DNA from: Alphaproteobacteria bacterium
GTDB taxonomy: Bacteria > Pseudomonadota > Alphaproteobacteria > SP197
Direction of reading: 5' to 3'
Assembly (NCBI GenBank): GCA_016869675.1
Contig: VGDP01000020.1
Span: forward strand, 1-57,123
DNA: 57,123 nucleotides
Below are positions 1 through 57,123 of this stretch, piece by piece. The notes beneath the pieces were generated by a model that was given only the letters and a program-made list of their open reading frames with translations, made no database searches and had not been told where the DNA came from. The position numbers and the translations under genes are program-made. How positions within the stretch are numbered: the first letter of the stretch is position 1; each line of letters starts with the position of its first letter.

Positions 1-63
1 CAGCACATCGACCTGCCGCAACTTCGCGACAATCTCTTCGGCCCTGTGCTTCTTCCTCGCCAT
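1..63 (-). CDS. IS3-family transposase orfA, N-terminal 21 residues only
   Basis: The minus-strand frame starts at ATG (61-63) and reads MARKKHRAEEIVAKLRQVDV before leaving the window. The Arg/Lys-rich start followed by EEIVAKLRQV is the beginning of the helix-turn-helix of IS3-family OrfA proteins. A GAGGAGGA ribosome-binding sequence sits about 6 bases upstream on the minus strand. OrfA binds the element's ends and, fused to OrfB by programmed frameshifting, forms the transposase. Only the N-terminus is visible, so whether the element is active cannot be judged. Confidence 0.75.
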   Translation of the reverse strand, partial: MARKKHRAEEIVAKLRQVDVL

Positions 64-127
64 CTCGGTCCTCCTCGATGTGAAAAACTTACATCACGGT
101 CGGACCACTACCAGGGGAGGGCGATCA
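1..127 (-). mobile_element. End of an IS3-family insertion sequence, cut by the window edge
   Basis: The minus strand carries the start of an IS3-type orfA at 63. The element probably begins at base 127, where the minus strand reads TGATCGCCCTCCCC, a TG-starting terminus like those of many IS3-family inverted repeats. The 64 bases between that point and the transposase start are a normal IS3 leader length. The boundary is inferred, because the other end lies outside the window and no target duplication can be checked. Confidence 0.6.
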
Positions 128-283
128 GTCGCTGCCCTCGCCAGCTTCGCCACCTTCGCCACTTTCAATTTGAGCCAGCGCGGTGGGGAACAGTTCGCCA
201 AGGGAACCAGGCTGATCCGTGACGCTTGCACCCGCGAGCGGGACAACGCCGAGCCCGAGCCATACCTTCGTACGGGTGCTCAT
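125..283 (-). CDS. Truncated exported Gly/Glu-rich protein, 52 aa
   Basis: This short minus-strand frame starts at ATG 281-283, with GAGGA seven bases upstream, and reads MSTRTKVWLGLGVVPLAGAS, a plausible signal peptide (basic start, then a hydrophobic stretch). It ends in EGGEAGEGSD followed by TGA at 125-127. Glu/Gly-rich segments after a signal peptide are common in small exported alphaproteobacterial proteins of unknown function. The TGA coincides with the inferred first bases of the adjacent IS3 terminus, so the stop is probably supplied by the insertion and the original protein was longer. Function unknown. Confidence 0.5.
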   Translation of the reverse strand: MSTRTKVWLGLGVVPLAGASVTDQPGSLGELFPTALAQIESGEGGEAGEGSD

Positions 284-383
284 ATGCGAAATCCTCGATT
301 CAGTAAACGCGAATGATTTGCATTGCCAGATCGCTCTGAACTTGTCAAGACCATACGAAAAATATGGATATAGGGGTTCGTGT

Positions 384-1760
384 TCAATCCATCAAAGTGT
401 TGATGGCGCGCGCGAAATCGGCGCGGGCTTCGTCGCGGCGCGCGTGCCTCCCCCGGCGAACGACCCACGTCCCGCCGACCATGACGTCACGAACCACGGG
501 CGCGTTGCCGGCGAACACCCAGGCGTCGAGCAGCGTGTCGCCGGATCGGCCGACCAGAAGGGGATGTTCGGCGTCGAGTACCACGAGATCGGCGCGGTGG
601 CCTGGGGCGATGGCGCCGATCGGCCGGGCGCACGCGTGGGCACCGCCCACTAGGGCGCGGCGGTAAAGCCCGGCGCCCACGTGTGATGCCTTGGGCGTGG
701 ACGCGACATTGCGCGCGCGCTTCGCGAGGCGCTGGCCGTACTCGAGCCAGCGCAACTCCTCGACCGGACTGACGGAAATGTGGCTGTCCGACCCGACGCC
801 AACGAGCCCATCGTCGATCAGGTAGGGCTCCAACGGGAACAAACCATCGCCGAGGTTGGCCTCAGTCGTTGGGCACAGGCCCGCCACGGCGCCGGTGGCC
901 GCCAGGCCCCGCGTTTCGGCCTCCGTCATGTGCGTCGCGTGGACTAGGCACCAGCGGCGATCCACGGGCGCGTTCGCGAGCAACCACGCGACAGGGCGGG
1001 TGCCAGACCAGGCGAGGCACTCGTCGACCTCGCGGGTCTGCTCGGCGATGTGGATGTGGATCGGGGCCGTCGCGTCCGACCGGTTCAGCGCGTCGTGCAC
1101 GTCGGCAAGCAGCCTGGGGTTCACGGCGCGCAGCGAATGGGGTGCGATGCCGATCCGCACGTCGTGGAACCCATGGTGGCGTCCCCGCAGTTCTTCGACT
1201 AGGCGGAGGAACCGATCACCGTCGTTGACGAACCGGCGCTGGCCGGCCGTGGGCGGCTGGCCGCCGAACCCGCCGTGGGCGTAGAGCACCGGCAGGTGCG
1301 TGATACCGATGCCCGCCGTGGCCGCCGCGGCGATCACACGGTTCGACAGCTCGGCCGGATCGGCGTACGGCACGCCGTCCGGCCCGTGGTGCAGATAGTG
1401 GAACTCGGCCACCGCCGTGTAGCCGGCCTCGAGCATCTCGACGTAGAGCTGGGTTGCGATGGCTTGCAGCGTCGCGGGATTTAGGCGCGCGACGAAGCCG
1501 TACATGACCTCGCGCCAGGTCCAGAAGCTATCGCGTCCCGCCGCGCCCCGCCGCTCGGTCAGCCCTGCCATGGCACGCTGAAAGGCGTGGCTGTGCAGAT
1601 TGGGCAGACCCGGCACGATGGGGCCGCGCGCCCGTTCCGCGCCGTCGGATGCGCCGCCCACCGTGATCGCCGCGATGTTGCCGTCGCCGTCGATATCGAT
1701 GCGCGCGCCCTCGGTCCAGCCGTCGGGCAGGAGGACCGCTTCGCCATACAACGCCTTCAC
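384..1760 (-). CDS. hutF: Formimidoylglutamate deiminase
   Basis: The 458-residue protein belongs to the amidohydrolase superfamily and matches HutF, which deaminates N-formimino-L-glutamate to N-formyl-L-glutamate plus ammonia in the histidine degradation branch of pseudomonads and many alphaproteobacteria. Visible zinc-site motifs are NLHSHAFQR (about 54-62), HIHIAEQ (235-241), HATHM (274-278) and GSDSH (323-327). Length is normal for the family and the frame is intact. It is transcribed divergently from hutI across a 92-base gap, which supports the pathway call. HutH, HutU and HutG are not in this window. The ATG at 1758-1760 gives the expected [10 protein letters not shown] start. Confidence 0.93.
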
Positions 1761-1852
1761 GTCCCAATCTCCTGTTCGTCGCGCCCCGAACCTACAGGAC
1801 CCGGCGCCAGCCGCGCGATTGCCAAGGGGCGCCGCTGCCCGTAGGAAGGTTC

Positions 1853-3082
1853 ATGGCCGATTGGGATGATCTCTGGCTCGACGCCCACCTGGCAACCATG
1901 GTGCCGGGGGGCGACGCCTATGGCGTGATCGCGAACGGTGCACTGGCCGTGCGCGAGGGGCGGATCGCGTGGGTCGGCGCGCACGCGGACCTGCCGGGCG
2001 CGCCGCACGCGCTTGCGCGCCGGGTGCACGATGCGCGCGGCACGTGGATCACGCCCGCGCTGATCGACTGCCATACCCACCTGGTCTACGCCGGCGACCG
2101 GGCGGCGGAGTTCGAGATGCGCCTGGAGGGCGCCAGCTACGAGGACGTGGCGCGCGCCGGCGGGGGCATCCTGTCCACGGTGCGCGCGACGCGCGCGGCC
2201 GACGAGGACGCGCTGGTCGCCGCTGCGACGCCCCGGCTCGAAGCGCTTCTATCCGAGGGCGTGACCGTCGTCGAGATCAAGTCGGGCTACGGTCTGGACC
2301 TGGACACCGAGGCGCGCATGCTGGCGGCGGCGCGCCGGCTAGGCCGGGATTTCCCCGTCACCGTCGTGACCACCTTCCTGGGCGCCCACGCCCTGCCGCC
2401 CGAGTATGCCGGGCGCAGCGGCGACTACATCGCCTTCGTGGCCGATCGGGCGCTGCCTGAGGTGCATCGCCAGGGCCTGGCGGACGCGGTCGACGTGTTC
2501 TGCGAGCGTATCGGATTCTCGGCCGCCGAGACCGAGCGGGTTTTGGCGGCGGCGCGCGCGCTGGGCCTGCCAGTCAAGGTGCACGCCGAACAGCTTTCGG
2601 ATCAGGGTGGCGCCGCGCTCGCGGCGCGTTACGCCGCGCTCAGCGCCGATCACCTGGAGTATCTGTCGGACGAGGGCGCGCGCGCCATGGCGGCGGCCGG
2701 AACCGTCGCCGTGCTGCTGCCCGGTGCCTTCTACACGTTGCGCGAGACACGCCTGCCGCCGATCGAGCTGCTGCGTCGCCATGGCGTTCCCATCGCCATC
2801 GCGACCGACTGCAACCCGGGATCATCACCGGTGACGTCGCTGCTGCTGATGATCAACATGGCGTGCACGCTGTTCCGCCTGACGCCGGCTGAGGCCCTTG
2901 CCGGGGTCACGCGCGAGGCGGCGCGGGCGCTGGGGCTGGGCGCGGAACGGGGCACGCTCGCAACCGGCAAGGTGGCAGATTTCGTGACCTGGGATATCGC
3001 TCGCCCGGCCGAACTCGCCTACCGCGTGGGCGCCAACCCGCGCCGCCAGGTGGTGCGGACGGGCACGATCGTCGGCGCCTGA
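1853..3082 (+). CDS. hutI: Imidazolonepropionase
   Basis: The 409-residue enzyme hydrolyses 4-imidazolone-5-propanoate to N-formimino-L-glutamate, the substrate of the neighbouring divergent hutF product. It shows the HutI signatures [12 protein letters not shown] (about 72-83, metal-binding HxH plus substrate Arg), [22 protein letters not shown] and [13 protein letters not shown]. These are the zinc ligands and active-site loop of this cytoplasmic amidohydrolase. Length is standard. GGAAGG lies seven bases before the ATG at 1853. The gene is complete and followed after 47 bases by a tRNA gene. Confidence 0.95.
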
Positions 3083-3088
3083 GGGCGC

Positions 3089-3118
3089 TTGCGACGGGGC
3101 GCGGGCCGGGGCTATAAC
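3089..3118 (+). promoter_or_regulatory. Probable sigma-70-type promoter of the tRNA-Pro gene
   Basis: TTGCGA at 3089-3094 and TATAAC at 3113-3118 are separated by 18 bases, and the tRNA begins 11 bases after the -10 box. Spacing and position fit a stable-RNA promoter lying in the short gap between hutI and the tRNA. Confidence 0.5.
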
Positions 3119-3129
3119 GCGCCCTCGGC

Positions 3130-3206
3130 CGGAGTGTAGCTCAGCCTGGTAGAGCACTGTCTTCGGGAGGCAGGGGCCGGTGGTTCGAATCCACTCACTC
3201 CGACCA
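3130..3206 (+). tRNA. tRNA-Pro, anticodon CGG
   Basis: The 77-base sequence folds as a cloverleaf. The acceptor stem is CGGAGTG pairing with CACTCCG, the D-arm is GCTC..GAGC, and the anticodon stem CTGTC/GGCAG encloses the loop TTCGGGA, so the anticodon is CGG and reads proline codon CCG. The T-arm contains GGTTCGAATCC and the 3' CCA is encoded. No integrase or att-like duplication is seen beside it. Confidence 0.95.
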
Positions 3207-3327
3207 ATCGTTACAGACGCTTAGCCACCCGACCACCGAAGGGATCGTGCGCCACGTGGCGCATCGATGGCCTCCGGGACCCAGGCGGTCGAACCGCCGC
3301 CCTACGCCCAACACCACACGAGGCGCC

Positions 3328-4426
3328 ATGGCGCGAGGCCGAAGCCCGCGAGTGCGCCGACGGGCCTTCACCGCCGGTCTGACGGCCCTGGCCGCCACGC
3401 TTCTGGCGCGGCGGCCGCCCGCGTTCGCGCAGGGCCGGGCGGAATGGTCGGCCCTGCCGGACGCTGCGCCCTTGTCGTCGCAGTTCCCGCCCAAGGGCAA
3501 CTGGTGGGGTTCGGTCGGTCCGCGCGCCATCCTGGGCGCCTGGAACGGCCGGGCGTGGGACGAGACCGGCGAGACCGCCCGGCTGTTCGGTTACGGTGGA
3601 CACACCGACTACGGCGGCAACGAGGTCTACCGGTGGCGGCCGGGCGAGGGCTTCCAACGCCTCAACGACCCCAATCCGCTGGACGGCGCCGTGCGGGAGG
3701 GCAAGGGCGTGCCAGTGGACGCGAACGGCAACCCGGTCGCCCGGGCGCGCTCGGTGCACACGTACAGTGGCCAGGTCTATGTGGACGGCGTGATCCACCG
3801 CCTCGGTGGTTCGCCGGCATGGCCGGGCGGGTTCCTGAACAGCCATTGGAAACTGGACGTCGCGACGCTGGAGCACACCGACGCCGGGCCCGTCGCGCGC
3901 GCGCGGCAAGGTGCCTGGCGCCGTGTGGGACCCGGTCGCCAAGCGGCTGATCGCCCATGTGCACCCCGACAAGGGCACGATCGTCGACCTCGCCACGGGG
4001 CCGCAGCAATCCTTCGACGTCGCGGGGTGGGGCGCCTCGATGATGTACGCGCTCGACGCCGACGGGCGTCGGCTCGTCAACCTGGCTCTGTCGTCGAAGC
4101 GCTGGCGCCTGGTGGTCTACGACCTGGACGACCAGGGCGTGCCGGTCGGGCATCGGGTTGTCCCGCTGGACGGATTCAAGAACCCAAAGGCCGGACGCAC
4201 CATCGCCTTCGATCCTGCGAGCCGACGGTTCATCCTGTGGGCCGACGGGGTGTTCGCCTTCGACGGGTCGACCGTCACCGAGATCGAGGTCGCCCGCTCG
4301 GTGCCGAGCGTCGAGGGGCGCACAGGCAATGGCGTCTACAACCGCTTCTCCTGGGCATCGTCCCTCAGAGGGTTCGTGACCTTGATCGACCCCGACGAAG
4401 GTGGCGTCCTGTTGCGTCTGCCGTAG
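3328..4426 (+). pseudogene. Tat-exported protein of unknown function, frameshifted
   Basis: From the ATG at 3328 the frame gives an Arg-rich leader RRRAFTAGLTALAATLLARR ending at AFAQ, which resembles a twin-arginine signal peptide. A mature domain rich in Gly, Trp and Tyr follows (FGYGGHTDYGGNEVYRWRPG), recalling kelch-like beta-propeller repeats. At about 3895-3906, inside a CGCGCGCGCG run, the coding frame moves by one base and continues as VWDPVAKRLIAHVHPDKG to the stop at 4426. Joined, the product is about 365 residues. The break is either a one-base deletion in the dinucleotide run or a sequencing indel. The beta-propeller suggestion is weak and the substrate is unknown. Confidence 0.6.
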
Positions 4427-4432
4427 GTCCTA

Positions 4433-4459
4433 CCATCGGGCTTGACGAGCCGACGATGG
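4433..4459 (+). other. Hairpin upstream of ribBA
   Basis: CCATCG (4433-4438) pairs with CGATGG (4454-4459), and the inner GGCT/AGCC extends the stem with a two-base bulge. No T run follows, so it is not a good intrinsic terminator. It does not resemble an FMN riboswitch. It may mark the end of the upstream transcript or be incidental. Confidence 0.3.
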
Positions 4460-4496
4460 ACCGGCAAGAGGTCGCAGGCACGGCGACGAGGGCACC

Positions 4497-5609
4497 ATGA
4501 ACGTTGGCACGTTCGACAGCGTCGAAGCGGCGATCGAAGCGGTCGCGCGCGGCGACATGGTCGTCGTGGTCGACGATGCCGACCGGGAGAACGAAGGCGA
4601 TCTGATCATGGCGGCGTCGAAGGCGACGCCGCAGGCGGTCGCGTTCATGATCCGGCACACCAGCGGCATCCTGTGCACGCCCATGAACGGTGCCGAGGCG
4701 CGCCGCTTGCGGCTCGATCCCATGGTCGCCATGAACGACGCGCCGCTCGGCACCGCGTTCACGGTATCGATCGACTACCGCGAAGGACTGACCACCGGCA
4801 TCTCGGCGGACGAACGCTGCAACACGGTGCGCGCGCTGGCCAATCCGAACATCGGAGCGGGGGACTTCGTCCGGCCCGGCCATGTCTTTCCGCTGGTCGC
4901 GCGCGAGGGCGGCGTCCTGGTGCGCTCGGGCCACACTGAGGCGGCGGTCGATTTGGCGCGGCTGGCCGGTCTGCCTTCCGTCGGACTGCTGGCCGAACTG
5001 GTCAATGACGACGGCACGGTGAAACGCCTGGCGGAATGCAAGGATTTCGCAAGGACCAACAACCTGCGGATCATCGCGGTGGCCGACATCATCGCCTATC
5101 GCTTGCGCCGCGAGCATCTTGTTGAGCGGCTGTCCACGTTCCCGGTGGCGACGCCCGCGGGTCCTGCGCGCGGCTACCTGTACGGCACGCGTTTCGATGC
5201 CCACCGCCACCTGGCTTTGGTGTTCGGTATTGTCGGTCCGGAGGAGACCGTGCCCGTGCGCATCCATCGCGAGGACGTGTTGAGCGATGCGTTCGGGCCG
5301 CGCGAAGGAGCACAGGCGAGTGTGCTCAGCCGGGCCCTCGAACGGCTGTCATCGGGTAAGGGCGGCGTCCTGGTCTACCTGCGCGAAGGTTCGGCCGGTG
5401 TGCCCGTGCACCCGGTCGTCGGCGAGGACGGCACCGAGGCTCCGCACGCCGCGGGCGAGGACGAATGGCGCGACATCGGGGTGGGCGCACAGATCCTGCG
5501 CGATCTTGGCGTCACCGTTATCCGGCTGCTGGCGACCCAGCGGCGCCGCTACGTCGGCATCTCGGGCTTCGATATCGCCATCGAGGCGACCGAACTTCTC
5601 GATGCCTGA
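4497..5609 (+). CDS. ribB: 3,4-dihydroxy-2-butanone 4-phosphate synthase with degenerate GTP cyclohydrolase II domain
   Basis: The 370-residue protein has a complete RibB half (about 1-205) with DDADRENEGDL (26-36), HTSGILCTPM and RSGHTEAAVDLARLAG, the metal- and substrate-binding motifs that convert ribulose 5-phosphate to the four-carbon riboflavin precursor. The C-terminal half aligns with RibA, but the zinc-binding cysteine motif of active cyclohydrolase II (consensus C-x10-C-x-C) is replaced by RIHREDVLSDAFGP with no cysteine there. GTP cyclohydrolase II activity is therefore unlikely. Degenerate RibBA fusions of this type are known in proteobacteria. The cell should carry a separate RibA elsewhere. 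No FMN riboswitch is seen upstream. Confidence 0.9.
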   Translation: MNVGTFDSVEAAIEAVARGDMVVVVDDADRENEGDLIMAASKATPQAVAFMIRHTSGILCTPMNGAEARRLRLDPMVAMNDAPLGTAFTVSIDYREGLTTGISADERCNTVRALANPNIGAGDFVRPGHVFPLVAREGGVLVRSGHTEAAVDLARLAGLPSVGLLAELVNDDGTVKRLAECKDFARTNNLRIIAVADIIAYRLRREHLVERLSTFPVATPAGPARGYLYGTRFDAHRHLALVFGIVGPEETVPVRIHREDVLSDAFGPREGAQASVLSRALERLSSGKGGVLVYLREGSAGVPVHPVVGEDGTEAPHAAGEDEWRDIGVGAQILRDLGVTVIRLLATQRRRYVGISGFDIAIEATELLDA

Positions 5610-5655
5610 GGGCGATTGACCCGGCGGGCACAGCTGGGCGCACCATCCCCTGGCC

Positions 5656-6676
5656 TTGTGGCTGGTCGATCACGGCGGCCAAGGCCTGAATCTCGACCTG
5701 CTGCTGGGCGATCTGTGCGACCGGCTGGTCGCCGAGGGTATCCCCTTGCGCCGTGTCGTGGTGGGCGTGCTGTCGTCACATCCCGAGGTGGCGGCCCGTT
5801 CCGTGGTTTGGGGCCGCGGCGGGGCGAGCGTTCAGCGGCGCGATGTCAGCTACACGATGCGCGACGCCGACACCTATCACAAGAGCCCGGTCAAGCTGAT
5901 CCACGACGGCGCGGGCGCGATCCGCCGCCGCCTCGAAGGCGACGACGCCGTCCTGGATTTCCCGGTGCTGCACGACCTGAGGCCATCGGGGTGACCGACT
6001 ACGTGATCATGCCGATCGTGCACACCACGGGCCGCATCAACTTCATCTCGTGGACGACCGATCGACCGGGCGGGTTCTCGGGACAGCACCTTGCGCTGCT
6101 CCATGATCTGCTGCCGCTGATCGCGTTGCGCGTCGAGATCCGGGTCGCGCGCGAGGCGACACGCATTCTGCTCGAGACGTACCCAGCCCGCGAGCCGGCG
6201 CGCCGGGTTCTCGACGGGCGCGTACGCCGCGCCCCATCGAGGACCGCAAGGGCGAGATTCTCAAGTTCATCGTCGACGGCCTGCTCGCCATCTTCTCCGT
6301 GGGGGACGACGCGGGCGCGGCGTACGCGACCGCGCTGGAGGCCGCCCGCGCCGTCATGGCGAACCTGGACGAGGTGAACCGGCACCGTGCCGGGGAAGGC
6401 AAGCCGGAGATCCGGTGCGGCATCGGCCTGCATGTCGGCGATGTGCAGTACGGCAACATCGGTGCGCGCGACCGGCTGGACTTCAAGGTCATCGGCCGTG
6501 CGGTCAACGAGGCGAGCAGGGTCGAGAGCCTGTGTCGCGTGCTAGAGCGCCGGCTGTTGGCGACCGCGCCGTTCGCGGGACACCTGGGCAACGCCGACCT
6601 GATCAGCCTGGGGTTCCACGTCCTGCGCGGCGTGCGCGAGCCGCAGGAGATTTTCGGGCTGGGCGAGCCGGGCTAG
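5656..6676 (+). pseudogene. Class III adenylate/guanylate cyclase, broken
   Basis: Three pieces in different frames resemble one cyclase. Positions 5656 to about 5978 encode the GAF-like N-terminal region (YHKSPVKLIHDG, LDFPVLHDL). Positions about 5979-6225 continue it (IGVTDYVIMPIVHTTGRINF). Positions about 6235-6676 encode the second half of the catalytic domain (EILKFIVDGLLAIF, VGDVQYGNIGARDRLDF, VNEASRVESL). Between RRVLDGRVRR and RPIEDRKGEILKF roughly 40-45 residues are missing relative to the family, including the stretch that carries the first metal-binding Asp (FSDLRGFT in relatives). With two frame changes and that deletion it cannot make cAMP. It overlaps the convergent methyltransferase gene by four bases. 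Confidence 0.75.
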
Positions 6677-7392
6677 CCCTGGACGATACGAAACGCAACC
6701 TGGGACCCGGCGCGCACGAGCCCGACATAGTCGGCGCCAAGTCGGCGGTCAGCCAACAGCTCCGTGAACGCCTTGTGCTCGCCGTCCTGCCAGCCCGGAA
6801 AGTTGAAGTACTCGTCGAACACGAGCACCGTGCCCGGCACGATGCGCGGGCCGAGCGCCTCGAACACCGTGCGCGTCGCGGTGTAGAGGTCGCAGTCGAT
6901 GTGAGCGAGACCGACGGTCCCGGCGTGATCCGCGAGGAACAGGGGCAGGGTATCGGCGAACAAGCCGACCACGAGATTGACATTGGCGCCCAGGTCCGTC
7001 GGCACGGCGGCCTGGCGGAACGCGCCGGCCGCGAAACCCGTGCGCCAGTCCTCGGGCAATCCGGCGAAGGAGTCGAAGCCGTGCACCGCGCGCGACGTCG
7101 CGCCGGCAAGCACGCGCATCGAGGTGCCGGCGCCGACGCCGAACTCGAGCAGCAAGCCATCGGCGGGCGCCAGCGACAGGGCGTGGAGCAGCAGTTCGGC
7201 GCGCCGTGCGAAGGCGCGCGCCTTGACCATGTGCCAGGTGTAATGGAGCGCGCTTTCATACGTCGCGATCACCGACGCCATCTTGAGGACATCGAGATTC
7301 TCGCGGTTGACGTTGAACACCCCGGCGTCGGCCGCGCGCGTGACCAGGGCGAACATCTCGTCCTTGGTACCGGCCCATCCTGCCACTGCCAT
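6673..7392 (-). CDS. Class I SAM-dependent methyltransferase, TylF/MycF-like
   Basis: The 239-residue protein has the Rossmann methyltransferase motif LLLEFGVGAGTSMRVL (motif I) followed by VHGFDSFAGLPEDW and GLAHIDCDLYTATRTVFEAL, the Asp-rich metal/substrate segment of macrocin-O-methyltransferase (TylF/MycF) type enzymes. FDEYFNFPGWQDGEHKAF near the end is also typical of that group. It is cytoplasmic and transfers methyl from SAM, but the acceptor cannot be predicted. The ATG at 7390-7392 gives MAVAGW; longer in-frame extensions lack a better start. It stands alone between broken genes. Confidence 0.75.
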   Translation of the reverse strand: MAVAGWAGTKDEMFALVTRAADAGVFNVNRENLDVLKMASVIATYESALHYTWHMVKARAFARRAELLLHALSLAPADGLLLEFGVGAGTSMRVLAGATSRAVHGFDSFAGLPEDWRTGFAAGAFRQAAVPTDLGANVNLVVGLFADTLPLFLADHAGTVGLAHIDCDLYTATRTVFEALGPRIVPGTVLVFDEYFNFPGWQDGEHKAFTELLADRRLGADYVGLVRAGSQVAFRIVQG

Positions 7393-7435
7393 CTCTCCGC
7401 GCTCTCGCCCAGGGGACCATGATACCTGTGGGGTC

Positions 7436-8823
7436 ATGGGAGAACGAGGGCAACCTGCCGGGACGCCGGACCCGGAGCTCGGCCGGGCGCGGGGCATGCT
7501 GCGCCGGGGCCAGGTGGCGCAGGCCGAAGCCGTGCTGCGCGCGATCGTGGCACGACGGCCCGACGACGCGGACGCGCTCTACGCGCTTGGATCGGCCGCG
7601 GCGGCGCGCGGTGACCGGGCCGAGGCACTTCGCCGCGTCGGCGCCGCGGTCGAGAGGAGACTGGGCGAGGCGACGTTCCACACGATGCTTGGCACCTTGC
7701 TGGTGCGCGAGGAACGGATCGACGAGGGGCGGTCGAGGCGTTCCGCAGGGCGATCGCCCTCAAGCCCGATGGCTACCAGGCCCACAACAACCTGGGCGCG
7801 GCGTTGCGTCGAGTGGGCAACCTGCGCGGCGCTGTGGCGTCCTGGCGCACGGCGACCGCGTTGAAGCGCGGATCGCCGTGGTACCAGCCCGCCGGTCTGC
7901 CGACGCCCTCGCCCGAGGCCGCCGATCTGCCGACCTTCACGACAAGCGCCGCCTACAAGCTCCGCCATGACGTGGAACAGCTTCGGCACCTGCGCGATCA
8001 GGCGGCGCTCGGGCCCGACTTCGGCCCTACGCTCGCCGCGTTCGAGGCAGCGCTCGCCGAGGCCGGCGACGGCGTCGCCATTGATCGGCTCGACCTCGAA
8101 CGACATGCCTTGCTGCGCGCGGCGTACAACCGGCTGGTGCACTGGCGCGAAACCCCGGCCCTGGCGGCCGGGGCGCTCGCCCCTCATTTGCCGGTCGCCG
8201 AGATCGAAGCCCGTTATGCCGCCTCGGGCCCGGGCATCACCACCATCGACGGCCTGTTGCGGCCTGAGGCCTTGGCGGCGCTACGCCGGTTCTGCCTGGA
8301 CTCGACGGTCTGGTTCGACTTCCGGCACGACCGCGGCTATCTCGGCGCGGACCTCAACGAGCGCTTCGACGCCGACCTCCTGCTGCAGGTCGCCGACGAA
8401 CTGGTCGCGCGGTTCCCCGGCATCTTCCGCGGCCGGCGCCTGCGCCACCTGTGGGCCTACAAGTACGACAGCGCCATGGACGGCATCGGCATTCACGCCG
8501 ATGAGGCCGCGGTCAATGTCAACTTCTGGCCGACGCCCGACCACGCGAACCGCGACCCGGCGCACGGCGGGCTTGTGGTATGGGACGTGGAAGCGCCTCG
8601 GTCGTGAGATTTCCAGCGCTTCAACAACGACGTACCCGCCATCGAACGGTTCCTTCGGGAGTCGGGCGCGCGGCCGGTGGCCGTACCGCACCGGCAGAAC
8701 CGGGCGGTCATCTTCAACTCCGACCTGTTCCACGCGACGGACACGATCCGCTTCGCCGAGGGCTACGAGAATCGCCGCCTCAACGTCACCCTGCTGTTCG
8801 GGGACCGTCACGATGGGCGATGA
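7436..8823 (+). pseudogene. TPR-containing 2-oxoglutarate/Fe(II) oxygenase-like protein, frameshift plus nonsense codon
   Basis: The N-terminal part (7436 to about 7726) encodes TPR-like helices (AEAVLRAIVARRPDDADALY). The frame then shifts near 7726 and goes on with AFRRAIALKPDGYQAHNNLG. The C-terminal half carries an oxygenase-like core: KYDSAMDGIGIHADEAAVNV with a probable HxD iron-binding pair, HGGLVVWDVEAP, and a distal HATDTIRFAEGYENRRLNV. At 8605-8607 an in-frame TGA interrupts it just before DFQRFNND; the frame then remains open to 8823. Relatives have Trp here, so TGG to TGA is the likely change. Two independent lesions argue for decay. Substrate unknown. Confidence 0.7.
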
Positions 8824-8879
8824 CATGACGTTGTCGTTCGATTCGCGTTAGACTCCCGTCGGGCATCGCGGGTCTCCTC

Positions 8880-9437
8880 ATGGCATTGGGACGCATCAAG
8901 GTGTGGCCGTTCTTCGCCATCGCGCTGATCGCGGCGGTGGTGGGCACGTCGTTCATCGTCTTCTGGTGGCCCGAGGAACCGCCCGCGAAGGAACGCCTGG
9001 TCATGGTCAGCGGCACGATCGCGACCGTGATCATCAAGGACGACTTGTCGGGGGCGCAGGGGCCCGCGGCCGCCGGGCTTCAATCGGTCTACTTCACCTT
9101 GAAAGAAGCCCCGGGCGAATTCCGCTACCCCTCGAAGTTTCCGCGCTACTTCGAGGTGCGCGACCGCGTGGCGGTGGCCGTGGACGTCTGGATCGACCCG
9201 GCGGATCGTGACGCGGGCCGGCCGATGACCGTGTGGCAGATCCAGGAGCACAACCCCTACAACACCATCGGCGTCGAGACCTTCGTGCCCTACGAGGACG
9301 TCGTCGTCGCCGTGACGCGGGTCGATCGTTCGATGGTGCGCGCGGGCACGTGGATCCTGCCGGCGGCGTTGCCGTTCCTCGTGTTCGGGCTCCTCGCCGG
9401 GCGTTGGAACCGCAGCAAGCCGCTACCCATGCCGTGA
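8880..9437 (+). CDS. Membrane protein of unknown function, two transmembrane helices
   Basis: The 185-residue protein starts with MALGRIKVWPFFAIALIAAV and a first hydrophobic segment (about 9-30). A polar, mainly beta-type domain follows (about 35-155), and a second hydrophobic segment ILPAALPFLVFGLLAG lies near the C-terminus, ending in Arg/Lys-rich residues. That layout suggests a periplasmic domain held between two inner-membrane anchors. I do not recognise the family. It overlaps the next gene by four bases (GTGA at 9434-9437), so the two are probably co-translated. Confidence 0.7.
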   Translation: MALGRIKVWPFFAIALIAAVVGTSFIVFWWPEEPPAKERLVMVSGTIATVIIKDDLSGAQGPAAAGLQSVYFTLKEAPGEFRYPSKFPRYFEVRDRVAVAVDVWIDPADRDAGRPMTVWQIQEHNPYNTIGVETFVPYEDVVVAVTRVDRSMVRAGTWILPAALPFLVFGLLAGRWNRSKPLPMP

Positions 9438-10222
9438 GCACCAGCGTCCAGGATGCCCTGCGAGCGTTGGTCGTCGTGCCGGGGCAGCGCCTGGATGTCG
9501 CCGAAGGTGCGTTGCTGCTGGGCGCGCTCGATCGGCCGGGCGTCGACCTCGGACCCTACCGACGGGACTTGGCCGCGCTGGCGTCGGCGGCGCACGAAAG
9601 GCCCGGCCCTGAGGCGTTGAACGCCCTGCTGTTCGACGGCTGGGGCTTCGCCGGCGATACCGAGACGTATGACGACCTGCGCAACGCCAACCTGACCCAC
9701 GTCATCGACCGCCGCCGCGGCCTGCCCGTGGCGCTCGGCATCCTCTACATGCACATCGCGCGGGCCGCGGGCCTCGCCGCCTTCGGCCTGAACCTGCCAG
9801 GGCACGTGATGGTGGCCGTGGGCATGGGCGATGCGTTGCACGTGCGCGACCCGTTCCATGGCGGGCGGGTTGTCGGCCTCGACGAGCTGGGCGAGCGTGT
9901 CGCGCGGTCGGGCGCGACCATGGATCCGGCGATGCCGCAGCCCGTGGACGACCGGGCCGTGCTGCTGCGCCTGCACAACAACATCAAGGTGCGCTGCCTA
10001 CGTGACGGCGACATGGATCGGGCCGCCGCGACGCTCGAGGCCATGGTGATCGTGGCCCCGGAGCAGGCGGGGCTGTGGCTCGAGCTGGGCACCGTGCACG
10101 AGAAGCGCGACAACCTGCGCGCGGCGCGCGCTGCCCTGGAGCGCGCGCGGATGCTGGCCGGCGCGGCAGATGCGCGCGGCATCGAGGTCGCGCTGCGCGG
10201 CCTTCGCGGGCGACTGAATTGA
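9434..10222 (+). CDS. SirB1-type transglutaminase-like/TPR protein
   Basis: The 262-residue product starts at GTG 9434, which overlaps the preceding stop. It contains the SirB1 core DDLRNANLTHVIDRRRGLPV then ALGILYMHIARAAGLAAFG and GLNLPGHVMVAVGMG, followed by two TPR-like helix pairs at the C-terminus (DMDRAAATLEAMVIVAPEQA and LGTVHEKRDNLRAARAALER). The transglutaminase-like fold in this family is generally considered non-catalytic and its cellular role is poorly defined. The tight coupling to the preceding membrane protein is the only functional hint. Confidence 0.85.
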   Translation: MSTSVQDALRALVVVPGQRLDVAEGALLLGALDRPGVDLGPYRRDLAALASAAHERPGPEALNALLFDGWGFAGDTETYDDLRNANLTHVIDRRRGLPVALGILYMHIARAAGLAAFGLNLPGHVMVAVGMGDALHVRDPFHGGRVVGLDELGERVARSGATMDPAMPQPVDDRAVLLRLHNNIKVRCLRDGDMDRAAATLEAMVIVAPEQAGLWLELGTVHEKRDNLRAARAALERARMLAGAADARGIEVALRGLRGRLN

Positions 10223-10262
10223 GCGTCTAGGGCGGTTTCCGATCAGGTAGATGTCCCACCCT

Positions 10263-10288
10263 GTCCCTCCCCCACAAGGGGGGGGGAC
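10263..10288. repeat. Palindromic GC-rich hairpin element
   Basis: GTCCCTCCCCC (10263-10273) pairs with GGGGGGGGGAC (10278-10288; one G-T pair) around the loop ACAA. A related hairpin (CCCTCTCCC/GGGAGAGGG) occurs at 48141-48163, which suggests a dispersed short palindromic repeat rather than a dedicated terminator. Confidence 0.6.
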
Positions 10289-10338
10289 GCAGTTTGGCGC
10301 CGCCGTGCGTGCGACTGCCGCGCGAAGCCCTGATTAGC

Positions 10339-11745
10339 ATGCCGTCGCCGAGATGCCTCAGCTACCCGGCCCCGGATATCGCGCCGCTGGCCTGGCTGCG
10401 GCGGCGAGGCGACCAGCGCGCCCACAGCCTGTGCGGCGTGTTCCACACGACCGCCGGCCCCGAACCCATGGACGCGATCGCCAACCTCGTCACCGGACCG
10501 CTGCAATCATGGGACGCCGTGGTCTGCCCTTCCCAGGCGATCCGCCGCACGGTCGAGCGCGTCACCGAGCAATGGCTAGGCTATCTGGCAAGTCTCGGTG
10601 CCTCGCTGCGCCCCACGGCGCAGCTCCCGGTGATTCCCCTCGGCGTCGACGCCGACGCCTTCGCGGACTCCGATGCCCGCCGCAACCTGCAGGCGCGTTG
10701 GCGCGAGCGGATCGGCGCGGCGCCCGACGATCCGGTCGTGCTGTTCGTCGGTCGGCTGTCGTACCATGCCAAGGCGAATCCCTTTCCGCTGTTCGTGGCC
10801 CTGGAGGCGGCGGCCCAGGGCATCGGCGGGCGGACCCACCTGGTCCTGAGCGGCTGGTTCGCCAGCGACACGATCGAGGCCCAGTTCCGCGCCGCCGCCG
10901 CCCTGTGTCGCGCGGTGCGCGTGACCTTCGTCGACGGCCGGACCGAGGAGGGCCGCGCCGGGCCGTGGGCCGCCGCGGACGTCTTCGCCTCGCTGGTCGA
11001 CAACATCCAGGAGACCTTCAGCCTGACGCCGCTCGAGGCGATGGCCGCTGGCTTGCCGGTCGTCGCCACCGATTGGAATGGCTACCGCGAGACGGTGCGG
11101 CACTGCGTCGACGGCTTCCTGGTACCGACCGTCGCACCGCCGGCCGGCGCGGGGCTCGCGCTCAGCCTGCGCCTGCGCGCCGCCATCGACAGCTACGGCC
11201 GCTACATCGGCAGCGCCGCGCAGTCGGTCGCCGTGGACATCGGCGCGGCGCGCGAGGCGTTCGCCGCCGTGCTGGCCGACGCGGGCTTACGCCGCCGCAT
11301 GGGGGCCGCGGGCCGGGCGCGGGCGAGGGAAACCTTCGACTGGCGGGTCATTGTGGCGGCGTATCAGGCGCTGTGGGTCGAGCTCGCGGCACGTCGCCAC
11401 GGCGACGCCGAGCGCGCTCCGCGTGCGCCCGGCGCGGCCGCGGATCCCCTGCGTGACGACCCCTACACTGCGTTCGCCCACTACCCCAGCGCGACGCTCG
11501 GACCGGAGACCAGGCTCGCCCGCGTGCCGGACGCGACAACCGATCGGGTGGCGTCCGTCACGCCGATGGTCGACTACACCGGATACTTGCTGCCTGACGC
11601 GGGCGTCCTGGCGGCGGCGCTCGCCACACTGGAGCGCGCGCCAGCGACGGCGGGAGCGCTGATCGAGGCGATGCCGTGCCCGGCGGACACGGCCTACCGA
11701 GGGCTTGCCTGGCTGATCAAGATCGGGTGCGTCCGGATCATCTGA
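10339..11745 (+). CDS. Family 4-like glycosyltransferase, probably N-terminally truncated
   Basis: The 468-residue frame from ATG 10339 contains a GT-B fold. It shows SLCGVFHTTAGPEPMDAIAN, then VIPLGVDADAF, VLFVGRLSYHAKANPFPL (start of the nucleotide-sugar domain) and FSLTPLEAMAAGLPVVATDW, the E-x7-E donor-binding region of GT4 retaining glycosyltransferases. A C-terminal extension of about 100 residues follows (DPLRDDPYTAFAHYPSATLG onward). Most relatives have an acceptor domain starting some 80-100 residues earlier, and the palindromic repeat sits where that should be. Truncation is likely but not proven. Donor and acceptor are unknown. Confidence 0.7.
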   Translation: MPSPRCLSYPAPDIAPLAWLRRRGDQRAHSLCGVFHTTAGPEPMDAIANLVTGPLQSWDAVVCPSQAIRRTVERVTEQWLGYLASLGASLRPTAQLPVIPLGVDADAFADSDARRNLQARWRERIGAAPDDPVVLFVGRLSYHAKANPFPLFVALEAAAQGIGGRTHLVLSGWFASDTIEAQFRAAAALCRAVRVTFVDGRTEEGRAGPWAAADVFASLVDNIQETFSLTPLEAMAAGLPVVATDWNGYRETVRHCVDGFLVPTVAPPAGAGLALSLRLRAAIDSYGRYIGSAAQSVAVDIGAAREAFAAVLADAGLRRRMGAAGRARARETFDWRVIVAAYQALWVELAARRHGDAERAPRAPGAAADPLRDDPYTAFAHYPSATLGPETRLARVPDATTDRVASVTPMVDYTGYLLPDAGVLAAALATLERAPATAGALIEAMPCPADTAYRGLAWLIKIGCVRII

Positions 11746-12531
11746 TCAATCCTCGTCCGCCGGGTAGCGCGGCTGGCCGGTGGTGGCTGTCAGCCCGCCA
11801 TCGACGACCAGCGCCGCGCCGGTGACGAACGCGGCGTCGTCCGAGGCCAGGAAGGCCATGGCCGCGGCGACCTCGTCGGGTGTGCCGATGCGGCCCAGCG
11901 CGCAACTGTCGTCGTAGGACCGCCGCATGGCCTCGTTGACCAGGGACTTGAGCATGCGCTCGGTGCCGATGGGGCCCGGGCAGACCGCGTTGACCCGGAT
12001 GCCGTGGCGGCCCACTTCCCACGCCAGGCTCTGGGTCAGGTTGATGATCGCCGCCTTGGCGGCGTTGTAGGGCGCCCAGCCCGGGTCACCGCGCAGGCCC
12101 GAGATCGAGGCCATGGTGACGATGGCGCCCGCGCGTTGCCGCTTCATGCGGCGGACGGCGAGTCGGCAGCAGATCACCGTGCTAAGGACGTTGAGCCGCA
12201 GGATGCGCTCCCACTCGGCCGTGGGCACCTTCGAGACATAGCCGAAGCTGCTGTTGCCGGCGACGAACAGGCCGACGTCCAGGCGCCCGGCTTCCGCATC
12301 AACGCGCGCGAACGCGGACTCGAGCTGGGCTTCGTCCATCACATCGGCGACGATCGCCACGGCGCCTGGGACGGCCGCTGTGGCCGCATCCAAGGCGGTG
12401 CGGCTGACATCGACGGCGAAGACCCGCGCCCCTTCGGCCGCCAGGCGCGTCATGCACGCCTTGCCGATGCCGCTGGCCGCGCCGGTGATCAACGCGACCT
12501 TGCCGTCGAAGCGTCGGGCGATCGTCGTCAT
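11746..12531 (-). CDS. SDR-family NAD(P)-dependent oxidoreductase
   Basis: The 261-residue classical short-chain dehydrogenase shows the cofactor motif ALITGAASGIGKA (TGxxxGxG), the structural motif ending in VAGNSS (in place of NNAG), the catalytic Ser in MASISG and YNAAK (YxxxK), and the C-terminal FVTGAALVVDGGLTAT. The ATG at 12529-12531 overlaps the stop of the upstream aminomethyltransferase-like gene by four bases, so the two form an operon on the minus strand. The dehydrogenated substrate cannot be read from sequence; by context it may act on a product of the neighbouring one-carbon or amine pathway. Confidence 0.88.
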   Translation of the reverse strand: MTTIARRFDGKVALITGAASGIGKACMTRLAAEGARVFAVDVSRTALDAATAAVPGAVAIVADVMDEAQLESAFARVDAEAGRLDVGLFVAGNSSFGYVSKVPTAEWERILRLNVLSTVICCRLAVRRMKRQRAGAIVTMASISGLRGDPGWAPYNAAKAAIINLTQSLAWEVGRHGIRVNAVCPGPIGTERMLKSLVNEAMRRSYDDSCALGRIGTPDEVAAAMAFLASDDAAFVTGAALVVDGGLTATTGQPRYPADED

Positions 12532-13700
12532 GCCTTGGCCAACTTGCGCTCGGGGTCGAGGAAGGGCAACGGCACGACGGTCGCCGCAAGGCTTGCCCCA
12601 TCGTGCTCGACGGTCAGGCGCGTGCCAGCGGCCGGCGCAGGCGCCTCGAACATCGCCATGGCGAGGCTGGCCTCGACCGTGGGGCCCCACGTCGCGCTGG
12701 TCACGCGGCCCATGGGACGACCACCGGACGTGATCCTGTCGCCCTGGCTGGCGACGACGGTGCCGTCGAGCCGGAGACCGGCGATCCGACGCGCCGCGCC
12801 GGCCGCATTGGCGCGCTCCAGCGCCGCGCGACCGACATAGTCGCCCTTGGTCAGGTTGACCATCCAGCCGAGCCCGACATCGAACGGCGTGTGACGGAAG
12901 TCGAAGTCCTGGCCGACGTTGAGGATCGCGGCCTCGATCCGCCGGATGGCCAGCGCCTGGCTGCCGCACAGCAGGAGGCCTTCGGCGCGCCCGGCGTGCC
13001 ACAATCCTTCGAACATGGTGGCGGCGCGCGGCACCTCCACGTAGATGTCGAATCCGAGCTCGGCCGTGTAACCGGTGCGGGTCAGCACCACGGGCACGCC
13101 GCACACCCGGGTCTCGGCCATGCCGTAGAACGGAATGCCCGACAGGTCGTCGTCGGCGACCGATTGCAGGATGGCGCGCGAGCGGGGCCCCTGGATGCTG
13201 GCAACGTGAATTGAATCGAGGTGGCTTGCGATGGTGACCGCGCGCCCATGGGCATGGCTGTGGATCAGCGGCTCCACATGGGCCGGCCCGCCCACCCACC
13301 AGAACCGCTCGGCGTTGAAACGGACGAGGACCGCGTCCTCGACGATGCCGCCGTGCGGGTAGCACATGACCACGTAGTAGCAGTGCCCGTCCGGCAGTCG
13401 GGAAAGATCGCGCGGCACCAACTCGTTCATGACGGCCAGCGCGTCCGGCCCGGCGACCTCGATCGGTTCCTCGCCGGTGACGTCCCACAGGCCCGCGACG
13501 CGCCGCGTGGCCCAGTACTCCTCCACCGGGTCGGTGATGAAGTCGGGCTTGAGGTACGAGTTGTGCAGCTTGAACTGGCGCGCGAACCGACCGATGACAG
13601 GGTAGAACGCGGTGCGCTTGAGCCCGCCCTTGAGCCGCATCTCGCCCGTCGAATAGGGCGGCGCGTCGGTCATGGCGACGAACTCGGTGGGGACGATCAT
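12528..13700 (-). CDS. Aminomethyltransferase (GcvT)-family protein
   Basis: The 390-residue protein has the GcvT fold. It contains GLWDVTGEEPIEVAGPDAL near 70-90, IQGPRSRAILQSV, VVLTRTGYTAELGFDIYV and a C-terminal barrel with GRVTSATWGPTVEASLAMAM. Such free-standing GcvT homologues transfer or oxidise methyl groups from N-methylated amino acids to tetrahydrofolate, often with a separate dehydrogenase. An internal ATG (MTDAPPYS) is an alternative start about 9 residues in. It lies downstream of the solute-binding-protein gene past a strong hairpin and overlaps the SDR gene. Exact substrate unknown. Confidence 0.85.
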   Translation of the reverse strand: MIVPTEFVAMTDAPPYSTGEMRLKGGLKRTAFYPVIGRFARQFKLHNSYLKPDFITDPVEEYWATRRVAGLWDVTGEEPIEVAGPDALAVMNELVPRDLSRLPDGHCYYVVMCYPHGGIVEDAVLVRFNAERFWWVGGPAHVEPLIHSHAHGRAVTIASHLDSIHVASIQGPRSRAILQSVADDDLSGIPFYGMAETRVCGVPVVLTRTGYTAELGFDIYVEVPRAATMFEGLWHAGRAEGLLLCGSQALAIRRIEAAILNVGQDFDFRHTPFDVGLGWMVNLTKGDYVGRAALERANAAGAARRIAGLRLDGTVVASQGDRITSGGRPMGRVTSATWGPTVEASLAMAMFEAPAPAAGTRLTVEHDGASLAATVVPLPFLDPERKLAKA

Positions 13701-13714
13701 GGCGGACCCGGAAT

Positions 13715-13765
13715 GAGAAGGGCGGGCGATCGCACCCGAGAGGAATGCGATCGCCCGCCCAAGGG
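13715..13765 (-). terminator. Strong hairpin after the solute-binding-protein gene
   Basis: GGGCGGGCGATCGCA (13720-13734) pairs perfectly over 15 bases with TGCGATCGCCCGCCC (13746-13760) around an 11-base loop. On the minus strand it follows the transporter stop and is followed by CTTCTCATT. It is likely a terminator or attenuator that keeps the binding protein more abundant than the downstream enzymes. Confidence 0.7.
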
Positions 13766-13779
13766 ACGTCAGGCGGAGA

Positions 13780-15315
13780 CTAAGCGCCCTTGTCGGAGCA
13801 GCTCAGCTCCTCGTAGTTGACATTGAAGTTCTGGGCGTGCGGCTCGAAGCCCGAACACGCGGACCGCATGCCGGCCACCTGGTGGATGAACAATGGAATG
13901 ATCACACCGCCTTCGTCGGCCAGGAGCTTCTGCGCCTGCTTCAGGATGTCGGCACGCTTCGTGTCGTCGAGTTCGGTCCGTGCCGCCTGGAGGAGCGCCT
14001 CGAAATCGTCGCGCTTCCAATGCGTCTCGTTCCAGTCGGTCGTCTTCGTGTAGGCGACCGAAAGGCCCTCGATCGGCGGCCGGACCGACCAGCCCGAAGT
14101 CACGAAGGACTGCTTCAACCAGACGTCGTCCCAGTAGCTGTCGGCCGGAGTCACGATGACGTTGACGTTGATCCCGGCGTCCGCCGCCATGACGCGATAG
14201 GCCTCGGCGAACTTGGTCATGCCGGGAATGCCCTCGGACGTGTAGAGGTCGATGTCCAAGCCGTCCGCATGCCCAGCCTCGGCCAGCAGCGCCTTGGCTT
14301 GTTCGACGTCGCGCGCGAGCGGCTCGCTCGAGAACGCCGACGGCCAGGTCGGCGGCACCGGGTTGTCGTTGCCTGGCTCTCCCAGGCCAAGGAGCACCGT
14401 GTCGACCAGGGCTTGGCGATCGACGACCAGCTTCAGCGCCTTGCGCACGCGCACGTCGTCGAACGGCGGCTGGTCGATCCACATCGAATACGTCATCGAC
14501 GTACCCGCGCCGGTCTCGATCAACGTGACGTTCGAGTCTTCCTTGAGAGCCGGGATCGACGTGGCGTCGACGCTGAGCACCAGATCCGCCTGGGCCGACT
14601 GCAGAGCGATCGCCGCGGTCAGGCCTTCTTGGGCCACGGTGATCTGAATGCACTCGGACTTCGGGAGCCCCGCCTTCCAGTAATTCGGGTTCTTGCGGAA
14701 GATGCGGATCGGGTTCGACACGTCGAACTGCTCGACCATGAACGGTCCCGTGCCCGCGACCTTGCCGGCCTTCATGTCTTCGACCGTGGCGCCCTCTTGC
14801 ACGATACCCGTGAACTTGGTCGTGAACAGCAGCGGCAGTTCAGCAATGGGCTCGGCCGTTGTGAACTGCACCGTGTGGGCGTCCACCGCCGAGATGCCTT
14901 CGGGCGTCAGGAACGACAGCACCGCCGCCGCGGGCGAGGCGAGGGCTGGGTCGATCAGTCGCTTGTAGGTGTAGACAACGTCGTTAGCGTCGAAATCGCT
15001 GCCGTCGTGGAACTTGACACCCTGCTTCAGGTGGAAGGTCCAGGTCCTGCCTTCGTCGGACGCTTCCCAGGACTCGGCCAGCTCCGGGACCACCTCGAAC
15101 GAATTGTTCAGGTCGACCAGGCGGTTGAAGATCGCAAACACGAGGATCGCGTCATCCGATGACGTCTGGACGGATGGGTCGAGCGTCAGTTTCTCGCCGC
15201 TCGATTCGTTACCGACAATGTTGATACACTGGCCCTCGGCGCGCGCCGTGTCTGGCACACCGCCCAGCGCTAGGCCCAGGGCCGTCATGGCCCCGAATAC
15301 TATTGGTAGTCTCAC
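13780..15315 (-). CDS. ABC transporter solute-binding protein, family 5 (peptide/nickel type)
   Basis: The 511-residue protein starts at GTG 15313-15315, with GGGAGG five bases upstream, and gives a signal peptide ending near DTARAEG. The mature part has the family-5 signatures LTLDPSVQTSSDDAILVFAI, LAESWEASDEGRTWTFHLKQ, GVKFHDGSDFDANDVVYTYK and GTGPFMVEQFD. Members bind oligopeptides, sugars, opines or metal chelates in the periplasm. No permease or ATPase gene lies beside it, so it is an orphan here. It heads a minus-strand unit with the GcvT-like and SDR genes, which hints at an N-methylated or amino-sugar substrate. That link is inference only. Confidence 0.88.
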   Translation of the reverse strand: MRLPIVFGAMTALGLALGGVPDTARAEGQCINIVGNESSGEKLTLDPSVQTSSDDAILVFAIFNRLVDLNNSFEVVPELAESWEASDEGRTWTFHLKQGVKFHDGSDFDANDVVYTYKRLIDPALASPAAAVLSFLTPEGISAVDAHTVQFTTAEPIAELPLLFTTKFTGIVQEGATVEDMKAGKVAGTGPFMVEQFDVSNPIRIFRKNPNYWKAGLPKSECIQITVAQEGLTAAIALQSAQADLVLSVDATSIPALKEDSNVTLIETGAGTSMTYSMWIDQPPFDDVRVRKALKLVVDRQALVDTVLLGLGEPGNDNPVPPTWPSAFSSEPLARDVEQAKALLAEAGHADGLDIDLYTSEGIPGMTKFAEAYRVMAADAGINVNVIVTPADSYWDDVWLKQSFVTSGWSVRPPIEGLSVAYTKTTDWNETHWKRDDFEALLQAARTELDDTKRADILKQAQKLLADEGGVIIPLFIHQVAGMRSACSGFEPHAQNFNVNYEELSCSDKGA

Positions 15316-15507
15316 GGTCGCCTCCCTGTAGTAGTGCCCATTACCCGCCGCCCCATACGCGCCCATCTTCATCTGAAGCCGTTGCGGCGAAACGAACTTA
15401 CGGTAGCCCCGTCGTGCCGTCAATCGGAGCCCTGGAATCCGTGTAAGGTTCGAAGCCTTGACGTTAACCTGTCATGCCGCCGCATCGACCAGAGGAGTGT
15501 CGTACAC

Positions 15508-16389
15508 GTGACGACCGGCTTCCGTGGCGTGTTTCCTGTGCTGTACGCCTACTTCTCAGAGAACGGCGTCGACCGTTCCGCGATGGCGCGCCAGGTGGAC
15601 GCGGTGGTCGGCGCTGGCGCCCACGGCATCGCCGTGCTTGGTCTCGCGACCGAGGTGAACAAGCTTTCCTTAGCCGAGCGCCACGTGGTCCTCGAAACGG
15701 TGGCGCAGGCGCTGCGCAGGCGGCGGCCGCTTGCCGTCACGATCGCCGAGGCGACGGTGCAGGGGCAGATCGACTTCGTTCGGGCAGCCGAGAGGGCCGG
15801 TGCGGCATGGGTCATCTTGCAGCCGCCGCCCGTGCGCGATGTGTCGGAGGGCGAGCTGATCCGGTTCTTCGGTGCCGTGGCCGATGCCGCCGGCGTGCCC
15901 GTCGCGATCCAGAACGCGCCGCAGTACCTTGGGGTCGGGTTGTCGAACGCCGGAATCGCCGCGCTGCATCGCGCCCATCCCAATGTCCTGCTCGTGAAGA
16001 TCGAGGACCCGCCGCGTCACGTAGCGAGCCTGATCGAGGCGACCGCGGGAGCGGTCGACGTGTTCGTCGGTCGCGCCGGGATCGAACTACCGGACGTGCT
16101 GCGGGCGGGCGCCGTCGGTACCATTCCAGCGACCGAGGCGTGCGACCGGCTTGTGCGCAGCTTCGACCTCCTCGGGCCTGACCCGGCGGCGAGCGAGGCG
16201 GCGTACCGCGAGGCCTTGCCGGTGCTCGCGTTCCTTGAAGTGTCGATCAATCACCTGGTCACGGCGGGCAAGGAGATCATGGCGCGGCGCATGGGACTCG
16301 ATCGCGTCCTTCATCGGCTTCCCGCCGAGTTGACACCCGCCGTGCGCGCGGCCATCGAGCGGCACGCGGTGGCGCTCGGACCCCTATGA
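15508..16389 (+). CDS. Dihydrodipicolinate synthase/N-acetylneuraminate lyase-family aldolase
   Basis: The 293-residue TIM-barrel protein starts at GTG 15508 with AGAGGAG eleven bases upstream. It shows GAHGIAVLGLATEVNKLS (the DapA G-x-x-G-E region with alanine substitutions), VPVAIQNAPQYLG, and a Schiff-base Lys in LLVKIEDPP. Family members condense or split pyruvate and aldehydes. The active-site loop is not that of housekeeping DapA, so a catabolic aldolase or dehydratase acting on a sugar acid is more likely. It overlaps the following GH105-like gene by four bases, pointing to a shared pathway. Confidence 0.85.
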   Translation: MTTGFRGVFPVLYAYFSENGVDRSAMARQVDAVVGAGAHGIAVLGLATEVNKLSLAERHVVLETVAQALRRRRPLAVTIAEATVQGQIDFVRAAERAGAAWVILQPPPVRDVSEGELIRFFGAVADAAGVPVAIQNAPQYLGVGLSNAGIAALHRAHPNVLLVKIEDPPRHVASLIEATAGAVDVFVGRAGIELPDVLRAGAVGTIPATEACDRLVRSFDLLGPDPAASEAAYREALPVLAFLEVSINHLVTAGKEIMARRMGLDRVLHRLPAELTPAVRAAIERHAVALGPL

Positions 16390-17414
16390 CCGTGACCGGG
16401 CCCGGCGCCATGCTCCGTCGGCTCGCCCGCCGCACGCGGCGCTACGACTTCACGGTCTGGTTCTGGGGCGACGCGATCGCCTTCGACGGTCTGCTCGAAG
16501 CGGCGGAGTTGGCGGATGATCGGGCGAGCGCCCGCTTCTGTGGCCGATTCATCGATCGCTGGGCACGCCAGGCGCGCGCATGGACGGATTATCTGACACC
16601 GGGCATGGCCGTCGTGCGGCGCCACGCAGCGACGGGCGATGATGCCTTGCTCGATGCGGCTGCCCGGCTGGGACGCTGGATGGCGCGCGACGTCCCGCGT
16701 GGTCCGGGCGGTGTGCACTACTACCGTCCGGACCTGCCGCAGTTCCGTACTACCGTGCTGGTCGACTCGCTCTACCACGTGCCGACATTTCTGGCCGCGC
16801 TCGCCAAGGCGACGGCCGATGCGTCGTACGCCAAGGACGCCGTCGAGGCATGGCGCTCCCATGTGGCGCTGCTGCGCCACCCTCAAGGCCCACTGCTCTG
16901 CCACAACCACGATGTCGGTTCGGGGCGCTGGCGCGGCTATGGCTGGGGTCGAGGCAATGGCTGGGCTCTGCTCGGCCTCGTGGATCTGCTCGATGCGTTA
17001 CCCGCGCGTCATCCGGATCGGCGGCCGCTGGTTGCCGATCTGAGGGCGCTGGCCAAGGCCATCCTGCCGCTGCAGGACGCGTCGGGATTCTGGCGCACGC
17101 TGTTGCACGACCGCGAGGCATACCTCGAGTCCTCGACGGCGGCGTTCTTCGGCGCGGCCTTCACCAAGGCGCATCGCATGGGATTGCTCGGTGCGGCGTA
17201 CGCGCAATCCGCCGATCGAGCATGGACAGCCGTGGCCAGTCGGATCGATGGGGACGGCGGTCTGTTCGGCGTGTCGGGCGTGACGTGGGCGGCCGCGGCG
17301 CCGTCCGAGGACTTGGCGCTCTACAAGACGATGCCGACCGAGGTGAACGTCTGGGGCCAGGGATCGGCGCTGCGATTCGCGGCGGAACGCGTGCGGTCCG
17401 GCCTGCGATCCTGA
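16386..17414 (+). CDS. Glycoside hydrolase family 88/105-like unsaturated uronyl hydrolase
   Basis: The 342-residue protein is an (alpha/alpha)6-barrel type sequence with FTVWFWGDAIAFDGL near the start, FRTTVLVDSLYHVPTFLAAL (catalytic-Asp region), and HNHDVGSGRWRGYGWGRGNG followed by WALLGLVDLL. The WGRGNGW motif is typical of GH105 unsaturated rhamnogalacturonyl hydrolases, which remove unsaturated uronate after pectin-lyase action by hydrating the double bond. No signal peptide is present, so it should be cytoplasmic. The ATG overlaps the upstream aldolase stop, consistent with uronate-type sugar catabolism. Specificity is not established. Confidence 0.8.
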   Translation: MTVTGPGAMLRRLARRTRRYDFTVWFWGDAIAFDGLLEAAELADDRASARFCGRFIDRWARQARAWTDYLTPGMAVVRRHAATGDDALLDAAARLGRWMARDVPRGPGGVHYYRPDLPQFRTTVLVDSLYHVPTFLAALAKATADASYAKDAVEAWRSHVALLRHPQGPLLCHNHDVGSGRWRGYGWGRGNGWALLGLVDLLDALPARHPDRRPLVADLRALAKAILPLQDASGFWRTLLHDREAYLESSTAAFFGAAFTKAHRMGLLGAAYAQSADRAWTAVASRIDGDGGLFGVSGVTWAAAAPSEDLALYKTMPTEVNVWGQGSALRFAAERVRSGLRS

Positions 17415-17428
17415 CGCCCGACCGACCC

Positions 17429-18235
17429 TCAGAAGTTCATGTAGCGCGTCGCCGCATGGGGTGCCATGACCCGTGTGTGTTCGGCCACGGCCGCGTCGTC
17501 GAAATCCACGGCGGGTGCCCGTTCCAACCCGAAATGACCATGGTCGCGACCACGGACCAACAGCCCGGTCATGCGCGGGCCGCCGGTGGGGCGCGCGCTG
17601 GCCGGGATGTACTTGATGGCGATTCCGACGCGCCGACCATCGGTGTCGTTGGGGCCCGAGGCGTGGGCCAGGTAGCCGTGGTGCAGTGACATCTGGCCCG
17701 CGCGCAGCGGGGCGGCCTCCGCGCGGGCTTCGTCCACGGGCGGATCCAGGGTCTGGCCGTGGGACAGCATGTTGTTCGAATTCGGGCGGTTGACGTGTCG
17801 GCGCAGGCCGGACGTGTGCGACCCCGGAACGAACCTCATGCAGCCGTTCTCGACCGTCGCGTCGGTCAGGGCGACCCAGGCGTTGACCACGGCCATGGGC
17901 TTGATCGCGTAGTACTGGGCGTCCTGGTGCCACGAGACGTGCCGGCCGGTGCCTGGTTCCTTGATCCAGATGTCGGCGCTGATCGCCACGATGTCCGGCC
18001 CAAGGACGGCCTCGATCGCGTCCAGCACGCCGGGCGCGCGCGCCAGGTCGGCGATGGGCCTCAGCAGCAGGTAGGACTTGTAGAGCCAGGGATGGGACGC
18101 GCGCGCCTGTTCGGCCGGGGTAACCCGATCGATGCGGTCGAGCACGCCCCGGGCGACCTTGGGCGCGACCGCGTCGATGGGGACGTAGTATCCGTCGCGC
18201 TGGTAGCGCACCGCCAGGTCGCTTGGTACCGGCAT
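17429..18235 (-). CDS. Phytanoyl-CoA dioxygenase (PhyH)-family oxygenase
   Basis: The 268-residue protein carries the 2-oxoglutarate/Fe(II) oxygenase triad in WHQDAQYYAIKPM (HxD) and HHGYLAHASGPN (distal His), with MRFVPGSHTSG and VGIAIKYIPA typical of PhyH. I chose ATG 18233-18235 (MPVPSDLAV) because AAGAGG precedes it at good spacing; a longer frame upstream lacks such a site. Bacterial PhyH proteins hydroxylate diverse small molecules, so the substrate is open. It is divergent from the ketol-acid-reductoisomerase-like gene and convergent with the GH105-like gene. Confidence 0.88.
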   Translation of the reverse strand: MPVPSDLAVRYQRDGYYVPIDAVAPKVARGVLDRIDRVTPAEQARASHPWLYKSYLLLRPIADLARAPGVLDAIEAVLGPDIVAISADIWIKEPGTGRHVSWHQDAQYYAIKPMAVVNAWVALTDATVENGCMRFVPGSHTSGLRRHVNRPNSNNMLSHGQTLDPPVDEARAEAAPLRAGQMSLHHGYLAHASGPNDTDGRRVGIAIKYIPASARPTGGPRMTGLLVRGRDHGHFGLERAPAVDFDDAAVAEHTRVMAPHAATRYMNF

Positions 18236-18244
18236 GTTGGCCTC

Positions 18245-18274
18245 TTGGAGAGGTCGCGTCCGATCATGTATACG
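18245..18274 (+). promoter_or_regulatory. Possible promoter of the reductoisomerase-hydantoinase operon
   Basis: TTGGAG (18245-18250) and TATACG (18269-18274) are spaced by 18 bases, 47 bases ahead of the ATG at 18322. The match is partial (four of six in each box). The site lies in the only sizeable gap before this operon. Confidence 0.35.
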
Positions 18275-18321
18275 GTGCGTCCGGCTGCGGACCAGGGTCA
18301 ATATCCGACGAGGGCATTCAC

Positions 18322-19311
18322 ATGGCCAAGTTCCATTTCGACGCCGACGCCGACCTGGGCGTCCTCAAGGGTCGCACGGTCGCGGTGCTCGGCTATGGCA
18401 ACCAGGGTCGTTCGCAGGCCCTGAACCTCAAGGACTGCGGGGTCGACGTCATCGTCGGAAATCGTGACGACGATTACGCGGCAAACGCGCGCAAGGACGG
18501 TTGGGACCTGCTGAGCCTGCCCGAGGCGGCGCGCCGCGCAGACGTCAAGCTGTTCCTGGTCTCCGACGACGCCCAGCCCGAGGTGTTCGAGCGCGACATC
18601 GCGCCGAGCCTGAAGCCGAACGACGTGCTGAGCTTCGCCCACGGTTTCACCATCCACTACGGCGAGATCGTTCCACTCAAGACCATCGACGTGGTCATGG
18701 TCGCGCCGCGCATGCTGGGCGAGGGCGTGCGCCAGAATTTCGTAAGCGGCCGTGGCTACCCCTCGTTCGTAGCGGTGCACCAGGACGCCTCGGGCAAGGC
18801 CATGGCCACCTGCCTGGCGATAGCCAAGGGCATCGGCTCGACCAAGATGGGCGTGCTGGAGTCCTCGTTCGAGGAGGAGGTGCTGATCGACCTGTTCGAG
18901 GAGCACCAGCCGGGACTCTACGCGCTGCGCTGCATGTACCAGGCTCTGGTCGAGGCCGGTTGCTCGCCCGAGGCGGTGATGCTGGACCTCTACGCCTCGG
19001 GCGAGTCGGTCAAGTGGGCCGAGGCCGGGCGCGACTACGGCGCCTTCGAGCGCATGAAGATCGCCTCGCACACCGCGCAGTACGGGCATCTGGTGTGGTC
19101 GAAGCAGTACTTCGACGAGGCGCGCACCATGGACGGCATGCGCGCCATGATCGCCAACATCCGCAACGGCAGTTTCATGAAGGCGCTGCGCGAGCAGAAA
19201 CGCGCCAACATGCGCGCGGTCGAGACGACGACCCAGGAGAACGACGCCCACCCGATGATGATCGAAGAGGAGAAGCTCTACCGGTTTCTCGGTCGGCGCT
19301 CCGGTTCGTAG
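18322..19311 (+). CDS. Divergent ketol-acid reductoisomerase-like protein
   Basis: The 329-residue protein is colinear with class I IlvC. It has LKGRTVAVLGYGNQGRSQAL (NADPH-binding, about 16-35), LSFAHGFTIHYGEIVP (catalytic-His region) and EEEVLIDLFEEHQ with the first Asp/Glu metal pair (DLFxE). Other landmarks differ. The conserved APKxPG reads VAPRMLG, so the active-site Lys is Arg, and the second Glu-containing helix (PEMAYFECLHELK in relatives) reads PEAVMLDLYASGESVK. No branched-chain amino-acid genes are near; three bases downstream begins a hydantoinase operon. It is probably an IlvC paralogue with another 2-keto-type substrate. Confidence 0.8.
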   Translation: MAKFHFDADADLGVLKGRTVAVLGYGNQGRSQALNLKDCGVDVIVGNRDDDYAANARKDGWDLLSLPEAARRADVKLFLVSDDAQPEVFERDIAPSLKPNDVLSFAHGFTIHYGEIVPLKTIDVVMVAPRMLGEGVRQNFVSGRGYPSFVAVHQDASGKAMATCLAIAKGIGSTKMGVLESSFEEEVLIDLFEEHQPGLYALRCMYQALVEAGCSPEAVMLDLYASGESVKWAEAGRDYGAFERMKIASHTAQYGHLVWSKQYFDEARTMDGMRAMIANIRNGSFMKALREQKRANMRAVETTTQENDAHPMMIEEEKLYRFLGRRSGS

Positions 19312-19314
19312 ATC

Positions 19315-21357
19315 ATGACGGCGGCGGCCGGGCGTTACCGCCTGGGCATCGATATCGGCGGCACGTTCACCGACCTCCAGGTTCTCGACGAGGCGACCGG
19401 CCGGGTCGTGACCCTGAAGACACCGTCGACCGCCGAGCCTGAGGAGGCGGTGGCCGCGGGTCTGGCGCTCCTTGATGCGCGTCACGGCATCAAGGCGGCC
19501 GACATCGGCTTCTTCTCCCACGGCACCACGATCGGCGTGAACACGCTGCTCGAACGCAAGGGTGCCTCGGTCGGCGTCGTCACGACGCGCGGTTTCCGCG
19601 ACGTCCTGGAATTGCGCCGCCTGCGGCTCGCCGCGACCAACGACCTGTTCGTGCCGAAGCCGGTCTCCCTCGTGCCGCGCCGTCACGTGGTCGAGGTCGA
19701 TGAGCGCGTGCTGGCCGACGGCACCGTGCGCAGGCCCATCGAGCGGGACGCCGTGCTGGCCGCCGCGCGGGCGTTGGTGGACCTTGGGATCCAGGCGATC
19801 GCCGTGTGCTTCCTGCACGCCTACCGCAACCCGGAGCACGAGCGGCTGGCACGAACGTGGATCGCCGAAGCCCACCCCGGCCTCTATGTCTGCGCGTCCT
19901 CCGACATCTGGCCGCAGCAGCGCGAGTACGAACGGTTCCTGGTCGCCGTGATCAACGCATACATCGGCGGCCGGCTGCGTGCCTACTTCGGCCGCCTGGG
20001 CGCGCGCACCACGGCGCTCGGTCTCGGCTGCCGCATCTTCTCGACAAAGTCGAACGGCGGAGTCATGAGCGTGGCAGCGGCGGCCGAGCGTCCCGTGGAG
20101 ACGCTACTGTCGGGCCCGGCCTCGGGCGTGATCGGCGCCGCCCACGTGGGGCGTCAAATGGGCGAGCCGAACCTGGTCACGCTCGACATGGGGGGCACCA
20201 GCGTCGATGTCTCGGTGGTGCGCGGCGAGGTTCACTACGGTACCGAGAACACGGTCGGCGACTTCCCCGTGATCCTGCCGGCGGTGGACGTCTCCGCGAT
20301 CGGCGCGGGCGGTGGCTCGATCGCCTGGCTCGATTCCGAGGGCGTGCTCAAGGTCGGGCCGACCAGCGCGGGCGCGCGCCCCGGCCCGGCGTGCTACGGC
20401 CGGGGTGGCACCGAGGCCACGGTGACCGACGCCTACCTGACCGTCGGTATCCTCGATCCTTCGGCGTTCCTGGGCGGTGCCATGACGCTCGATGCGGACG
20501 CGGGCGTGCGCGCCGTCGAGGCGATCGGGCGGCGGCTCGGCTTCGACCGCTGGCGTGCCGCCGAGGCGATCCTGCGTGTGGCCAGCGCCAACATCTACGC
20601 GGCCTTGATGCCGCAACTCGCCCGCCGGGGCATCGAAGCGTCGGAGTTCTCGCTGCTGGCCTACGGCAGCGCCGGGCCGACCCACACCTTCCTGATGGCA
20701 CGCGAGCTGCCGTTCCGTCGCCTGATCGTGCCGCCGGCGCCGGGTACGCTCTGCGCGCTGGGCTGCGTCGTCGCGGACCTGCGGGCCGACTTCGTGCGCA
20801 GCCTGTGGCGCGACGCGCGCGAGGTAACAGACGCCGAGCTTGTCGCCCAGTTCGGCGCGCTGGAGACCGAGGCGCGGTCCTGGCTCGCCGCCGAGAACGT
20901 CGAGCTGGAAGGTGCCTTTCTGCTGCGCAGTGCAGATGTCTGCTACACGGGGCAGTCGTTCGAGGTGAACGTGCCGATTCCCGAGGGCCCGGTGATGGTC
21001 GGCGGCCTGGCCGACCTGTTCCACGAACGCTACGAGCGGGTCTACGGATACGCCGACCGGAGCAGCCCGGTGCGAATCCTCGAGGCGCGCGCCCAGATCG
21101 TGGGCGTCACGCGCAAGGCGGCACCGAACTGGCCGGCGCCCAAGGTCGACGGCGCGGTCGAACCGATGGGCGCCCGGCGCGTCTACGCCGACGAAGGCTT
21201 CGTCGAGGCGTCCGTGTACCGTCGCTTGGACATGCCCACGGCCACCGCGGTGACGGGGCCCGCCATCATCGAGCAGTATGATACGACCGTGTTCGTCCCG
21301 CGCGGGATCCGCGTCACCATCGATCCCTGGGCCAACCTGGTCGGAGCGCGCGCATGA
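19315..21357 (+). CDS. hyuA: Hydantoinase/5-oxoprolinase family protein, subunit A type
   Basis: The 680-residue protein begins with an actin-like ATPase signature, YRLGIDIGGTFTDLQVL, and continues with FFSHGTTIGVNTLLERKG, LLSGPASGVIGAAHVG, LDMGGTSVDVSVV and GPACYGRGGTEATVTDAYL. This is the HyuA half that binds ATP and activates a cyclic amide or carbonyl for hydrolysis or carboxylation. It is normally paired with a HyuB subunit, here encoded directly downstream with a four-base overlap. Known members include N-methylhydantoinase, 5-oxoprolinase and acetone/acetophenone carboxylase, so the exact reaction is undetermined. Confidence 0.92.
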   Translation: MTAAAGRYRLGIDIGGTFTDLQVLDEATGRVVTLKTPSTAEPEEAVAAGLALLDARHGIKAADIGFFSHGTTIGVNTLLERKGASVGVVTTRGFRDVLELRRLRLAATNDLFVPKPVSLVPRRHVVEVDERVLADGTVRRPIERDAVLAAARALVDLGIQAIAVCFLHAYRNPEHERLARTWIAEAHPGLYVCASSDIWPQQREYERFLVAVINAYIGGRLRAYFGRLGARTTALGLGCRIFSTKSNGGVMSVAAAAERPVETLLSGPASGVIGAAHVGRQMGEPNLVTLDMGGTSVDVSVVRGEVHYGTENTVGDFPVILPAVDVSAIGAGGGSIAWLDSEGVLKVGPTSAGARPGPACYGRGGTEATVTDAYLTVGILDPSAFLGGAMTLDADAGVRAVEAIGRRLGFDRWRAAEAILRVASANIYAALMPQLARRGIEASEFSLLAYGSAGPTHTFLMARELPFRRLIVPPAPGTLCALGCVVADLRADFVRSLWRDAREVTDAELVAQFGALETEARSWLAAENVELEGAFLLRSADVCYTGQSFEVNVPIPEGPVMVGGLADLFHERYERVYGYADRSSPVRILEARAQIVGVTRKAAPNWPAPKVDGAVEPMGARRVYADEGFVEASVYRRLDMPTATAVTGPAIIEQYDTTVFVPRGIRVTIDPWANLVGARA

Positions 21358-23336
21358 GCGAGGACAAGGTACGGCTGGAGATCCTGGCCAACCGGTTCCA
21401 GGCCATCGTCGACGAGATGGCCCAGGTGGTGGCGCGCACCGCCCACACCGTCTTCATCAAGGAGACGCAGGACTACGGCTCGGTCCTGGTCTCGCCCCAG
21501 GGCGAGGTGTTTGCCGCGCCGCGCCGCTATGGCGTGCTGATGATGATCGGCATGCCAATGGACACGGCCATCGCGCGCGTGGCCGACGACGTGCGGGACG
21601 GCGACGTGTTCATTTCGAACGACCCGGACACCACGGGCGGCATGTGCACGCACCTGTCGGACGTGTTCCTGTGGAAACCGGTGTTCCACGAAGGGCGCCT
21701 GATGTGCTGGGCCTGGACGTTCATCCACATGTCGGACGTGGGTGGACGTGTGCCGGGTTCGATCGCGCCGTCCAGCCACGAGGTCTACCAGGAAGGCATC
21801 CGGCTGCCGCCGCAGAAGCTGTTCGCGGCGGGCGTGCTGAACCGTACGCTGCTCGACACCTTCCTCGCCAACACGCGCACAGCCGATCAGAACTGGGGTG
21901 ACATGAAGGCGTGCCTGGCCGGACTCGCGACCGCCGAGCGGCGCGTTCACGAGCTGATCGGCCAGGTCGGTGGTGCCGCGTTCAGCGCCGGGATCGATCA
22001 GGTGCTCGATTACGCCGAGCGCCAGGCGCGGCGCGTCATCGCCCATGTGCCGAACGGCACCTACACCTACTGGGACTACCTGGAGGCCGACATGGTCGGC
22101 CTGGGTTTGGTGCGCATCAAGGTGGCGCTCACCGTGGCTGACGGCGCGATCACGCTCGATTTCACGGGCACGGCGGCGCAGGTGCGCGCGGCGCTCAACA
22201 TCCCGACCTTCGCCAAGCGCGGCCACTGGATGCTCATCACCGGCCTGGTGAACTGGCTGTGCACGGTCGATCGCACGGTGGCTTACAACGCAGGGCTGGT
22301 GCGCCCTATCGCCGTAGTCATCCCCAAGGGCACGATCCTAAACCCGAACCCGGGCGCGGCCTACGGCGCGCGCTACGCGACCTCGCACAAGGTATGCGAC
22401 GTGACCATCGGCGCGCTCGCCCAGGCGGTACCGTTCGAATTGCCGGCGGTTGATTCGGGCCAGGGCTCGATCCTGCTGGTCTCGGTGCCCGACTTCGCCA
22501 CGGGCGGCACGCGGGTCAGCGTCATCCAGCCAATCGTGGGCGGTTCGGGGGCCCGCCCCGCCGAGGACGGCGTCGATGGAACCATGGTGCTGCTGAATTT
22601 CCTGCGCAACGTGCCGACCGAGATGGTCGAGATAGACATGCCTGAAGTCGTGATCCGGCGGTATGGCCTGCGCGAGGATTCGGGTGGGCCCGGCAAGTAT
22701 CGCGGCGGTACTGGCACGGTGATCGAGTTCGAAACCGGCTCGCCCTACACCTCGATCACGTCGCGCTGCATGGAGCGCTATCTGTTCCCACCACCCGGCC
22801 GCATGGGCGGGCATCCGGGGACGACCGGCTACACGCTCCTCAATCCCGGCACCAACCACGAACGCGATTTGGGCAAGATCGACGTACTCGAACTGGGGCC
22901 CGGCGACGCGCTGCGCATCGGGACCCAGGGCGGTGGCGGCTTCGGCGATCCGTTCGAGCGCCCCGCCGAGCGCGTGGGCGAGGACGTGGCCAACGGCTTG
23001 GTGTCCGTGGCGACGGCGCGCGAAGCCTACGGCGTCGTGTGCGCCGGTGACGGCGCGCTTGACGAGGCGGCGACGCGGCGTCTGCGCGCCGACCATCTGC
23101 CGAGCCATGGCGCCTACGCCTTCGGGCCGGCGCGGGAGGCGCATGAGATCCGCTGGCCTCAGGCGCTCGAGGATGCGATCGCCGAGGGACTGGCCGACCT
23201 GCCGGTCAGCCTGGCGCAGTTCCTGGGCGGACGGCTGCGCGAGGTCATCGATCGCCGGGCGAGCACCGATCCGACCGAGGTGCCGGCGTTGCTCGCAAAC
23301 TTGCGGTCGAAGCTCGGTCAGCGGCCCACGGCGTAG
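21354..23336 (+). CDS. hyuB: Hydantoinase B/oxoprolinase family protein
   Basis: The 660-residue partner of the preceding subunit shows EILANRFQAIVDEMAQVVAR near the N-terminus, DVFISNDPDTTGGMCTHLSD (metal-site region), GRVPGSIAPSSHEVYQEGIR and a glycine-rich C-terminal RIGTQGGGGFGDPFERPAER. HyuB subunits carry the metal-dependent hydrolytic or carboxylating centre of the HyuAB complex in the cytoplasm. The ATG overlaps the hyuA stop. The 3' end overlaps the convergent gamma-glutamyltransferase gene by 19 bases. Confidence 0.92.
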   Translation: MSEDKVRLEILANRFQAIVDEMAQVVARTAHTVFIKETQDYGSVLVSPQGEVFAAPRRYGVLMMIGMPMDTAIARVADDVRDGDVFISNDPDTTGGMCTHLSDVFLWKPVFHEGRLMCWAWTFIHMSDVGGRVPGSIAPSSHEVYQEGIRLPPQKLFAAGVLNRTLLDTFLANTRTADQNWGDMKACLAGLATAERRVHELIGQVGGAAFSAGIDQVLDYAERQARRVIAHVPNGTYTYWDYLEADMVGLGLVRIKVALTVADGAITLDFTGTAAQVRAALNIPTFAKRGHWMLITGLVNWLCTVDRTVAYNAGLVRPIAVVIPKGTILNPNPGAAYGARYATSHKVCDVTIGALAQAVPFELPAVDSGQGSILLVSVPDFATGGTRVSVIQPIVGGSGARPAEDGVDGTMVLLNFLRNVPTEMVEIDMPEVVIRRYGLREDSGGPGKYRGGTGTVIEFETGSPYTSITSRCMERYLFPPPGRMGGHPGTTGYTLLNPGTNHERDLGKIDVLELGPGDALRIGTQGGGGFGDPFERPAERVGEDVANGLVSVATAREAYGVVCAGDGALDEAATRRLRADHLPSHGAYAFGPAREAHEIRWPQALEDAIAEGLADLPVSLAQFLGGRLREVIDRRASTDPTEVPALLANLRSKLGQRPTA

Positions 23337-25126
23337 CACTGCATGCGGCGCGGGCTCGCCCCGGCGCGCAACACGCGCCCCACGCGCGAGGCCATGGTGA
23401 CCGAGTTGTAGTGGCCCCAGTGTGGCGCGACGTCGAGCCGATGGCCGCGCCGGTCGAGCGCCGCCAGGGTCGCGGCCGGGAACGTCCCCTCGATGGCCAG
23501 GTGGCCGGGCACCCATTCGCGCGGGAAGAACGAACTGGGCACGTGGTTGGTGTGGAAGCTGGGGACGTCGACCGCCTGCTGCAGGTTCATGCCATGGTGG
23601 ACGTGCCGCAAGAAGGCGTGGAGCGCCCACTGATCCTGCTGGTCACCGCCCGGCGTCCCGAACACCAGGTAGGGCTCGCCGCGCCGCAGCGCCAGCGTGG
23701 GCGTGAGCGTGGTGCGCGGCCGCTTGCCTGGCTGGATCGCGTTGGGGTGGTCGGCGTCAAGCGAGAACATCTGGCCGCGCGTCGAGACGCAGAAGCCGAG
23801 TCCTGGAACCACCGGCGCGCCCGAGCACCAGCCGCCGCTGGGTGTGCTCGAAATCATGTTGCCCCAGCGGTCGATGATGTCGAAGTGACACGTGTCGCCA
23901 GGATGGCGGGCCTGCCACTGAGCGTAATCGGTTCGCGTGACCGAACCCGGTGCCGCGACGTCGACGGTTTCGGCGTGCGCGTAGTTGCTCGAGCCTTCGT
24001 CGCGGAGCGCGATGGCACCGCCGAAACCGGGGATTGTGCCCGGACGCATGGCCATGGAAGCCCGATCCTCGACCAGCTCGCGGCGCGCGGCGTTGTAGTC
24101 GTCTGACAGCAGCCGATCGAGCGGTACGTCCACGAAGCGGGGATCGCCGTAGAAGGCCTCGCGGTCAGCGAGCGCGAGCTTAACGCATTCCTGGACCGTG
24201 TGGACGAAATCCGGGCCGTTCGGCGCCATGCCGGCGATGTCGAAGCCCTTGAGCAGGGCGAGCTGCTGCAGCATCACGGGGCTCTGCGCCCAGGGTCCCG
24301 CCTTGCACACGGTGTAGTCGCCGTAGTCGTAGGTGATCGGCTCCTCGATCGCGGCGCGCCAACCGGCGAGGTCGGACCCCGACAAGAGGCCCTTGTTCGC
24401 GACGCCCGAGGTGTCCATGACGGGCTGGCGGAAGAAGCGGTCGATCGCCTCGGCGACAAAGCCTTCGTACCAGGCGCGGCGCGCCGCTTCGATCTGGTGC
24501 TCCCGGCTGCCGCCCGCCGCCTCGGCCTCGGCGACCAGGCGGCGATAGGTCGCGGCCTGCGCCGGCACCGCGAGCAGCGTTCCTGCTTCGGGTGCCCGAC
24601 CGCCGGGCAGGAAGATCTCGGCCGAACTGGGCCAGTGCGTCGTGAACATGCCGACCAGTGCCGCCAGCAGGTCCGCCACCTCGCGCTTCACCAGGAACCC
24701 CTCGGTCGCGATCGCGATGACGGGGGCCAGCAGCTCGCGCAACGGCAGAGTGCCGTACTCGGCCGCCAGCAGCATCCAGGCGCCGAATGAGCCAGGCACC
24801 ACCGCGGGCAGGTGCCCGCTGCCCGGCATGCGGTCGAAGCCCTGGTCGCGGAACCACCCACTGGTCGCGCCGGCGGGCGCCGTGCCCTGGCCGCAGATGA
24901 CCTCGACCTTGGCCTTGGCCGCGCTCCACAGGATGATCGGCACGTCGCCGCCGGGACCGTTTTGATCAGGCTCGACTACGTTCAGCACCGTGCCGGCGGC
25001 CACCGCGGCGTCGAAGGCGTTGCCGCCCTTTTCCAGCATCGCCATGCCGGCGGCGCTGGCCAGCCAGTGGGTCGTGGCGACGACACCGAAGGTGCCGACG
25101 ATCTCGGGGCGCGACGTGACTGTCAT
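23318..25126 (-). CDS. ggt: Gamma-glutamyltransferase family Ntn-hydrolase
   Basis: The 602-residue protein follows GGT architecture. The N-terminal segment has GVVATTHWLASAAGMAMLEK, GGNAFDAAVAAGTVLNVVEP and GPGGDVPIILW. The autoprocessing site lies before Thr412 in GDTCHFDIIDRWGNMISSTP, where Thr becomes the N-terminal nucleophile of the small subunit. The C-terminal part shows IQPGKRPRTTLTPTLALR and FGTPGGDQQDQWAL. No signal peptide is evident, unlike secreted E. coli Ggt, so it may be cytoplasmic or act as an acylase-like relative. It ends against the hyuB stop; gamma-glutamyl and 5-oxoproline chemistry are linked, which may explain the proximity. Confidence 0.88.
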   Translation of the reverse strand: MTVTSRPEIVGTFGVVATTHWLASAAGMAMLEKGGNAFDAAVAAGTVLNVVEPDQNGPGGDVPIILWSAAKAKVEVICGQGTAPAGATSGWFRDQGFDRMPGSGHLPAVVPGSFGAWMLLAAEYGTLPLRELLAPVIAIATEGFLVKREVADLLAALVGMFTTHWPSSAEIFLPGGRAPEAGTLLAVPAQAATYRRLVAEAEAAGGSREHQIEAARRAWYEGFVAEAIDRFFRQPVMDTSGVANKGLLSGSDLAGWRAAIEEPITYDYGDYTVCKAGPWAQSPVMLQQLALLKGFDIAGMAPNGPDFVHTVQECVKLALADREAFYGDPRFVDVPLDRLLSDDYNAARRELVEDRASMAMRPGTIPGFGGAIALRDEGSSNYAHAETVDVAAPGSVTRTDYAQWQARHPGDTCHFDIIDRWGNMISSTPSGGWCSGAPVVPGLGFCVSTRGQMFSLDADHPNAIQPGKRPRTTLTPTLALRRGEPYLVFGTPGGDQQDQWALHAFLRHVHHGMNLQQAVDVPSFHTNHVPSSFFPREWVPGHLAIEGTFPAATLAALDRRGHRLDVAPHWGHYNSVTMASRVGRVLRAGASPRRMQCYAVGR

Positions 25127-25177
25127 GGTTGCCTCCCGCCGGACGGCAGGCAGTCTAGCCGAAATTCCGCGCGTCGT

Positions 25178-26305
25178 TCAGGCCGGGAAGGGCATCTGCT
25201 CGCTTTTGTAGCAGCGCGCGGCGATGCGCAGGATGATCGCCGCCGCGAGCAGGGCCGACACGGCGGACAGGAGGACGTGCCAGGGGTCGATCGGGCCGCC
25301 GCGCATCAAGTTGCCGAACAGCACGCTCTGGCCGAGCGTCGGCACCATCATCATGCACGCCTTGCCGGTGACCGGGACGAACACCATGATCATGCCCGGC
25401 AGCGACGGGATGATCGGCAGCAGCCCCAGGTAGGTCTGGACCTCCTTGTAGCTGCGCGTGATGGTCGCGACGACCACCTGCAGCGCGACCGCGAAGGCAA
25501 TGACCGGAAGCGCGACAAGGAAAACGAGAAGGAACACGCCAAGCCCCGGGTTGGCTTCGATGCCGACGTCGGCCGCCACCACCATGGCGAACATGATCTT
25601 GTAGGCGGTCAGCGCGACGACGACCGCCACGGTCGTGAACAGCAGCAACGCGGCGAACTTGCCGCGCATCAGCTCCCAGCGTGCCACCTGGTTGATCAGC
25701 AGGGGCTCCAGCGAGCCTCGTTCGCGCTCGCCCGCGGTGGTGTCGATCGCCAGGTACACGCCGCCCATGAAGATCGTGAAGATCAGGAACGGCGGCAGCA
25801 TGTTTAGGAAGATCGCCGCGATGATGCGGCTGCCGGCAACGTTGACCGTGTCGATCGTGACTGCGTCGGCGATCACGGGGTCCAGGCCGTGTGCGCAGGC
25901 GCGCGTCGGTGACCTCGCGTGCGAAGGACTGAACCAGGTCGAGGGTGCAGCTGATCGCGACGATGGAACCGAGCCGCGACGGATCCACGACCATGCGCAG
26001 ATGCGCCGTGCCACCGGCGTCTTGCCGGCGCGAACCAGCTGTTCGGGGTCATCGCGCGGCGGCTCGACGATCACTCTCCGGGATTCCAGGTGCGCCGCCA
26101 GCGCCGGCGCGTGTTCGAGCCCCTGGTCGGTCATGCGTACGTCCGTGGCCGTAGGCCGGATGACGACCTGCCCGACCAGCAGGATCAGCGCCCCCAGCAG
26201 GAGCGGTCCGAGCAGCGGGTAGACCAGGCCCAGATAGACCGAACGACAGTCGCGCCAGTTGTCGTAGGCCTCCTCGGCGAAGACGACCATGGCCCCCCTA
26301 AGCAT
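25178..26305 (-). pseudogene. NatB-like ABC-2 permease with two compensating frameshifts
   Basis: The 375-residue frame has an N-terminal membrane anchor (VYLGLVYPLLGPLLLGALIL), an extracytoplasmic domain, then TIFMGGVYLAIDTTAGERER, LLINQVARWELMRGKFAALL and several C-terminal helices, as in NatB/ABC-2 sodium-exporter permeases. Between about 26012 and 25888 the reading frame is wrong. The expected family sequence (MVVDPSRLGSIVAISCTLDL) is in another frame there, and about 40 residues are replaced by a Ser/Arg-rich nonsense stretch. Two opposite indels therefore flank this segment. The protein may be made but misfolded. Its ATPase partner is broken too. Confidence 0.7.
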
Positions 26306-27042
26306 CGACTGTCTCCTTGGCTTTGGGCGTCTCGGCGTTGATCGAGACGAATACGTCCTCCAGATTGCTCTTGCCGGTGCGCCGCATCAGTTCGTCCGGG
26401 GAGCCCTCGGCGACGATGCGGCCGGACCCATGACCACGATGTGGTCGCACAGCGCGAGGACTTCGGTCATGTAGTGACTGCACAGCAGGACGCAGCGGCC
26501 GTGGTCGCAGATGCGCCGGATCAGCGCGCGCATGGCGCGGCTTAACGCCACGTCCAGGCCGTTGGTCGGTTCATCGAACAGAACGTTGTGCGGCTCGTGC
26601 ACCAGGCAACGGGCCGGGGCGACCTTCAGCGATTGCCCGCGCGAGAAGCCCTTGGTTCGCCGATCGGCGAACTCCGCCATGCCCAGCTCCTCGCTCAACG
26701 CCTCGACGCGCCGTTCAAGCTCGGGTCCGCCCAAGCCATAAAGGCGACCGAAATAGCGGATGTGCTCGCGCGGCGTGAGCCGGATGTAGAGGCCACGGTT
26801 ATCGGGCAGGCGCCGATGCGCTGCTGAACCCGGCGGCGGTCGCGCACGGTGTCGAAGCCGTCAATGGCGGCCGCGCCAGCGTCGGGCCGCAGGATCGTGT
26901 AGAGGATGCGCAGCGTCGTGGTCTTGCCAGCGCCGTTGGGCCCGATCAGGCCTGTGATCGCGCCGTCGCGCGCCTGAAACGACACGTTCTCGACCGCCTG
27001 AACCTTGCGGAACGCCTTCTTGAGTCCTTCGACCTCGATCAT
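26298..27042 (-). pseudogene. NatA-like ABC transporter ATPase, frameshifted twice
   Basis: The first piece (27042 to about 26812) encodes [20 protein letters not shown] and the Walker [18 protein letters not shown]. The second, in another frame, has [20 protein letters not shown] and a degraded signature FSRGQSLKVAPARCLVHEP with Walker B NVLFDEPTNGLDV. The third, after about 26428, ends GRIVAEGSPDELMRRTGKSN. The signature departs from the FSKGQRQKVALARAL pattern of relatives (R to L, L to P, A to C), so substitutions have accumulated besides the frameshifts. Its stop overlaps the permease start by eight bases, the remnant of a two-gene operon. Confidence 0.75.
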
Positions 27043-27165
27043 CGCGCCCGCCGCGGGAACCCTGGTATCATGCGCCTGACCTCAGTGAATCGCCCTTTGC
27101 CGCTTGGTTAACGCGGTCCATCGGGCGCAGGCAAGCCGCAAGACGCCGTAGGGAGGCCGTACCCC

Positions 27166-27573
27166 ATGTCCCAGCCCCTTGCCGCCGGGCGGCGTATCGT
27201 CCGAGCCGATGATGCCGCCGCCTTCAGGCCCTTCGACCGGTACGGAGTGACGATCCCGGGCATGACGTGGCTGCCGCTCAGCCTTGACCGGAGCACGGGA
27301 CGTGGCACCTTCGTATTGCGCATGGACCCGGGCACCCGGTCGCTGCCGCACGAGCACACCCACGGCGAGGAGTTCCTTATGTTGGAAGGGGTGCTGGTCG
27401 ACAACGACGGAACCGAGTTTCGAACAGGTGACTTTGTCCGCTTTGACCCCGGCAGCCGGCACTTCTCGGTCGCGCCGGGTGGGTGCCTGATCGCAGTCTT
27501 CATGCGCGGACCCAACCGCGCGCTCGACGCGGCCGAGGTGGCGCATCTGAGCGCTGGCGCTCCGTCTCCCTAG
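27166..27573 (+). CDS. Single-domain cupin, ChrR-type
   Basis: The 135-residue protein is one small beta-barrel. LRMDPGTRSLPHEHTHGEEF holds the cupin motif 1 (HxH and Glu ligands) and GDFVRFDPGSRHFSVAPGG the motif 2 His, so a bound metal is expected. AGGGAGG precedes the ATG at 27166 by about nine bases. It resembles the cupin half of ChrR-type anti-sigma proteins but lacks the zinc-binding anti-sigma domain. It is divergent from the broken NatA gene and convergent with the acyl-CoA dehydrogenase gene. Function unassigned. Confidence 0.8.
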   Translation: MSQPLAAGRRIVRADDAAAFRPFDRYGVTIPGMTWLPLSLDRSTGRGTFVLRMDPGTRSLPHEHTHGEEFLMLEGVLVDNDGTEFRTGDFVRFDPGSRHFSVAPGGCLIAVFMRGPNRALDAAEVAHLSAGAPSP

Positions 27574-29351
27574 AGCCGGTCGATCGCACGCAGGAGCGCC
27601 GCGCCGCTAGTGGCGGATGCCGCTAGGGCCGTGGCGCGCGGCAGCACGTGATCCGCGTGGATGCGCGCGGAAATCAACTTGGCACGGTAGACCTCGGGTG
27701 GCAGGGGCGCCGATGGGCCTTGGGCGAGGCGGGCACGTGCAGCGAGCGCCGAGCGAGCCATGATCCAGCCGCCCGCCACCACCCCGAACAGGCGTAGGTA
27801 GTCGCTGGCACCTGCCGCCGCTTCGTCGCCGTCGCGCTCGACAGCGGCGGTCATCCATCGCGTCGCCATGCCGAGCGCATCGACCGCCATGTCGAGGCGC
27901 CGGCGCAGACCCTCGAGTTCGGCCGCGGCGGCGAGGTCGCGCGCGACCGCCGCCACCTGCCCGACGAAGCCGAGCGCCGCCTGGCCGCGGTCACGGCCGA
28001 GCTTGCGCCGTACCAAGTCGAGCGCCTGGATGCCGTTGGTCCCCTCGTAGATTGCGGTGATGCGGGCATCGCGCCACGTCTGCGCGGCGCCGCTATCCTC
28101 GATGTAGCCGTGTCCGCCGTGCACCTGGATCGCCGCGTCCGCGGCGGCGATACCGGCGTCGGCGCCGCACGCCTTGACCACGGGGATCAGCAGATCGGCC
28201 AAATCCGCAGCGCGGCCGCGCGACGCCGCGTCCAGGCCATGATCAGCATGGTCGAGAGCATCGGCCAGCACCAGGGCGAGCCCACGCATCGCCTCGACCT
28301 CGGCCCGGGCGACCAGAATCGATCGACGTACATCCGGGTGCTGGTCGATCCCGGCGGGCCGACCATCGTGGGCACGCCCCTGGACCCGTTCACCCGCGTA
28401 GCGAGCGGCGTGGCGGACCGCCGCCTCGCCCATGGCGATACCCTGGACGCCGACGGCCAGCCGCGCGCTGTTCATCATGGTGAACATGGCGGCGAGTCCG
28501 CCGCCTTCGGCGCCGACCAACTCACCTTCGGCACCCTCGGCTTCGCCAAAGGCCATGTGGCACGTAGGGCTGGCGTGGATGCCGAGCTTGTGTTCGAGAC
28601 GCATCACGCGCAGGTCGTTGCGGCGGCCGGGCGCTCCAGACCTGTCGGGAATGAACTTCGGCACCGCGAACAGGGCAAGGCCCTTGTTGCCGGCCGGGGC
28701 GCCTTCGGGCCGCGCGAGTACCAGATGGACGATGTTCTCCGCCATGGCGTGGTCGCCGTAGGTGATGAAGATCTTTTCGCCGCGCACGTGCCAGCGTTCG
28801 CCCTGGCGCACGGCGCGGGTCCTCAGCGCGCCCACGTCCGATCCCGCGTGCGCCTCGGTCAGGCACATGGTCGCGGTCCACCGGCCCGATACCAGATTGG
28901 GCAGATAGGTCTGACGTTGCGCGGTCGTCCCGTGACGCGCGAGCAGTTCGATGCCGCTCTGGGTGAGGAGCGGGCACAGACCGAACGCCATGGACGCGGA
29001 CGTCCAGTACTCGGCGACGGCGGTGGCCAGTGCCTTGGGCACGCCGGCGCCGCCGATCGCCGCCGGCGAAGCCAGCGCGTTCCAGCCGCCTTCGACGAAC
29101 CGGCCATACGCCTCGGCGAATCCCGAGGGCAGAACGACGGTACCGTTCTCCAGCCGAGCGCCCGTCGCGTCACCGGGTCGGTCGAGCGGGGTCAGCACGT
29201 CGGTAGCGAACCGCGCGGCCTCGTCGAGGATCTGATCGACGCCGGGACGGTCCACGTGGTTGCCGGCGCGCTCGATCGCGCGGTCGAGGTCGATCAGCTC
29301 GCCGAGCACGAACCGGGTGTCCGCGAGCGGCGGGATCCAGGCCTTGGTCAT
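27570..29351 (-). CDS. Acyl-CoA dehydrogenase
   Basis: The 593-residue flavoprotein has the acyl-CoA dehydrogenase domains in order: an N-terminal helical part, GRWTATMCLTEAHAGSDVGA (FAD-binding beta domain), HKLGIHASPTCHMAFGEAEG and AAIQVHGGHGYIEDSGAAQT. The catalytic base is likely Glu436 in RITAIYEGTNGIQALDL. The length and C-terminal extension match the DmdC/AidB-like large group that includes 3-methylmercaptopropionyl-CoA dehydrogenase, but specificity is not determined. The frame is complete from ATG 29349-29351. It overlaps the upstream exonuclease gene by four bases. Confidence 0.9.
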   Translation of the reverse strand: MTKAWIPPLADTRFVLGELIDLDRAIERAGNHVDRPGVDQILDEAARFATDVLTPLDRPGDATGARLENGTVVLPSGFAEAYGRFVEGGWNALASPAAIGGAGVPKALATAVAEYWTSASMAFGLCPLLTQSGIELLARHGTTAQRQTYLPNLVSGRWTATMCLTEAHAGSDVGALRTRAVRQGERWHVRGEKIFITYGDHAMAENIVHLVLARPEGAPAGNKGLALFAVPKFIPDRSGAPGRRNDLRVMRLEHKLGIHASPTCHMAFGEAEGAEGELVGAEGGGLAAMFTMMNSARLAVGVQGIAMGEAAVRHAARYAGERVQGRAHDGRPAGIDQHPDVRRSILVARAEVEAMRGLALVLADALDHADHGLDAASRGRAADLADLLIPVVKACGADAGIAAADAAIQVHGGHGYIEDSGAAQTWRDARITAIYEGTNGIQALDLVRRKLGRDRGQAALGFVGQVAAVARDLAAAAELEGLRRRLDMAVDALGMATRWMTAAVERDGDEAAAGASDYLRLFGVVAGGWIMARSALAARARLAQGPSAPLPPEVYRAKLISARIHADHVLPRATALAASATSGAALLRAIDRL

Positions 29352-29866
29352 GACAGCCTCGCGCAGGCGGCATCGACCCCGTCTTCCAGCGCGGCGATCA
29401 GGATCCGCGCGCAAGCGCTGGCATCCGAAGCCGCGTCATGGTGGTTCAAATCGATCGCCAGATAGCTGCAGACGTCGGGCAGTTTGGTCGGGTAGAGCCC
29501 CCACGCCGCGCGCGCTAGGCGCACGGTGCACACGAAGGGTTGTTCGGCCGGAGCGACGCCGGCGGTCGCGCAGCACGCGCGCAGCACGGCGCGGTCGAAC
29601 CCGGCGTTGTGCGCGACCAGCGCATCGCCGCGTGCCAGGAACGCAGCGATCTCCGGCCACAGAGCCGCGAAGTCCGGCCGATCGGCCACGTCGCTCCAAC
29701 GGATACCGTGGATGTCAGTGAAGACGAACTCCTGCCGGGGCGGGCGGATCAAGTGCTGCGCGGTGGCGCTGATACGACCGCCCTCCACGAGGACCAGGCC
29801 GATGGCGCACGCGCTGTCCGCGCCGTGATCCGCGGTCTCGAAGTCGATGGCGACGAAGCGGTTCAC
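29348..29866 (-). CDS. DEDDh-type 3'-5' exonuclease
   Basis: The 172-residue protein is a stand-alone DnaQ-like exonuclease. Exo I is FVAIDFETADHG (Asp and Glu metal ligands), Exo II is in DALVAHNAGFDRAVLRACCA, and Exo III is LAIDLNHHDAASDASACARI with the catalytic His and Asp. It probably trims 3' DNA or RNA ends in the cytoplasm. Its ATG overlaps the stop of the upstream FAD-linked oxidase, and its stop overlaps the acyl-CoA dehydrogenase start, so three functionally unrelated genes are tightly packed. Confidence 0.85.
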   Translation of the reverse strand: MNRFVAIDFETADHGADSACAIGLVLVEGGRISATAQHLIRPPRQEFVFTDIHGIRWSDVADRPDFAALWPEIAAFLARGDALVAHNAGFDRAVLRACCATAGVAPAEQPFVCTVRLARAAWGLYPTKLPDVCSYLAIDLNHHDAASDASACARILIAALEDGVDAACARLS

Positions 29867-31296
29867 GATGACGGAGGTACGACGCGGCCTGGGTTGAGGA
29901 TGCCCTTCGGGTCGAACGTGCGCTTCAAGCTCGCCATCAGCTCGATCTCGATCGCCGTCTTGTAGCGCAGCAAAGACCGCTGGCGTAGACGACCAATGCC
30001 GTGCTCGGCACTGAAGCTACCACCCAGGTCCATCACGACGCCCTCGACCACGTCGTTCACATCGTTCCAACGCGCCAGGAACCCGGCCGCATCGCCGTTC
30101 GCCGGCGGCAGGACGTTGAAGTGGATGTTGCCGTCACCGATGTGCCCGAACGCCGAAATCCGCGCGCCGGGGAACGATGCCGCCACGGCGCGCTCAGCCC
30201 GTTCGAAGAACATGGGGATGCTGGACACAGGCACGCTGACATCGTGCTTGACCGCGGCACCGGCGCGCTTCTCCGCCTCGGGCAAGTCCTCGCGCATGCG
30301 CCACAAGGCACGCGCCTGGTTCTCGCTTGCGGCGAGGGTGGCGTCGAGGACGAGACCCGCCTCCACGGCCTGCGTCAGGCCATGTTCAATGACGGCGCGC
30401 AGGCCACCGCGCGCTCCGGCCGTCGCTTCGACCAAGATGTACGCCGGGAAGGGTTCGGTAAAAGGATCCCGGTGACCGTCGATCAGGCGCAGAAGCTGCT
30501 CGAGGCACGGGCGCGGCACGTACTCGAACGTGGTGATCTGGCCCCCCGTCGAGTCCTGCAGGCGCCCAAGCAGTTCGACCGCGGCCGAGGGCCCCGGCAC
30601 GGCGACCCAGCCGGTCACGACCTCGCGCGGCCGGGGCACGAGCTTGAGCACCGCCGCCGTGATGATGCCGAGAGTCCCTTCGCTGCCGAGAAACACCTGC
30701 TTCAGGTCGTAGCCGGTGTTGTCCTTGCGCAGGCCGCGCAGAAGATCGAGCACCTGGCCGTCGGCCAGCACGACCTCGAGCCCAAGCACCAGGTCACGCG
30801 CGTTGCCGTAGCGCAGGACCTGGGTGCCGCCGGCGTTGGTCGACAGGTTGCCGCCGATGGTGCAGCTGCCCTCGGCCGCCAAGCTGAGCGGGAACAGGCG
30901 GTCCGCCTCGGCCGCCGCCCGCTGCACCTCGGCCAGGATGCAACCGGCCTCGGCCGTGATCGTGCCGTTGCCGACGTCGATCGCGCGCACGCGGTTCATG
31001 CGGGCGAGGCTGAGGACGATTTCGCGCCCCGAGGCATCGGGCGTCGAACCGCTGACCAGCCCGGTGTTGCCGCCCTGGGGTACCAGACTGACGCCCAGTT
31101 CCGCCGCCACGCCCACGACTCCAGCGACCTCGGCGGTCGAGGCCGGCCGCACCACGCAGGCGGCGCGGCCGGGGAATCGCCCGCGCCGATCCTCAGCGAA
31201 GGGCGCCACGAGCGACGGGTCGTCGATCAGGCCGCTCGGACCCACGATCTGGCGCAACCGGTCGATGAGGCCGTTGGGCAGCACGCTCGCCTGCAT
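29863..31296 (-). CDS. FAD-linked 2-hydroxyacid dehydrogenase (GlcD/D2HGDH type)
   Basis: The 477-residue protein has the PCMH FAD-binding domain (LVPQGGNTGLVSGSTPDASG, CTIGGNLSTNAGGTQVLRYG, GYDLKQVFLGSEGTLGIITA) and a C-terminal catalytic domain with SAFGHIGDGNIHFNVLPP (metal-site histidines) and FSAEHGIGRLRQ. This is the D-lactate / D-2-hydroxyglutarate / glycolate dehydrogenase group, which oxidises 2-hydroxyacids and passes electrons to the respiratory chain. I took ATG 31294-31296 (MQASVLPNGL) as start. A longer frame exists upstream but has no family similarity. Confidence 0.88.
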   Translation of the reverse strand: MQASVLPNGLIDRLRQIVGPSGLIDDPSLVAPFAEDRRGRFPGRAACVVRPASTAEVAGVVGVAAELGVSLVPQGGNTGLVSGSTPDASGREIVLSLARMNRVRAIDVGNGTITAEAGCILAEVQRAAAEADRLFPLSLAAEGSCTIGGNLSTNAGGTQVLRYGNARDLVLGLEVVLADGQVLDLLRGLRKDNTGYDLKQVFLGSEGTLGIITAAVLKLVPRPREVVTGWVAVPGPSAAVELLGRLQDSTGGQITTFEYVPRPCLEQLLRLIDGHRDPFTEPFPAYILVEATAGARGGLRAVIEHGLTQAVEAGLVLDATLAASENQARALWRMREDLPEAEKRAGAAVKHDVSVPVSSIPMFFERAERAVAASFPGARISAFGHIGDGNIHFNVLPPANGDAAGFLARWNDVNDVVEGVVMDLGGSFSAEHGIGRLRQRSLLRYKTAIEIELMASLKRTFDPKGILNPGRVVPPSS

Positions 31297-31351
31297 GGCC
31301 GCAGGATGGCGCGAAGCCCGATCCCTCACAAGCCGGACCTTGGGTTCTGGC

Positions 31352-32317
31352 TCAATGGCCCCGTGCCGCGCGACGCAGGCGATCGTTGATCGCCTCGCCG
31401 AGGCCGTGGTCGGGAACGGGCATGACCGCGATCGCCGTGCACGAGCATCGTTCCAGCTCATGCAGCATGGCGAACAGGTTGGCCGCCGCCTCGATCAGAT
31501 CGCCGCGAGGGCTGAGGTTGCGCACCGTTGTGGCGGCGAGCGGTGTGGGCCCAAAGGCCAACAGGGCCTCGTCGGCACGAACCTTCTTCACCCCCAGGCG
31601 CAGCGGCCGGCGCGGGGCGTAATGGCCGAGCAGCATGCCGGGCGACCTTGGCGCCCCATTATCAGGGGCAGCAAGTGGCCCAACGACGGCTTCGATTGCT
31701 GCACGATCCAGCGCGCCGGCGCGCAGTAGCATCGGCACAGGGCCGGTCGCGTCGACCACGGTCGACTCGAGACCGAGGGTCGCCGGGCCGCCGTCGATCA
31801 CGAACACGCCGACCAATTCGTCGGCCACGTGGTGCGCCAGGGTCGGGCTAAGCCGCCCCGAAGGGTTTGCGCTCGGCGCCGCGATGGGTACCCCGGCGGC
31901 GGCGATGAGCGCCCTGGCCACCGGATGGGCTGGTGCCCGTATGGCTACGGTGGCGTGTCCGGCCGAGGCCAGGCGTGAAACGGTGCAATCCGGGCGTCGC
32001 GGCAGCACGAGAGTCAACGGGCCGGGCCAGAAGGCGTGCGCCAGTGCCCTCGATCGTTCGTCCAGCATACCATGGGCGGCCGCCTGGTCCGCGTCGGCGA
32101 CGTGGACGATCAACGGGTTGATTGTGGGCCGCGCCTTTGCGGCGAAGATCGCGGCGACCGCGTGGTCGTCGGTCGCGTTCCCGCCCAGGCCGTAGACGGT
32201 CTCCGTAGGAAACGCGACCAGACGTCCTGCGCCGATGAGCTCGCCGGCGTACGCGATCGACTCAGGCGTTGGCGCCGCGGGCGATGAAGGAGGGGTTGGC
32301 GAAGCCCGGCTTGCCAT
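31352..32317 (-). CDS. tsaC: L-threonylcarbamoyladenylate synthase
   Basis: The 321-residue protein has a YrdC/Sua5 domain with GRLVAFPTETVYGLGGNATD, KARPTINPLIVHVADADQ and AAPSANPSGRLSPTLAHHV, plus a C-terminal Sua5 domain (APRSPGMLLGHYAPRRPLRL). It makes threonylcarbamoyl-AMP for the universal t6A37 tRNA modification and is normally essential. The frame start overlaps the 3' end of the upstream cysQ gene by 56 bases; a later start cannot be excluded, since the core domain begins about residue 18. Confidence 0.93.
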   Translation of the reverse strand: MASRASPTPPSSPAAPTPESIAYAGELIGAGRLVAFPTETVYGLGGNATDDHAVAAIFAAKARPTINPLIVHVADADQAAAHGMLDERSRALAHAFWPGPLTLVLPRRPDCTVSRLASAGHATVAIRAPAHPVARALIAAAGVPIAAPSANPSGRLSPTLAHHVADELVGVFVIDGGPATLGLESTVVDATGPVPMLLRAGALDRAAIEAVVGPLAAPDNGAPRSPGMLLGHYAPRRPLRLGVKKVRADEALLAFGPTPLAATTVRNLSPRGDLIEAAANLFAMLHELERCSCTAIAVMPVPDHGLGEAINDRLRRAARGH

Positions 32318-33044
32318 AGGTCAATTCCGCGCCCGACTCGTCGCGAACGCTGCCGCCGGCTGCGCGCAGCACCGCGTGACCGGCGGCCGTGTCCCATTCC
32401 ATGGTGCGGCCGAAGCGGGGATAGATGTCGGCCTCGCCCGATGCGACCAGCCCGAACTTGAGGGATGAGCCAGCGCCGCGCGACTGGGTGATGCCGTGGT
32501 CATCGAGGAAGGTTTGTGTGCGATCGTCCAGGTGCAATCGACTGACCGCGGCGACGGCGCCGACGGCCGGCATCGGCCGCGCCCGCAGTCGGCTGGCCGG
32601 CTCGCCCGAACGCGCCATGAACGCGCCACGATCGTCGGCGAAGTAGCACACGCCCAGCGCCGGCGCCAAGACCACGCCCATGCCGGGTACGCCATGGTCG
32701 ACCAACGCGATGTTGACCGTGAACTCGCCATTCTGACTAAGGAACTCCTTGGTACCGTCGAGTGGATCGACCAGCCAGAAGCGGCTGCCGACCTGGGTCG
32801 GAACGCCGTCACGTGCCACCGTTTCCTCGGCGATGACGGGGATATGGGGTGTCAGGGCCGCCAAACCAGCGACGATGACCCGTTCGGCGGCTTCGTCGGC
32901 CACCGTGACCGGGCTGGAATCGCCCTTCAGACGCGCCTCGGCCTTGCCGTAATGCTGGAGGATAACGGCGCCGGCGCGCTCCGCCAGGGTACGCAGGTCG
33001 TCGATCCGGACCGCGGGCGCGTCAACCATCATCGCACCGATCAT
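32262..33044 (-). CDS. cysQ: 3'(2'),5'-bisphosphate nucleotidase
   Basis: The 260-residue inositol-monophosphatase-superfamily enzyme shows DSSPVTVADEAAERVI, PVIAEETVA, WLVDPLDGTKEFLSQNGEFT (metal-binding DPLDGT) and EWDTAAGHAVLRAAGG. CysQ removes the 3'-phosphate of PAP from sulfate assimilation and is often membrane-associated. It begins near MIGAMMVDAP at 33044. The adjoining 55 bases hold the promoter region shared with the interrupted gene at 33100. It is upstream of and overlaps tsaC. Confidence 0.92.
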   Translation of the reverse strand: MIGAMMVDAPAVRIDDLRTLAERAGAVILQHYGKAEARLKGDSSPVTVADEAAERVIVAGLAALTPHIPVIAEETVARDGVPTQVGSRFWLVDPLDGTKEFLSQNGEFTVNIALVDHGVPGMGVVLAPALGVCYFADDRGAFMARSGEPASRLRARPMPAVGAVAAVSRLHLDDRTQTFLDDHGITQSRGAGSSLKFGLVASGEADIYPRFGRTMEWDTAAGHAVLRAAGGSVRDESGAELTYGKPGFANPSFIARGANA

Positions 33045-33051
33045 TAGAGAT

Positions 33052-33081
33052 TTGTCAATTAAAGTGCAACACTCCTAGAGT
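33052..33081 (+). promoter_or_regulatory. Possible promoter of the interrupted exported-protein gene
   Basis: TTGTCA (33052-33057) and TAGAGT (33076-33081) are 18 bases apart, 19 bases before the GTG at 33100. The segment is noticeably AT-richer than its flanks. Confidence 0.4.
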
Positions 33082-33099
33082 GTAGCGAGGTCTCGACCC

Positions 33100-33193
33100 G
33101 TGATCTACACGCGGATCCTTTCCATTCTCCTTGCGGCGGTCCTGTGGGCCGTGGCGCCGGCGCGCTCGGCCAAGGTGAAGCGTCAATGTGTGA
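33100..33193 (+). pseudogene. Exported protein, only the signal peptide left before an IS insertion
   Basis: From GTG 33100 (GCGAGG nine bases upstream) the frame reads VIYTRILSILLAAVLWAVAP then ARSAKVKRQCV, a clear signal peptide with an ARSA cleavage site. After about 31 residues it runs into the left end of the IS5-type element at 33194. The rest of the gene is not found after the right end of the element, so downstream DNA was lost or replaced. Family unknown. Confidence 0.6.
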
Positions 33194-33960
33194 GAGCTGA
33201 TCCCGAAAGAAGTCGGGTCGGGAGAGTCGGTTGTGACTCTATGGGCGGCAACCTTGCCGAGGAGGTTGCCCGATGTGGAAGCCCGAGCACCGTGTCGCCG
33301 CGGATCGCCGTGGCCTGCGCTATCCGAGCGACATGATGGATGGGGAATGGACGCTGGTGGTGAGGTGGAGCGCATCCATCACGCGCTCTACGTGGCGGTC
33401 CGCGAGAAGGAAGGTCGCGAGGCGAGCCTGTCGGCCGCCGTCATCGATAGCCAGAGCGCCAGGGCGGCGCAAAAAGGGGGCCTCGATCGATGCGCAGGGC
33501 TACGACGCGGGCAAGAAGGTCACGGGTCGCAAGCGCCACATCCTCGTCGATACCCTCGGCCTCCTTTTGAATGTCGTGGTCCATCCGGCCTCGGTCCAGG
33601 ATCGCGATGGTGCCTTCGATCTGTTGCGGCGGACCTGCCGTCTGTTCCCCTTCGTCGAGCGCATCGTCGCCGACGCCGCGTACCAGGGACCGAAGATGGC
33701 GGCCGCCATCGCCAAGACCGGCGCCTGGAAGCTGGAGATCGTCAAGCGCACCGAGCCGCATCGCTTCGTCGTCCTGCCCAAGCGACGGGTCGTCGAACGC
33801 AGCTTCGCCTGGATCGGCCGCAACCGCCGTCTCACGCGCGACTTCGAGCGCTACGCCCGAACCGTCGCCGCCTTCGTCCGACTCGCCATGATCCGCGTCA
33901 TGCTCCGACGCTTGACCCGGCCAGCCCCCTGGTCCTGACCGTAACTTCCAGGATCGGCTC
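33194..33960 (+). mobile_element. IS5-family (IS427-like) insertion sequence remnant
   Basis: Imperfect terminal inverted repeats are visible. The left end reads GAGCTGATCCCGAAAGAAGT from 33194; the right end, read backwards from 33960, is GAGCCGATCCTGGAAGTTAC. About 13 of the first 16 positions match. Inside is a defective DDE transposase gene. The right end coincides with the start of a lower-G+C block carrying dppABCDF. No target duplication is evident, so the element probably recombined after insertion. Confidence 0.75.
33273..33938 (+). pseudogene. IS5-family transposase with internal deletion and frameshift
   Basis: The start MWKPEHRVAADRRGLRYPSD is that of many IS427-group transposases. 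After MMDGEWTLV about 60-65 residues, including the first catalytic Asp region, are missing; the next recognisable piece, VERIHHALYVAVREKEGREA then VIDSQSARAAQKGG, is in another frame. Near the run CAAAAAGGGGG (about 33469-33480) the frame returns to GYDAGKKVTGRKRHILVDTL, then ERIVADAAYQGPKMAAA and RRVVERSFAWIGRNRRLTRD. The deletion alone abolishes activity. Confidence 0.85.
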
Positions 33961-34150
33961 AAACGGCCATCGAAGCGCAGCTTTCTAACTGATTGCGGGG
34001 GGGGACTTCCCTAATTTTGCGACTGTCTTTTGGGTGAATTGACAGGCCGTCGCAAAAGGTGTTTTTGTTGCGCCGATTCCGGCGGGCGTCGCTACGCTCC
34101 AGGCCGGGACCGTAACAACAAAAGAACTGCAACGAACGGGGAGATTCCAA

Positions 34151-35742
34151 GTGAAAAAAAGCTGCTCCTGGCCTCAGTGGCCTTGGCGGCGTCTATGGTT
34201 TTTGCCAATGGTGCAATGGCCAAGACGTTCGTCTATTGTACGGAAGGTAGCCCGGAAACATTCAATCCGGCCCTGACCACCGCGGGCACCACGCTGAACG
34301 CGACTGCGATTCCGGTCTACAACACTTTGATCCAGATCGAATGGGGCGGCACGGCGGCCGTTCCGGGCCTGGCGGAATCCTGGTCCTTCTCGGACGATGG
34401 TTTGACCATGACCCTCAATCTGCGCAAGGGCGTCAGCTGGCACACGACTGCCTACTTCACGCCGAGCCGCGAGTTCAATGCAGATGACGTGGTCTTCACC
34501 TTTGAGCGTATGCTCAAGGCCGATCATCCCTACCATCCGATCAGCGGCGCGACCTATGACTACTTCAACGACGTGGGTATGCCGGGCCTCCTGGCCTCGA
34601 TCGAAAAGGTCGATGACTATACGGTGAACTTTCACCTGACGACGAGAAATTCGACAGTGGTGTCGATGCTGACGCTGAGTTCTTTCTCGATCACCTCAGC
34701 TGAGTACGCCGAACAGATGATGGCTGCCGGCACCCCGGAGAAGCTCGATCTGCAACCGGTTGGCACCGGACCTTTTGCCTGGGTCAGCTACGAAACCGAC
34801 ACGCAGATTAACTACGTCGCCAATCCCAACTATTGGGAAGGCGCGCCGAAGATCGACGAGTTGGTCTTCTCGATCACGCCTGACAACTCCGTGCGTTTCG
34901 CAAAGATGCAGGCTGGCGAATGCAACTTCATGGCCTACCCGAACCCGGCCGACCTTGAAGCGATGAAGGCCGATTCCAACCTGCAGGTAGTCCAGCAGGA
35001 AGGCTTCAACATCGGCTATCTCGCCTTCAACACCGAAAAGGCCCCTTTCAACGACAAGCGTGTCCGTCAGGCGATTTCGCACGCCATCGACAAGGCCGCG
35101 ATCATGGAAGCGGTCTATCAAGGTGCGGGCACGCCTGCGATCAACTTCATTCCGCCGGGCCTGTGGTCTTACAACACGAGCGTTGAAGACGTCACCTACG
35201 ACCCTGAATTGGCCCGCAAGATGCTTGCCGAAGCTGGTGTCGCAGACGGCTTCAAAGCTACGCTTTGGTACCTGCCAGTGCAACGCCCCTACAACCCCAA
35301 TGGTAAGTTGATGGGCGAGTTGATGCAGGCTGACCTGGCCAAGGTGGGCATCGCCGTTGAATTGGTGACCTATGAATGGGCCGAGTATCGCAAGCGCGTC
35401 CGCGCTGGCGAACATGATTTGGTCATGCTGGGTTGGACTGGCGATTACGGCGACCCGGACAACTTTTTCGGCGCCCTCCTCAGTTGCGCCGCAGCTCCGG
35501 AATCCTCGTCGCGCTGGTGCTACGAGCAGTTTGATAGCTTGATTACCCAATCCGCCCAGATCACCGATCTGGCCGAGCGGACCAAGCTCTACGAAGAGGC
35601 TCAGGTCATCTTCAAGGAAGAAGCGCCTGTCTACACCGTCGCCCATTCGTTGGTGTCGGAAATCATGTCCGCCAGCGTGAGCGGCTACAAGATGAGCGTC
35701 TTTGGCGCTCACGACTTCAAGTTCGTCGATATCGCTGAGTGA
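34151..35742 (+). CDS. dppA: Dipeptide-binding protein, start codon out of frame
   Basis: The mature protein follows E. coli DppA throughout: KTFVYCTEGSPETFNPALTT, PVGTGPFAWVSYETDTQINY, ECNFMAYPNPADLEAMKADS, IPPGLWSYNTSVEDVTYDPE and VMLGWTGDYGDPDNFFGALL. It binds di- and tripeptides in the periplasm for the DppBCDF transporter. The signal peptide KKLLLASVALAASMVFANGA is present. The expected start GTG at 34151, with GGGGAGA upstream, is followed by seven A's, which puts it one base out of frame with the rest; eight A's would give MKKKLLLASV. Either the A-run lost a base or the read is wrong. Otherwise the gene is intact. Confidence 0.88.
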
Positions 35743-35766
35743 ACTTGAGGTAACGATGACTTTGCG

Positions 35767-35805
35767 GGCTGGGCTATCTTTACGGTCGCCCAGCCTCTTT
35801 CTTTT
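35767..35805 (+). terminator. Attenuator or terminator between dppA and dppB
   Basis: GGCTGGGC (35767-35774) pairs perfectly with GCCCAGCC (35788-35795) over a 13-base loop and is followed by TCTTTCTTTT. This is a factor-independent terminator shape, placed where partial termination would keep the binding protein in excess of the membrane components. Confidence 0.75.
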
Positions 35806-35819
35806 GGAGTATACCAACT

Positions 35820-36830
35820 ATTCTTAAGTTTTTTTTGGTCAAGTTCGGCCTTTTGCTTCCATGTTTTATTGGCGTAACCTTGCTGACTTTTTCTATGGTG
35901 CGACTTTTGCCAGGCGACCCGATTGAGTCCATGCTCGGCGAACGGCGCATTGACCCTGCTTACCACGCGGCGATGTTGGAACGTCTAGGCCTCAATCGGC
36001 CGCTCTGGGAGCAATACGGTCTTTACCTTGGGCAGATCGCAAGGGCCGATTTCGGGAAATCTATTGTCACCAACGTACCAGTCATTGAAGAGTTTTTCGC
36101 CCGCTTTCCCGCGACCATCGAACTGTCTTTGAGTGCGATGTTGTTTGCTGTGGTCTTGGGCATACCGATCGGCATATTTGCCGCTCTACGACGGGGCCGG
36201 ATTGGCGATCATATGACGATTGGTGCTGCCATGATCGGCCAGTCGATGCCAATTTTCTGGTGGGGCCAGCTCTTGATCATGCTGGTTTCCATCAATCTGG
36301 GGTGGACCCCGGTTTCAGGTCGTATCTCGGCCGCTTTTTCCGTTCCCTCCGAAACCGGTTTCTTGCTGATCGACACGCTGCTTTCGGGCAAGAAGGGCGC
36401 CTTTGGTTCGGCGCTATCGCACCTTATCTTGCCGACCATTGTGCTGGGCACCATTCCTTTGGCGATCATAGCGCGTATGACGCGCTCGGCTGTGATTGAG
36501 GTTTTGAGCGAAGACTACATTCGCACGGCCAAGGCCAAGGGCCTTCGCCCTTTGCGCATTGTCGGCGTTCATGCTTTGCGAAATGCCTTGATACCAGTGG
36601 TCACCATTGTCGGCTTGCAGACTGGAACCTTGCTGGCTGGCGCGGTTTTGACTGAAACGATTTTCTCCTGGCCGGGCATTGGCAAGTGGATTGTCGGCTC
36701 GCTCGACAAGCGCGACTACCCGGTCATTCAAGGCGGCGTTCTGGTGATCGCCACCGTCGTGATGTGCGTCAATCTGCTGGTTGATCTGATTTACGGTTGG
36801 ATCAATCCGCGCATTAGACGCGCACGTTAG
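35820..36830 (+). CDS. dppB: Dipeptide ABC transporter permease, apparent ATT start
   Basis: The protein is colinear with E. coli DppB: FIGVTLLTFSMVRLLPGDPI, MPIFWWGQLLIMLVSINLGW, DYIRTAKAKGLRPLRIVGVH (EAA loop contacting the ATPases) and LLAGAVLTETIFSWPGIGKW. Six membrane helices are expected. Codon 1 of the E. coli alignment (MLQFILRR) falls on ATT at 35820 (ILKFFLVKFGLLLP), with GGAG ten bases before. The nearest conventional in-frame start is TTG 35835, which would remove part of the first helix. Either ATT is used as a rare start or ATG has mutated. It follows the attenuator after dppA. Confidence 0.88.
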   Translation: MLKFFLVKFGLLLPCFIGVTLLTFSMVRLLPGDPIESMLGERRIDPAYHAAMLERLGLNRPLWEQYGLYLGQIARADFGKSIVTNVPVIEEFFARFPATIELSLSAMLFAVVLGIPIGIFAALRRGRIGDHMTIGAAMIGQSMPIFWWGQLLIMLVSINLGWTPVSGRISAAFSVPSETGFLLIDTLLSGKKGAFGSALSHLILPTIVLGTIPLAIIARMTRSAVIEVLSEDYIRTAKAKGLRPLRIVGVHALRNALIPVVTIVGLQTGTLLAGAVLTETIFSWPGIGKWIVGSLDKRDYPVIQGGVLVIATVVMCVNLLVDLIYGWINPRIRRAR

Positions 36831-36840
36831 GATCGGCCCC

Positions 36841-37767
36841 ATGACAACGACAACTTCGATCGACAAAGACCAGGAAACCAAGAACGAGCCTCTGGCCATG
36901 GCGCCGCTGCCCCCGTGGCGTGAGTTCTGGCGCTATTTTCGCCAAAACAAGGGCGCACTGATTGGCCTCATCTACATTGTGGCTTTGGTGTTTGTGGCGA
37001 TCTTTGCCGATTTCGTCGCGCTCTTTTCGCCCGACGAGCAGTTCCGCGATGCTCTGCTAAAGCCTCCCTCATGGCTTGAAGGCTCTGACCCGCGCTTTTT
37101 GCTGGGAACCGATCCAGCTGGGCGTGACATCCTTTCGCGTCTGATCCATGGGGCGCGGGTCTCTTTGTTGATTGGCACCATCGTGGTGACGCTGTCGCTC
37201 ACCGTTGGTGTGATCTTGGGCCTGCTGGCCGGCTCAATGCGCGGCACAGTCGATTTCCTAATTATGCGCCTTATGGACGTGATATTGTCTGTGCCCAGCC
37301 TGCTTTTAGCTTTGGTGATTGTTGCGATCCTTGATAAGAGCCTGGTCAACGCGATGATCGCCATCGCCATTACATACATTCCTAACTACGCGCGCTTGGC
37401 ACGCTCATCAGTTCTGGCGGAATTGAGCAAGGACTATGTAACCGCCAGCCGTGTTTCAGGGGCCGGTTATCTGCGGTTGATGTTCAAGACGGTGCTGCCG
37501 AATTGCATGGGTCCCCTGATCGTGCTGGCGTCGCTGATCTTCTCTGGGGCCATTCTCGATGCGGCGGCCCTAGGCTTCTTGGGGTTGGGCGCGCAGGCGC
37601 CCACCGCCGAATGGGGCACCATGTTGGCCGATACCTTGCAGTACATCCGCCGCGCTCCCTGGGTGGTGACGACGCCGGGCGTGATGATCCTGATCACCGT
37701 TTTGGCCTTCAATCTGATGGGCGATGGGCTGCGCGATGCCCTCGACCCCAAGTTGAAGCGGAGCTGA
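36841..37767 (+). CDS. dppC: Dipeptide ABC transporter permease
   Basis: The 308-residue inner-membrane protein matches DppC. It has a cytoplasmic N-terminus with PPWREFWRYFRQNKGALIGL, LLGTDPAGRDILSRLIHGAR (OppC-type signature), DYVTASRVSGAGYLRLMFKT (EAA loop) and a C-terminal LAFNLMGDGLRDALDPKLKR. It forms the translocation pore with DppB. It starts ten bases after the dppB stop and is followed by dppD after four bases. Confidence 0.95.
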   Translation: MTTTTSIDKDQETKNEPLAMAPLPPWREFWRYFRQNKGALIGLIYIVALVFVAIFADFVALFSPDEQFRDALLKPPSWLEGSDPRFLLGTDPAGRDILSRLIHGARVSLLIGTIVVTLSLTVGVILGLLAGSMRGTVDFLIMRLMDVILSVPSLLLALVIVAILDKSLVNAMIAIAITYIPNYARLARSSVLAELSKDYVTASRVSGAGYLRLMFKTVLPNCMGPLIVLASLIFSGAILDAAALGFLGLGAQAPTAEWGTMLADTLQYIRRAPWVVTTPGVMILITVLAFNLMGDGLRDALDPKLKRS

Positions 37768-37771
37768 CCTC

Positions 37772-38770
37772 ATGGCGCTTCTTGAAATCCGCAATCTCTC
37801 TGTCGAATTCGCCACAGCGCACGGCCCCTTCCGTGCCGTTGACGGCATCGATCTGGATGTCGGCGCCAATGACGTGGTTGGCATCGTGGGCGAATCGGGC
37901 TCTGGCAAGTCGGTCACCATGCTGGCGCTGATGGGCCTCTTGCCCTGGACCGCCAAAGTCACCGCCGACCATATGACTTTCGATGGTAAGAACTTGCTGA
38001 CTTTAAAGCCAAGAGAACGCCGCCGGCTGGTGGGCAAGGACTTGGCGATGATCTTTCAAGAGCCGATGACCAGCCTTAATCCTTGCTTCACCGTCGGTTT
38101 CCAGATCATGGAATCGATCAAGACGCACTTGGGCGGCTCCAAGCGCGAACTGCGCCGCCGAGCTGCCGAGCTCTTCGATCTGGTCGGCATTCCCGATCCC
38201 GAGCGTCGTCTTGGCTCCTTTCCGCACCAAATGTCGGGCGGCATGAACCAGCGTGTGATGATCGCCATGTCGCTCGCCTGCAGCCCACGGCTTTTGATCG
38301 CCGACGAACCGACCACCGCGCTGGATGTGACCATCCAGGCGCAGATCCTGGATTTGCTTGTTTCTTTGCAGAAGAAAAACGGCATGGCGCTGATCCTCAT
38401 CACCCATTCCATGGGCGTGGTGGCCGAGGCGACCAAGCGCGTGGTGGTGATGTACGCCGGTCAGCAGGTCGAAGTTCGCGACGTCGAGCCGCTACTTGCC
38501 GAACCGCGCCATCCCTACGGCGCCGCGCTTCTCAGTGCCTTGCCGGAGCGCAGCGCCGGTGCCAAGCGTCTGCCAACCATTCAAGGTGTGGTGCCTGGCG
38601 TGCTGGATCGCCCCAAAGGCTGTCTCTTCTCGCCGCGCTGCGCTTTTGCCGATGCGCGCTGCAAGGCCGAGCGCCCGCCGCTGGCGGACGATGATGGCGA
38701 GGGTCGCCTGCGTTGTTTCTATCCGCTGGCCGCCGATGGCAAGCCGGCCAAGATGAAGGAAAGCGCATAA
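37772..38770 (+). CDS. dppD: Dipeptide ABC transporter ATP-binding protein
   Basis: The 332-residue ATPase shows Walker A GIVGESGSGKSVTML, Q-loop AMIFQEPMTSLNPC, signature MSGGMNQRVMIAM, Walker B LLIADEPTTALDVTIQAQIL and a C-terminal oligopeptide-transporter domain with LFSPRCAFADARCKAERPPL; this Cys-rich tail resembles the Fe-S-binding extension described for Dpp/Opp ATPases. It pairs with DppF to drive import. Confidence 0.95.
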   Translation: MALLEIRNLSVEFATAHGPFRAVDGIDLDVGANDVVGIVGESGSGKSVTMLALMGLLPWTAKVTADHMTFDGKNLLTLKPRERRRLVGKDLAMIFQEPMTSLNPCFTVGFQIMESIKTHLGGSKRELRRRAAELFDLVGIPDPERRLGSFPHQMSGGMNQRVMIAMSLACSPRLLIADEPTTALDVTIQAQILDLLVSLQKKNGMALILITHSMGVVAEATKRVVVMYAGQQVEVRDVEPLLAEPRHPYGAALLSALPERSAGAKRLPTIQGVVPGVLDRPKGCLFSPRCAFADARCKAERPPLADDDGEGRLRCFYPLAADGKPAKMKESA

Positions 38771-38771
38771 G

Positions 38772-39764
38772 ATGAGCGGCGTCGTCCTCGAAGCAACCGA
38801 CCTTGCGCGCTTCTATCAGCTAAAGCGCGGCTTCATGCGAAAGCCGGCGACGGTGCGCGCCTTGGCCGGTGCCTCTTTCACCCTAAAGGCGGGCAAGACC
38901 CTGGCGGTGGTGGGCGAATCGGGTTGTGGCAAATCCACGCTCGCCCGCGCGGTAACGCTGATTGAAGAACCGACGTCGGGCAAGCTGATCATCGACGGCA
39001 AGGACACCAGCAGCGCGGCCAATCGCAAAGAACTGCGCGAAAAGGTGCAGATCGTTTTTCAGGATCCCTATGGCTCGCTCAATCCGCGCAAAAAAGTGCG
39101 CGACATCATCGGCGAGCCTTTGGCGATCAACCGGGATCATTCGGCTTCCGAGCGCGAAGGTCTGGTCAAGGAGATGATGGTCAAGGTCGGCCTTCGCCCC
39201 GAACACGTCACGCGCTACCCGCATATGTTTTCCGGCGGTCAGCGCCAACGCATCGCCATTGCCCGTGCTTTGATGCTGCGTCCGCAAGTGCTGGTGGCCG
39301 ACGAGCCGGTCTCCGCACTCGATCTTTCGGTGCAGGCCCAGGTGCTGAACCTGCTGATGGACCTGCAGGCCGAATTCGATTTGGCCTACCTTTTTATCTC
39401 GCACGACCTGTCGGTGGTGCAGCACATCGCCGACGAACTGATGGTGATGTATCTGGGCAGGCCGGTGGAGCAAGGAGCCAAGGGCCGCATCTTCCAGACG
39501 CCGCGCCACCCTTACACGCGCGCGCTGCTCTCTGCCACGCCCGTCGCCGATCCGGCTAAGCGCCGCCAGCGCATTCCCTTGACCGGCGAGCTGCCGTCGC
39601 CCTTGAACCCGCCATCGGGCTGCGCCTTTCACCGTCGCTGTCCTTTTGCTATCGAACAGTGCCGGCAAGACCGGCCGGAACTGCGCTCGGTCGACAGCCG
39701 CTTGGTAGCCTGCCACCGCGCGGAAGAAGATTTGCCGGCGCCGAGTGCGGCGGCTGCGGCCTAA
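38772..39764 (+). CDS. dppF: Dipeptide ABC transporter ATP-binding protein
   Basis: The 330-residue second ATPase has Walker A LAVVGESGCGKSTLARAV, Q-loop QIVFQDPYGSLNPRKKVRD, signature FSGGQRQRIAIARALML, Walker B VLVADEPVSALDLSVQAQVL and the C-terminal FHRRCPFAIEQCRQDRPELR. It starts one base after the dppD stop. The lower-G+C block ends at its stop codon (39762-39764); the very next bases belong to an unrelated TPR-like fragment. Confidence 0.95.
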   Translation: MSGVVLEATDLARFYQLKRGFMRKPATVRALAGASFTLKAGKTLAVVGESGCGKSTLARAVTLIEEPTSGKLIIDGKDTSSAANRKELREKVQIVFQDPYGSLNPRKKVRDIIGEPLAINRDHSASEREGLVKEMMVKVGLRPEHVTRYPHMFSGGQRQRIAIARALMLRPQVLVADEPVSALDLSVQAQVLNLLMDLQAEFDLAYLFISHDLSVVQHIADELMVMYLGRPVEQGAKGRIFQTPRHPYTRALLSATPVADPAKRRQRIPLTGELPSPLNPPSGCAFHRRCPFAIEQCRQDRPELRSVDSRLVACHRAEEDLPAPSAAAAA

Positions 39765-39765
39765 A

Positions 39766-39870
39766 GCGCGGCGGTGCTCGACACGCTGGGCTGGATCCTG
39801 GCTGGCGCCAAGCAGACGGACCACGCGCTTGACGTTCTCGGCAAGGCGGCGTCCCTGGCGCCCGATCAGG
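39766..39870 (+). pseudogene. C-terminal TPR-protein fragment
   Basis: One frame directly after dppF reads AAVLDTLGWILAGAKQTDHA then LDVLGKAASLAPDQ, a good TPR unit of the kind (LDTLGWIL...A..LL.KA..LAPD) at the end of large TPR proteins. There is no start codon or upstream gene body. It is about 35 residues long and ends where the antisense chrR remnant begins. Confidence 0.45.
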
Positions 39871-40244
39871 TCGGCGCGGTCGATGCCGCGCGCGATGCGC
39901 CGCCAGCCTGCTGCCGCGAGGCCGCCCGGCGCGTAGCGCAGCAACGGCCGGGGCAGGCCGAACCACCGCGGTACGTCGGCCGGCGGCTCCGGGGCACGGG
40001 CGCCAGGGCGCGGGGCCCGCGCGACCGGTGCCTCGACCACGGCGATCGCGCCCACGATGGCCTCGGCGTCGCGCACCGCCGCCCGGCAGAGCGGGCAGAT
40101 CGTCAGGTGGCTCGCGACCACCAGGTCCATGGCTTCGGGCGCCGTGCCGATGGCGTGCGCCCACAGCCACTCCTCGCCGGGGTGATGGTGCGGTTCGGTC
40201 TGGGGTGGCGTCACGGCGGGCCTGAAGTTGCGCGGGCTAACCAT
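39867..40244 (-). pseudogene. ChrR-type anti-sigma factor, C-terminally truncated
   Basis: The minus-strand frame from ATG 40242-40244 encodes a ChrR-like zinc-binding anti-sigma domain: HHHPGEEWLWAHAIGTAPEA, then LVVASHLTICPLC (His46, Cys50, Cys53 with an N-terminal His). A linker and the beginning of the cupin domain (LPRPLLRYAPGGLAAAGWRR) follow. Similarity stops near residue 126 (IDRADL), where the sequence becomes the antisense of the TPR fragment. The cupin domain is lost, and no ECF sigma gene lies upstream in the window. Intact ChrR proteins hold an ECF sigma factor inactive until singlet-oxygen or similar stress. Confidence 0.65.
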
Positions 40245-40336
40245 AGCAGCCTATACGAGCCGTGGAGCAGCGCGGATCACCGTCGCGCGGAACCCGGCCG
40301 TCAAGGCCGGACGTTCCTGACCGGGTAGGTTGCGCC

Positions 40337-40510
40337 ATGAACCGGCCACGCAAGCCGCCGACGCCCGCGCCGAAACCGGCCAAGCCAGAGCCGGAACCCC
40401 GGCGACGTCAGGAATCGGGCGAAGGGACGGACGATGCGGGCGACGACCCGGCCGCCAGCAAGTGGGGCATGGTGGCGCGCCAAAGGACGGGCCAGGACCA
40501 TGGGTCCTAG
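40337..40510 (+). CDS. Small Pro/Arg-rich protein of unknown function, 57 aa
   Basis: The frame from ATG 40337 reads MNRPRKPPTPAPKPAKPEPE and ends in SKWGMVARQRTGQDHGS. It is highly charged and probably disordered, with no cysteines or hydrophobic segment. It lies 21 bases before the PfkB-type kinase gene on the same strand. A Shine-Dalgarno-like GGTAGG precedes it. It could be a genuine small protein or chance open frame in high-G+C DNA. Confidence 0.4.
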   Translation: MNRPRKPPTPAPKPAKPEPEPRRRQESGEGTDDAGDDPAASKWGMVARQRTGQDHGS

Positions 40511-40531
40511 GGTCCGGGACGGAGCGGCGTC

Positions 40532-41644
40532 GTGAGATCGCTGGTCATCGGCAGCGCCATGGTCGACACCATCGCGATCGTCGAGAGTGATCGGGTCGAG
40601 CGCGTGACCATGAGCAACGCCGAGACCTCGTTCCTGTTGCTCGAGGAGGGGCGCAAGACCGAGGCGTCCGAGATCTCGACCCATTGCGGCGGCGGCGCGC
40701 TCAACGTGGCGGTGACGCAGGCGCGCCTCGGCCTCGACGTTTCGGCGCTGGTCCGGCTCGGGCGCGACGGGCGGGGCGCGGCGGTGCTCGCGCGCATGGC
40801 GGACGAGCGGATCGATCCGCGCTGGGTCGTGCGCGACGCGACCGTGCCCACGGGCGCCGCGGTCCATATCGCGTCCCACGAGCGCAACGCCGCGATCTTC
40901 ACGTTCCGCGGCGCGAACACCCTGCTGCGCCCCGAGGAACTGCCCGACGCCGCGTTCGCGGTCGACCTGGTGGTCGTTGCGCCGCTCAGCAACCAGTCGG
41001 CCGACTGCTTCCCGACCATCGTCGCCAAGGCCAAGACCAGTGGCGCGCGCGTCGTGGCGAACCCTGGCGTGCGCCAGCTTTCGGCGCGGCGGGGGGCGTT
41101 CCACGATTGCCTCGCGCGGATCGACGTGCTCAGCGTCAACCGTTCCGAGGCCGACGCCATGGTCCCGGGCCTGGTCGCGCGCTTCGGCGAAGGCGGGCCG
41201 ACCCTGCCGCTGGCACCCGACGAACCGCCGCCGGCCCTGGCCGCGCGCGGCCTGCGCAGCGGCGGCTTCGAGATGAGCCTGCCGTCGTTCTACGGTGCGC
41301 TGCTCAGCCTGGGCGTCGGCGCGGTGATGGTCACCGACGGCGCCGGCGGCGCGTTCGCCGGGGCGGACGGGCGCCTGGTCCACTGCCCGGCGCTGGCGAC
41401 CGAAATCGCCGGCACGGCCGGGGCGGGCGATGCGTTCATCGCCACCTTCGCCGCCTACCACGCGCAGGGGCGCGGCGTCGAGGCGGCGATCCGCGCCGCC
41501 ACCATCAACGCGGCCTCGGTCATGGGCCACGTGGACACGCAGACGGGCCTGCTGACGGCGGCGGCGCTGGAGGCACGCCTGCCGGATGCGGCCAAGACGC
41601 TGCCGCTGCGCGCCTGGCCCATCGGCGCGGGAGGAACGCCATGA
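40532..41644 (+). CDS. PfkB-family carbohydrate kinase
   Basis: The 370-residue ribokinase-like protein starts at GTG 40532. It has the sugar-binding THCGGGALNVAVTQARLGLD, VLSVNRSEADAM, VMVTDGAGGAFAG and the C-terminal anion-hole/catalytic motif EIAGTAGAGDAFIATFAAYH (GAGDAF). An insert around residues 215-245 before FEMSLPSFYGALLSL is longer than usual. It phosphorylates a sugar or nucleoside in the cytoplasm. It overlaps the following aldolase by four bases (ATGA), so kinase and aldolase probably act in sequence on the same sugar. Confidence 0.88.
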   Translation: MRSLVIGSAMVDTIAIVESDRVERVTMSNAETSFLLLEEGRKTEASEISTHCGGGALNVAVTQARLGLDVSALVRLGRDGRGAAVLARMADERIDPRWVVRDATVPTGAAVHIASHERNAAIFTFRGANTLLRPEELPDAAFAVDLVVVAPLSNQSADCFPTIVAKAKTSGARVVANPGVRQLSARRGAFHDCLARIDVLSVNRSEADAMVPGLVARFGEGGPTLPLAPDEPPPALAARGLRSGGFEMSLPSFYGALLSLGVGAVMVTDGAGGAFAGADGRLVHCPALATEIAGTAGAGDAFIATFAAYHAQGRGVEAAIRAATINAASVMGHVDTQTGLLTAAALEARLPDAAKTLPLRAWPIGAGGTP

Positions 41645-42564
41645 AGATGACGCGGCGCGTACGAGCGATCCTGGACTGGTACGAAGGCGACACGCCGGGG
41701 ACGAAGGCGAACCTCGCGCGCCTCCTGATGCACGGGCGGCTCGCCGGCACCGGGCGTCTGGTCGTGCTGCCAGTCGACCAGGGCGTGGAGCACGGGCCGG
41801 CACGCGCCTTCGCCGCCAACCCCGACGCCTACGACCCGCACTGGCACTTCCGCCTAGCCGTCGACGCGGGCGTCTCGGCCTACGCCTCGGTGCTCGGCAT
41901 GCTTGAGCAGGGCGCCGACACGTTCGCCGGCCAGGTTCCCTTGATCCTCAAGGTCAACAGCGCCAACAGCCTGCAGCAGGCCAAGGCGGTCGCCGACCAG
42001 GCGGTGCACGGCTCGGTCGACGACGCGCTGCGGCTGGGCTGCTCGGCCATCGGTTTCACGATCTACCCCGGCTCCGACGCGCAGTTCGCCATGATGGAGG
42101 AGCTGCGCGCCCTGACCGCCGAGGCGAAGGCGCGCGGTCTCGCCGTGGTGGTCTGGTCGTACCCGCGCGGTGGTGGCCTGAGCAAGGCGGGCGAGACGGC
42201 GATCGACGTGGTGACCTACGGCGCGCACCTGGCGGCGGCGCTGGGCGCGCACATCGTCAAGGTCAAGCCGCCGACCGAGCATGTCGAGCAGCTCGAGGCG
42301 CGCAAGGCCTACCAGGCCATCGATATCGCGACGCTGGCCGCGCGCGTGGCCCACGTCAAGCAGGCGACCTTCGCCGGCAAGCGCCTCGTCCTGTTCTCGG
42401 GCGGCGAGGCGAAGGACGAGACGACGCTGCTGGCCGAGATCCGCGCCATCGCCGCCGGCGGCGCCGACGGCTCGATCATGGGCCGCAACGTCTTCCAGCG
42501 CCCGCGCGGCCAAGCCCTCGGCATCCTCGACGCCGCGATGAAGATCTACGCCGGCAAGGCGTAG
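41641..42564 (+). CDS. fbaB: Class I fructose-bisphosphate aldolase (FbaB/DhnA family)
   Basis: The 307-residue protein shows RLVVLPVDQGVEHGPARAFA (DhnA-type start of the barrel), PLILKVNSANSL, IGFTIYPGSDAQFAMMEELR, AHIVKVKPPTEHV with the likely Schiff-base Lys, and LVLFSGGEAKDETTLLAEIR. Class I FbaB enzymes cleave fructose 1,6-bisphosphate or related ketose phosphates without metal. Coupled to the upstream kinase gene, it could serve glycolysis/gluconeogenesis or a special ketose. It is convergent with the MttB-like gene. Confidence 0.9.
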   Translation: MKMTRRVRAILDWYEGDTPGTKANLARLLMHGRLAGTGRLVVLPVDQGVEHGPARAFAANPDAYDPHWHFRLAVDAGVSAYASVLGMLEQGADTFAGQVPLILKVNSANSLQQAKAVADQAVHGSVDDALRLGCSAIGFTIYPGSDAQFAMMEELRALTAEAKARGLAVVVWSYPRGGGLSKAGETAIDVVTYGAHLAAALGAHIVKVKPPTEHVEQLEARKAYQAIDIATLAARVAHVKQATFAGKRLVLFSGGEAKDETTLLAEIRAIAAGGADGSIMGRNVFQRPRGQALGILDAAMKIYAGKA

Positions 42565-42570
42565 ATCCGA

Positions 42571-44133
42571 TCAGGCGAACGCGTCGGGGAAGCTGGCCTT
42601 CTTCTCGGCCATGTAGCCGAGCAGGGCCTCGTCCTTGGCCGGGTCGATGGGCGGCGCCTCGTAATCCGCCAGCATCTGCTTCCAGATCTTGTTGGCGCGC
42701 TGGGCCGCGTCCTGCGCGCCCTCGGCCTCCCACTGCTCGAACGAATTGTTGTCGGCGATGGTCGAGCGGTAGAACGCGGTCAGGAAGTTGCGCTGGGTGT
42801 GCTCGCAGCCCAGGTAGTGCTTGCCCGGCCCGACCTCGCGAATCGCGTCCATGGCCTGGCCGTTCGCGGTCAGGTCGACGCCCTCGGCCAGCCGCTGCAT
42901 CATGGCGCACTGGTCGATGTCCATGACAAACTTCTCGTAGCCCGAGGCGAGGCCGCCTTCGAGCCAGCCGGCCGCGTGGAGCACGAAGTTGACGCCGCCC
43001 AGCAGCGTCGGCAGCAGGGTCTGCGCGCTTTCGTACGCGGCCTGGGCGTCGGCGATCTTGGACCCGCACAGCGAGCCGCCCGAGCGGAACGGCACTCCCA
43101 GCCGGCGCGCGAGCTGCGCGGCGGCCAGCAGCACCAGCGTCGGTTCGGGCGTGCCGAAGGTCGGCGCGCCCGACTGCATCGAGATCGACGAGGCGAACGT
43201 GCCGAAAACCACCGGCGCGCCGGGCCGGCAGAGCTGGGCGAACGCCATGCCCGACATCGCCTCGGCCAGGAGCTGGGCGAGCGTGCCGGCGACCGTCACC
43301 GGGCTCATGGCGCCCGACAGGATGAACGGCGAGATCACCGCGCCCTGGTTCGCCTCGGCGTAGGTGCGGAGCGCGCCCAGCATGGTGGCGTCCCACATCA
43401 TGGGCGAGTTGGCGTTGATCAGGTTGATCACCACGCAGTGGCGGTCGACGAAGTCCGCGCCGAACAGCAGGCGGCACATCGCCACGGTGTCGGCCGCGCG
43501 CAACGGGTGGGTGACCGAGCCCATGAACGGCTTGTCGCTGTAGCGCATGTGCGCGTAGACCATGTCGTAGTGCCGCTTGTTGACCGGCAGGTCGACAGGC
43601 TCGCACACGGTGCCGCCCGAATGGTGCATCGAGGGCGCCAGGTACGCCATGCGTACGAAGTTGCGGAAATCCTCGATGGTGGCGTAGCGCCGGCCGTCGT
43701 CCAGGTTGCGGATAAAGGGCGGGCCGTACACGGGCGCGAACACCGTCTGGTCGCCGCCGATGGTGACGTTGCGTTCGGGGTTGCGCGCGTGCTGCACGAA
43801 GGTGCGCGGCGCCTTGGCGATCAGGCTGCGGCACAGGCCCCTGGGGAAGTGCACGCGGCTGTCGCGCACGTCGGCGCCGGCCGCCTTCCACTTGACCAGG
43901 GCGTCCTCGTCGCCGCGGAACTCGATGCCGATCTCCTCCAGGATCGTCTCGGCGTTCGCCTCAATGATCGACAGGCCCTCGTCGTTCAGCACCTCGGTGA
44001 CAGGGAAACGCCGCACGATGGCGGGAAAGAAGGTCAGCGGCCGTGCCTCGCGCCGGGCGCGCCGGGCGCCGCTGCCGCCACGGTCGCGCTTGCGTCCGCC
44101 CTCGGTCTGGTCTGCTGCTGCTTGGTCTGTCAT
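42571..44133 (-). CDS. Trimethylamine methyltransferase (MttB) homologue without pyrrolysine
   Basis: The 520-residue protein belongs to the MttB family: VLNDEGLSIIEANAETILEE, YATIEDFRNFVRMAYLAPSM, ISPFILSGAMSPVTVAGTLA, GTFASSISMQSGAPTFGTPE and YLGCEHTQRNFLTAFYRSTI. The frame is continuous with no in-frame TAG, so it is a non-pyrrolysine member; characterised ones demethylate glycine betaine, proline betaine or carnitine and hand the methyl group to a corrinoid protein. No corrinoid protein gene is seen here. Flavoenzymes for methylated amines follow at 44754-55136, supporting a role in quaternary-amine use. The first 30 residues are charged and probably disordered. Confidence 0.9.
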   Translation of the reverse strand: MTDQAAADQTEGGRKRDRGGSGARRARREARPLTFFPAIVRRFPVTEVLNDEGLSIIEANAETILEEIGIEFRGDEDALVKWKAAGADVRDSRVHFPRGLCRSLIAKAPRTFVQHARNPERNVTIGGDQTVFAPVYGPPFIRNLDDGRRYATIEDFRNFVRMAYLAPSMHHSGGTVCEPVDLPVNKRHYDMVYAHMRYSDKPFMGSVTHPLRAADTVAMCRLLFGADFVDRHCVVINLINANSPMMWDATMLGALRTYAEANQGAVISPFILSGAMSPVTVAGTLAQLLAEAMSGMAFAQLCRPGAPVVFGTFASSISMQSGAPTFGTPEPTLVLLAAAQLARRLGVPFRSGGSLCGSKIADAQAAYESAQTLLPTLLGGVNFVLHAAGWLEGGLASGYEKFVMDIDQCAMMQRLAEGVDLTANGQAMDAIREVGPGKHYLGCEHTQRNFLTAFYRSTIADNNSFEQWEAEGAQDAAQRANKIWKQMLADYEAPPIDPAKDEALLGYMAEKKASFPDAFA

Positions 44134-44193
44134 TACGTCCTCGACATCATGCCGTTTGACCGGAGGGCACGGAACCGTGCCGGCGTCATGGTT

Positions 44194-44403
44194 TCAATCT
44201 AGCTCACTCTCGTTCAGCCAGGCGATATTGAGCAAGTGCCGGAGGATCCCAATCTCCAGCGGCTGATTACCATGGACGGGAACCGAGATCCGCTCGACCC
44301 TGCCAAGCATTCCGTAGATCGGATGGTTGCCCTTAGTACGCAGCAGCCGCCATCCCCGACGTTCGAGCATCGCAGCAAGCTGCTTGCTCGAGACTTGTCT
44401 CAT
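44194..44403 (-). CDS. hicA: HicA-type mRNA interferase toxin
   Basis: The 69-residue protein reads VSSKQLAAMLERRGWRLLRT followed by KGNHPIYGM with the catalytic His of the HicA dsRBD-like fold, and VPVHGNQPLEIGILRHLL. HicA cleaves mRNA until neutralised by HicB. Here hicB is upstream, and the ATG of hicA overlaps its stop by four bases, a known HicBA order. Both genes look intact. The pair sits between the MttB homologue and the FAD oxidoreductase as an accessory module. Confidence 0.9.
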   Translation of the reverse strand: MRQVSSKQLAAMLERRGWRLLRTKGNHPIYGMLGRVERISVPVHGNQPLEIGILRHLLNIAWLNESELD

Positions 44404-44606
44404 ACGACGATCTCAAGAACCCGGGCGTTGTCTTGTTTGGACGATGGCGCGGTAACGTCCACCGAGAGACACCCCTCGACGGCTTCGTAGAGGTTTGCCA
44501 GCAGTTCCTCGAACGTCTCCCCCTGGGTCGCGCAGCCCGGTATCGCCGGCACCTCGGCCCAGTATCCGCCTTCTTCGGCTTCGTGCACGACGACCTTGAT
44601 CTTCAT
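44400..44606 (-). CDS. hicB: HicB-type antitoxin, N-terminal domain form
   Basis: The 68-residue protein MKIKVVVHEAEEGGYWAEVP then AIPGCATQGETFEELLANLY has the HicB partial RNase H fold that blocks HicA. A separate DNA-binding domain (RHH or HTH) is not obvious in the short C-terminus, so autoregulation may be weak or involve dimers. The start is ATG 44604-44606; a longer upstream frame has no family similarity. Confidence 0.88.
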   Translation of the reverse strand: MKIKVVVHEAEEGGYWAEVPAIPGCATQGETFEELLANLYEAVEGCLSVDVTAPSSKQDNARVLEIVV

Positions 44607-44753
44607 CGGCGCGGGTACCTTCCGTTCTCTCGCCGACACCCTAGCCAAGGGCGCCCCCCCCAGCGCGAGAGCGATTCGCAACCGCCGGCGGCCGCCTTGC
44701 GCACGGGGTCCGCCCTGGGCCATGAATCCCGGTATACGGTTCGCGAGGGACCC

Positions 44754-46052
44754 GTGGCCGACACCATCTTCGCCGCAGGCTTCAAGGAGACGCCCTACTG
44801 GTGGGAGGCGGCGCCACGGCCGGCCCTGCCAGAGGCGCCGCTGCCCGAGCGCACCGACGTGGCCGTCGTCGGTTCTGGCTTCACCGGCCTCTCGGCTGCG
44901 CTGGACTTGGCGCGTGCCGGCCGTTCGGTGACCGTACTCGACGCGGGCGATGCCGGGTTCGGCGCCTCGTCGCGCAACGGCGGCATGGTCGGCGGCAGCC
45001 TCAAGTGGGGCTACAGCGACCTGATCGGCATGGTCGGCGAGCCCAAGGCCGCCGCGCTGACGCGCGAGGCCATGGCCTCGCTCGAGTACACCAAGGACCT
45101 GATCGAGCGCGAACAGATCGCGTGCCACCTGCAGAAGGTCGGCATGTTCGTGGGCGCCCACCGGCCCAGCCATTACGAATCCATGGCGCGCGAGCTGGAG
45201 ACGACGCGTAAGGCGATCGGCCTCGAGGCCGAAATGGTGCCGGCCTCGGCGACGCGCACCGAGGTCGACACCGCCGCCTACCACGGCGGCAAGGTGCTGT
45301 TCCGCCAGGCCGGCGTGCACCCGGCGCTCTATCACCAGGGGCTGCTGGAACGGGCGCGCAACGCCGGCGTGCAGGTCGCGTCCAAGGCCGCGGTCGAGGA
45401 CATCGCGCCGTGCCTGAACGGGGTGTGCGTGACCACGCCGCGCGGCCGCATCAAGGCGCGCGACGTCATCGTCGCGACCAATGGCTACACCCGGCCGGTG
45501 ACCCAGGACCTGCGCCGCCGCCTAATCCCGATCGGCAGCTACATGATCGCCACCGAACCGCTGCCGCCCGAGGTCATGCGCCGTCTGTTCCCCAACAACC
45601 GCATGATCGCGGACACCAAGAAGATTCTCTACTACTACCGCCCGTCGCCGGACCGCACGCGCGTGCTGTTCGGCGGCCGCGCCGCAGTGTGGGAGACCGA
45701 CACCAAGGTCTCGGGCCGCACGCTCTATCGCTTCATGACCGGCGTCTTCCCCGAGCTCGACGGGGTCAAGATCACCCATTCCTGGACCGGCAACGTCGCG
45801 TTCACTTTCGACCGGCTGCCCCACGTGGGCACGCGTTACGGCATCCATTACGCCATGGGCTACTGCGGTTCGGGCGTCGCCATGGCGACCTGGCTCGGAC
45901 ACAAGGCGGCGCAGCGCGTGCTCGGCACCAAGGAGGCGGCCAGCGCCTTCGCCGACATCCCGTTCCCGACGCGCTCGTGGTACCAGGGCAACCCCTGGTT
46001 CCTGCCGCTGATCGCCATGTGGTACCGGATGCAGGACCGCCTGGCCGCCTGA
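44754..46052 (+). CDS. FAD-dependent amine/amino-acid oxidoreductase (DAO family)
   Basis: The 432-residue flavoprotein starts at GTG 44754 with GAGGGA just upstream. It shows TDVAVVGSGFTGLSAALDLA (dinucleotide fold), FGASSRNGGMVGGSLKWGYS, RGRIKARDVIVATNGYT and a C-terminal HYAMGYCGSGVAMATWLGHK. This arrangement is like PuuB/glycine-oxidase-type enzymes that oxidise secondary amines or N-methyl amino acids, forming an aldehyde or methylene donor. It is followed after ten bases by the first of two demethylase-like flavoproteins, so the three form an operon. Confidence 0.9.
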   Translation: MADTIFAAGFKETPYWWEAAPRPALPEAPLPERTDVAVVGSGFTGLSAALDLARAGRSVTVLDAGDAGFGASSRNGGMVGGSLKWGYSDLIGMVGEPKAAALTREAMASLEYTKDLIEREQIACHLQKVGMFVGAHRPSHYESMARELETTRKAIGLEAEMVPASATRTEVDTAAYHGGKVLFRQAGVHPALYHQGLLERARNAGVQVASKAAVEDIAPCLNGVCVTTPRGRIKARDVIVATNGYTRPVTQDLRRRLIPIGSYMIATEPLPPEVMRRLFPNNRMIADTKKILYYYRPSPDRTRVLFGGRAAVWETDTKVSGRTLYRFMTGVFPELDGVKITHSWTGNVAFTFDRLPHVGTRYGIHYAMGYCGSGVAMATWLGHKAAQRVLGTKEAASAFADIPFPTRSWYQGNPWFLPLIAMWYRMQDRLAA

Positions 46053-46062
46053 GGACCGCTCC

Positions 46063-48102
46063 ATGGCCGGCTACGAGGCTCTTCTGCGCCCCTTCCGCCT
46101 GAAGGGCATGACGCTGCGCAACCGCGTCATGTCGACCTCGCACGCGCCGCGCTTCACCGAGCACGCCGGCATGCCCGGCGAGCGCTACCAGCTCTACCAC
46201 GAGGAGAAGGCGCGGGGCGGCATCGCGCTCACCTGCTTCGGCGGCTCCTCGTCGGTCGCCGAGGACAGCCCGCTGCCCTTCGGCCAGATCGACTGCTCGG
46301 ACGACCGCATCATCCCGTTCTTCCAGTCCTTCGCGAAGCGCGTGCACGGCCACGGCAGCCGGCTGATCTGTCAGATCACCCACATCGGCCGGCGCGCCAA
46401 CACCGACCAGCACCACTGGCTGCCGCTGATCTCGCCCAGCCGCGTGCGCGAGACGCTGCACCGCGGCTTTCCCAAGGAGGCCGAGGACTGGGACATCCGC
46501 CGCACGATCCAACGCTACGCCGCCGCGGCCCAACGCTGCAAGGACGGCGGGCTCGACGGCGTCGAGGTCATCGCCGCGGCCCAGCACCTGATGGATTCGT
46601 TCCTGTCGCCCATGGTCAACCAGCGCACCGACCGCTACGGCGGCAGCCTGGAAAACCGCATGCGCTTCGGGCTCGAGGTGTTCGAGGCCATGCGCAAGGC
46701 GGTCGGCGACGGCTACGTCATCGGCATGCGTCTGTCCGGCGACGAGATGGTCGACGGCGGCTCGACCGCCGAGGACTGCCTGACCATCGCCCAGACCTAC
46801 GCGAAATCCGGCCTGATCGACTATCTCAACGTCTATCAGGGTCAGGCGGCCAATTTCGCCGGCTTGGCCGTGCTGATGCCGAACATGTCGTTCCCCTCGG
46901 CGCCGTTCCTCTACCTGGCCCGCGCGGTCAAGGCGCGCGTCGGCATCCCGGTGTTCCACGCCTCGGCGATCCGCGACCTGGCGACCGCAGCGCGCGCCAT
47001 CGAGGGCGGCCATGTGGACATGGTCGCGATGACGCGGGCGCACATCGCCGACCCGCACATCGTGCGCAAGCTCATGGAGGGACACCCCGACGACATCCGC
47101 CAGTGCGTCGGCGCCGGCTACTGCGTCGACGGCATCCAGGAAGGCGGCACCGCGTGCATCCAGAACGCGGCCACGGGGCGCGAAGCGACCATGCCGCACA
47201 TCATCCCGCGCGCGGCGAACCGCCGGACGGTGGTGGTGGCTGGCGGTGGTCCGGCCGGGCTGGAGGCCGCGCGCGTGGCGGCGGCTCGCGGCCATCGCGT
47301 CGTGCTGTTCGAGGCGACGCCACGGCTGGGCGGTCAGATCAACCTGGCGGCCAAGGCGACCTGGCGCCAGAACCTGAGCGGCATCCCGCGCTGGCTGGAA
47401 GGCCAGGTGCGCCGCCACGGCGCGTCGGTCAAGCTGAACACGCCGGCGACCGTCGAGGCCATCGAGGCCGAGGAACCCGACGTGGTGATCGTCGCCACCG
47501 GTGGCGTGCCCTGGCGCGGTCTGGCCGAGGGCGCCGATATGGTCGCCACCACGTGGGACGTCCTGGAGGAACGGGTTGCCGTGGCCGGCGCGGCGCTGAT
47601 CTACGACGAGCTCGGCGGCCATCACGCGCCGAGCACGGCGGAATTCATGGCGGCGCGCGGTGCGGCGGTCGAGTTCGCCACGCCCGATCGCGCTCCGGCG
47701 CTCGAAATGGGCGGCACCAACTTCCCGATTCACTTCCGCGAGCTGGCCAAGCAGGGGGTGGTGTTCACCCCCGACGCGCGGCTGGTCGCGGTGCGGCGCG
47801 ACGGTGCGCGCCTCGCGGCGCGCCTGGTCAACGAGTACACGCGCAAGGCCGAGGAGCGCATCGTCGATCAGGTCGTGGTCGAGTACGGCACGCTGCCGGT
47901 GGACGCGCTCTACTTCGCGCTCAAGCACCGCTCGATCAACCGGGGCGAAGCGGACCTGCCGGCGCTGCTCGCCGGCCGGCCGCAGAAGCTGAAGCGCAAC
48001 CCGGACGGTCGCTACCAGCTGTTCCGCGTTGGCGACGCGGTGGCCGGGCGCAACATCCACGCGGCGATCTACGATTCGCTGCGGCTGTGCAAGGACCTGT
48101 GA
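46063..48102 (+). CDS. OYE/TMADH-type flavoprotein, N-methylproline demethylase-like (copy 1)
   Basis: The 679-residue protein has an FMN TIM-barrel (LKGMTLRNRVMSTSHAPRF, ICQITHIGRRANTDQHHW), a cysteine cluster at 348-365, and C-terminal FAD/NAD domains (TVVVAGGGPAGLEAARVAAA). In TMADH and dienoyl-CoA reductase the cluster has four cysteines (CxxCxxC plus one). Here it reads CVGAGYC with Ala351 in place of the second Cys, and Cys365 is retained. This group includes enzymes annotated as N-methylproline demethylases, which remove N-methyl groups during betaine breakdown. A homologue in tandem follows. Confidence 0.88.
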   Translation: MAGYEALLRPFRLKGMTLRNRVMSTSHAPRFTEHAGMPGERYQLYHEEKARGGIALTCFGGSSSVAEDSPLPFGQIDCSDDRIIPFFQSFAKRVHGHGSRLICQITHIGRRANTDQHHWLPLISPSRVRETLHRGFPKEAEDWDIRRTIQRYAAAAQRCKDGGLDGVEVIAAAQHLMDSFLSPMVNQRTDRYGGSLENRMRFGLEVFEAMRKAVGDGYVIGMRLSGDEMVDGGSTAEDCLTIAQTYAKSGLIDYLNVYQGQAANFAGLAVLMPNMSFPSAPFLYLARAVKARVGIPVFHASAIRDLATAARAIEGGHVDMVAMTRAHIADPHIVRKLMEGHPDDIRQCVGAGYCVDGIQEGGTACIQNAATGREATMPHIIPRAANRRTVVVAGGGPAGLEAARVAAARGHRVVLFEATPRLGGQINLAAKATWRQNLSGIPRWLEGQVRRHGASVKLNTPATVEAIEAEEPDVVIVATGGVPWRGLAEGADMVATTWDVLEERVAVAGAALIYDELGGHHAPSTAEFMAARGAAVEFATPDRAPALEMGGTNFPIHFRELAKQGVVFTPDARLVAVRRDGARLAARLVNEYTRKAEERIVDQVVVEYGTLPVDALYFALKHRSINRGEADLPALLAGRPQKLKRNPDGRYQLFRVGDAVAGRNIHAAIYDSLRLCKDL

Positions 48103-48140
48103 TGGCGTCGAAGGGGGAACCGACCGTCACCCTCTCCCCT

Positions 48141-48163
48141 CCCTCTCCCGCAAGGGGAGAGGG
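48141..48163. repeat. Palindromic CCCTCTCCC hairpin element
   Basis: CCCTCTCCC (48141-48149) pairs perfectly with GGGAGAGGG (48155-48163) around a five-base loop. It ends six bases before the ATG at 48170, so its right arm covers the ribosome-binding region (GGGAGAGGG). A related copy is at 10263-10288. Confidence 0.65.
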
Positions 48164-48169
48164 CAAACC

Positions 48170-50227
48170 ATGCGCCACAGCACGATGACTGGCCACGACG
48201 CCCTGCTGAAGCCGTTCACCATCAAGGGTCTCACGATCCGCAACCGGGTCATGAGCACCAGCCACGCGCCCGGCTACGCCGACCACGGCGTGCCCGGCGA
48301 ACGCTACCAGCTCTACCACGAGGAGAAAGCCAAGGGCGGCATCGGGCTGACCATGTTCGGCGGTTCGTCCTCGATCTCGCCCGACAGCCCGGCGACCGCG
48401 TTCGGCCAGGTCTCGGTGGCGGACGACGCGGTCGTGCCGCACCTCAAGGCGTTCGCCGACCGCGTGCACCGCCACGGCGCGGCGATCATGTGCCAGATCA
48501 GCCACATGGGCCGGCGCAACCGGTGGGACGCCGCCGACTGGCTGCCGCTGGTGGCGCCGTCGGTGACGCGCGAACCGCAGCACCGCGCGCTGCCCAAGGC
48601 GATCGAGGACTTCGACATCACCCGCATCGTCGGCGACTACGCGCGTGCCGCGCGCCGCTGCCGCGACAGCGGGCTCGACGGCGTCGAGGTCATGGTGGCG
48701 GGGCCGCACCTGATCAACCAGTTCCTGTCGCCGGCGCTGAACCAACGCAGCGACGAGTACGGCGGCAGCCTGGACAACCGCATGCGCTTCGGCATGGCAG
48801 TGCTGCACGCCGTGCGCCGCGAGGTGGGCGAAGACTACATCGTCGGCGTGCGCTTCACGGCCGACGAACTGATCGAGGGCGGGCTCACGCAGACCGACAT
48901 GTTCGAGGTCGCGCGGCGCATCGCCGCCTCGGGCCTGGTCGACTTCATGAACGTGCAGCACGGCCAGGCGGCCGATCATATGGGGCTCGCCCTGGTCATC
49001 CCGAACATGGCGTTCCCGCCGGCGCCGTTCCTCTATCTGGCCAGCGCGATCAAGGCGGCGGTGCCGCTGCCCGTGTTCCACGCCGGCCGGATCGCCGACC
49101 TGGCCACCGCCGCGCGCGCCGTCGAGGACGGCCATGTCGACATGATCGCCATGACGCGGGCGCACATCGCCGATCCGCACATCGTGCGCAAGCTCATCGA
49201 GGGCCGGCCCGAGCAGATCCGCCAGTGCGTCGGCGCCAACTACTGCATCGACCGGCTCTACACGGGCGCGGGCGCGTTGTGCGTCCAGAACGTCGCCACC
49301 GGGCGCGAGGCGACGATCCCCCACGAGGTCGCCAAGGCCGATGCACGCCGCACCGTCGTGATCGCCGGCGCCGGGCCCGGCGGGCTGGAGGCGGCGCGCG
49401 TCGCCGCGTTGCGCGGCCACCGCGTCGTGCTGTTCGAACGCGAGGCCAAGGTGGGCGGCCAAATCAACATCGCCCAGCGTGCCGGCTGGCGCGAGGCGCT
49501 GGGCGGTATCGCGCGCTGGCTCGAGGCCGAGGTGCGCCGGCTCGGCGTCGATCTGTGGCTCGGTGCCGCCGCGACGTCGGCGCTGATCGAGGCGGAGCGA
49601 CCGGATATCGTGGTCGTCGCCACCGGCGGCCGGCCGAACAAGGGCGCTTTCAAGGGTACCGAGAACGCCACCACGTCGTGGGACGTGCTGACCGGCAAGG
49701 TGCCGGTCGCCGAGAACGTGCTGGTGTTCGACGACGAGGGCCAGCCCCAGGGCGCGAGCGTCGCCGAGTTCGCCGCGACACGCGGCGCCGCGGTCGAGAT
49801 TGCCACGCCGGACCGCATGGTCGCCGAGCAGCTCGGCGCGACCAACTTCGCGATCCATTTGCGCGAGCTGCACAAGCTGAAGGTGATCATGACGCCGAAC
49901 GTGCGCCTGACCGAGGTGGGACGCGAAGGCAACCGTCTGGTCGCCGTGCTGCGCCACGAGTATTCGGGCCAGAAGGAAGAGCGCCTGGTCGACCAGGTCA
50001 TCGCCGAGCACGGCACCGAGCCCGAGGACGAGCTCTACTTTGCGCTCAGGCCGCGCTCGACGAACCTGGGGGAGGTGGACTATCCGGCGCTCCTCGCGGG
50101 CCGGCCGCAGACCGTCGCCACCAACCCGGACGGCCGCTTCCGCCTGTTCCGCATCGGCGACGCCATCGCCAGCCGCACCATCCACAACGCGCTGCTCGAC
50201 GCCATGCGCCATCTGAAGGACGCGTAG
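48170..50227 (+). CDS. OYE/TMADH-type flavoprotein, N-methylproline demethylase-like (copy 2)
   Basis: The 685-residue paralogue of the preceding gene shares the FMN barrel (IKGLTIRNRVMSTSHAPGYA, IMCQISHMGRRNRWDAADW), the altered cluster CVGANYC (Cys353, Ala356, Cys359) plus Cys371, and the FAD/NAD domains (TVVIAGAGPGGLEAARVAAL). Divergence between the copies is substantial in the substrate-facing parts, so they may act on different N-methyl compounds. The start is ATG 48170, or ATG 48185 (MTGHDALL). A hairpin repeat overlaps the ribosome-binding site. The copy lies 67 bases after the first. Confidence 0.88.
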   Translation: MRHSTMTGHDALLKPFTIKGLTIRNRVMSTSHAPGYADHGVPGERYQLYHEEKAKGGIGLTMFGGSSSISPDSPATAFGQVSVADDAVVPHLKAFADRVHRHGAAIMCQISHMGRRNRWDAADWLPLVAPSVTREPQHRALPKAIEDFDITRIVGDYARAARRCRDSGLDGVEVMVAGPHLINQFLSPALNQRSDEYGGSLDNRMRFGMAVLHAVRREVGEDYIVGVRFTADELIEGGLTQTDMFEVARRIAASGLVDFMNVQHGQAADHMGLALVIPNMAFPPAPFLYLASAIKAAVPLPVFHAGRIADLATAARAVEDGHVDMIAMTRAHIADPHIVRKLIEGRPEQIRQCVGANYCIDRLYTGAGALCVQNVATGREATIPHEVAKADARRTVVIAGAGPGGLEAARVAALRGHRVVLFEREAKVGGQINIAQRAGWREALGGIARWLEAEVRRLGVDLWLGAAATSALIEAERPDIVVVATGGRPNKGAFKGTENATTSWDVLTGKVPVAENVLVFDDEGQPQGASVAEFAATRGAAVEIATPDRMVAEQLGATNFAIHLRELHKLKVIMTPNVRLTEVGREGNRLVAVLRHEYSGQKEERLVDQVIAEHGTEPEDELYFALRPRSTNLGEVDYPALLAGRPQTVATNPDGRFRLFRIGDAIASRTIHNALLDAMRHLKDA

Positions 50228-50254
50228 GGCTCCGCCTCGGAAGGACGCCGTGTT

Positions 50255-50360
50255 GTCATCCCCGGGCCGGCCGTAGGCCGGAACCGGGCATCCGGGGCGG
50301 GCGTAGATGCGAAGGGTCTGGATTCCCGGTTCGCCGCGACACGCGGCGCCTGGGAATGAC
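50255..50360. repeat. Dispersed intergenic palindromic repeat
   Basis: The segment starts with GTCATCCCCGGGCC and ends with CTGGGAATGAC. In between are nested palindromes (CCGGCCGTAGGCCGG) and TCTGGATTCCCGGTTCG. This is the layout of the GTCATTCCC...GGGAATGAC repeats widespread between genes in proteobacteria. It fills most of the gap between the second flavoprotein and the MOSC gene. Confidence 0.7.
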
Positions 50361-50423
50361 GGATCGGTTGGTCGCCTACGACCTGGCTCCTATGACGCTG
50401 GGCACGCTCAGGGGCTGTGTGCC

Positions 50424-51227
50424 TCAATCCTCCACCACGACCGCGTCGCCGGGTCTGACCACGCCTTCGGTCAGCACGGCGGCGTAGACGCCGGCGTAGC
50501 CGTCGTGCGCGGCCTGGATGGTCTTGAGCACGCGGAAGTCGCGCTCGGCGGTGTCGGGGTCGAGCGTCACCAGGGCGCAGCGCGGGTCGCGCTCCAGCAC
50601 GCGCACGGTCGCCTTGGGTCCCAGCCGCAGGGTGCGCCCGACATAGGCGTCCTCGGCGAAGCCGTCGGTGCCGGGAAAATCGAGGGTGAGGTTGGCGCGG
50701 AAGCGGCGCGGATCCATGGGCGCGCCGATCTCGGCGCCGAGCCGCGCGGCGGTCTGCACGGAGAACAGGGACAGCGGCCGGCAATCGGTGATCGCCTTGT
50801 CCGAACGGATGAGCGTCAGGACGTGCTCGCGCCCGAGCGACGCGGTCAGGCTCGCGACGACCGCCGGGTCGTCGACGGCGTGCACCGCGCCGGTGGGCGT
50901 CTCCACCTCGACCACGCGGTCCTCGGGGCTGGCGGGGATCGGGTTGATGCCGGGCTCCAGCGCCTCGGCCTTGGCCAGGTTGGCCGGCAGGGCCGCGCGC
51001 TCGGCGTGGCGGAACCGCGCCTTGTGGCGCAGCATGGCGTGCTGCTCGCGCGCCGTCAGGAACGGGAAGCCGGGCACGCTCGCCGAACTGCGGAAGGCGT
51101 AGAGCCGGTCGCCGTAGACGCCGGCGTACGAAACGAACGCCCGGTCGAGCGTCTCGCCCGCCATGCTCTTGACCGGGTAGCGCCAGACGCTGGCGATCGT
51201 GCCGACGGCGGTCATGGCCTCAGACAT
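50424..51227 (-). CDS. MOSC-domain protein
   Basis: The 267-residue protein has an N-terminal beta-barrel domain (IASVWRYPVKSMAGETLDRA, VYGDRLYAFRSSA) and a C-terminal MOSC domain with RRFRANLTLDFPG and the conserved Cys in LERDPRCALVTLDPDT. That Cys is the likely molybdenum-cofactor or sulfur ligand in MOSC/YcbX/mARC-type proteins, which reduce N-hydroxylated compounds or handle sulfur. No cytochrome or ferredoxin partner is fused. It is divergent from the exported-protein remnant at 51340. Confidence 0.87.
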   Translation of the reverse strand: MSEAMTAVGTIASVWRYPVKSMAGETLDRAFVSYAGVYGDRLYAFRSSASVPGFPFLTAREQHAMLRHKARFRHAERAALPANLAKAEALEPGINPIPASPEDRVVEVETPTGAVHAVDDPAVVASLTASLGREHVLTLIRSDKAITDCRPLSLFSVQTAARLGAEIGAPMDPRRFRANLTLDFPGTDGFAEDAYVGRTLRLGPKATVRVLERDPRCALVTLDPDTAERDFRVLKTIQAAHDGYAGVYAAVLTEGVVRPGDAVVVED

Positions 51228-51339
51228 CCCGCTGGCTTTCGGGACCCGCTCCCTCGACCTGCCACCACGTCACCCTCCCCGCGTCCCGACGCGCTAAACT
51301 CCGCCCAGACCCTACGGCCTGGCAGCGGATCGCGTCACC

Positions 51340-52135
51340 ATGAAGTTCATGCGGCTTGTCGCGGTACTCCTTGCTCTCATGGGCGCGGCGTCGGCGCGCG
51401 CCGACGTGTGCGAGCTGATGGACAAGCCGACGGCCGAGGCGTTCGCCGCCGTGCTCGTCGAGGCCGGCTCGTTCGTCTATCTCGACTGGTTCAAGCCCGT
51501 GACGGTTGCCAGCGCCGAGGTGGTGGCGGACGGCGATCTCTACGTGGTCCTGGTCAACGGCGCGATCATGCCCAACGCCGTGTACACCTATGTGCCGAAG
51601 GACGAGGCGACCTTCGCCAACGCCGGGCTGCCCCTGGGGTGCGAGGGCGCCGATGTCACGGCCACGATCCCGCGGCAGCCCTTCGCCACGGACGCCGTGC
51701 CCGCACCGGCCCTGATCGCGCCCGAGGTGAACCGCGTGATCGGCATCGTCGAGACGCCGGCATTGCTCGACGCCTACCTCGCCATGGCCGAGCTCGAGCA
51801 GACGGTGACCTTGCGCGCGAAGGCGACGACCAACGCGTCGGTCGCGGCCTCGGCCGCCACGCTCGAGCAGCTCGAGATGGCCGAGGTCGACTACGACGTG
51901 ATGGGCGCCATGGTCTAAGGCATCGAACACGACTGGTACCGCGTGAAGCGGGACGGCGCGCTGTTGTGGCTGCCGCCCGAGGTGGCGGGGCCGTTCCACC
52001 CGTTCCCGGACGTGCTCGTCGAAACGCTCAGCTATCTCGACACGGCGGTGGGACGGCGCGCTCTACGACGCGCCCAACGCCGATGCGACGCGGCGGCGCC
52101 TCGATCCCTCCTGGCGCGTCTTGGCGCCGTGGCCG
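51340..52135 (+). pseudogene. Exported protein of unknown function, nonsense and frameshift
   Basis: From ATG 51340 the frame has a signal peptide (MKFMRLVAVLLALMGAASAR ending near RADV), then a domain with KPTAEAFAAVLVEAGSFVYL and YVVLVNGAIMPNAVYTYVPK. A TAA at 51916-51918 interrupts it, but the same frame continues immediately as GIEHDWYRVKRDGALLWLPP and VAGPFHPFPDVLVETLSYLD. Near 52045 the frame then shifts by one and reads DGALYDAPNADATRRRLDPS before meeting the convergent gene. The TRP/TYR-rich portion after the stop suggests an SH3-like or beta domain. Two lesions indicate decay. Confidence 0.55.
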
Positions 52136-52593
52136 TTGATGATGGCGCTGGCCTGGTCGATGTAGCCGCGCGCGGTGGCGATCAGGTCGGCGGCGGTGCG
52201 GTCGACCGCCTCGGCGGCGTGGGTCGCGGTGGCGTCGTTGAGCGCCACGATGCCGGCGAGCAGCATGTCGTCGAGGGTCGCCACAACCGCATCGAACGCC
52301 TCGCAGTAGACGGCCGGTGAGTGGTGGTAGGCGGCGATGGCGAGCGCCTTGTGCACGAAACCGCCATTGCGGAAATGGTCGGCGTAGCTCTTGGGCCGCC
52401 AGGCGGCGACATCGACCATGAACTCGGGCGCCCCCGGCAGGAGCTCGATGAGCATGACCACTTCGTTAAAATGATTGAGATAATCGGTCGCCAGCAGGGT
52501 CTCGCCGTTGATGTTGGTGTCGCGCGCCAGCAGCCGGTACGTCCGGGTGTAGAAGGCGCGCGGGCGCGGCGCGTCGGGCAGGGGATCCGGCAT
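52063..52593 (-). CDS. Conserved protein of unknown function, 176 aa
   Basis: The protein has a strongly patterned core, YRLLARDTNINGETLLATDY then LNHFNEVVMLIELLPGAPEF and KSYADHFRNGGFVHKALAIA, followed by a helical C-terminus. It is cytoplasmic by appearance. I recognise no catalytic motif, and it is not a hotdog thioesterase by motif. The last 20 or so residues lie antisense to the decaying exported-protein gene, so its natural end may have been altered. It is divergent from the DMGDH-like gene across 110 bases and may be co-regulated with it. Confidence 0.65.
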   Translation of the reverse strand: MPDPLPDAPRPRAFYTRTYRLLARDTNINGETLLATDYLNHFNEVVMLIELLPGAPEFMVDVAAWRPKSYADHFRNGGFVHKALAIAAYHHSPAVYCEAFDAVVATLDDMLLAGIVALNDATATHAAEAVDRTAADLIATARGYIDQASAIINGHGAKTRQEGSRRRRVASALGAS

Positions 52594-52703
52594 CGGCCCA
52601 TACCAGCGACTTTGCCCTAAACCTGGGTTAACGCAGGGCGCGCTGGTGGGTGCGCGGGCCGTTTGCTACAACCCGGCCAAGAAGGTCGCGGGAGGTCCGG
52701 GTC

Positions 52704-55136
52704 ATGATGACGCATGCGCGCGTAGTCGTCGTCGGCGGCGGGGTCGTCGGGGTCAGCATCCTCTACCACTTCGTCAAGAAGGGCTGGCGCGACGTGGTGC
52801 TGGTCGAGAAGGCCGACCTGACACACGGCTCAACCTGGCACGCCGCGGGCCTGCTGCCGTTGTTCAACATGAGCTATTGCGTCGGCCAGATGCATAAGTA
52901 CTCGGTCGACCTCTACAAGTCGCTCGAGGCAGAAACCGGCCAGAACGTCAGCTTCCACGTCACCGGCAACCTGCGGCTGGCGACCAACCGCGAGCGCATG
53001 GACGAGTACAAGAAGTACTGCGGCACCGCGAACACCATCGGCGTGCCGTTCGAGATGATCGGGGTCGACGACGTCAAGAAGCTCTGGCCGCTGTGCAACA
53101 CGGCGGGCCTGGTCGGCGCGCTCTACCACCCGCACGACGGCCACATCGCGCCGGCCGACCTGACCCAGGCGCTGGCCATCGGCGCGCGCAAGGGCGGCGC
53201 CGAGATCTACCGCCGCACCGAGGTGGTCGACATCAAGCCGAAGCCGTCGGGCGAGTGGGACGTGGTTACCGACAAGGGCACGATCACGGCGGGCCTCGTG
53301 GTCACCGCCACCGGTTCGTGGGCGCGCCAGCTCGCCGCCAAGGTCGGGCTGGACCTGCCGGTCATCCCCGTCGAGCACCAGTACCTGGTCACCGACGAGA
53401 TCCCCGAGCTAGTCGAGCGCAGGAAGGCCGGCCTGCCCGAGATGGCGGTGCTTCGCGAATCGGACGCCAGCTACTACATGCGCGAGGAACGCCAGGGCCT
53501 GATCCTCGGGCCCTACGAGAAGGGCGCGCCCGCCTGGGCCGTCGACGGCGTGCCCGCCGGCTTCGGTCAGGAACTGCTGCCCGGCGACATCGAGCGTCTG
53601 GCACCGCACATCGACGCGGCGATCGACCGCGTGCCGGTGTTCGGCAAGGCCGGCATCAAGGACTGCATCAACGGGCCGATCCCCTACACCCCCGACGGCT
53701 CGCCCCTGATCGGGCCGGCCTGGGGGCTCAAGAACTACTGGCTGGCCGAGGGCTTCAGCTTTGGCATCACCGCGGCCGGCGGTGCTGGGCGGTTCCTGGT
53801 GGACTGGATCGTCGACGGCGATCCGGGCACCGACCCCTACGACGTCGACCCGCGCCGCTTCGGCGATTATGCCAACAAGGCGTACACCAAGGCCAAGAAC
53901 GAGGAGGCCTACGAGCACATCTTCGTCGTCCACTACCCGCTCGAGGAGCGCCCCGGCGCGCGCCCGGCCAAGACCAGCCCGAGCTACGACCGCCAGAAGG
54001 CGCTGGGCGCCGTGTTCGGCCAGAAGTTCGGCTGGGAGCGCGCCAACTGGTTCGCGCCCTCGAAGGCCAAGGCGAAGGACAAGTACTCGTTCCGCCGCAC
54101 CAACTTCTTCGAGCCCGTGCGCGAGGAATGCCGCGCCGTGCGCGAGCGGGTCGGCCTCCTGGACCTGACCGGGTTCTCCAAGTTCGAGGTCTCGGGTTCC
54201 GGCGCGACCGCGTACCTGGACGGCATGCTGGCCAACCGCCTGCCCCAGAAGATCGGGCGAATCGGCCTGGCGCACCTGCTGTCCGAGCGCGGCGGCGTGG
54301 TCAGCGAGTTCACCATCACCCGTCTGGCCGAGAACCGCTACTACGTGGTGTGCGCCGCGGCGGCCGAACGCCACGACTTCGACGAGCTATGGCGCCGCCT
54401 GCCGGCCGACGGCTTTGTGCGGCTCGACAACGTGACGGCGGCCATGGGCGTGCTGGTCATCGCCGGACCCAAGAGCCGCGACCTGCTCGCCAAGGTGACG
54501 CGCGCCGATGTCTCGGGCGCCGAGTTCCCGTGGCTGACCAGCCAGCACATCAACGTCGGCGTGGTGCCAGCGCGCGCCATGCGCGTCAACTTCGTGGGCG
54601 AGCTGGGCTGGGAACTGCATCACCCGATCACCGTGCAGAACGCGATCTGGGACGCGCTGATGGACGCCGGCGCCGAATTCGGCATCCAGCCGTTCGGCAT
54701 CCGCGCCATGGATTCGCTGCGCATCGAGAAGAGCTACAAGTACTGGCGCGTCGACCTGACCACCGAGTATTCGGCTTGGCAGGCGGGGCTCGATCGCTTC
54801 GTCCATCTCAACAAAGGGCCGTTCCCGGGGCGCGAGGCGCTGGTCCGCGAGCAGCAGATGGGCGTGCCGCGTCGACTGGTCACGCTCGAATGCGACGTCA
54901 AGGGCATGGACCCGTTCGGCAACGAGCCGATCTGGGCCAAGCGCACCATGGTCGGCCGCGCCACGTCGGGCGCCTACGGCTACACCGTGGGCCGGAGCTT
55001 GGCGCTCGCCTACGTGAACACGGCGCACGCGGCACCCGGTACCGAGCTTGCCATCGAGATCCTGGGCAAGCGCTACCCGGCGCGCGTCATCGCCGACAGC
55101 CCGTGGGACCCGGAGAACGCGCGCCTCCGCGCGTGA
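52704..55136 (+). CDS. Dimethylglycine/sarcosine dehydrogenase-like FAD-GcvT fusion
   Basis: The 810-residue protein, from ATG 52704 with GGAGGT eight bases upstream, combines an FAD oxidoreductase domain (ARVVVVGGGVVGVSILYHFV; HGSTWHAAGLLPLF, with His46 matching the covalent-FAD His of DMGDH) and, from about residue 430, an aminomethyltransferase domain (FFEPVREECRAVRERVGLLD, FVGELGWELHHPITVQNAIW, SGAYGYTVGRSLALAYVNTA). Such enzymes demethylate dimethylglycine or sarcosine-type substrates and pass the C1 unit to tetrahydrofolate. It completes the methylated-amine set of this region. Confidence 0.9.
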   Translation: MMTHARVVVVGGGVVGVSILYHFVKKGWRDVVLVEKADLTHGSTWHAAGLLPLFNMSYCVGQMHKYSVDLYKSLEAETGQNVSFHVTGNLRLATNRERMDEYKKYCGTANTIGVPFEMIGVDDVKKLWPLCNTAGLVGALYHPHDGHIAPADLTQALAIGARKGGAEIYRRTEVVDIKPKPSGEWDVVTDKGTITAGLVVTATGSWARQLAAKVGLDLPVIPVEHQYLVTDEIPELVERRKAGLPEMAVLRESDASYYMREERQGLILGPYEKGAPAWAVDGVPAGFGQELLPGDIERLAPHIDAAIDRVPVFGKAGIKDCINGPIPYTPDGSPLIGPAWGLKNYWLAEGFSFGITAAGGAGRFLVDWIVDGDPGTDPYDVDPRRFGDYANKAYTKAKNEEAYEHIFVVHYPLEERPGARPAKTSPSYDRQKALGAVFGQKFGWERANWFAPSKAKAKDKYSFRRTNFFEPVREECRAVRERVGLLDLTGFSKFEVSGSGATAYLDGMLANRLPQKIGRIGLAHLLSERGGVVSEFTITRLAENRYYVVCAAAAERHDFDELWRRLPADGFVRLDNVTAAMGVLVIAGPKSRDLLAKVTRADVSGAEFPWLTSQHINVGVVPARAMRVNFVGELGWELHHPITVQNAIWDALMDAGAEFGIQPFGIRAMDSLRIEKSYKYWRVDLTTEYSAWQAGLDRFVHLNKGPFPGREALVREQQMGVPRRLVTLECDVKGMDPFGNEPIWAKRTMVGRATSGAYGYTVGRSLALAYVNTAHAAPGTELAIEILGKRYPARVIADSPWDPENARLRA

Positions 55137-55155
55137 CCTCGGGCGGGCCGACCGC

Positions 55156-56503
55156 GTGAGCCTCTACCGCCAGCTCGTCGCCCGCCAGGACGCGGGCGAT
55201 CCGATCCGCGTGGCCGTCATCGGCGCCGGCAAGTTCGGCACCATTTTCCTGGCCCAGGCGATCCGGCTGCCGGGCCTCCATGTCGCCGTGGTCGTCGACC
55301 TGGCGCCGGATCGCGCGCGCCGCCCTGGCTTTGGCCGATTGGCCGGCCGAGCACTTCGGCGCGTCGTCGCTCGATGCCGCCGTGCGCACCGGCGCCACCT
55401 GGATCACCGACGATCTCGCCGCCGTGCTGGCGCGTGCCGATATCGGCGTGATCGTGGAGTGCACCGGCAACCCCATCGCCGCCGTCGACCACGTGTGCGC
55501 CGCCTTCGCCGCCGGCAAGCACGTGATCAGCGCGACCGTCGAGGCGGACGCGGTGTGCGGCGCCGCGCTGGCGCGCCGCGCGCGGGCGGGCGGCGTGATC
55601 TATTCGATGGCGTACGGCGACCAGCCCGCCATGGTGTGCGAGCTGGTGGATTGGGCGCGCACGTGCGGCTTCGAGGTGGTGGCGGCCGGGCGCGGCCACA
55701 AGTGGCGGCCCGACTTCCGCTTCTCGACGCTCGACACAGTGTGGCCGCACTACGGCCTGACGCCCGATCAGGCGGCGCGCGGCCGGCTCAACCCCAAGAT
55801 GTTCAATTCGTTCCTCGACGGCACCAAGCCGGCGATCGAATCGGCGGCCATCGCCAACGCCTGCGGGCTCGACGCGCCGACCGGCGGACTCGCGTACCCC
55901 TCGGGTTCGGTCGGCGACCTGCCGCGGCTGATGCGGCCCAAGGCCGAAGGCGGCGTGCTGGCGCGGTCCGGCCTGGTCGAGGTGGTCAACAGCCTCGACG
56001 CCGACGGCCGACCCATCGACCACGACATCCGCATGGGCGTGTGGGTGTGCGTGCGCGCGGCCACCGCGTACCAGAAGCACTGCTTCGAGGAGTACAACGT
56101 CGCGACCGACGACAGCGGCCGCTGCTTCGCGGCGTACAAGCGCTGGCACCTGATCGGCCTGGAACTGCCGCTGTCGGTGGCCAACGTCGCGTTGCGCGCC
56201 GAGCCGACGGGCGTCGCCCAAGACTTCCGGGCCGACGTGGTGGCCGTGGCCAAGCGCGATCTCGCGCCGGGCGAACGGCTGGACGGCGAGGGCGGTTTCA
56301 CCGTGGCCGGTCAGTTGCGCCCGGCCGCCGTCAACGTGCCCATGGGCGCGCTGCCGCTCGGCCTAACCGGCGGGCTCGCCATGACCCGCGCGGTCAAGGC
56401 CGACCAGATCCTCACCTACGACGACGTGGCGCTCGGCCCGCCCACGACGGCGCTGGCGTTGCGCCGCGAACTCGAACGGTCGTTTCCGCTCAACGCCGCG
56501 TGA
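55156..56503 (+). pseudogene. NAD(P)-dependent oxidoreductase with SAF domain, frameshifted
   Basis: The N-terminal piece from GTG 55156 reads VSLYRQLVARQDAGDPIRVA then VIGAGKFGTIFLAQAIRLPG, a homoserine-dehydrogenase-like NAD-binding fold. At about 55310-55325, in the run CGCGCGCGCCGCC, the frame shifts and continues RAALALADWPAEHFGASSLD, VECTGNPIAAVDHVCAAFAA and a C-terminal SAF-like part (AGQLRPAAVNVPMGALPLGL). Joined, it is about 448 residues. One base in a dinucleotide run separates it from an intact gene, so a sequencing indel is quite possible. Substrate unknown; it starts 19 bases after the DMGDH-like gene. Confidence 0.75.
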
Positions 56504-56521
56504 CGATCCTCGACGTCCCGC

Positions 56522-57123
56522 TTAGTGGCGCGCGACATGCAACGGCGGCACGCGGTCGCGCCACGGCATGGCGGCCTCGAGCACGGTCGCGAGCTGCAAC
56601 AGCACGTGCTCGCTGGCCGGGCGTCCGGCCAGCTGCACGCCGATCGGCAGGCCCGAGGAATGCATGGCCAGCGGCAGCGAGATCGCCGGCGTGCCCATGA
56701 CGTTGTGCGGGAACGTGTACTGCACCTGCCGGTCGCTCAGGATCATCCAGTCGATCAGGTCCATGTCGGCGATGCCTAGGTTGTAGAGCCCGTGCCGTTC
56801 GGCGACGCGGGCCGTGGTCGGCGTCAGCCACACGTCGTGGTCGATCCAGACGCGCCCCAGCCGCCGCCTTGCCGTGTTCATGAACCCGAGGCCATCGAGG
56901 AACGTGCCCGGGCCGACGGTCTTGGCGTGCTCGTAGATCTTGAGCGTGATCGGCTCCAGGGTCTCAGGGCCGATCGTGCACCCCGTGCGCTTGGCGTAGC
57001 CCTGGAGCATCGTGTCGAAGCCGAAGAACCACACGTCGAGCATGCGGCGCGCCGCTTCCTCCACGTCGAACTCGGGCGTGTAATCCTCGACGACGTGCCC
57101 CATGTCCGCCAAATGCCTTGGCG
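56522..57123 (-). CDS. Amidase-family protein, C-terminal part (runs off the window)
   Basis: The minus-strand frame is open to the window edge and reads ADMGHVVEDYTPEFDVEEAA, WIDHDVWLTPTTARVAERHG, NVMGTPAISLPLAMHSSGLP and IGVQLAGRPASEHVLLQLAT. The last two are the C-terminal signature of amidase-signature enzymes (GatA/AmiC fold). The catalytic Lys-Ser-Ser part lies beyond the window. It hydrolyses an amide in the cytoplasm; substrate unknown. It is convergent with the SAF-domain oxidoreductase. Confidence 0.88.
   Translation of the reverse strand, partial: PRHLADMGHVVEDYTPEFDVEEAARRMLDVWFFGFDTMLQGYAKRTGCTIGPETLEPITLKIYEHAKTVGPGTFLDGLGFMNTARRRLGRVWIDHDVWLTPTTARVAERHGLYNLGIADMDLIDWMILSDRQVQYTFPHNVMGTPAISLPLAMHSSGLPIGVQLAGRPASEHVLLQLATVLEAAMPWRDRVPPLHVARH

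Follow-up and report, generated by a model that had tools for sequence, protein, structure and literature searches.

When bacteria of soil, of plant surroundings and of the sea degrade glycine betaine and proline betaine, one step of the pathway falls to DgcA and StcD. DgcA is a subunit of the dimethylglycine demethylase of Pseudomonas and Vibrio, and V. natriegens deleted for dgcA does not grow on dimethylglycine (PMC12093977). In Pseudomonas, the loci that we collected run in the order M19 dipeptidase, DUF5943, dgcA, dgcB (DUF3483 plus Fe-S domains), ETF alpha and ETF beta, in agreement with the published description of dgcA (PMC12093977). StcD is the N-methylproline demethylase of rhizobia, and the neighbors of stcD in R. 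etli encode P5C reductase, a betaine transporter, etfBA and formaldehyde-detoxification functions. Flavoenzymes of the Fe-S/OYE type have the four-cysteine pattern CxxCxx(x)C...C, which reads CIGCNVC in TMADH (2tmd), CIGCNQAC in E. coli 2,4-dienoyl-CoA reductase (DCR; 1ps9) and, across an alignment gap, CTACNQGC in 2-naphthoyl-CoA reductase (NCR; 6qkg), with all four cluster cysteines kept in the NCR and DCR chains; BaiCD belongs to the same superfamily.

The window, by which we mean the whole 57,123-nucleotide alphaproteobacterial stretch analyzed here, contains two tandem paralogues on the forward strand, P0001 (679 residues; 46063..48102) and P0002 (680 residues; 48185..50227), which share 59% identity and both combine an Oxidored_FMN barrel with a C-terminal Rossmann domain. 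Neither conforms to the four-cysteine pattern, as only three of the four cysteines are present. The motif region of P0001 (47104..47157, forward strand) translates to CVGAGYCVDGIQEGGTAC, that is C348-VGA351GY-C354-x10-C365, and that of P0002 (49226..49282, forward strand) to CVGANYCIDRLYTGAGALC, that is C348-VGA351NY-C354-x11-C366. In pairwise alignments, Ala351 of both proteins falls on the second cluster cysteine of DCR and of TMADH, while the remaining three cluster cysteines of these enzymes are matched by cysteines in the pair, bearing out the first-pass annotation of this DNA, which had proposed that alanine replaces the second Fe-S cysteine in both copies and that the other three are kept. 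The alanines had been numbered 351 and 356; the former number is correct for P0001, but with the start at 48185 the alanine of P0002 is also residue 351, and the number 356 fits an alternative in-frame ATG at 48170, which adds five residues upstream.

An AlphaFold2 model of P0002 (mean pLDDT 92.2) has the full-length fold common to TMADH, NCR, HADH and DCR, and matches 2tmd with a Z score of 51.6 over 646 residues (2.0 Å, 27% identity), three of the four cluster cysteines being aligned. The initial description of the pair as TMADH-type is therefore right for the fold but loose by sequence, since NCR and DCR are the closest sequence matches of both proteins among solved chains, and since the flavin-linking Cys30 of TMADH is, like its second cluster cysteine, absent from P0001 and P0002. 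At the equivalent position 28, the 194 members of the clade described below have Ala (96), Glu (93), Ser (3) or a gap (2), with Ala in P0002. The substrates of NCR and DCR are acyl-CoAs, unlike the methylated amines that we propose for the pair. Assignment to the mycofactocin-associated OYE 2 family (TIGR03997) was rejected, with scores of 519 and 567 bits against a curated cut-off of 793.

Our tree places P0001 and P0002 among the Fe-S flavoenzymes of the DgcA/StcD clade, in one supported group with Pseudomonas dgcA and rhizobial stcD; the node that would relate the two paralogues to each other is not resolved. DgcA is about 50% identical to the pair over its full length (among the best 80 matches, which were supplied by one relative search), and in the Pseudomonas and Enterovibrio loci it carries the same CVGANYC motif as P0002. 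The annotated stcD of R. etli reads CVGANYCLDRIYQGGAAYC, as does an unannotated relative in S. meliloti. P0001 and P0002 probably remove methyl groups oxidatively from the nitrogen of methylated amino acids or of betaine breakdown products. Given their divergence and the tree node mentioned above, the two substrates suggested by the first-pass annotation are possible.

We surveyed position 351 in 245 unique sequences, taken from 278 matches of at least 400 residues, with 194 of them (P0001 included) inside the DgcA/StcD clade and 51 outside. All three cluster cysteines were kept in every clade member (194/194), and cysteine never occurred at 351 (0/194, and 0/92 after clustering at 80% identity), the residue being Ala in 188 members, Leu in 3, Met in 2 and Val in 1, and in no case Asp, His, Ser or Glu. 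The combination of a three-cysteine motif with a nonpolar residue 351 is thus common to the entire clade (194/194). Alanine at this position is therefore the rule in the DgcA/StcD clade, which the first-pass annotation did not see, and has no special link with the duplication in the window. In 8 of the 194 members the loop between the last two cysteines is shortened from 11 to 5-7 residues with both cysteines still in place, so the cluster site is under selection. Outside the clade, the equivalent position was Cys in 47 of 51 relatives, a set made up of sequences of the window's own genome, matches to TIGR03997 and to L003, and chance neighbors of loci, which drew on only part of one search's matches and is not a random sample; the exceptions were Ala in three sequences (L003, L146 and L148) and Thr in one (L236). 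Four partial sequences (L001, L013, L147 and L171) were left out of the alignment, among which L171 reads CVGAAWC.

Counting all cysteine columns of the clade revealed no replacement for the missing ligand: beyond positions 348, 354 and 366, the next columns reached 51%, 35% and 30%, and a fourth cysteine from elsewhere in the chain was rejected because no further column exceeded 51%. Within residues 320-384, no ligand-type residue with a conservation of 98% or more was specific to the clade, each residue conserved to that level being the commonest one outside the clade as well. Scanning the whole chain for ligand-type residues (C, D, E, H, S, T or Y) at a threshold of 97% of filled rows identified seven that are clade-specific, as judged from alignment columns alone: Y41, E47, S61, E130, H299, D305 and H667. 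None of the seven is invariant in the clade, with H299 present in 190/194 members, D305 in 192/194 and H667 in 189/193. A looser scan, at 95% over 111 rows without P0001, added Y31, D67, S68, H133, H175, D356, Y353, Y359 and D672, among others.

Because the second cysteine is replaced by a non-coordinating Ala, Leu or Val (rarely Met), and because no invariant substitute was found, we consider the cluster of the DgcA/StcD clade most likely to be [3Fe-4S], with a probability of roughly 60%, which would make these proteins a natural variant of the Fe-S/OYE flavoenzymes passing FMN electrons to ETF (or DgcB). The first-pass annotation had offered either a fourth ligand from elsewhere or a cluster of another type; the latter is favored by the lack of a conserved fourth cysteine and by a published motif, and the former less so, as none of its candidates at 97% or above is invariant. 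In that publication, CXXA/GXXC is given as the motif of [3Fe-4S] ferredoxins, and those ferredoxins examined with other non-cysteine residues in the slot were isolated as [3Fe-4S] (PMC6237146). The [3Fe-4S] ferredoxins with CXXA/GXXC(X)nCP likewise have Ala for the second cysteine (PMC6237146); their fold is unrelated to that of P0001 and P0002, and the likeness is one of motif convergence only. We draw this parallel mainly from PMC6237146, since our own searches gave CxxA in a single sequence: the six matches of a Fer4_15 search had CxxH in L138, L140, L141 and L142, CxxC in L139 and CxxA in L143 (CLKAGEC). A PDB search with L138 returned eight chains, five of which were seen aligned, none of these five with CxxA.

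Aconitase and radical SAM enzymes are well-known cases of [4Fe-4S] clusters held by three cysteines plus water or another small ligand. In such a cluster here, the iron without a cysteine could be bound by water or hydroxide, by a small thiol, by the protein main chain or by the side chain of Asp356 or of a residue elsewhere in the chain, and the cluster might turn into [3Fe-4S] on oxidation. We regard this arrangement as rather unlikely, though it draws on several observations. Residue 356 is Asp in 180/194 clade members and Gly in 38/51 sequences outside, H299, D305 and H667 are clade-specific and conserved in the numbers given above, and Asp fills the same motif slot in a ferredoxin of P. 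furiosus (PMC6237146). However, unlike the three cysteines, these candidates are not invariant, and 12 clade members have Glu, Tyr, Ser, Asn or Gly at position 356. Neither H299 nor H667 is shared by the three Ala and one Thr sequences outside the clade. The slot of the lost ligand itself is nonpolar throughout the clade, and in ferredoxins CxxA/GxxC is reported as the motif of [3Fe-4S] (PMC6237146).

That the cluster was lost altogether, leaving the three cysteines in a structural role or on another metal and FMN electrons passing directly to ETF or DgcB, appears very improbable. One of four ligands is gone across the whole clade, and in some of its members the electron relay could have passed to DgcB with its 4Fe-4S domains, but the three cysteines persist even in the members with a shortened loop and at loci without dgcB in the DNA examined, and the window's genome has no convincing DgcB. 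A sequencing error or local mutation peculiar to P0001 and P0002, which we give practically no weight, is refuted by the census, where the same residue class recurs in 192 further clade sequences.

In the mechanism that we propose, the N-terminal barrel with its non-covalent FMN would oxidize the N-methyl group of the substrate, and FMN electrons would go singly to a cluster held by three cysteines only (348, 354 and 365/366). From the cluster they would reach ETF, with the Fe-S protein DgcB taking part in some relatives; hydrolysis of the imine would then yield formaldehyde and the demethylated amine. We lean slightly towards viewing the whole DgcA/StcD branch as a natural [3Fe-4S] class among the TMADH/OYE Fe-S flavoenzymes, in which the common ancestor of the clade lost the ligand, a step that probably changed the cluster potential in favor of single-electron transfer to ETF or DgcB. 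The three-cysteine sequences outside the clade (L003, L146 and L148 with Ala, L236 with Thr) suggest that this loss may have happened more than once; support for the branch order outside the main clade, the places of L003, L146 and L148 included, is weak. If the cluster is [3Fe-4S], a [4Fe-4S] label based on analogy with TMADH would be mistaken here, and setting this branch beside TMADH offers a natural comparison of the way in which the type of cluster governs electron transfer to ETF. We found no report of the missing cysteine in DgcA or StcD in the literature searched, in which subscription journals were thinly covered.

The gene context of the pair differs from that of its named relatives. 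DgcA loci carry dgcB and ETF genes, neither of which was found in the window, and the neighbors of R. etli stcD also differ from those seen here. In the window's genome the best DgcB match reached only 18 bits (a search with the Pfam DUF3483 profile gave no match in any control genome and is uninformative by itself), and its unambiguous ETF genes are found on a different contig, such that ETF or DgcB as acceptor for P0001 and P0002 is a guess. Directly upstream of the pair, an FAD-dependent amine or amino acid oxidoreductase gene (DAO, PF01266; 44433..46052, forward strand) has its domain from residue 142, and its true start probably lies downstream of 44433. Domain matches further identify a DAO-GcvT fusion resembling dimethylglycine/sarcosine dehydrogenase (52650..55136, forward strand), and an MttB-family methyltransferase (PF06253) is encoded on the reverse strand at 42571..44133, in an open frame with no in-frame stop. 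These three neighbors point to methylated-amine catabolism, a theme that the MttB-family gene probably shares with the pair; MttB relatives also occur near 10 of 80 named relatives.

Two tandem genes in the window, at 46063-48102 (P0001, 679 amino acids) and 48185-50227 (P0002, 680 amino acids), encode Fe-S flavoenzymes that are 59% identical and share one domain order, an Oxidored_FMN barrel followed by a Rossmann domain. Translation of their cluster loops (CVGAGYCVDGIQEGGTAC and CVGANYCIDRLYTGAGALC) and alignment with solved relatives confirmed the first-pass annotation in reading an alanine for the second cluster cysteine in both copies, with the other three kept: the alanine aligns on the second cluster cysteine of trimethylamine dehydrogenase (TMADH; CIGCNVC) and of E. 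coli 2,4-dienoyl-CoA reductase (CIGCNQAC), and the remaining three cysteines match those of the solved relatives. With P0002 starting at 48185 the alanine is residue 351 in both proteins; the number 356 given there fits a P0002 start at ATG 48170.

Homologues were gathered by searching 289 genomes belonging to the same class, 398 belonging to the phylum, and named genome contigs (the best 80 loci among the matches listed), and class- and phylum-genome matches given without a locus were extracted separately and added, yielding 245 unique sequences. One clade (FastTree support 0.993) held 194 of these, among them P0001, P0002 and Pseudomonas dgcA. The conservation of the alanine in the family, which had been left to an alignment, is evident here: Cys348, Cys354 and Cys366 were present in 194/194 clade members, and position 351 was Ala in 188, Leu in 3, Met in 2, Val in 1 and Cys in none. 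Clustering the clade at 80% identity left 92 sequences, with Ala in 86, Leu in 3, Met in 2 and Val in 1, and an IQ-TREE phylogeny of 66 representatives recovered the clade with SH-aLRT 100, all 37 of its rows being non-Cys; branches among the remaining rows were poorly supported, and on this tree three changes are required to account for the non-Cys state. Outside the clade, in a non-random sample, Cys occupied position 351 in 47/51 sequences. The missing second cysteine is not local to the window pair; the whole clade lacks it. DgcA and StcD are already known enzymes, and in the open-access literature searched we found no report that their branch lacks the second cluster cysteine.

The four other sequences outside the clade, three with Ala (L003, L146, L148) and one with Thr (L236), may represent separate losses of the second cluster cysteine; in L146 the Ala occurs together with the longer motif spacing typical of dienoyl-CoA reductases. 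The window's own genome holds, besides the pair, 12 matches at E <=5e-29 on other contigs, and among the ten that were read (L003-L012) the second cluster position is Cys in nine and Ala in one (L003). Five of these, TMADH-like (L007, L008, L009, L011, L012), also carry Cys at the flavin-linking position, and L010 (G000:C15:11799-13433) has one TAA within the match and is perhaps a decayed gene. Two contigs of a viral collection (L122, L123) carry four-Cys relatives and may be bacterial DNA.

No replacement fourth cysteine, which would have spoken against the first-pass annotation, was found: no further Cys column in the clade exceeds 51% (n=194), the highest being positions 677 (51%), 450 (35%) and 660 (30%). 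Within 320-384 no clade-specific ligand-type residue is conserved at >=98%; those at this level besides the three cysteines (T324, R325, D330, K336, N369, E375) are also the commonest residues at their positions outside the clade. Elsewhere in the chain, seven clade-specific ligand-type residues reach >=97% of filled rows (Y41, E47, S61, E130, H299, D305, H667); none is invariant, and judged by sequence conservation a fourth ligand from among them appears unlikely. Of the two possibilities raised initially, another cluster type is the better supported, with position 351 nonpolar and no conserved Cys column to replace it, and a fourth ligand from elsewhere appears unlikely. Since three cysteines are combined with a nonpolar residue in the slot of the fourth, the cluster would most likely be [3Fe-4S]: CXXA/GXXC(X)nCP is described as the motif of [3Fe-4S] ferredoxins and CXXCXXC as that of [4Fe-4S], and the same study found [3Fe-4S] clusters in those of its ferredoxins that carry yet other residues at this position (PMC6237146). 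The motifs are parallel but the folds unrelated, making this an argument by analogy. The strongest competing reading is a [4Fe-4S] cluster in which water, a small molecule or a group of lower conservation binds one of the irons.

The loop is otherwise characteristic of the clade, with G350 in 193/194, D356 in 180/194 and a mostly aromatic position 353 (Tyr 185, Phe 4, Trp 1, His 3, Ala 1; n=194). Most sequences (185) space the last two cluster cysteines by 11, one spaces them by 10 and eight by 5-7; the retention of these cysteines despite the change in loop length is the pattern expected of a working metal site. Three clade members (L184, L185, L186) have strongly shortened loops (CVGATHCQGTARPSC, CVGATHCQSPYRPHC, CVGASYCMYKKTNC) that retain the three cysteines and Ala.

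An AlphaFold2 model of P0002 (33-sequence alignment, mean pLDDT 92.2) matched TMADH over 646 residues (Z 51.6, 2.0 A), and also matched 2-naphthoyl-CoA reductase, histamine dehydrogenase and 2,4-dienoyl-CoA reductase over its whole length. Whereas TMADH links its flavin through Cys30, the equivalent clade position 28 is Cys in 0/192 filled rows, so FMN is expected to be non-covalent. Position 28 divides the clade into an Ala type (96) and a Glu type (93), which may mark different substrates. Tyr442 of TMADH, an electron exit to the electron-transfer flavoprotein (ETF), lies approximately opposite position 441, Gly in 150/194 members, in a region of rough alignment. In the proposed mechanism, FMN would accept two electrons from the substrate and the cluster would hand them one by one to ETF, as described for TMADH (PMC8097209).

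By published descriptions of dgcA and stcD, the named clade members are oxidative N-demethylases, and their gene neighbours indicate that formaldehyde is released and that the electrons go to ETF. Among the best 80 named loci, a dgcB relative occurred at at least 36, an ETF gene at at least 40 and an MttB relative at at least 10, all lower bounds because 12/80 loci were shorter than 15 kb. The Pseudomonas order is M19 dipeptidase, DUF5943 protein, dgcA, dgcB (DUF3483 with 4Fe-4S and CCG domains), ETF alpha and ETF beta (genes named by Pfam in P. nitroreducens L098, except for DUF5943, which was named in Pseudomonas sp. L103), in agreement with the description of dgcA, whose deletion in V. natriegens is reported to abolish growth on dimethylglycine (PMC12093977). 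The annotated stcD of a Rhizobium etli plasmid, also a clade member, is close to etfB, etfA and genes for glutathione-dependent formaldehyde dehydrogenase and S-formylglutathione hydrolase; StcD is described as an N-methylproline demethylase acting in stachydrine catabolism (PMC12239276).

In the window, P0001 and P0002 neighbour an MttB-family methyltransferase, a DAO-type oxidoreductase and a DAO-GcvT fusion, a gene context that fits a predicted role in methylated-amine catabolism. The MttB-family protein (42571-44133, minus strand) is probably of the non-pyrrolysine kind, as its open frame has no in-frame TAG. An ETF gene pair of this genome lies on another contig, and a search of the whole genome for DgcB returned only an 18-bit match. 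P0001 and P0002 fall together with two relatives encoded in other genomes (SH-aLRT 93), and the tree does not resolve the node of the pair itself; adjacent copies also occur in two further genomes (G114 and G217), and different putative substrates for P0001 and P0002 are plausible. Elsewhere in the window, G+C falls to 0.59 at 33001-39000 versus about 0.69-0.71 on both flanks, a possibly acquired segment covering an oligopeptide-type ABC transporter (SBP_bac_5, two permeases and two ATPases).
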